DNA from: a virus | Reading direction: 5' to 3' (one strand) | IMG/VR virus record: IMGVR_UViG_3300027974_000156 | Location: 1-23,729 of that record | Length of the DNA stretch: 23,729 nt | Shown here: positions 1 to 23,729 of the stretch, piece after piece | How the letters are laid out: each line of letters begins with the position of its first letter | How positions within the stretch are numbered: position 1 is the stretch's first letter | Translations under genes and position numbers: made by a program | Notes under the pieces: model-generated | What the model was told of the DNA's origin: nothing | Database searches by the model: none | What the model saw: only the letters and a program-made list of their open reading frames with translations

Positions 1-375
1 CAGTTTGTGGCCTTGGCATCTTCGACCAGCACCACTACTGCTACTGTGACCGTGGCTCCCATGTACTCCGCTGCTAGCGCACTGGCGACCATGCTGACTT
101 TGCCTGCCACCAGCAAAGCCGTCGTGTTCATCGGCACTGCAAGCACTCAGTACCCACAGAACTTGATCTACCACAAGGACGCAATCACTTTTGCGACTGC
201 TGACCTGTTGCTGCCCCAAGGCGTTGACATGGCCGCACGTTCCGTTCACAACGGTATCAGCTTGCGCGTTGTTCGTCAGTACGACATCAACAACGACCGC
301 CTGCCTTGCCGTATTGACGTTTTGTATGGCTTCAGCACTATTCGTCCCGCAATGGCTTGCCGTATGTGGGGATAA
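1..375 (+). CDS. Major capsid (coat) protein, P22 gp5-like, C-terminal part
   Basis: Only the last 124 residues are in the window; the reading frame is open from base 1, so the start lies upstream. The C-terminus carries the signature of the P22 gp5 coat family: a stretch reading HKDAITFATADLLLPQGVD, then GISLRVVRQYDINND, a PCRIDVLYG segment and a terminal MACRMWG. Coat subunits assemble the icosahedral head around scaffolding protein. This is the marker for the P22-like morphogenesis type of the whole left half, and it fits the gp4-like and gp10-like genes just downstream. A GTG at base 7 lies inside the frame but is not a plausible start, because coat proteins of this family are over 400 residues. 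A hairpin follows the stop codon. Family call is from remembered sequence patterns. Confidence 0.85.
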   Translation, partial: QFVALASSTSTTTATVTVAPMYSAASALATMLTLPATSKAVVFIGTASTQYPQNLIYHKDAITFATADLLLPQGVDMAARSVHNGISLRVVRQYDINNDRLPCRIDVLYGFSTIRPAMACRMWG

Positions 376-382
376 ATTGAAT

Positions 383-403
383 GCCCCTTCGGGGGCTTCA
401 TTT
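383..403 (+). terminator. Hairpin with UUCG loop after coat gene
   Basis: A perfect 5-bp GC stem (GCCCC at 383-387, GGGGC at 392-396) closes a UUCG tetraloop eight bases after the coat stop codon. The sequence after it is only moderately T-rich (TTCATTT), with a longer T run further on at 410-416. It could be a weak or leaky intrinsic terminator or an mRNA 3'-end stabiliser, setting coat expression above that of downstream genes. Confidence 0.55.
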
Positions 404-428
404 CGTAACTTTTTTTAAGGAAATTATC

Positions 429-851
429 ATGGCTATTCCTAATTCTGGTGGTGGGTATCAATTCACCGACGGCAACACCAATGAAATCATCATGGGCGTT
501 CAAGCAGCGCCTAATACGGCGACTGCTACGGCCACTTTGACCGTTGCACAAACCACTGGCGGCATCTTGGTTGGCAACCCGTCGACTACGGCAGCGACTT
601 ACACGCTCCCAACTGCTGCGGCAATTGACGCGGTGTTTACCAACGCAAAAGTCAACAGCACGTTTGAACTGACCGTCATTAACTTGGGCACTTCAACTGG
701 CCTGATTACGATGGCTGTTGGAACCGGCATCACTGCGGTTGGTAACTTGGTTGTTGCAATTACTGGTAGCGCCGCAGGCGTTGGCGGTGCAGGACAATTC
801 TTGTTCCGCAAAACCGGCGATGCTGCATACACTGTGTATCGTATTGCCTAA
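429..851 (+). CDS. Small all-beta virion protein, possible head decoration protein
   Basis: This gene encodes 140 residues rich in Thr, Ala, Val and Gly, with no Cys and few charges. That is the look of a small all-beta structural protein. The start is ATG 429, preceded by AAGGA at 417-421. An in-frame ATG at 381 lies just ahead of the hairpin and has no ribosome site, so it is rejected. Position directly after the coat gene, and flanking by hairpins on both sides, suggest an abundant virion protein such as a capsid decoration or head fibre protein. That role is inference. P22 itself has no gene at this place. The C-terminal part (GQFLFRKTGDAAYTVYRIA) has the alternating pattern of a final beta hairpin. 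No named family is recognised with certainty. Confidence 0.7.
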   Translation: MAIPNSGGGYQFTDGNTNEIIMGVQAAPNTATATATLTVAQTTGGILVGNPSTTAATYTLPTAAAIDAVFTNAKVNSTFELTVINLGTSTGLITMAVGTGITAVGNLVVAITGSAAGVGGAGQFLFRKTGDAAYTVYRIA

Positions 852-855
852 ACTT

Positions 856-881
856 AACGGGGGCTTCGGCCCCTGTTTTTT
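856..881 (+). terminator. Intrinsic terminator, UUCG hairpin plus T run
   Basis: The stem is GGGGC (860-864) with GCCCC (869-873) around a UUCG loop. It is extended by a G-T and a C-G pair (859/874, 858/875) and A-T pairs outside these. TTTTTT follows at 876-881. This is the best-formed intrinsic terminator in the window. It lies between two structural genes read in the same direction, so it must be leaky or act as an attenuator. The AAGGA of the next gene comes immediately after the T run. Confidence 0.75.
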
Positions 882-892
882 AAGGAAACATC

Positions 893-1309
893 ATGCCAAA
901 TACCCAAGCAGTAGGCGTTGCGTATAGCGACCCCGAATTTACTACCTGTTACGCAAGCCAAGAAATTGGCTACAGCGCAGCGGCCCAAGGTGCGGTAACG
1001 CAGTTGACCAGCAAATCCACGGGCGTGACGCTGAATAACAGTGCTGGCCGCATCACAATGAACGACGCAGCGCTGGCGGGAGCCACCGCAGTGTCTTTCA
1101 TTCTGACCAATAGCTCGATTTCTATCAAAGACACAATCATTGTGTGCGTTTCTAGTAATACTACTGGTAGCGCTGCGGGGGCTTACACCACTTACGTTTC
1201 GTATTTGGCTGCTGGCTCTGCGTTGATCACGTTGCGTAATTTGACTGCTTCCACTTCATATTCTGAAGCGGTAATCATCAATTTTTCCATCATCCACGGC
1301 GCAAGCTAA
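893..1309 (+). CDS. Small all-beta virion protein, second after coat
   Basis: This gene encodes 138 residues. ATG 893 follows AAGGA at 882-886 with normal spacing. Composition matches its neighbour: Thr, Ser, Ala and Val rich, low charge, only two Cys (one in YAS-preceding TTCYAS, one in IIVCVSS). It is consistent with a compact beta-sandwich. The pattern of an N-terminal polar segment followed by repeated strands (SFILTNSSISIKDTIIVCVS, then AVIINFSII) resembles small phage surface proteins. The location between two hairpins, downstream of coat, argues for a virion component made in quantity. It may form the capsid surface together with the preceding protein. The function is not established and no named domain is recognised. 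Confidence 0.68.
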   Translation: MPNTQAVGVAYSDPEFTTCYASQEIGYSAAAQGAVTQLTSKSTGVTLNNSAGRITMNDAALAGATAVSFILTNSSISIKDTIIVCVSSNTTGSAAGAYTTYVSYLAAGSALITLRNLTASTSYSEAVIINFSIIHGAS

Positions 1310-1315
1310 AAAGGA

Positions 1316-1335
1316 GGGGGCCACAAGCCCCCTTT
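1316..1335 (+). terminator. GC hairpin with short T run; may position a ribosome site
   Basis: GGGGGC (1316-1321) pairs perfectly with GCCCCC (1327-1332) around a CACAA loop; only TTT follows, so it is a weak terminator at best. AAGGAGG (1311-1317) sits at its foot, and the next start codon, ATG 1343, has no closer Shine-Dalgarno. With the hairpin folded, AAGGA would lie about 10 bases from that ATG. Confidence 0.55.
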
Positions 1336-1342
1336 CTAACCT

Positions 1343-1528
1343 ATGGTCATATACCTAAAGCATCCCATCCACGGCGCTAAAGTGGCGACTATGGAACTCG
1401 AAGCAGAAGCCGATGAGAAAAACGGTTGGGTGAGATATACTTTGGACACGCCCGATTTTGAGTTGGCGGCTCCCGTGAACGTCCTGGAAGTCAAACGGCG
1501 TAGAAAAGTTGAACTAGAAGGAGTCTAG
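1343..1528 (+). CDS. Small hypothetical protein (61 aa) before gp4-like gene
   Basis: This gene encodes 61 residues with a balanced, soluble composition: beta-like N-terminus (MVIYLKHPIHGAKVATMELE), an acidic middle and a basic tail (KRRRKVELEGV). It ends three bases before the next ATG, so it is part of the head-completion gene string. ATG 1343 has only TTTCTAACCT immediately upstream, without a Shine-Dalgarno. The nearest AAGGAGG is at 1311-1317, at the foot of the hairpin. The real function is unknown. Size and position between capsid and neck genes suggest a small head or neck accessory protein, but no family is recognised. Confidence 0.6.
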   Translation: MVIYLKHPIHGAKVATMELEAEADEKNGWVRYTLDTPDFELAAPVNVLEVKRRRKVELEGV

Positions 1529-1530
1529 CT

Positions 1531-2247
1531 ATGGCGACCTATACAGCGGGTGACCAGATCAATAGGGCACTGCGGTTGCTTGGCGTCCTTGCCGAAGGCG
1601 AGACTACTTCCGCATCAGTGTCGCAAGATTCACTGATGGCAATGAATCAGATGATTGATTCATGGAACACTGAACGCTTGTCGGTGTTCAGCACTCAAGA
1701 TCAAATGTTTACTTGGCCTGCCGGTTTCATCAACCGCACTCTAGGCCCAAGCGGCGACTTTGTTGGTAATCGGCCTATTCTGCTGGATGACGCAACCTAC
1801 TACCGCGACCCAGGCACCAATGTCAGTTTTGGCATTAAGGCAATCAACCAGCAGCAGTACGACGGGATTGCTGTTAAGACGGTGACATCCACATATCCAC
1901 AAGTGATATTTGTCAATATGACATATCCCAACATTGATATGTTCATCTACCCTAAGCCCACGCGGGACTTGGAGTGGCACTTTATTAGCGTTGAGGAATT
2001 GTCAGAACCGGCCACACTAACAACTGTGCTGGCTTTCCCACCAGGCTATCTGCGGGCGTTTACCTACAACTTGGCGATGGAAATTGCGCCAGAGTTTGGC
2101 GTTGAGCCTAGCCCACAAGTGACCCGCATTGCCATGACCAGCAAGCGCAATCTGAAACGCATCAACAACCCAGATGATGTGATGTCAATGCCTTATGCGA
2201 TTGTGGCAAGTCGCCAGCGGTTCAACATCTACGCAGGAAACTACTGA
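1531..2247 (+). CDS. P22 gp4-like tail accessory / head completion factor
   Basis: This gene encodes 238 residues. Proteins of this type bind under the portal ring after DNA packaging and begin to close the head channel; P22 gp4 is the prototype at about 166 residues, so this one is longer. The N-terminal segment is the family hallmark: TAGDQINRALRLLGVL, then a helix with DSLMAMNQMIDSWNTERL. The C-terminal part is helical around FPPGYLRAFTYNLAMEIAPEFG, a pattern shared by neck proteins of this class. ATG 1531 has GAAGGAG at 1516-1522. The stop overlaps the next gene's ATG by one base (TGATG), as expected for proteins made in fixed ratio. The gp4-gp10 order matches P22. Confidence 0.82.
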   Translation: MATYTAGDQINRALRLLGVLAEGETTSASVSQDSLMAMNQMIDSWNTERLSVFSTQDQMFTWPAGFINRTLGPSGDFVGNRPILLDDATYYRDPGTNVSFGIKAINQQQYDGIAVKTVTSTYPQVIFVNMTYPNIDMFIYPKPTRDLEWHFISVEELSEPATLTTVLAFPPGYLRAFTYNLAMEIAPEFGVEPSPQVTRIAMTSKRNLKRINNPDDVMSMPYAIVASRQRFNIYAGNY

Positions 2248-3689
2248 TGCAGACCCCGATACTCGGCGCGTCCTATGTCGCCCGCAGTATCAATGCTGCG
2301 GACAACCGGATGGTCAATATGTTTCCGGAGATGACTCCGGACAACGGTCAGACCGCCGCGTTTCTTAACCGTGCCCCTGGGCTTGAATTCCTACAGACTG
2401 TGGGCACAGGCCCAATCCGTGCCCTATGGGCGCACCAGACCAATGGCAGCGACTTCTATGTGGTGTCCGGCGGTGAAGTCTACAAGCTGAATAGCATGAC
2501 CGGCACGCCCATTTTGTTGGGCACAGTGTCAGGCACAGGGCCAGTGTCCATTGCGGACAACGGGACGCAGATATTTTTTGCCTGCAACCCTGACAGCTAC
2601 ATCTACAACGAGGTTACCAACGTCTTTGCCCAGATCACCGATCCTGACTTTCCAGGCGCGGTAACGGTGGGTTACTTGGACGGGTACTTTGTATTTAATG
2701 AGCCAGACAGCCAGCGCGTATGGGTAACATCCTTGTTAGACGGCTTATCAGTTGACCCCTTGGATTTTGCCAGCGCAGAAGGTTCGCCCGACGGGTTGGT
2801 GGGTCTGATTGTTGACCACCGCGAAGCATGGTTGTTCGGCACTGATTCTGTAGAGGTTTGGTATGACGCCGGTCTGCCTGATTTTCCGCTGACTCGCATT
2901 CAAGGCGCGTTTAACGAGATTGGTTGCGTTGCGGCATTCTCTATTGCCAAGCTGGACAACGGCCTGTTTTGGTTGGGAACCGATGCTCGCGGCCAAGGAA
3001 TTGTCTACCGCGCCAATGGCTACACCGGCCAACGCATTTCTACCCACGCCATTGAGTACGCAATTGCCCAGTACGGCGACATCTCAGACGCTATTGCCTA
3101 CACCTACCAGCAAGAGGGCCATGCTTTCTATGTGCTGACATTCCCTAGCGGCGACGCAACCTGGGTCTATGATGTGTCCACGCAAGCATGGCATGAGCGT
3201 GCCGGTTGGGATAACGGAGTGTTTGTTCGCCACCGCAGCAATTGCCAATGTAATTTTGGCGGCAATATCATTGTTGGCGACTATGAAAACGGCAACATCT
3301 ACCAATTCAGCCTAGACATCTACGCGGACAACGGTGGCATCCAAAAGTGGTTGCGTTCATGGCGGGCGCTGCCAACAGGGCAGAACAATCTCAAGCGCAC
3401 CGCGCACCACAGCTTGCAGTTGAATTGCGAGTCTGGCGTTGGTCTAAATGATGGGCAAGGCTCAGACCCGCAAGCTATGCTGCGCTGGTCGGATGACGGC
3501 GGGCACACTTGGAGCAACGAACACTGGTCACCAATGGGTAAGATAGGGGCGTACTACCAGCGCGTCTTTTGGCGGCGGCTGGGCATGACGCTGAAGCTGC
3601 GAGATCGGGTCTACGAAGTGTCTGGCACTGACCCAGTCAAGATTGCCATCATGGGTGCTGAACTGATATTGAGTCCAACAAATGCCTGA
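2247..3689 (+). CDS. P22 gp10-like packaged DNA stabilisation protein (tail hub)
   Basis: This gene encodes 480 residues, close to P22 gp10 (about 472). In P22, gp10 forms the hexameric hub between gp4 and the tail needle and spikes, keeping packaged DNA in the head. The start shows the family pattern: PILGASYVARSINAADNRMV, then NMFPEM and a proline-glycine LNRAPGL segment. The remainder has repeated beta-strand blades with aromatic pairs such as DFYVVSGGEVYKL and HAFYVLTFPSGDATWVYD, consistent with a propeller-like fold. A late WSDDGGHTWS motif resembles a bacterial-neuraminidase (Asp-box) repeat, common in beta-propellers. It starts in a TGATG overlap with the gp4-like gene and overlaps the next gene by 8 bases. 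Confidence 0.85.
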   Translation: MQTPILGASYVARSINAADNRMVNMFPEMTPDNGQTAAFLNRAPGLEFLQTVGTGPIRALWAHQTNGSDFYVVSGGEVYKLNSMTGTPILLGTVSGTGPVSIADNGTQIFFACNPDSYIYNEVTNVFAQITDPDFPGAVTVGYLDGYFVFNEPDSQRVWVTSLLDGLSVDPLDFASAEGSPDGLVGLIVDHREAWLFGTDSVEVWYDAGLPDFPLTRIQGAFNEIGCVAAFSIAKLDNGLFWLGTDARGQGIVYRANGYTGQRISTHAIEYAIAQYGDISDAIAYTYQQEGHAFYVLTFPSGDATWVYDVSTQAWHERAGWDNGVFVRHRSNCQCNFGGNIIVGDYENGNIYQFSLDIYADNGGIQKWLRSWRALPTGQNNLKRTAHHSLQLNCESGVGLNDGQGSDPQAMLRWSDDGGHTWSNEHWSPMGKIGAYYQRVFWRRLGMTLKLRDRVYEVSGTDPVKIAIMGAELILSPTNA

Positions 3690-3927
3690 ATTTAACGTCA
3701 CAAGCATCCCGTCAGCACGGGTTGATTTTATTGATCCTCGCACAGGCTTAATGTCGCGTGAGTGGTATCGGTTTTTTCTCAACTTGTTCACTTTGACGGG
3801 CGGCGGCGGTAATGCGACATCTTTGGATGACTTGCAGCTTTCGCCTCCACCATCTCCCAGCGTTGTAAATACCACCACAAATGCTACTGGGCCTGCCATA
3901 TATGCTTTTGCTGCGGCGCATGGGTAA
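3682..3927 (+). CDS. Small conserved phage protein (81 aa) between hub and fibre
   Basis: This gene encodes 81 residues. The segment DPRTGLMSREWYRFFLNLF (about residues 18-36) is a motif I recall from many small proteins encoded just before tail fibres in environmental phages. A glycine-rich turn and a Pro/Ser/Thr-rich tail follow. ATG 3682 lies 8 bases inside the end of the gp10-like gene, which supports translational coupling. In P22 this position holds gene 26, the tail needle. The present protein is much too short for a needle and lacks long heptads, so it is not a direct counterpart. A role linking the hub to the fibres is possible but is inference. Confidence 0.62.
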   Translation: MPEFNVTSIPSARVDFIDPRTGLMSREWYRFFLNLFTLTGGGGNATSLDDLQLSPPPSPSVVNTTTNATGPAIYAFAAAHG

Positions 3928-3930
3928 ATT

Positions 3931-6900
3931 ATGATCAGACTTGACACGGTAAACAGATCGTTAACCCTTGTTCTTGGCGGGGCGCAAGTCACTGCGCCTT
4001 TGCAAATTGTTGTTTCCTATTCTGACCAGACTTCGGCCACCTATCTGGGTTCAACCCAGCTTGCAAATTCCAACGGTACAACTGCCGTAACCATCTGTTC
4101 TGCGCCTGTTACGTCTGTCATTCGTGACATTGACATGGTGACTGTCCTCAACACGGACACCGCATCTCAAGTTGTCACGATTCAGTTGCTAGACACGGCG
4201 ACCAACTACAAGATCATTTCGGTTACCTTGCTGGTAGGCGACAAGCTGACCTACACGCACGGCAGCGCTTGGCAAGTTGTCAACAACGCAGGAAATATCA
4301 AGTACAGCGTTCTTTCTAGCTCTGGCGTTGATTCATTTAGCGGCGGCTCTACGGGCCTTACGCCTGCGACAGCTACGACTGGCGCTGTTACCCTTGGCGG
4401 CACGCTTGCGGTGGCTAGCGGCGGCACTGGCACGGCTACACCGGCCTTAGTGGCTGGAACCAATGTCACTATCACCGGAAGCTGGCCCAATCAAACAATT
4501 AACTCTACTGGTTCAGCCGGTACGGTCACTAGCGTTGCAGCGCTGACGCTTGGCACAACTGGCACGGATGTTTCTTCCACTGTAGCCAATTCAACCACCA
4601 CGCCAGTCATCACGCTGAATTTGCCTACCGCATCGGCAACCAATCGAGGCGCGTTAAGCGCAGCGGATTGGACTACCTTTAACAGCAAAGGATCGGGCAC
4701 AGTCACATCGGTATCAGGCACAAGCGGACGCATCACAAGCACTGGCGGCACTACGCCGGTGCTTGACTTGACCAGCGGCATTGCAACGCCTGGCACAACC
4801 GGATCCGCTTCTTTGATTCCTGTGGTGACCATTGACACCTACGGGCGAGTCACCAGCATCACAACGGCGGCTAACCCGCAGGGCACGGTCACCAGCGTTA
4901 CCGGCACTTCGCCTATATCATCATCTGGTGGCGCAACGCCTGCAATTAGCTTGGACGCCAACTACGGCGACACGCAAAACCCTTACGCCTCCAAGACCGC
5001 AAACTATGTCTTGGCGGCTCCAAATGGAAGCGCGGGCGTGCCAACATTCCGCGCAATCGTTGCGGCTGATGTTCCTACGCTGAACCAAAACACTACAGGC
5101 ACAGCATCTAACGTAACCGGCACGGTTGCGGTGGTTAATGGTGGCACTGGAGCCACCACGGCAAGCGGCGCTAGGACAAACCTAAGCGCGGCACAAAGCG
5201 GCGCAAACACCGACATTACATCCATTGCGCTGACCACCGGCACTATTTCAACTGCGCCAAGCGCCAGCACGGACATTGTCAACAAGTCTTACGCCGACAG
5301 CATTGCCACCGGCATCAACTTCCACGCGGCCTGTAACTATGCAACAGCCGCTGCATTGTCTGCGGCTTACACATACAACAACGGAACAAGTGGAGTTGGC
5401 GCAACCATAACCGCAAACGCTGTTGGAACTTTAACTATTGATGGGTATACGTTTGTATCTGGAGACGTTGGCAAACGCATTCTTATAAAGAATGAAACTG
5501 GCTCATATGTTAACAATACAACGCCTAGTGCGGCGTTTAATGGCGTATACACCTTAACGACAGCAGGCACTGCTGGGGTTGCTTACGTCTTAACTCGCGC
5601 CACGGACTACGACACTAGCGGAACGGGAATTAACGAGATTGACATTGGCGACTTGTTGTTAGTGTTGTCCGGCACGGCCAACGCTAACACTTCATGGGTT
5701 CAACAGACACCGCTGCCTATCACGGTGGGCACTACGTCAATTGTTTTTATCCAATTTGCGGCGGTGCAAACTTACACGGCAGGCACAGGGCTAACCCTAG
5801 CCACCAACCAATTTTCTATTACCAATACGGGCACTGCGGGCACTTACGGGTCGGCGACTCAAATTCCCGTTTTGGTGACTAACGCACAGGGCCAAGTCAC
5901 AAGCGTTACCAACACGACTGTTACGCCCGCTGTAGGGTCAATTACCGGATTGGGCACGGGCGTATCAACTTTCCTCGCAACGCCGTCTAGCGCCAATCTA
6001 GCGGCTGCGGTGACTGATGAGACCGGATCTGGCGCATTGGTGTTTTCCACTTCGCCATCTTTGGTGACGCCGGTGCTAGGCACGCCAACATCTGGCGATT
6101 TCAGCACCGGAACATTTACATGGCCCACATTTAACCAAAACACCACAGGAACCGCGTCTAACGTGACGGGTACTGTGGCAATTGCCAATGGCGGTACGGG
6201 AGCCACAACGGCTGCGGCTGCGTTGACCAACTTGGGCGCATATCCAGCGTCTAACCCTAATGGATACACCAGCAACACCGGAACCGTGACCAGCGTTGCG
6301 GCCAGCGTACCAGCATTTCTGTCTGTGGCTGGTAGTCCTATTACTACGTCGGGCACTTTGGCAATCACCTACTCGGGCACGGCGCTGCCAATTGCTAATG
6401 GTGGTTCGGGTCAGACTACCGCCCAGTTGGCAATGAACGCCTTTGCTGGCGCGGTCACTAGCGGGTCATATTTGCGCGGTAACGGCACAAATGTGGTGAT
6501 GGCAACAATCCAAGCTGCTGATGTGCCTACGCTCAATCAAAACACGACAGGGTCTGCTGGATCTGTAGCCAACGCGCTGACATCGGGCACAGGCATATCG
6601 TTTAGTTCCGGCACAACCTATAACGGGTCGGCGGCCATCACCATCAACAATTCGCTGCCTATGGTGTACCCAGGCGCAGGCATTTCCAATTCAACGGGAA
6701 CTGCTTGGGGTACGTCGTACACCACCACAGGCAGCGGAACCGTTGTGGCGTTGGCAACTTCGCCCAGCTTTACGACGCCGGTTCTTGGTACGCCAACTAG
6801 CGGAAACTTTAGCACCGGCTCTTTTACTTGGCCGACGTTCAATCAGAACACGACAGGCACAGCCGCCAACGTGACGGGCACGGTAGCTATTGCCAACGGC

Positions 6901-7389
6901 GGTACAGGTCAGACAACAGCAGCGGCTGGGTTTAATGCTTTGTCGCCCATCACTAGCATTGGTGACTTAATCCTTGGCAATGGCACAAACAGCGCCACCC
7001 GTTTGGGCATAGGTGCAAATGGCTATGTTCTGACATCTAACGGCACAACAGCATCTTGGGCTGCGGGTGGTGGTGGAGGTGGTGGTTCGGTCACCATCAG
7101 CAACGACACGACTACCGCGACTAATTTATACCCGTCGTTTTTTGCTGCAACATCTGGCACTGCGTCTACGATTTACACCAGCGACGCCAAACTGCTCTAT
7201 AAACCATCCACAGGCGAATTCCAATCGTCAATCGTAAACGCCAACAATGGAATTTTTGTAAATTCAGCAACAATTTCTACAAGCTACACTATTGCAACGG
7301 GAACTAATGGTGCTTCGTATGGGCCTATTTCTGTATCGTCAAGCGTAACGGTAACTGTGGCAAGTGGATCAGTTTGGACAATCAATTAA
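3931..7389 (+). CDS. Large repeat-rich tail fibre protein (1152 aa)
   Basis: This is the longest gene in the window and very likely encodes a trimeric receptor-binding fibre. Composition is Thr, Gly, Ser, Ala and Val rich, with almost no Cys. Residues 1-130 form a non-repetitive N-terminal domain, probably the virion attachment part. A beta-repeat shaft follows, with recurring units GTVTSV..., NQNTTGTASNVTGTV and ANGGTGATTAAAALTNLG. The last is typical of the Phage_fiber_2 type repeat. Residues 467-620 hold an insert (TIDGYTFVSGDVGKRILIKN, then a TSWVQQTPLP segment) seen in other phage fibres. A seven-glycine hinge near residue 1045 leads to a C-terminal tip domain of about 100 residues ending in SSSVTVTVASGSVWTIN. 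No catalytic motif was seen, so a fibre is preferred over a depolymerising spike. Confidence 0.85.
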   Translation: MIRLDTVNRSLTLVLGGAQVTAPLQIVVSYSDQTSATYLGSTQLANSNGTTAVTICSAPVTSVIRDIDMVTVLNTDTASQVVTIQLLDTATNYKIISVTLLVGDKLTYTHGSAWQVVNNAGNIKYSVLSSSGVDSFSGGSTGLTPATATTGAVTLGGTLAVASGGTGTATPALVAGTNVTITGSWPNQTINSTGSAGTVTSVAALTLGTTGTDVSSTVANSTTTPVITLNLPTASATNRGALSAADWTTFNSKGSGTVTSVSGTSGRITSTGGTTPVLDLTSGIATPGTTGSASLIPVVTIDTYGRVTSITTAANPQGTVTSVTGTSPISSSGGATPAISLDANYGDTQNPYASKTANYVLAAPNGSAGVPTFRAIVAADVPTLNQNTTGTASNVTGTVAVVNGGTGATTASGARTNLSAAQSGANTDITSIALTTGTISTAPSASTDIVNKSYADSIATGINFHAACNYATAAALSAAYTYNNGTSGVGATITANAVGTLTIDGYTFVSGDVGKRILIKNETGSYVNNTTPSAAFNGVYTLTTAGTAGVAYVLTRATDYDTSGTGINEIDIGDLLLVLSGTANANTSWVQQTPLPITVGTTSIVFIQFAAVQTYTAGTGLTLATNQFSITNTGTAGTYGSATQIPVLVTNAQGQVTSVTNTTVTPAVGSITGLGTGVSTFLATPSSANLAAAVTDETGSGALVFSTSPSLVTPVLGTPTSGDFSTGTFTWPTFNQNTTGTASNVTGTVAIANGGTGATTAAAALTNLGAYPASNPNGYTSNTGTVTSVAASVPAFLSVAGSPITTSGTLAITYSGTALPIANGGSGQTTAQLAMNAFAGAVTSGSYLRGNGTNVVMATIQAADVPTLNQNTTGSAGSVANALTSGTGISFSSGTTYNGSAAITINNSLPMVYPGAGISNSTGTAWGTSYTTTGSGTVVALATSPSFTTPVLGTPTSGNFSTGSFTWPTFNQNTTGTAANVTGTVAIANGGTGQTTAAAGFNALSPITSIGDLILGNGTNSATRLGIGANGYVLTSNGTTASWAAGGGGGGGSVTISNDTTTATNLYPSFFAATSGTASTIYTSDAKLLYKPSTGEFQSSIVNANNGIFVNSATISTSYTIATGTNGASYGPISVSSSVTVTVASGSVWTIN
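6038..6220 (+). repeat. Fibre repeat block, copy A
   Basis: About 183 bp encoding a block that includes TPVLGTPTSGDFSTGTFTWP and then NQNTTGTASNVTGTV and ANGGTGATTA. A second copy lies 708 bp (236 codons) downstream at 6746-6928. The two match closely at protein level, while many third codon positions differ. This indicates an old duplication or import of related modules rather than a fresh one. Confidence 0.75.
6280..6411 (+). repeat. Fibre module shared with the second fibre gene
   Basis: 132 bp encoding residues 784-827 of the large fibre (start GTVTSVAASVPAFLSV, later TTSGTLAI and YSGTALP). The same 44-residue unit occurs without gaps in the 330-residue fibre at 16082-16213. By hand count 35 of 44 residues agree. 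Confidence 0.75.
6746..6928 (+). repeat. Fibre repeat block, copy B
   Basis: This is the second copy of the 6038-6220 block, with protein sequence TPVLGTPTSGNFSTGSFTWP followed by NQNTTGTAANVTGTV and ANGGTGQTTA. It is in frame and exactly 708 bp from copy A. Loss or gain by recombination between the two would remove or add 236 residues of fibre shaft without a frameshift. Confidence 0.75.
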
Positions 7390-7401
7390 CAAGGCAAGAC
7401 T

Positions 7402-7776
7402 ATGGCAACGACAATAAGCGGAACAACTGGCGTAGCAACCAGTAATATAACTCTTACGGGCTATTACACAGAAAGCGTTGTTGCCATTGGTAGCAGTGGA
7501 ACTACGCAAACATTGTCTCTCACTAGCGGCACATTTCAAACCGTAACGCTTACGGGTAATTGCACTTTTACCATGCCAACGGCCACCGCAGGGCAATCGT
7601 TTATTTTAATTGTTAGCCAAGACGCAACTGGCGGCAGAACCGCAACATTTACAAGCGTCAAGTGGCCTGGCGGCACTGCGCCGACCATTACGGCAACAGC
7701 TTCAGCGGTGGATATTTTGAGTTTTGTTTCCAACGGCACTAACTGGTACGGCAACTACGCACAGGCGTTTGCATAA
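7402..7776 (+). CDS. Small beta-sandwich fibre-associated protein (124 aa)
   Basis: This gene encodes 124 residues that look like a free-standing copy of a module often fused to phage fibres. The central part reads TVTLTGNCTFTMPTATAGQS, then FILIVSQDATGGRTATF and VKWPGGTAPT, closing with DILSFVSNGTNWYGN. In other phages a near-identical module sits at fibre or appendage tips. ATG 7402 follows AAGGCAAG at 7391-7398, and the stop overlaps the next ATG by one base (TAATG). Lying between a large fibre and a glycine-rich adhesin, it is probably a structural component or adaptor of the host-binding apparatus. No enzyme motif is present. Confidence 0.72.
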   Translation: MATTISGTTGVATSNITLTGYYTESVVAIGSSGTTQTLSLTSGTFQTVTLTGNCTFTMPTATAGQSFILIVSQDATGGRTATFTSVKWPGGTAPTITATASAVDILSFVSNGTNWYGNYAQAFA

Positions 7777-9404
7777 TGTTTGCATCCAAAAATTTCTTTG
7801 TTACCAAAAATTCTAAAGGTAACTATTTAATCATTGAGCAATTTTTTGCGTCCAGTTCATGGAAAGCACCTGCTGGTGTTACAACTGTTGATTACCTTGT
7901 TGTGGCGGGTGGTGGAGGCGGTGGTTCTGGCGGCGGTGGTGGTGGCGCTGGAGGCTTTAGAACTGGCACAGCATTTTCTGTTACGGCAGGAACTACTTAT
8001 ACGATAACTGTAGGTGCTGGTGGGACAGGTGGTGCATCTAGCGGAAAACAAAGCGGAACAAAAGGAAACGATTCTGTTTTCTCAACCATCACATCTACAG
8101 GTGGTGGATTGGGTGCTGGATACTTAACTGCGGGTGGAAATGCGGGTGGGTCTGGTGGGTCTGGTGGCGGTGGCTCAAAAGATAGTGGTGCAGCAGGAGG
8201 CGCGGGCAATACCCCATCAACATCACCAGCTCAAGGCACTAGCGGCGGCACAACTGCTGCTGGCGGTTCCAAAGGCGGTTCTGGTGGCGGTGGCGCATCT
8301 GTTGCAGGGACAGGCGGCACTGGTTCTGGTACTACAGAATTTGGTGGCGCTGGCGGCGCTGGCACTGCTTCAACAATAACCGGTTCTAGCGTTACTTATG
8401 CCGGCGGCGGCGGTGGTGGTGTTAATTTAAGCGGTGGTGCTGGAACTACGCCAGGTGCTGGCGGCGCTGGTGGTGGTGGTAGTGGAGCCACTACTGTTGG
8501 TGGAACTGGTGTTGCTGGTACTACTAATACTGGCGGCGGTGCTGGTGGAGGGGATTTCACTGGCGTTGGCGGGGCTGGCGGTTCAGGCATTGTGATTTTG
8601 TCCTACACCCTGCCAAAAGGCACAGCAATTGAATTTGTGTCTACTGCTCAATGGACAGCACCAACAGGCATATTAACCGTTGACTATTTGGTGATAGCTG
8701 GCGGTGGTGGCGGTGCTGGAACTGGTGGTGGCGGCGGTGGCGCTGGTGGATTTAGAACGGGAACTTCTTTTTCTGTAACGGCAGGAACGACTTACACCAT
8801 TACCGTAGGTGGCGGTGGGGCTGCTGGAACAGGCGGTGCAGGAACTAACGGCGCAAAAGGTGCTGATTCAATTTTCAGCACTATCACATCTACAGGTGGT
8901 GGACTAGGTGCCAAAATTGGAGGACAAGGCGGTTCAGGTGGTAGTGGCGGCGGTTCGGGTAAAGACTCAAACGTAGCTGGCGGTGCGGGTAATACCCCAA
9001 GCACCAGCCCATCTCAAGGAAGTAACGGCGGTTCTGTGCCAGGAAGCGGCAACATTGGCGCTAGTGGTGGCGGCGGTGCTAGTGCAGTTGGTGCTAATGG
9101 TGGCGGTGGGCCTGCCGCAGAAATTGGTGGAAATGGTGGTGCTGGTACAGCCTCCAGCATAACTGGAAGTAGCGTCACCTATAGCGGGGGAGGTGGAGGG
9201 GCGGTCAATAGTATTGGAACGCCAACGCCCGGACTTGGCGGTGCAGGCGGTGGCGGTAATGCCTCTATCAATCAGACTTCTGTTGGTTCGCCGGGAACAA
9301 CCAATAGGGGTGGTGGTGGAGGCGGCGGTGACTATGCATCCACAGGCACGGCTCAAGCTGGTGGCGCTGGCGGCTCAGGCATTGTTATCCTCAAGCTGAA
9401 CTAA
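7776..9404 (+). CDS. Glycine-rich adhesin-like protein with two tandem copies (542 aa)
   Basis: This gene encodes 542 residues, exceptionally rich in Gly with Ala, Ser and Thr. It is built from two copies of one domain, about residues 29-278 and 293-542. Each copy opens with a WKAP/WTAP plus VDYLVVAGGGGGG-type strand. Next come AGGFRTGT and SVTAGTTYTITVG, then long runs of Gly-rich triplets with NTPSTSP and SSVTY islands, closing with GGAGGSGIVIL. Gly-rich runs of this kind can pack as polyglycine II helices, as in the S16 phage gp38 tip adhesin, with variable residues exposed in loops. A tail-tip adhesin recognising the host surface is therefore the likely role, by inference. It starts in a TAATG overlap with the preceding gene. 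It has no signal peptide and no catalytic motif. Confidence 0.78.
   Translation: MFASKNFFVTKNSKGNYLIIEQFFASSSWKAPAGVTTVDYLVVAGGGGGGSGGGGGGAGGFRTGTAFSVTAGTTYTITVGAGGTGGASSGKQSGTKGNDSVFSTITSTGGGLGAGYLTAGGNAGGSGGSGGGGSKDSGAAGGAGNTPSTSPAQGTSGGTTAAGGSKGGSGGGGASVAGTGGTGSGTTEFGGAGGAGTASTITGSSVTYAGGGGGGVNLSGGAGTTPGAGGAGGGGSGATTVGGTGVAGTTNTGGGAGGGDFTGVGGAGGSGIVILSYTLPKGTAIEFVSTAQWTAPTGILTVDYLVIAGGGGGAGTGGGGGGAGGFRTGTSFSVTAGTTYTITVGGGGAAGTGGAGTNGAKGADSIFSTITSTGGGLGAKIGGQGGSGGSGGGSGKDSNVAGGAGNTPSTSPSQGSNGGSVPGSGNIGASGGGGASAVGANGGGGPAAEIGGNGGAGTASSITGSSVTYSGGGGGAVNSIGTPTPGLGGAGGGGNASINQTSVGSPGTTNRGGGGGGGDYASTGTAQAGGAGGSGIVILKLN
7860..8609 (+). repeat. Glycine-rich adhesin domain, copy 1
   Basis: First of two in-frame tandem copies within the glycine-rich gene. 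The conserved edges are the DYLVVAGGGG start and the GGAGGSGIVIL end; both are present in copy 2 at 8649-9404. The interior differs in length and order of the Gly-rich runs, while the FRTGT, SVTAGTTYTITVG, STITSTGGGLGA and NTPSTSP anchors keep the same order. Confidence 0.75.
8649..9404 (+). repeat. Glycine-rich adhesin domain, copy 2
   Basis: Second copy of the 7860-8609 unit. Anchors DYLVIAGGGG, GGFRTGT, SVTAGTTYTITVG, STITSTGGGLGA, NTPSTSP and GGAGGSGIVIL occur in the same order as in copy 1. The Gly-rich loops between them have diverged, which is what would be expected if the loops determine binding specificity. Confidence 0.75.
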
Positions 9405-9405
9405 C

Positions 9406-9624
9406 ATGAAAAAGTACCAACTTTATGGAATAGACACGGCAATGCAATTGCTGCGCCCTAATGCCAAGTGGGAAATCAGCAACCGCACCATCACGCGCTG
9501 GGAAGATGACAGACCATGTCCAACATGGGAAGAAATTGACGCAACAATGGAAAAGATTAAGGCGTTTGAGGACTCAATCTCAACCATTTGGACAGTTAAG
9601 ATTTTGGAAGAATTGGAGATGTAA
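9406..9624 (+). CDS. Small conserved phage protein (72 aa) in fibre cassette
   Basis: This gene encodes 72 residues that are soluble and helix-prone. The motif KYQLYGIDTAMQLLRPNAKW near the start and WEDDRPCPTWEEI in the middle recall a small protein encoded next to fibre genes in many aquatic phages. Its function is not known to me. It begins two bases after the stop of the glycine-rich gene, without a clear Shine-Dalgarno, so it probably depends on translational coupling. It ends with a one-base overlap with the next ATG (TAATG). A chaperone or fibre-assembly role would fit the position, but nothing in the sequence shows it. Confidence 0.65.
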   Translation: MKKYQLYGIDTAMQLLRPNAKWEISNRTITRWEDDRPCPTWEEIDATMEKIKAFEDSISTIWTVKILEELEM

Positions 9625-9974
9625 TGGCACACTTTGCAAAGATTGAAAACGGCATAGTTACCCAAGTGGTTGTGATTGCTAATGCAGACACGGCATCTGC
9701 TGATGGCACAGAAAAAGATTACATTGGTGCTGCTTTCTGTGAACGCTTGTTTGGTGGCGATTGGAAGCAAACCAGCTACAACGGGCGTATCCGCAAGAAC
9801 TACGCTGGAGTCGGTTACACCTACGATGAAGGCCGCAATGCGTTTATCCCTCCACAACCATATCCAAGCTGGACTTTGGTGGAAGATACTTGCCAGTGGA
9901 CGCCGCCTGTTTCATACCCAGCTAATGGGATGTACACTTGGGATGAGTCAACCATTTCTTGGGTGGCTACATGA
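9624..9974 (+). CDS. Conserved fibre-cassette protein (116 aa)
   Basis: This gene encodes 116 residues beginning MAHFAKIENGIVTQVVVIAN, a start I recall from many tail-associated proteins of marine and freshwater phages. A later segment RKNYAGVGYTYDEGRNAFIP and the proline/tryptophan-rich part PSWTLVEDTCQWTPPVSYP belong to the same pattern. In other phages these proteins lie beside fibres and are thought to be virion or fibre-assembly components; there is no experimental function I can cite. TAATG overlap with the gene before and ATGA overlap with the gene after put it in a tightly coupled group. Confidence 0.68.
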   Translation: MAHFAKIENGIVTQVVVIANADTASADGTEKDYIGAAFCERLFGGDWKQTSYNGRIRKNYAGVGYTYDEGRNAFIPPQPYPSWTLVEDTCQWTPPVSYPANGMYTWDESTISWVAT

Positions 9975-10306
9975 CCGTAACCGCCAAAACGCTAGTGCCT
10001 GCCAAGTTTGTCGACGTGGCGCAGACCACGCAATACACAGCGACCAATGTCACGGCCATCATTGACAAGTTCACGGCCACCAACATCAGCGGATCGTCGG
10101 CAACCATCAGCGTCAACCTGGTGACCGCCAGCTTTTCAGCATCTAGCAGCAACTTGATTGTCAAGGACAAGCTACTTGCGGCCAGCGAGACATACATCTT
10201 TCCCGAGTTGGTAGGCCAAATTCTAGGATCCGGCGCGTTCATCTCAACCACGGCCAGCACGGCTAGCGCCATCAATATGCGCGTCAGCGGAAGGGAAGTA
10301 ACGTGA
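9971..10306 (+). CDS. Small beta-rich hypothetical protein (111 aa)
   Basis: This gene encodes 111 residues from ATG 9971, which overlaps the upstream stop as ATGA. A TTG at 9959 would add four residues but lies further inside the upstream gene, and ATG is preferred. The sequence alternates strands and short polar turns (FTATNISGSSATISVNLVTA, then KLLAASETYIFPELVGQIL). It looks like a single beta-sandwich domain, comparable to head-tail or fibre accessory proteins. The segment YTATNVTAIIDKFTATN and the phrase LAASETYIFPELVGQ resemble a family of small phage structural proteins I have seen unnamed in environmental genomes. The role is unknown. Confidence 0.65.
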   Translation: MTVTAKTLVPAKFVDVAQTTQYTATNVTAIIDKFTATNISGSSATISVNLVTASFSASSSNLIVKDKLLAASETYIFPELVGQILGSGAFISTTASTASAINMRVSGREVT

Positions 10307-10647
10307 TCAAGCATCATTTTTCTAGCGGCGTGTACGCCAAGGAAACCATGATTCCTGCGGGAAGCTGGTTGGTTCAACACATTCACAAGCACAGCCACCT
10401 ATCCATCTTGGCCAGTGGCTCCATTGAATTGGTGGTTGACGGCGAAAAATCCGTTCTGCACGCCCCCGCGTGCCTTAGTATTGCCGCAGGCAAGCATCAC
10501 GGCGTAAAATCGCTCACAGACGTAGTTTGGTACTGTATCCACGCAACCGATTGCACGGATGAGGATGAGATAGACGAAGTTCTTATAGTGCCTGCAAATG
10601 GCGCTCAGATCCAAAATATTGCTCAAATTATGAGCGAAGGAGTTTGA
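10303..10647 (+). CDS. Cupin-fold protein (114 aa)
   Basis: This gene encodes 114 residues with a single cupin domain. The first metal-binding motif is the His cluster HIHKHSH (residues 26-32), followed by LSILASGSIELVVDGE. The second motif is PACLSIAAGKHHGVKSL (residues 55-71) with His65/His66 as likely ligands. The Glu of the classic first motif is not at its usual spacing. Cupins bind a metal and act as sugar isomerases, dioxygenases or pure binding proteins; the substrate cannot be told here. It starts at GTG 10303 in a GTGA overlap, with AAGGGA at 10291-10296 as ribosome site. The position between fibre-cassette genes and the ejection proteins makes a virion or fibre-modifying role conceivable, but this is inference. 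Confidence 0.75.
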   Translation: MIKHHFSSGVYAKETMIPAGSWLVQHIHKHSHLSILASGSIELVVDGEKSVLHAPACLSIAAGKHHGVKSLTDVVWYCIHATDCTDEDEIDEVLIVPANGAQIQNIAQIMSEGV

Positions 10648-10648
10648 T

Positions 10649-11380
10649 ATGCCATGGGTAGCAGCAGCAATTGGCGGAAGCGCGTTACTTGGCGCGTACT
10701 CAGCTAACAGAGCCGCAGGCGAACAAGCCGATGCGGCAACGCGGGCGGCTGAAGCGCAATCTGGTGCGGCCCGTTATGCGGCAGACTTGCAGCAACAGCA
10801 GTACCGTGAAAACGTCCAGCGTCAGCAACCGTTCTACGAGGCAGGCGTTAATGCTTTGCCAGAGTTGGTGTCAGCGTCTCGCTACACGCCGTTTGGTCAA
10901 GAGCAATTCCAAGCTGACCCAGGCTACGGATTCCGGTTGTCGGAAGGGCAGAAGGCATTGGAGCGTTCTGCGGCTGCACGCGGCGGGCTGATCTCTGGCG
11001 GCGCTTTGAAAGCTGCTACACGCTTTGGTCAAGACATGGGTTCGCAAGAGTACACCAACGCATTCAACCGTTACCAGACCGAACGCCAAGCGCGTCTTGG
11101 CCCGCTGCAAGCGTTGACTGGCATGGGTCAAAGCACCGCCAACACCATAGGCGCAGCAGGGCAAAACATGGCGTCCAATGTAGGCAACTACGGAATGCAA
11201 GGCGCTAATGCTACTGCCGAAGGCTACATGGGCGCGGCCAACGCCCGCGCGTCGGGCTACATGGGCGGGTACAACGCAATTAACAGCGGGCTATCAAATT
11301 ATTTGAGCTACAACAGCCCGGTAAATCAAATGTTACGAAACCCAGTGCAACCCGTTTCATTGGAATACCCACGGGCGTAA
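10649..11380 (+). CDS. P22 gp7-like DNA ejection (transfer) protein
   Basis: This gene encodes 243 residues, near P22 gp7 (about 229). Such proteins sit inside the head and leave before the DNA, helping form a conduit across the host envelope. The N-terminus is a small apolar Gly/Ala segment (VAAAIGGSALLGAYSA), followed by an Ala/Gln-rich helix with RAAGEQADAATRAAEAQ. The family signature follows: DPGYGFRLSEGQKALERSAA, ARGGLISGGALKAATRFGQD and NRYQTERQARLGPLQAL. A Gly/Asn/Ala-rich tail completes it. ATG 10649 has GAAGGAG at 10636-10642. The two large genes after it are probably its partners, as gp20 and gp16 are in P22. Confidence 0.8.
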   Translation: MPWVAAAIGGSALLGAYSANRAAGEQADAATRAAEAQSGAARYAADLQQQQYRENVQRQQPFYEAGVNALPELVSASRYTPFGQEQFQADPGYGFRLSEGQKALERSAAARGGLISGGALKAATRFGQDMGSQEYTNAFNRYQTERQARLGPLQALTGMGQSTANTIGAAGQNMASNVGNYGMQGANATAEGYMGAANARASGYMGGYNAINSGLSNYLSYNSPVNQMLRNPVQPVSLEYPRA

Positions 11381-11389
11381 GGAACAATC

Positions 11390-13306
11390 ATGCCTTTAGA
11401 CACACGAATTGCGCTAACTGGACAACCGCTTCAGTTGGAAAGCCCGGTGGCCCAATACGGCCAACTTATGAGCCTAGTGAATGCGGGCATTCAAAATCAG
11501 CTTGCACAGATGCAAATATCTGCGGCTCAACGCGCTCAGATAGAAGAAGAAGACGTTAAGAACTATTTGGGAAAAGCGGACTTAAACACCGCAGAAGGTC
11601 AACGCGGACTGTTGACGTATGGAGCTAAAGGGCAAGCCATGCTTAAAAGTTTGGCTGAGCAAAGAAAATTACAAACGGAAGAAGATAAAGCTAAATATGA
11701 ATTTCACATAAAGACATTGGATAGGGCGATAAGCGAGCTTACAAATTTAACTGATTTGCCTAGCGCATTTGCCAGTATTGACAGGCAAGTTGCGGCCAAA
11801 AGCATAACGCCGCAACAAGGTGCGGAACTAAAAACAAGAATTAACAACGCCCCAGATTTTTCAACTTGGCAAAACCAGACCATAACGGGGATGTTGGACG
11901 CTAAAGAGCGCTTGGGCGCTATGGCAGAACAGCAGTATCAAGCATTTAGAGACAAACCCGCCGCCGCCGCAGCGGCCCTACCACCTCAAGCAACGGCAAC
12001 GGTGCCAATAAATGACACACGCGCAGCGCTTATGCCTGTGCCTGCCGAACGTAGTGTTAACGCAATTCAGCTTGGGGATGGGAATGTTGTGTACCGCGTT
12101 GACGGCAAAGAAGTTCCTTTTGCCGTGTACGCCGATGCAGTTAAAGGTCGTAATCAAGCCCAAGGCGCAAATGCCGCTATCGCAACCGCGCCTGGTATGG
12201 TTCCTGCCGCTGCTTCTGCTGCACCTACGCTGCCAGCCCCGGCTGCGCCTGCGGCTCCTGCCGCACAGCCAAACATGGCGAATGCTTTGGCGCTGAAGAT
12301 CCAAGGTCTTCAAGACGAGCGAAACAAATTAGTGCCATTCCTAAGATCGTCAAGCGCAAAAACGCAGTACGAGGACTTGGGCAAACAGATAGACAACTTG
12401 AGCAAAGGCTTTTCTATATCGGCGGGCGGTTCCTATATTCTTCCTGGCGTGGGCACGTTTGAGCGCCCTGCCGCCGAGCCTACATCAGCCGATGTAACAA
12501 CCATGAAGGCGTTAGGCTATCCAATTACGCAAGAAGGTTTTAAAGCATTTACGGAAGCTAAACGCCAAGAAAAATCTAAGTCCGAATTTGAGCAATTGCT
12601 TGAAGATTCTGGCATGACAGACGCCCAAAAGAAAGCGGCGCGCGCTGAACGCATAAAGAAAGAAAGCACTTTTGCGCCGCCTATGCAAATAACTATGCCA
12701 GTTGCTGTAGAAGACCCAAGTCGTCCGGGCAGCGTTATTTACGTTGACCGCGCGGAAGCAGTTGGAAAAACACCCGCAACGGCTATTGAAGGGCTTGCGC
12801 CAAAAGAAATTCAAGCCCGTGAAGCTAAGTACCCGCAAGCCTTGCAAGCGGTCAAAACGCTTGAAACTAAAACAGAAAGCTTGGCCAAGGACATTGAGAC
12901 TTTGGCCAACCACCCTGGGTTGACCGGCATTTCCGGTTTGATTTATGGCCGCACTCCAGCAGTCACTAAAGACGCGCGCGCTGCTCAAGCGTTGTACGAC
13001 TCTATTGTGGCGCGCGGTGGTTTTGCAGAATTGCAAAATATGCGGGCTGCGTCTCCAACTGGCGGCGCGCTGGGCAACGTATCAAACCAAGAAGGCCAAT
13101 ATTTGCGTGATGCATGGGCGGCGATCAACCGCACCCAAGACACAGCAGATTTGAAAGCAAATCTGATAAAAGCCGCAAATCAAGCCCGCGAATCTAAGGC
13201 CCGCGTAAAAGAAGCTTTTGACGCCACATACGATTACCGCGCAAATAGGGGCAGCGGGGCTGCGCCGCAAGGCGCTGGCAGGTTTAAATATTTAGGTAAA
13301 GAATAA
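11390..13306 (+). CDS. Large internal virion / DNA ejection protein (638 aa)
   Basis: This gene encodes 638 residues. The order gp7-like, then two large Ala-rich proteins, parallels P22 genes 7, 20 and 16, so this is probably an ejection protein in the gp20 position. The N-terminal 190 residues are helical and Gln-rich (GQLMSLVNAGIQNQLAQMQI). Two Pro/Ala-rich linkers follow, near residues 189-205 and 272-295. A long charged helical part comes next, then a C-terminal domain with LANHPGLTGISGLIYGR, NMRAASPTGGALGNVS and a final basic helix. That C-terminal pattern occurs in injection-type proteins of other phages. ATG 11390 has AAGGA at 11380-11384. The stop overlaps the next ATG (TAATG). No lytic transglycosylase motif was seen. 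Confidence 0.65.
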   Translation: MPLDTRIALTGQPLQLESPVAQYGQLMSLVNAGIQNQLAQMQISAAQRAQIEEEDVKNYLGKADLNTAEGQRGLLTYGAKGQAMLKSLAEQRKLQTEEDKAKYEFHIKTLDRAISELTNLTDLPSAFASIDRQVAAKSITPQQGAELKTRINNAPDFSTWQNQTITGMLDAKERLGAMAEQQYQAFRDKPAAAAAALPPQATATVPINDTRAALMPVPAERSVNAIQLGDGNVVYRVDGKEVPFAVYADAVKGRNQAQGANAAIATAPGMVPAAASAAPTLPAPAAPAAPAAQPNMANALALKIQGLQDERNKLVPFLRSSSAKTQYEDLGKQIDNLSKGFSISAGGSYILPGVGTFERPAAEPTSADVTTMKALGYPITQEGFKAFTEAKRQEKSKSEFEQLLEDSGMTDAQKKAARAERIKKESTFAPPMQITMPVAVEDPSRPGSVIYVDRAEAVGKTPATAIEGLAPKEIQAREAKYPQALQAVKTLETKTESLAKDIETLANHPGLTGISGLIYGRTPAVTKDARAAQALYDSIVARGGFAELQNMRAASPTGGALGNVSNQEGQYLRDAWAAINRTQDTADLKANLIKAANQARESKARVKEAFDATYDYRANRGSGAAPQGAGRFKYLGKE

Positions 13307-15354
13307 TGGCTACCAAATACCGTGTTCAAGGCCCAGACGGCGCGGTGCACGTCTTTGAAGGGCCAGATGGCGCAACGCCTGCCCAAGTAGAAGCGTTTGC
13401 GGCTCAAACTTTTGGCGCAGCACCTACGCCAGCCGCAGCCCCCGCCCCAGAAGGAATGCCCGCGCCGCGTCAAGAACTGACGGCAGGGCAACAAGCGTAC
13501 AAAACAGTGAGCAAGTACGCCGCGCCTACTTTAGAAGCAATGTCTGCGGTAATTGGTGCTGGGGCGGGAGCGCCGCTTGGCCCTGCGGGAATGGTTGGCG
13601 GGGCTGGGTTGGGCTATGGCATTGCCAAAGAAATTACGTCCGGCGCGGATCGATTAGTAGGATTAGAACCGCCACGCCAAGGTTTAGCAATTGCCGCCGC
13701 GCCAGTTCAAAACGTCCTTGAAGGCGCTACTATGGAAGCGGGCGGGCGCGTAGTCGCTCAAGGATTAAGCAAGGCAGCGGGTAAAGTCATGGACGTGTTT
13801 CGCTCGCCGGAACTGAAAGCGGCAACCATCGCCCGCGAAGCGCTTCAATCGGATGTGCCCGCTGTCCTAAACGCGCTGCGGGCCGCACCAGCAAATCAAA
13901 CCGCCGCGCAAGCCACGGCAGGCATTATTAATCCAACATGGCAGGCGTTGATTGAACGCCGGTTGGCCGCTGATCCTAAGTTCACCCTGACGCTCAAAAA
14001 CATGAACGAGCAGGACGCGGTCAATGAGTTGGCCAAGATAGCTAACGGCGTCACTGAAACCGAAATTCGCGCGGCTGCAAAAGTTAAAAAAGACAACATC
14101 ACCGCCATCACCACACCTATGCGCGACACCGCGCTGGCCCGCGCCAATCTTGGCAAAGATGTGGCCGCTTTAGAATCTAGGTCGGCCAACATGAGCCAGC
14201 AAGCGGCGGCTGAAGTGCAAAAAGTGCGCGATTTGGTCAATGCAGGCAATATCGCCGAAGCAGCCGCGAGGCTTGAACTTATCGAGAAAAATTTACCTGT
14301 AGGCTTTACCAAGTACACCTACAAAGGTGATTTGGCGCGTATGGCCGACGAATGGGCGACTCAAGCGGCAAATGCATCTCTTGACTTGGGTCAGGGCGCT
14401 CGGATGGCGCAAGGGGCCGCAGACAGCTTGCGCTCGGCGGGCATCAAGCCGTTAAACGCGCCTGCGCTTGTGACCAAGATCAAGTCAGTTGCGGCCAATC
14501 CAGAATTTGCCGAAAACGATATTATGGCTGGCGCGGTTAAAAACGTCGCAGATGGTATTGCTAAGTGGACTACTAGCGGGGGACTGATTGACGCCGTGGC
14601 CTTGGATGCTATTCGCAAAAATTCGGTCAACGCAACAATTGCTCAATTACGCCCCGGAGTGGACGCTACTACGCAGCGCAATCTGGCAGCAGGTGTGTTG
14701 ACCAAGTTGAAACCGATTATTAACGACGCCATTGAAAGCGCGGGCGGCGTGGGGTACACAGACTATTTAACCAAATACTCCGAAGGCATGGCGTCTATCG
14801 CCGAACAAAAGCTGGCCGGTAAAGCGTTGGAATTGTTCCGCACCAACAAAAAAGAATTTTTGAGTTTGGTCGAAGGTAATTCGCCAGACCAAGTTGAGAA
14901 GATTCTTGGCCCTGGCAGCTACAACATCGCCAAAGATGTAAGCGAAAAAACGCTTACGGTGTTGCGCGACCAAGCCGCCAAGGTGACCCGCGACATGAAC
15001 ATAACCGGCCAAGCAGCCGAAGGCAGAGAAGCCTTGGTGGCGTTGCTTTCGCAACAACAATCTGGCCTGCGGCTTCCGTCTTTCTTCTCCGCAAAAGTCA
15101 CCGCCGCCAACGCGGCGATGGACGTGCTAGAACGCAAAATTGGCGCTAAGTCCATGAGGATATTGACGGAAGCATTTAAGACGCCCCAAGGCGCGGCGGA
15201 CTTGCTAAAAACATTGCCCGCTGTTGAAAGCAATCGCGTGTTAAAACTTCTTTCCAATCCATCTAGCTGGATGCCTGGTACTGGCGCGGCTACTGGGGCT
15301 ACTGTCAGAAACGCCCTTGCCCCCGAAAACCAAAACGCACTGAATGCCCAATAA
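13306..15354 (+). CDS. Large internal virion / DNA ejection protein (682 aa), gp16-like position
   Basis: This gene encodes 682 residues. It opens with KYRVQGPDGAVHVFEGPDGA and TPAQVEAFAAQTFG, a small module found at the N-terminus of other phage internal proteins. A Pro/Ala linker follows, then a Gly-rich apolar stretch (VIGAGAGAPLGPAGMVGGAG), which could insert into a membrane. The rest is long, Ala-rich and helical, suited to a rod or channel. By position and size it corresponds to P22 gp16 (about 609 residues), which is ejected into the cell and helps DNA entry. No detailed similarity to gp16 could be verified. It starts in a TAATG overlap with the 638-residue protein and ends in a TAATG overlap with the next gene. 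Confidence 0.65.
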   Translation: MATKYRVQGPDGAVHVFEGPDGATPAQVEAFAAQTFGAAPTPAAAPAPEGMPAPRQELTAGQQAYKTVSKYAAPTLEAMSAVIGAGAGAPLGPAGMVGGAGLGYGIAKEITSGADRLVGLEPPRQGLAIAAAPVQNVLEGATMEAGGRVVAQGLSKAAGKVMDVFRSPELKAATIAREALQSDVPAVLNALRAAPANQTAAQATAGIINPTWQALIERRLAADPKFTLTLKNMNEQDAVNELAKIANGVTETEIRAAAKVKKDNITAITTPMRDTALARANLGKDVAALESRSANMSQQAAAEVQKVRDLVNAGNIAEAAARLELIEKNLPVGFTKYTYKGDLARMADEWATQAANASLDLGQGARMAQGAADSLRSAGIKPLNAPALVTKIKSVAANPEFAENDIMAGAVKNVADGIAKWTTSGGLIDAVALDAIRKNSVNATIAQLRPGVDATTQRNLAAGVLTKLKPIINDAIESAGGVGYTDYLTKYSEGMASIAEQKLAGKALELFRTNKKEFLSLVEGNSPDQVEKILGPGSYNIAKDVSEKTLTVLRDQAAKVTRDMNITGQAAEGREALVALLSQQQSGLRLPSFFSAKVTAANAAMDVLERKIGAKSMRILTEAFKTPQGAADLLKTLPAVESNRVLKLLSNPSSWMPGTGAATGATVRNALAPENQNALNAQ

Positions 15355-15578
15355 TGGATCAACATCTACTCAACATCCTATTTGGCGCTGCTTTGACGGT
15401 GGCCGGATGGTTCGCCCGTGAACTGTGGACGGCGGTGCAAGAACTGAAGACAGACCTAGGTAAACTACCTTTGGTCTACGTCGCCCGGCAAGATTACCGC
15501 GACGACATGAAAGAAGTTAAAGAGCTTCTCGGAAAGATTTTTGATCGTTTGGAAAACAAACAAGACAAGGACAAATAA
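15354..15578 (+). CDS. Small single-pass membrane protein with coiled-coil tail (74 aa)
   Basis: This gene encodes 74 residues: a hydrophobic segment at about 5-21 (LLNILFGAALTVAGWFA), then a charged helical tail with regularly spaced Leu/Val and a lysine-rich end (NKQDKDK). Similar small proteins are common in phages, between structural and lysis genes, and are left unnamed or called holin-like. A single N-terminal membrane helix plus coiled coil would also suit an inner-membrane lysis accessory such as an i-spanin, but the tail is short for spanning the periplasm and no partner o-spanin with a lipobox was found. ATG 15354 overlaps the previous stop (TAATG), and the same overlap links it to the next gene. 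Confidence 0.62.
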   Translation: MDQHLLNILFGAALTVAGWFARELWTAVQELKTDLGKLPLVYVARQDYRDDMKEVKELLGKIFDRLENKQDKDK

Positions 15579-16570
15579 TGGCCGGACTATCACCTACCCC
15601 TAAGCAGCAGATTTTTGGCTCAGACGGCGCTCCGCTGGTCGGCGGGAAGATCTACACCTACCTTGCGGGCACATCTACACCGGCCACCACCTATACGGAT
15701 TTTGGGGCTGGCACGGCCAACACCAACCCCATCATCTTGGACTCTTTCGGCCAGGCCAACATCTGGCTGCTATCCAGCACCAGCTACAAGTTTGTGGTTA
15801 AGACCGCGACTGATGTGCTGTTGTACACGGTGGACAACATCTCCACGCCGCTGGACATTAGCGCGCTGGCGTCGCCGCCGCCTATCGGCAACACCACGCC
15901 GAACACCGGCGCTTTCACCACGTTGTCAGCATCTGGTGCGGTTACGCTGACCGGACTAGGCGCTATGAAGCTGAACGCTGGCACTACCGCAGAACGTCCA
16001 ACGCCGTCCAACGGCATGATCCGCTACAACACCAGCACGGCATTGTTTGAGGGCTACAAAGGCGGTGCATGGCAGAGCATTGGAACGGTCACATCGGTTG
16101 ACGCCACCGTGCCTGCGTTTTTAGCCGTAACTGGCAACCCCGTCACCACCAGCGGGACATTGGCAATTGCCTACTCAGGAACCGCGCTACCCGCAGCTAA
16201 CGGCGGCACTGGTTTGACTTCTGCCAGTACATCAGGCAACGTCCTGACTAGCAATGGAACAACTTGGGTCAGCAGCACCAACTTGGCGGTTGGCGTAGGC
16301 CAGACATGGCAGGACGTGTCTGGGTCTAGGGCTGCGGGTACAACTTACACCAATTCCACCGGCAAACCCATCATGGTCAATGTTTGGGGCGCGTCAGGCG
16401 AAAGCCGTAGTGCCACTTTGACAATTGGAAGCGTAGCTGTTGCATACACAGCTTTTAATGGCGCTGGTGGTGGAACCGCTACATTGTCCGGCATAGTGCC
16501 AAGCGGAACATCTTACGTTGTCACAGCAGGCGGCGCTTGGAGCGTAGCTGGTTGGGCTGAATTGCGTTAA
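15578..16570 (+). CDS. Second, short tail fibre / spike-like protein (330 aa)
   Basis: This gene encodes 330 residues with a mosaic layout. Residues 1-100 form a conserved attachment domain (LSPTPKQQIFGSDGAPLVGG, then KIYTYLAGTSTPATTYTDF and ILDSFGQANIWL), known at the N-terminus of many phage spikes and fibres. Residues 125-168 hold the AGTTAERPTPSNGMIRYN module with FEGYKGGAWQSIG. Residues 169-212 are a 44-residue repeat shared with the 1152-residue fibre. The C-terminal 90 residues (QTWQDVSGSRAAGTTYTNST, ending SVAGWAELR) form a compact binding-tip domain also found in unrelated phages. It lies apart from the main fibre cassette, between ejection and lysis genes. That suggests a second receptor-binding protein. 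Confidence 0.78.
   Translation: MAGLSPTPKQQIFGSDGAPLVGGKIYTYLAGTSTPATTYTDFGAGTANTNPIILDSFGQANIWLLSSTSYKFVVKTATDVLLYTVDNISTPLDISALASPPPIGNTTPNTGAFTTLSASGAVTLTGLGAMKLNAGTTAERPTPSNGMIRYNTSTALFEGYKGGAWQSIGTVTSVDATVPAFLAVTGNPVTTSGTLAIAYSGTALPAANGGTGLTSASTSGNVLTSNGTTWVSSTNLAVGVGQTWQDVSGSRAAGTTYTNSTGKPIMVNVWGASGESRSATLTIGSVAVAYTAFNGAGGGTATLSGIVPSGTSYVVTAGGAWSVAGWAELR
16082..16213 (+). repeat. Fibre module shared with the large fibre gene
   Basis: 132 bp, encoding residues 169-212 of the short fibre (GTVTSVDATVPAFLAV, later TTSGTLAI and YSGTALP). It aligns without gaps to 6280-6411 in the large fibre gene. At DNA level the two are clearly related but differ at many third positions. Confidence 0.75.
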
Positions 16571-16576
16571 ACCGAT

Positions 16577-16852
16577 GTGCGCTGGTTTATTCCTATCGTC
16601 TTACTGTCGTTCGTCTACGGCGCGACGGTCAAGCGCGAGTGCAGCGTCAGCGACTTCGTAAACATTGCGTACAGCACGCACAATCCAAAGGAAAGACATG
16701 ATCGCATTGTTGAATGGTTGGATGACTCGGGCCAGGTCTGCACTAAGGAGCAGTTGGTACTCATTTACACGAATCTGGCGCAAGTCTTAGGCGCAGCGGA
16801 TACCATGCGCGTCAGAACAAAGATTGATAGACTTTATGAACGAGCAAAATGA
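16577..16852 (+). CDS. Small exported or membrane-anchored protein (91 aa) at start of lysis block
   Basis: This gene encodes 91 residues from GTG 16577; an overlapping ATG at 16575 opens a different 28-codon frame and is rejected. The N-terminus MRWFIPIVLLSFVYGATVKR looks like a signal peptide or anchor, with possible cleavage after the GA pair. The rest is soluble and helical with two Cys (C23, C55) that could form a disulfide in the periplasm. No lipobox is apparent, so it is not an obvious o-spanin. It overlaps the following membrane protein by 17 bases and heads a string of small lysis-type genes. An envelope-related role is probable; the exact function is unknown. Confidence 0.6.
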   Translation: MRWFIPIVLLSFVYGATVKRECSVSDFVNIAYSTHNPKERHDRIVEWLDDSGQVCTKEQLVLIYTNLAQVLGAADTMRVRTKIDRLYERAK

Positions 16853-17075
16853 ATCTTGGTTAGCTAAGAACATCCAGCCGGTTACGGTTGCTTTCTTGTT
16901 GTTCTCCTACTTCTTCTTCGCGTTGTTGTCGGTCTTTAATCTAGAGACGCGGGGCGCGTATGTGGACTTGCTGGGTCAGGCCATGATCATTGTGATCACC
17001 GCCATCTTTGCGGGTAAAACGGCAGAGAAAATCGTAGACATCCGCACCAACAAAGGAACACCCAATGGCACTTGA
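16836..17075 (+). CDS. Two-helix membrane protein, holin-like (79 aa)
   Basis: This gene encodes 79 residues from ATG 16836; a TTG at 16824 would add four residues but lies deeper in the previous gene. Two hydrophobic helices are evident, at about 16-34 (VTVAFLLFSYFFFALLSVF) and 44-62 (around LGQAMIIVITAIFAG), separated by a polar loop. A lysine-rich C-terminus completes the topology of a small class II-type holin or antiholin. It precedes a GTA-type holin and overlaps it by 11 bases. It may modulate that holin. Two possible holin-like partners in one cluster is common in phages. The assignment rests on topology and context only. Confidence 0.65.
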   Translation: MNEQNESWLAKNIQPVTVAFLLFSYFFFALLSVFNLETRGAYVDLLGQAMIIVITAIFAGKTAEKIVDIRTNKGTPNGT

Positions 17076-17472
17076 TCCGGTCAGCGCACTTTTAGACATT
17101 GGCGGCAAGGTCATGGATCGGCTGTGGCCTGATCCCGCACAAGCTGCTGCCGCCAAGTTGGAATTGTTCAAGCTACAGCAAAGCGGCGAATTGGCAATGA
17201 TTGCCGGTCAATTGGACATCAACAAAGCAGAGGCCGCCAACCCTAGCGTGTTTGTCAGCGGATGGCGACCAGGCATCGGTTGGGTCTGCGGTGCAGGCTT
17301 TGCCGTGCAGTTTGTCGTTGGCCCGCTGGCTGAGTGGGGCGCAGCGGTCTACGGCCATCCAATCAAGTTTCCGCAGATGGACATGGGAACCATGATGCCA
17401 TTGCTGCTTGGAATGCTTGGCTTAGGCGGTATGCGTACCGCTGAAAAGATTAACGGGGTTGCTGCCAAATGA
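17065..17472 (+). CDS. Holin of the 3TM GTA-release type (135 aa)
   Basis: This gene encodes 135 residues. Proteins of the family 'holin of 3TMs, for gene-transfer release' (PF11351) make holes in the cytoplasmic membrane that let endolysin out. The hallmark is FVSGWRPGIGWVCG at residues 63-76, running into the first hydrophobic helix (70-88). A second hydrophobic segment lies at about 109-123 (TMMPLLLGMLGLGG). The N-terminal part is an amphipathic Ala/Leu/Gln-rich helix starting DPVSALLDIGGKVMDRLWPD, also typical. The start overlaps the previous gene by 11 bases, and the end overlaps the next by ATGA. The nearby M15 endolysin supports a lysis role. Confidence 0.82.
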   Translation: MALDPVSALLDIGGKVMDRLWPDPAQAAAAKLELFKLQQSGELAMIAGQLDINKAEAANPSVFVSGWRPGIGWVCGAGFAVQFVVGPLAEWGAAVYGHPIKFPQMDMGTMMPLLLGMLGLGGMRTAEKINGVAAK

Positions 17473-17699
17473 AAGCCAAGCTGACGTTTCTTGTGACCCT
17501 CATGGTCAGCTTCACCCTGTGCGTTGTGGTGATTGGCATGGTCGGGGTTTTGATGGCTGGCTTGTTTAACCCCCTTGTTGACAACGCCGAGATTTTCAAA
17601 CTCATTTCCCCCGCATTCCAAACCATTGTCGGTGGCTTCATTGGCTTACTGGCTGGCGTGAAGCTGTCTCATGGTGAAACAAATGAGGAGCCAAAATGA
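17469..17699 (+). CDS. Small two-helix membrane protein (76 aa) in lysis block
   Basis: This gene encodes 76 residues with a long first hydrophobic helix at 6-31 (LTFLVTLMVSFTLCVVVIGM and following) and a second at about 48-66 (PAFQTIVGGFIGLLAGVKL). The tail is short and acidic. I recall proteins of nearly the same sequence next to GTA-type holins in aquatic phages, usually unnamed. Topology suits an accessory holin or antiholin. It is joined by ATGA overlaps to the holin upstream and to the next gene, which points to coordinated translation. The function is inferred from context. Confidence 0.65.
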   Translation: MKAKLTFLVTLMVSFTLCVVVIGMVGVLMAGLFNPLVDNAEIFKLISPAFQTIVGGFIGLLAGVKLSHGETNEEPK

Positions 17700-17902
17700 T
17701 CTGGGTTCCCGTCATGTACATTTGTGTGCTGGAGAAGTGCGAATTCCTTCAGCAGCAAACCATCTACACCGACAGGGCGCTCTGCATCAAAACCATCAAC
17801 GAGAAGGTGGATTGGTACTTGCAAAACACGCACGCCCGCGCAGAAGGCACTTGCGTTGATGTTTACGTGGAGCTAAAAAGTGATCAATTCAAGAAATCTT
17901 GA
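17696..17902 (+). CDS. Small Cys-containing protein (68 aa) before endolysin
   Basis: This gene encodes 68 residues starting in an ATGA overlap. The N-terminus is apolar (MIWVPVMYICVLEKCEF), followed by a soluble, charged part. Four Cys are present (10, 15, 30, 53). They could bind a metal or form disulfides if the protein is exported, but no clear signal peptide or lipobox is visible. It overlaps the endolysin gene by 23 bases. Position suggests a lysis accessory, and the pattern is one I associate with unnamed conserved small phage proteins. Nothing shows its biochemical function. Confidence 0.55.
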   Translation: MIWVPVMYICVLEKCEFLQQQTIYTDRALCIKTINEKVDWYLQNTHARAEGTCVDVYVELKSDQFKKS

Positions 17903-18296
17903 CGACCTAGCGCCGCCCGTTAAGCAACGGGCGCAAGCGTTTGTGAAGGCAGCCAAGGCCAAGGGCATCGACCTGCTGGTAACGTCCACCTACCGCGACA
18001 GCGAAAGCCAAAACGCTCTTTACGCCCAAGGCCGCACAGCACCAGGCAACATCGTCACCCGAGCCAAGGCCGGTCAATCTTGGCACAACTGGCGCTGCGC
18101 CCTAGATGTTGTGCCGCTGGTCAACGGCAAGGCCATCTGGGATGACCAAGCCGTTTGGAAACAGATTGGTGAGATCGGCAAGGCTTGCGGCTTAGAGTGG
18201 GCTGGCGACTGGAAGACGTTCAAAGAGTACCCGCACTTCCAGTACACCGGCGGCTTAACGATTGCCCAACTCCAAGCTGGCGCAACGATCGTTTAG
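17880..18296 (+). CDS. Endolysin, M15-family L-alanyl-D-glutamate/D-Ala peptidase (138 aa)
   Basis: This gene encodes 138 residues, a single-domain zinc peptidase of the M15 type that cuts peptide cross-links in peptidoglycan. The substrate loop reads TSTYRDSESQNALYAQGRT. The zinc motif SWHNWRCALD gives His69 and Asp76, and EYPHFQ gives His119 with Glu116 as catalytic base. Many phage relatives (T5 endolysin) have Asp at that base position, while VanX-type enzymes have Glu. Spacing of three residues to the second His is conserved. No signal peptide or SAR helix is present, so release needs the holin upstream. Start is GTG 17880 with GGAG at 17869-17872. Its last 42 bases are also coding on the minus strand. 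Confidence 0.88.
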   Translation: MINSRNLDDLAPPVKQRAQAFVKAAKAKGIDLLVTSTYRDSESQNALYAQGRTAPGNIVTRAKAGQSWHNWRCALDVVPLVNGKAIWDDQAVWKQIGEIGKACGLEWAGDWKTFKEYPHFQYTGGLTIAQLQAGATIV

Positions 18297-18434
18297 CTTG
18301 CGTAGTTCGACCATTGCATCCTTGAAGTTTGCGGTGGCTTGTTCCAGCGCGTCCTGCTGCTCCCTCATTCGGGTGTAGGCTTCTTCCGCAAACTTGGCAA
18401 GGTTTTCGTGGCTCCATGCGGCGAAGTTGGGCAT
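18255..18434 (-). CDS. Small helical conserved phage protein (59 aa), last of minus operon
   Basis: This gene encodes 59 residues from ATG 18434; an in-frame GTG at 18476 would add 14 poor-looking residues. The sequence MPNFAAWSHENLAKFAEEAY and then EQQDALEQATANFKDAMVEL is a continuous amphipathic helix pair. I recall it as a widespread small early protein of environmental phages, function unknown. It is the promoter-distal gene of the leftward chain. Its start lies 70 bases inside the zinc-ribbon frame, and its end overlaps the endolysin gene on the other strand by 42 bases. A weak GGAA precedes the ATG. Confidence 0.65.
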   Translation of the reverse strand: MPNFAAWSHENLAKFAEEAYTRMREQQDALEQATANFKDAMVELRKLNDRCASLELGNR

Positions 18435-18559
18435 TTGACTGATTCCATAGTTGAAAAGCGGTGCGTATTGGCGCACTCATAGCGCCGGTAGACTTGGTTG
18501 TCGTATTTGTGCCTGGTCTCTAGCACGCGAGTCCACGCGTTGCAAGTGGGGCAAATCAT
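18365..18559 (-). CDS. Zinc-ribbon protein, NrdR-like finger (64 aa)
   Basis: This gene encodes 64 residues. The first 40 are a zinc ribbon: Cys3-x2-Cys6, then an Arg-rich loop (RVLETRHKYDNQVYRRYEC) and Cys29-x3-His33 followed by RFSTME. The layout resembles the N-terminal finger of NrdR-type regulators, with His in place of the last Cys. A DNA- or RNA-binding regulatory role is likely but not shown. Residues after about 42 (CPTSPHGATKTLPSLRKK) look like chance translation, because this stretch overlaps the next gene in another frame. The start overlaps the upstream stop as ATGA, with AGGGGGAG just ahead. Confidence 0.65.
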   Translation of the reverse strand: MICPTCNAWTRVLETRHKYDNQVYRRYECANTHRFSTMESVKCPTSPHGATKTLPSLRKKPTPE

Positions 18560-18906
18560 GGCTCCCCCTGTGGCGGTGTGCAGGTGTGGATGACAGTCTT
18601 GTCGGCTGTGCGCTTACCGCAGCGTTCGCAGAAGTTCCACTCGCGCCCGGCCAGCGCTGCTTGCTTGCCATCGTGATAACCGCTTTGATAGACAATGGTC
18701 AGAGCATCAGGCTCCTGCGCTGGCTGTGCATTCATCCATTCACTAGGGTGCAGTTTTGGTATATAGCCATATCGCTCACCTACCTTGCGCTCTTCAGCGG
18801 CAATAAACTTGTCCGCAGCCATCTTGCGCTTAGCTGGGAAGCCACCGCCCCACGCACCCTGCCGCTTGGCAAGGTCGTCAAACGCTTCGTCTTCAGGTGT
18901 TTTCAT
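18556..18906 (-). CDS. Hypothetical early protein with C-terminal zinc-knuckle (116 aa)
   Basis: This gene encodes 116 residues. The N-terminal half is charged and helical (PEDEAFDDLAKRQGAWGGGF). Midway comes SGYHDGKQAALAGREWN, a GxxxGxxxA-type helix common in unnamed phage early proteins. A C-terminal metal site follows: Cys93-x2-Cys96 and His107-x-Cys109 (CERCGKRTADKTVIHTC). It probably binds nucleic acid or a protein partner through this knuckle, by inference. The ATG has a strong AAGGAG seven bases upstream. It overlaps the gene before by 14 bases and the zinc-ribbon gene after by 4 bases. Confidence 0.7.
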   Translation of the reverse strand: MKTPEDEAFDDLAKRQGAWGGGFPAKRKMAADKFIAAEERKVGERYGYIPKLHPSEWMNAQPAQEPDALTIVYQSGYHDGKQAALAGREWNFCERCGKRTADKTVIHTCTPPQGEP

Positions 18907-19120
18907 TTGCTTGCTCCTTTAGGTCATTTGGCAGCACCACAGTAGTGAGCATTACCCTGTTCCCGTCGACTATCAACGCAGCAACGGTAATCGCGGCTAA
19001 GTTTTTGCCATATATTTTCTTCAACGCATCCCACACTTTTTGCGCTTCAGTTTTCATAAGACCCTCATAAATAAAAAGATCATCAGCACCGTGAACCACG
19101 GCCTGATGTTCGGTTGTCAC
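18893..19120 (-). CDS. Small hypothetical protein (75 aa, or 54 from inner start)
   Basis: Two starts are possible. GTG 19120 overlaps the upstream stop as GTGA, which matches the coupling seen at nearly every other junction in this chain. It gives 75 residues. ATG 19057 has a good GAGG six bases upstream and gives 54 residues starting MKTEAQKVWDALKKIYGKNL. The shared part then reads AAITVAALIVDGNRVMLTTV, a short beta-rich stretch, and ends in a charged tail. The outer start is reported because it leaves no gap, but the inner one may be used as well. No family is recognised. Confidence 0.55.
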   Translation of the reverse strand: MTTEHQAVVHGADDLFIYEGLMKTEAQKVWDALKKIYGKNLAAITVAALIVDGNRVMLTTVVLPNDLKEQANENT

Positions 19121-19335
19121 ACCGGTTCTACATTTAACTCATAAAGCATATATTGCTCATACATCCTTAACAAAGTGCTGCGGTCTATAAAACAATTACG
19201 AACTACTGCCAGTTCAAGAATGTCTTTCGCAAATGCAGCCATTGCTTCTTTGTGGTGCTTGTCGTCTTCGTCATACTCGGACACCAGCTTGGCGCTCCAC
19301 TTCAGGTCATCGCCTGTTCTGCGTAATACTCTCAT
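19117..19335 (-). CDS. Small helical hypothetical protein (72 aa)
   Basis: This gene encodes 72 residues from ATG 19335, which overlaps the upstream stop as ATGA and has GGGAG eight bases before it; an ATG five codons upstream is poorly placed. The protein is charged and helical, with an acidic stretch EYDEDDKHHKEAMAAF and an aromatic C-terminal helix (RMYEQYMLYELNVEPV). No motif for enzyme activity or DNA binding was seen. It is one member of a leftward early gene chain and, like its neighbours, may be a host-takeover or regulatory protein. That is context, not evidence. Confidence 0.6.
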   Translation of the reverse strand: MRVLRRTGDDLKWSAKLVSEYDEDDKHHKEAMAAFAKDILELAVVRNCFIDRSTLLRMYEQYMLYELNVEPV

Positions 19336-19460
19336 GCTACAAACTCCCATACAACAAAGCCAACGGTGACCACAAGCAAAACAATAAAGCCCACGCCGAT
19401 GATGGTCTTCACCGCGTCAATGAAGAAGTCCCCGCCGCTATCGGTATCGTCGTTGTTCAT
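19332..19460 (-). CDS. Very small membrane protein (42 aa)
   Basis: This gene encodes 42 residues from ATG 19460, with GGAG eight bases upstream. The frame is open further, to 19727, but the upstream part is out-of-frame translation of other genes. An acidic N-terminus (MNNDDTDSGGDFF) is followed by one hydrophobic helix at about 17-39 (TIIGVGFIVLLVVTVGFVVW). This is a plain single-pass membrane protein with the N-terminus probably outside or in the periplasm by charge. ATGA overlaps connect it at both ends. It and the gene before it are a pair of tiny membrane proteins with unknown role. Confidence 0.6.
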   Translation of the reverse strand: MNNDDTDSGGDFFIDAVKTIIGVGFIVLLVVTVGFVVWEFVA

Positions 19461-19594
19461 TTGCAAGTCTCCGTGAACACCGCCAGCACGCTGTCGCATG
19501 GTGGGCAATAGGTGGCGTAGCCAACCCAGAAAAACGCGGCCATCATCACAGACCACGCGCCGATCAGGGCGAAAATGGTTTCGATCAGTCTCAT
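19457..19594 (-). CDS. Very small membrane protein with three Cys (45 aa)
   Basis: This gene encodes 45 residues, below usual gene-finder cut-offs. ATG 19594 has a strong AGGAG seven bases upstream and overlaps the previous stop as ATGA. It ends in an ATGA overlap with the following 42-residue gene. The protein starts MRLIETIFALIGAWSVMMAA, a hydrophobic helix continuing through FFWVGY, and then has the motif CPPC (residues 30-33) and one more Cys near the end. CPPC resembles a thioredoxin-type redox pair, but in a peptide this short it may be chance. Overlaps on both sides and a consensus ribosome site argue strongly that it is translated. Confidence 0.6.
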   Translation of the reverse strand: MRLIETIFALIGAWSVMMAAFFWVGYATYCPPCDSVLAVFTETCK

Positions 19595-19803
19595 TTGAAT
19601 GCTCCTGGTTTATAGCGTTGGACGTAGGACTTGTGGGGCGCGCCGATTGGCTCATGGTAGAACCGGCGCTGGCCCAGTTCAGATTCACGCCAAAAGGCGT
19701 CGGGGTTTTCCCGCTGTAGTGAGTCAACTACGTTGTGGACGTAGTCGCCACCAAATATGGCCGCAGAGCGTAGCTGGCGGCGCTGGCTGTCTGTGAGTTT
19801 CAT
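19591..19803 (-). CDS. Small basic conserved hypothetical protein (70 aa)
   Basis: This gene encodes 70 residues, basic and rich in Arg, Gln and aromatic residues. It opens MKLTDSQRRQLRSAAIFGGD and continues VVDSLQRENPDAFWRESELG and RRFYHEPIGAPHKSYVQRY. The pattern suggests a compact nucleic-acid- or protein-binding domain; I do not recognise a named family. ATG 19803 overlaps the upstream stop as ATGA, with GAGAGG some ten bases before it. The end overlaps the 45-residue gene as ATGA. Confidence 0.62.
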   Translation of the reverse strand: MKLTDSQRRQLRSAAIFGGDYVHNVVDSLQRENPDAFWRESELGQRRFYHEPIGAPHKSYVQRYKPGAFK

Positions 19804-19991
19804 ACCTGTCGTGCCTCTCGTAAAATTTCAATACGTTCCCGCGTAGTCCGCAGGCTGCTGTACCGCTGGTGCAGACGCTCCAGCATAGATACTCGTTTAT
19901 GCGTAGACCGTTCCTCATCTAGCATTTGCAGCACCTCATCCTCGGACAAGGTGTGCAGGTAGTCATTTACGCTTCGCCATGTAGATTTCAA
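19800..19991 (-). CDS. Small helical conserved phage protein (63 aa), TTG start
   Basis: This gene encodes 63 residues. The start codon is TTG at 19991: GGAG at 20002-19999 lies seven bases ahead, and no ATG before residue 23 fits. The sequence KSTWRSVNDYLHTLSEDEVL and then RVSMLERLHQRYSSLRTTRE is helical and charged, and its LERLHQRYSSLRTTRERIEI pattern recalls a family of unnamed small early proteins in environmental phages. It overlaps the upstream 52-residue gene by 29 bases and the next by ATGA. The rare start codon could keep expression low. The function is unknown. Confidence 0.65.
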   Translation of the reverse strand: MKSTWRSVNDYLHTLSEDEVLQMLDEERSTHKRVSMLERLHQRYSSLRTTRERIEILREARQV

Positions 19992-20121
19992 TTCTGTTCT
20001 CCAGTTTGGTGATGAGATCGCAGCAACGGTCGTACGCCTTGTAGGCGGCGTTGACGTTGCGCGCGCGGACTTTCAGTTCGGCCTTGGCCGCCTTGAGTTG
20101 GGCTTTGAGTTTTTCTAGCAT
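19963..20121 (-). CDS. Very small coiled-coil protein (52 aa)
   Basis: This gene encodes 52 residues, too short for common length cut-offs. ATG 20121 overlaps the helicase stop by 7 bases. The sequence MLEKLKAQLKAAKAELKVRA begins a heptad-type helix that continues through AYKAYDRCCDLITKLENRIE to a lysine-rich end; a coiled coil is very likely. There is no strong Shine-Dalgarno, so translation would depend on the helicase gene. It fills what would otherwise be a gene-free gap between the helicase and the next small gene, and it keeps the overlap chain unbroken. Confidence 0.6.
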   Translation of the reverse strand: MLEKLKAQLKAAKAELKVRARNVNAAYKAYDRCCDLITKLENRIEIYMAKRK

Positions 20122-21425
20122 TTCAGTTCATCCATAGCAATATCAGAGATTGAGCGCTTGTCGTGCAGCGCGGCCCAGATGCGCTCATCCACGGTCTTGT
20201 TACTTAACATAACGTAGCACCACACGTCATGCCGCTGGCCGCTACGGTGCAGCCGCCCGATGGTCTGCTCGTACAGTTCGAGCGACCAGGGCAGGGACAG
20301 GAATACGATCCGGCAGCCGCCGTGCTGAAGGTTGAGGCCGTGGCCTGCCGACTTCGGATGGACAAGTAGCAGTTCAATACGGCCTGCGTTCCAACGCTCA
20401 ATAGCCCGGTCGTCGTCCAGCGTCTGGGCGGCGGGATACCGGCGTCGGAGTTCGGCAAGCTCCTCTTGATAGTTGTAGGCGATGATCGTATTCGCACGCT
20501 GGTTCTCCTCAAGTAATTCATGCAGCCGGTCAAACTTGGCCGTGTCAAACCACACTGGCGTCTGGACTGTGATCCACTTGCCGGGTATGTGCGACGGCGT
20601 CTGCGTCGTGTTGTACGCAAACCCGCTGGCCAACTGTTGCAGCTTGCCTGTGGCCACTGCGGCGTTGACCGCCGTGATGCCCTCCAGCACAAAGTCTTTC
20701 TTCATGATCTCGTAAGGCTTGCGGTCGTACAGGTCGCAGCGCACCTCGACGGTGTGCAATGGCGGGAGTCGGTCGCTATATTCACCAGCGTCCAAGACGA
20801 AAGTGGCGGGCTTTATCACGGCCATAACTTTTTCCAAACTGCCCTTGCGCGGCATCCACTCGCCGAAGTCGGGGTTGATCAGGACAAAATACTGCTGCAT
20901 GAACGCACCCTTGCTGCGCCCCAGCAGCGCCTGATCGACGACCTTGCACTGACCGAATACGTCCTCCAAGCCGTTGCTGGTGAACGAGCCGGTCAGCCCC
21001 CACCGGATGGTGATGGGCGTCAGAAATTTCAGCAGTTCCTTGAAGCGCTTGCCGCTAGGGTTCTTGAGCCGCGTCAGTTCGTCAAACACCACCGCGTCAA
21101 AGTCGCCCTCGGGCAGATTCTCGTAGTTGGTCACCACCACTTGGGCGTCAGATGCAAACGCCGCCTTGCGCTGCTTGGCCGTGCCCACGGCTGCGGCCAG
21201 CGTGACGCCAGGAGCCCACTTGGGCTGCTCGACCGGCCAGACACTAACGGCCACCCGCTTGGGGGCCAGCACGAGGAAGCGCTTGGCGTGGCCAACTTGC
21301 AGCATATCCTGCATGGCCGTGAGCGTGATGGCCGTCTTGCCCGCGCCCACAGGGGCGAGGATCATCGCCCTGTCGCGCTCGAACAGGAAGTCAGCCGCCT
21401 GCTCTTGGTAGGGTCTAAGTTTCAC
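20115..21425 (-). CDS. SNF2-like DNA helicase / translocase (436 aa)
   Basis: This gene encodes 436 residues, a superfamily 2 ATPase of the SNF2 type, short because it has only the two motor lobes. Motifs in order are RPYQ (4-7), Walker A APVGAGKT (24-31), DELT (115-118) in place of DEAH-type motif II, GLTGSF (motif III, 143-148), SAGHGLNLQ (motif V, about 359-367) and EQTIGRLHRSGQ (motif VI, 386-397). In phage replication modules such proteins occur beside VRR-NUC nucleases and probably move on or remodel DNA or replication intermediates. Start is GTG 21425 in a GTGA overlap with the upstream gene. The large open frame opposite it (20520-21488, plus strand) is a shadow. Confidence 0.88.
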   Translation of the reverse strand: MKLRPYQEQAADFLFERDRAMILAPVGAGKTAITLTAMQDMLQVGHAKRFLVLAPKRVAVSVWPVEQPKWAPGVTLAAAVGTAKQRKAAFASDAQVVVTNYENLPEGDFDAVVFDELTRLKNPSGKRFKELLKFLTPITIRWGLTGSFTSNGLEDVFGQCKVVDQALLGRSKGAFMQQYFVLINPDFGEWMPRKGSLEKVMAVIKPATFVLDAGEYSDRLPPLHTVEVRCDLYDRKPYEIMKKDFVLEGITAVNAAVATGKLQQLASGFAYNTTQTPSHIPGKWITVQTPVWFDTAKFDRLHELLEENQRANTIIAYNYQEELAELRRRYPAAQTLDDDRAIERWNAGRIELLLVHPKSAGHGLNLQHGGCRIVFLSLPWSLELYEQTIGRLHRSGQRHDVWCYVMLSNKTVDERIWAALHDKRSISDIAMDELKC

Positions 21426-21631
21426 TTCACTGCGCTCTCAATGTATTGGGCCAATGCCCAAAGGTCAGGTTTAGCAACGCCGCATTGAACGCCTGCCGCA
21501 CTGAGTTTAATTTCACGCACAACAACCGCGCGGTCAAGCCGCACCGCCGCCAACGCCAATTCAATCTCGGCCTCGTTAGGATGCCGCTTAAACTGATCCC
21601 ACGCCAGCTTTCTAATTTCGTTGCCAGTCAT
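21422..21631 (-). CDS. Small hypothetical protein between nuclease and helicase (69 aa)
   Basis: This gene encodes 69 residues from ATG 21631, which has AAGGAG seven bases upstream; the frame is open ten codons further, but that part lies in the nuclease gene. The protein is soluble and helical: NEIRKLAWDQFKRHPNEAEI, then ALAAVRLDRAVVVREIKLSA. No known motif stands out. It overlaps the VRR-NUC gene by 20 bases and the helicase by GTGA. Being wedged between these two suggests a cofactor or regulator of the nuclease-helicase pair, which is inference from position only. Confidence 0.62.
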   Translation of the reverse strand: MTGNEIRKLAWDQFKRHPNEAEIELALAAVRLDRAVVVREIKLSAAGVQCGVAKPDLWALAQYIESAVK

Positions 21632-21881
21632 CAATCTGCTCCTTAGTCCACAAACACGCATACTTTTGGTTTACTAAAGTTATCTCCGCTGCGAATAACA
21701 TCTGTAGCTTTGACAGCCGCCCCCCTTTGGTCTTGAGTTCCACAAACCACGTCGAGCCGTCCGGCAGGCAGGCAATCCGGTCGGCCACACCCTTGCGTCC
21801 GGGGCTGGTGAACTTATAGGTGATGCCACCCATACGCTCTACCGTCCAGACGAAGTGCCGTTCGATTTCTGATTCTCTCAT
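21612..21881 (-). CDS. VRR-NUC domain nuclease (89 aa)
   Basis: This gene encodes 89 residues, a minimal VRR-NUC (PD-(D/E)XK superfamily) nuclease; such domains act as Holliday-junction resolvases or structure-specific nucleases. The family pattern is clear: an N-terminal Glu in RESEIERHF, then GRKGVADRIACLPDG with Asp34, FVELKTKGGRLSKLQ with Glu48, Lys50 and Gln60. The stand-alone, short form is typical of phages and often lies next to an SNF2 helicase gene, as here. It is the first gene of the leftward chain. No strong ribosome site precedes ATG 21881; the stretch before it is AT-rich. Confidence 0.88.
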   Translation of the reverse strand: MRESEIERHFVWTVERMGGITYKFTSPGRKGVADRIACLPDGSTWFVELKTKGGRLSKLQMLFAAEITLVNQKYACLWTKEQIDDWQRN

Positions 21882-21908
21882 GCCGCAAATGTAACACTAA
21901 AAAAGTTT

Positions 21909-21935
21909 TTGACAGAAAAATATTTGTGCTACACT
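21909..21935 (+). promoter_or_regulatory. Rightward sigma-70-type promoter
   Basis: TTGACA (21909-21914), a perfect -35 consensus, and TACACT (21930-21935) as -10 with an extended TGC just before it. The spacer is 15 bases, shorter than the usual 17. It would start transcription near 21942, about 20 bases ahead of the DUF2800-type gene, whose ATG 21965 is preceded by AGGAGAG. In the same 83-base gap a leftward promoter must also exist but no clear one was seen. Confidence 0.65.
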
Positions 21936-21964
21936 GAACGCCTCATCAACTACAGGAGAGTCAA

Positions 21965-23089
21965 ATGCAACATTCAAGCATCGTCGGCGGTAGCACCGCC
22001 AAGCGCGTCATCAACTGCCCAGGCAGCGTGGCGCTGGTGGCCAAGATGCCGCCGAAGCCCAGCAGCAAGTACGCCGACGAGGGTACGCTGCTGCACAACG
22101 TCATCGCCGAGATTGTCATGTCGGGCCAGCCGCCCGAGCATTACCTCGGAACCAAGTACGAAGACCAGACCCTCACGCAGGAACTGATCGACGACAAACT
22201 CAAGCCCGCGCTGGCGGCGCTGGATCAGATCGACCCCAATCAGGAGATGGAAATTGAAGCCGAAACTAGCGTTGACTTTGGCGATTTGTTGCCTGGGGTC
22301 TTTGGCAGCACTGACCTTATTGGGCGTCTTGGTACTCGGGCTGTTGTTCTTGACTGGAAGTTTGGTGACGGCGTAGCCGTAGAGGTCGAGGAAAACCCGC
22401 AACTGATGTTCTACGCCGCTGCGGCCATGCGGACGCCCGCCGCCCAGTGGGCGTTTGAGGGCGTGACCGAGATCGAGATGGTCATCGTGCAGCCCCCTGC
22501 TGTCAAACGATGGGTTACAACGCCCGAGCGCATCGCAGCGTTTGAGTTGCAACTGGTGCAGGCCGTCAAGGCGTCCGAGAAGCCCAACGCCAAGCTGGAA
22601 GTGGGCGACCACTGCCGCTGGTGCGCCGCCAAACCGGTGTGCCCACAGATGACCGGCGCGGTTGACCGTGCGCTACAGACCAAGTTGCAAGCCATCGACA
22701 CCCAGATGCTGGGGTCGTACTTGGACAACGCCGATATGCTGGAGCAGTGGATCACCGATCTGCGGGCGCTGGCGTTCGCTATGCTGGAGTCCGGCACGCC
22801 CGTGCCCGGGTACAAATTGGTGGCCAAGCGGGCCACACGTTCATGGACTGATGAGACCAAGGCCAAGGCCGAACTGCTCAAAAGTCTGCCAGAATCTGAA
22901 GTGGTGGAGATGTCCGTAATCTCTCCGGCCAAGGCTGAGAAGGCGCTCAAAAAGCGCAAGATCGGCCTGCCGGACGATTTGGTCGTCGCCATCTCGTCAG
23001 GTAACACCTTGGCCAGCGTGGATGATCCACGCCCCGAGGTGATCTTGTTGGGCAAGCAATTAACCGCTGCCCTTTCTAAACTGCAATAA
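21965..23089 (+). CDS. DUF2800 / Cas4-like PD-(D/E)XK nuclease with Fe-S cysteines (374 aa)
   Basis: This gene encodes 374 residues of the phage DUF2800 type, related to RecB/Cas4 exonucleases. The nuclease motifs are visible: EGTLLHNVIAE with His44, GSTDLI with Asp117, VLDWKFG with Asp130 and Lys132, and NPQLMFYA with Gln146 and Tyr150. A single Cys18 (VINCPGS) and three clustered Cys (HCRWCAAKPVC; 217, 220, 226) match the four-Cys arrangement that holds a 4Fe-4S cluster in Cas4 and AddB. A C-terminal region of about 130 residues is helical and charged. It probably processes DNA ends for recombination or replication. Start ATG 21965 has AGGAGAG upstream and its own promoter. Confidence 0.82.
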   Translation: MQHSSIVGGSTAKRVINCPGSVALVAKMPPKPSSKYADEGTLLHNVIAEIVMSGQPPEHYLGTKYEDQTLTQELIDDKLKPALAALDQIDPNQEMEIEAETSVDFGDLLPGVFGSTDLIGRLGTRAVVLDWKFGDGVAVEVEENPQLMFYAAAAMRTPAAQWAFEGVTEIEMVIVQPPAVKRWVTTPERIAAFELQLVQAVKASEKPNAKLEVGDHCRWCAAKPVCPQMTGAVDRALQTKLQAIDTQMLGSYLDNADMLEQWITDLRALAFAMLESGTPVPGYKLVAKRATRSWTDETKAKAELLKSLPESEVVEMSVISPAKAEKALKKRKIGLPDDLVVAISSGNTLASVDDPRPEVILLGKQLTAALSKLQ

Positions 23090-23097
23090 GGACTATC

Positions 23098-23727
23098 ATG
23101 TCAAATCTAGTAGCGTTCTCTAGTGCGGGCTTGCCCGCAGTCTCCACCCTCGCAACTTCCCTGCGGGCAATCCAATCCGACGTAGGCCCAGCCGGTACTG
23201 TCATCCTCAAGATGGACAAGACCGGGCATTGGGTGTTCGGCGCGGATCAGACCGAAGTGGAAGATGACAGCACTTGGGCCGTCAATCCTTTCTCGTTTGT
23301 CCACGGCTTCATTGCCTGGGGCGACGGTGAGGTGCTTGGCGAGAAAATGGTGCCTGTATCCCAACCCCTGCCGGAACTGGACGGCGCGCCGCCAGCCGCC
23401 AAAAAGGGCTGGGAGACACAGGTGGGTATGTCGTTGAAGTGCATCAGCGGCGAAGACAAGGGCATGGAAGCCCGCTTTACGACCACCTCGGTGGGCGGTA
23501 AGCGCAGCGTCCAGGCTCTTGCGGTGGCCTTGGCAGATCAGGTCGACAAAAACCAATCCAAACCCGTGCCGGTCGTGCGCCTCAAAAAGGAGCATTACCA
23601 GCACAAGTCGTATGGCCGGATTTTTACGCCGGTCTTCGAGGTCGTGGATTGGGTCTCTCTTGATGGTGAGCCAGAGCCACCTAAAGTGGAAGCAGCCCCA
23701 AGTCGTCGTCGTCGCGTAGCGGCCTGA
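23098..23727 (+). CDS. Conserved phage protein (209 aa) after DUF2800, possible ssDNA-binding role
   Basis: This gene encodes 209 residues, with ATG 23098 and AAGGA at 23088-23092. The N-terminus is small-residue rich. A mixed middle includes GTVILKMDKTGHWVFGADQT and NPFSFVHGFIAWGDGE, and a late part reads VVRLKKEHYQHKSYGRIFTP with VFEVVDWVS. The C-terminus is basic (PSRRRRVAA). I recall it as a conserved unnamed protein of aquatic phages. In many phage replication blocks the gene after DUF2800 encodes a DUF2815-type presumed ssDNA-binding protein; this one occupies that position but its sequence does not clearly match that family. The stop codon overlaps an ATG at the last bases (TGATG), so another gene follows outside. 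Confidence 0.65.
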   Translation: MSNLVAFSSAGLPAVSTLATSLRAIQSDVGPAGTVILKMDKTGHWVFGADQTEVEDDSTWAVNPFSFVHGFIAWGDGEVLGEKMVPVSQPLPELDGAPPAAKKGWETQVGMSLKCISGEDKGMEARFTTTSVGGKRSVQALAVALADQVDKNQSKPVPVVRLKKEHYQHKSYGRIFTPVFEVVDWVSLDGEPEPPKVEAAPSRRRRVAA

Positions 23728-23729
23728 TG

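Follow-up and report, generated by a model that had tools for sequence, protein, structure and literature searches.

The 542-residue glycine-rich protein encoded at positions 7776–9404 (+ strand) of the window, by which we mean the whole stretch of DNA analyzed (23,729 bases, the whole virus record), consists of two tandem PF21722 domains, and we consider it likely that it is a receptor-binding fiber tip with two heads in a P22-like short-tailed phage, of which the window is a part. The same doubled protein occurs in many uncultured aquatic phages, which argues that it is real and probably a two-headed tip for host recognition, assembled from a domain type already known. Single-headed glycine-rich adhesins were already known as host-range determinants in several phage groups; what is added here is a better structural parallel, a conserved cassette, the observation that the loops and not the anchors diversify, and evidence of head-by-head exchange. 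The location at the tip, the binding of a receptor, the chaperone roles and the two specificities are what we infer.

A tandem duplication of one glycine-rich domain had been proposed in a sequence-only reading of this DNA, and the profile and alignment data bear it out. PF21722 (Gly_rich_2) is found twice by Pfam, with 142.7 bits for the whole protein against a cut-off of 24.3, and in a genome profile search each copy alone lies above the gathering cut-off (87 and 64 bits vs 24.3). The copies are 61% identical over 236 columns by BLASTP. Glycine accounts for 36% of the residues, as would suit a repeat that is simply a low-complexity artifact of a glycine-rich sequence. However, when copy 2 was shuffled with its composition kept (n = 500), the shuffles scored 266 ± 14 with a maximum of 332, while the local alignment score of the two copies is 843. 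This score is far outside the equal-composition shuffles, and glycine content therefore does not explain the repeat. As the non-glycine anchors are also conserved, the folds are confident and dozens of contigs have the same architecture, we reject the artifact and give it practically no credence.

Head 1 spans residues 22–279 approximately (7839–8612) and head 2 residues 283–542 (8622–9401), with a Pro-Lys-Gly linker at residues 280–282 (8613–8621) between them, all on the + strand; P280, K281 and G282 show no variation in ten cassette relatives. The bounds of the two copies had been placed at residues 29–278 and 293–542. These do start at the conserved Trp, but the predicted domains begin earlier, with a strand at residues 17–23 for copy 1 and 284–287 for copy 2 in the AlphaFold2 model. 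Nine variable loops are found in each head, starting after residues 50, 83, 113, 132, 158, 178, 214, 237 and 258 in head 1 and after residues 314, 348, 378, 393, 419, 439, 475, 496 and 517 in head 2. The description of the copies as conserved anchors with diverged loops between them holds as well. With conserved columns defined from 86 other domains, the two copies are 95% identical in these columns (88% without Gly-Gly pairs) and 42% identical in the remaining, variable columns (35% without Gly-Gly pairs).

Structure prediction was confident both for the whole protein and for head 2 separately. The full-length AlphaFold2 model, from an alignment of 44 full-length proteins, has a mean pLDDT of 89.8 and a pTM of 0.80, and that of head 2 alone, from an alignment of 71 domains, a mean pLDDT of 94.8 and a pTM of 0.91. 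Short strands are seen at the anchors with unassigned extended glycine-rich stretches in between; the model contains no helix, and confidence is low at residues 1–11. Among the matches listed by Foldseek, the best PDB match is the Pam3 tail fiber 7ypx (E 3.3e-6, probability 1.00, though the TM-score is only 0.41–0.43), followed by the Bxb1 tail tip 9d93, chains Qa and Qb, and these two structures are the only significant ones. The glycine-rich domains of ALK/LTK come next with partial overlap and non-significant values (probability up to 0.97, E about 0.1). For a single head against the significant solved structures, TM-scores are 0.39–0.54 (query or target normalized) with high rmsd; since these scores are modest, the matches point to a kinship of architecture and not to close similarity. 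Many relatives are found in BFVD, up to a TM-score of 0.90. Sequence-profile searches of the PDB gave no match to the solved Pam3 and Bxb1 entries, and fibronectin monobodies, which appeared as PDB sequence matches, were rejected as compositional matches.

The polyglycine sandwich of the S16 gp38 tip had been suggested as the parallel for each copy. A packed glycine-rich fold is supported by the confident model and by the glycine-rich domains of tail fibers and tail tips that head the PDB matches, so that the idea of a polyglycine adhesin holds in kind, as does the proposed tail-adhesin role. The particular parallel was not retrieved: S16 gp38 (6F45) is absent among the Foldseek matches listed and from the sequence searches. 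S16 and T2-type gp38 carry hypervariable receptor loops on a glycine-rich lattice (PMC12892980), and the tandem protein is alike in principle, its hypervariable loops sitting on a glycine-rich scaffold that is conserved, whereas gp38 has one head, a beta-helix and fiber-docking helices. On the predicted fold, the layout of Pam3 gp24, a TNF-like beta-sandwich with glycine-rich loops that is also seen in ALK/LTK, is the better model. In Pam3 gp24 the strands of the TNF-like domain run on into a lattice built from twelve glycine-rich segments, and the variable distal tip was proposed to bind the host (PMC9608196). The likeness to this protein (7ypx, 7yfw) extends from the best Foldseek matches to the GGGGxGG motifs and the variable tips, and a chaperone is encoded alongside Pam3 gp24. 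In contrast, each Pam3 gp24 chain carries a single head and, at its N-terminus, an alpha-helical trimer shaft, whereas the tandem protein is two-headed, is predicted to contain no helix, and has its fiber domain encoded separately upstream.

Other known proteins resemble single heads. The Bxb1 tail tip belongs to a siphophage, and its matching chains, of about 230 residues, have the size of one head; in a 2026 paper, the Bxb1 gp33 brush domains and gp29 subdomains are described as polyproline/polyglycine helical bundles, and the Pam3, Bxb1 and S16 glycine-rich domains are grouped as helical bundles (PMC13243192). The glycine-rich tail-fiber adhesins of archaeal hafunaviruses contain hypervariable segments, are followed by a small gene and determine host range (PMC8651126). 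A 297-residue glycine-rich protein of the archaeal myovirus HF2, about the size of one head, matches the head fold, although it may be another protein than the host-range adhesin of that report. The similarity to ALK/LTK, which are animal receptor kinases, is of fold only, and weak. Both copies belong to PF21722, a family whose name implies no function and in which the two-head cassette is not annotated. Occurrence of the copies in non-tail proteins had been named as evidence that would count against a tail role, and this is partly touched on by the data: the glycine-rich domain is also found outside phage tails, in a Methanosarcina control genome and in algal-virus proteins, while the cassettes examined adjoin fiber genes.

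The genome setting is that of a short-tailed phage, with genes matching head-tail adaptor Ad3, head closure Hc3, DNA-ejection proteins, holin and endolysin. Judged by its Hc3 protein (74% identity), the nearest isolate is DSL-LC05, a phage from Dishui Lake. In that phage a sialate O-acetylesterase and a putative tail-fiber protein are encoded in the stretch that separates the gp10-like protein from the ejection genes, and no gene in this slot is annotated as glycine-rich; the glycine-rich gene of the window thus lies in a slot that holds different fiber-like genes in a close relative. Upstream of the cassette is a repetitive tail-fiber-like protein of 1152 residues (3931–7389, +) with a weak tail-fiber PHROG match. 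The cassette opens with a 124-residue protein (7402–7776, +) with PHROG tail-fiber matches, a tail-fiber C-terminal domain that in most relatives is the end of a larger fiber ORF directly upstream of the glycine-rich protein; it is the candidate attachment point for that protein. Downstream are a 72-residue protein (9406–9624, +; phrog_21526, with a weak XkdW-like match) and a 116-residue protein (9624–9974, +; phrog_7759). This order of fiber C-terminal domain, glycine-rich gene, 72-residue gene and 116-residue gene is constant in the closest relatives; the 72-residue gene is missing from some cassettes, and the upstream fiber parts vary between contigs. Over ten cassettes, the mean amino acid identity is 86% for the 124-residue domain, 97% for the 72-residue protein and 88% for the 116-residue protein. 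In the adhesin itself the anchors are 89% and the loops 41% identical, with loop lengths of 1–17 residues, a sequence pattern that would be expected of receptor-contacting loops on a fixed scaffold. A second IMG/VR contig (L003, 3300009160_000530) carries an adhesin that is 100% identical and identical neighboring proteins, and therefore represents the same phage sampled again.

Relatives were collected from IMG/VR scans through neighbor genes and pattern scans. A tblastn search of isolate phages with the tandem protein gave no match, most likely because the low-complexity filter of BLAST masks the protein. Among the matches listed, complete ORFs with the domain include at least 60 with two copies, at least 50 with one, at least 7 with three and at least 3 with four; since this set was retrieved with a two-copy query, these are not population frequencies, and a looser count differs slightly, since in it a single domain is sometimes divided between two weak matches. 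The single-copy relatives whose search had been proposed thus exist, and some of them (L018, L020, L021, L089) occupy the same position behind the 124-residue domain. Two-copy proteins are also present in isolates, namely WJZ48128.1 of DSL-LC04 and gp33 and gp38 of Synechococcus phage Bellamy, all annotated as hypothetical. The tandem arrangement is therefore widespread in many uncultured aquatic phages and not peculiar to the window phage; in the literature searched, with its partial coverage, no tandem heads are described. Four-headed versions of 1049–1088 residues were observed at L072:4361–7549, L086:5155–8418 and L040:5965–9111, each with the 72-residue gene behind it. At L020:4011–8828, three single-head glycine-rich genes lie close together, each followed by a 116-residue homologue, and in two of them the N-terminal part, about 150 residues long, is different.

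Comparison of the heads across these proteins shows an old duplication with later exchange. In a set of 44 two-copy proteins, mean identity is 61.1% between the two heads of one protein, 59.6–60.2% between heads in the same position of different proteins, and 58.8% between heads in different positions. In the head tree, heads cluster mostly by their position, first or second (8 label changes vs about 30 when shuffled), and this grouping argues that the duplication is old. Head 1 of the window falls among the second heads; both of its ends resemble first heads and most of the interior resembles second heads, a pattern that, with small per-segment signals, suggests internal conversion. The clearest case of exchange is the pair L012 and L015, in which head 1 is 96% identical without indels and head 2 is 62% identical, the divergence beginning in the first anchors of head 2; the 72-residue gene stands behind the adhesin in L012 only. 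A shared head 1 next to a different head 2 indicates that heads are replaced one at a time and independently. The domain tree and this pair together support two heads that evolve independently.

In the mechanism we propose, each head would be a compact unit, predicted to have a base of beta strands and a rigid lattice made of glycine-rich segments stacked on one another, on which about nine hypervariable loops are presented. The three-residue linker would join the two heads, the tip would probably dock on the fiber through the 124-residue domain encoded just upstream, and the 72-residue and/or 116-residue proteins may assist folding. Mutation and recombination of the heads, taken to act separately and at the conserved anchors, would allow one virion to present two sets of loops, and hence two specificities or a higher avidity. 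Diversification and independent exchange, both read from sequence comparisons, suggest that both heads bind, and that they bind different receptors.

Whether two heads mean two receptors is where the readings part. Both heads may instead bind the same receptor, the duplication only raising avidity or mimicking an oligomer, with one specificity. The 95% identity of the head anchors fits this, as does head 1 of the window, which with its mostly head-2-like interior sits in the head-2 clade as if homogenized. However, identity between the two heads is as low as 42% in the loop columns, heads within a protein are barely more alike than heads between proteins, and L012 and L015 keep head 1 while changing head 2; we regard a single shared receptor as possible, though the less probable outcome. 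It is also conceivable, and in our view unlikely, that receptor contact is made by a single head, with the other serving as a spacer or docking module between it and the fiber. Heads that form largely distinct lineages would be expected if their roles differ, and one-copy proteins do occur in the same position behind the 124-residue domain. A pure spacer, however, should not diversify as both heads do, each with nine loops that all vary in sequence and length.

More improbable still is a sticky brush or decoration protein that adheres nonspecifically to surfaces and is no receptor-binding tip. One source (PMC13243795) discusses the glycine-rich "brush" domains of phage hubs as presumed contacts with lipid surfaces, and a copy number that runs from one to four would suit such a role; yet hypervariable loops on a constant scaffold within a fiber cassette point to specific recognition. 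The two-headed tip is thus the reading we prefer. A broader version of it, namely a widespread class of adhesins with two, sometimes three or four, exchangeable heads, each with its own specificity, a dedicated 72-residue partner and a combinatorial host range, we put forward only tentatively. Separate swapping of the heads in a common two-headed form would explain how a single phage could recognize two receptors or hosts, and how its host range could shift head by head. The clear division between anchors and loops makes this reading directly testable in culturable relatives.

The small downstream proteins are candidates for assembly roles, the 72-residue protein as a clamp of the tandem protein or a chaperone for its assembly, and the 116-residue protein as a chaperone. 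Among the relatives listed, the 72-residue gene immediately follows 41 of 77 multi-copy proteins and 0 of 54 one-copy proteins (Fisher p 8e-13), an association that may reflect shared descent, as independent tree contrasts are too few; the tie to multi-copy proteins is only a lead. In many phages of marine and fresh waters, a member of the 116-residue family stands behind the glycine-rich fiber gene, whether this encodes one copy or several. The 72-residue family falls below the XkdW cut-off (best E 0.0062 in 9 of 25 members; 14.1 bits for the window member vs a cut-off of 24.6). As for a counterpart of the Pam3 gp25 chaperone, conserved small genes are present downstream; the profiles of the 72- and 116-residue proteins match no solved chaperone convincingly and have no credible PDB match, the top match of the former being a designed repeat protein.

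Further genes accompany the cassette. In many relatives a gene for about 200 residues, absent from the window, lies between the 72-residue and 116-residue genes (for example L045:5002–5601, L113:5324–5941, L072:7811–8419, L039:7097–7699 and about 20 other loci). The four that were tested are 2OG-Fe(II) oxygenases (PF13759), and so some adhesin cassettes may encode a hydroxylase that acts on the fiber. At L071:2263–2772, an HNH endonuclease (PF13392) takes the place of the oxygenase. In the window, a 114-residue cupin-domain protein (10303–10647), whose PHROG families are short tail fiber and tail fiber adhesin, is encoded just after the cassette and before the ejection genes.
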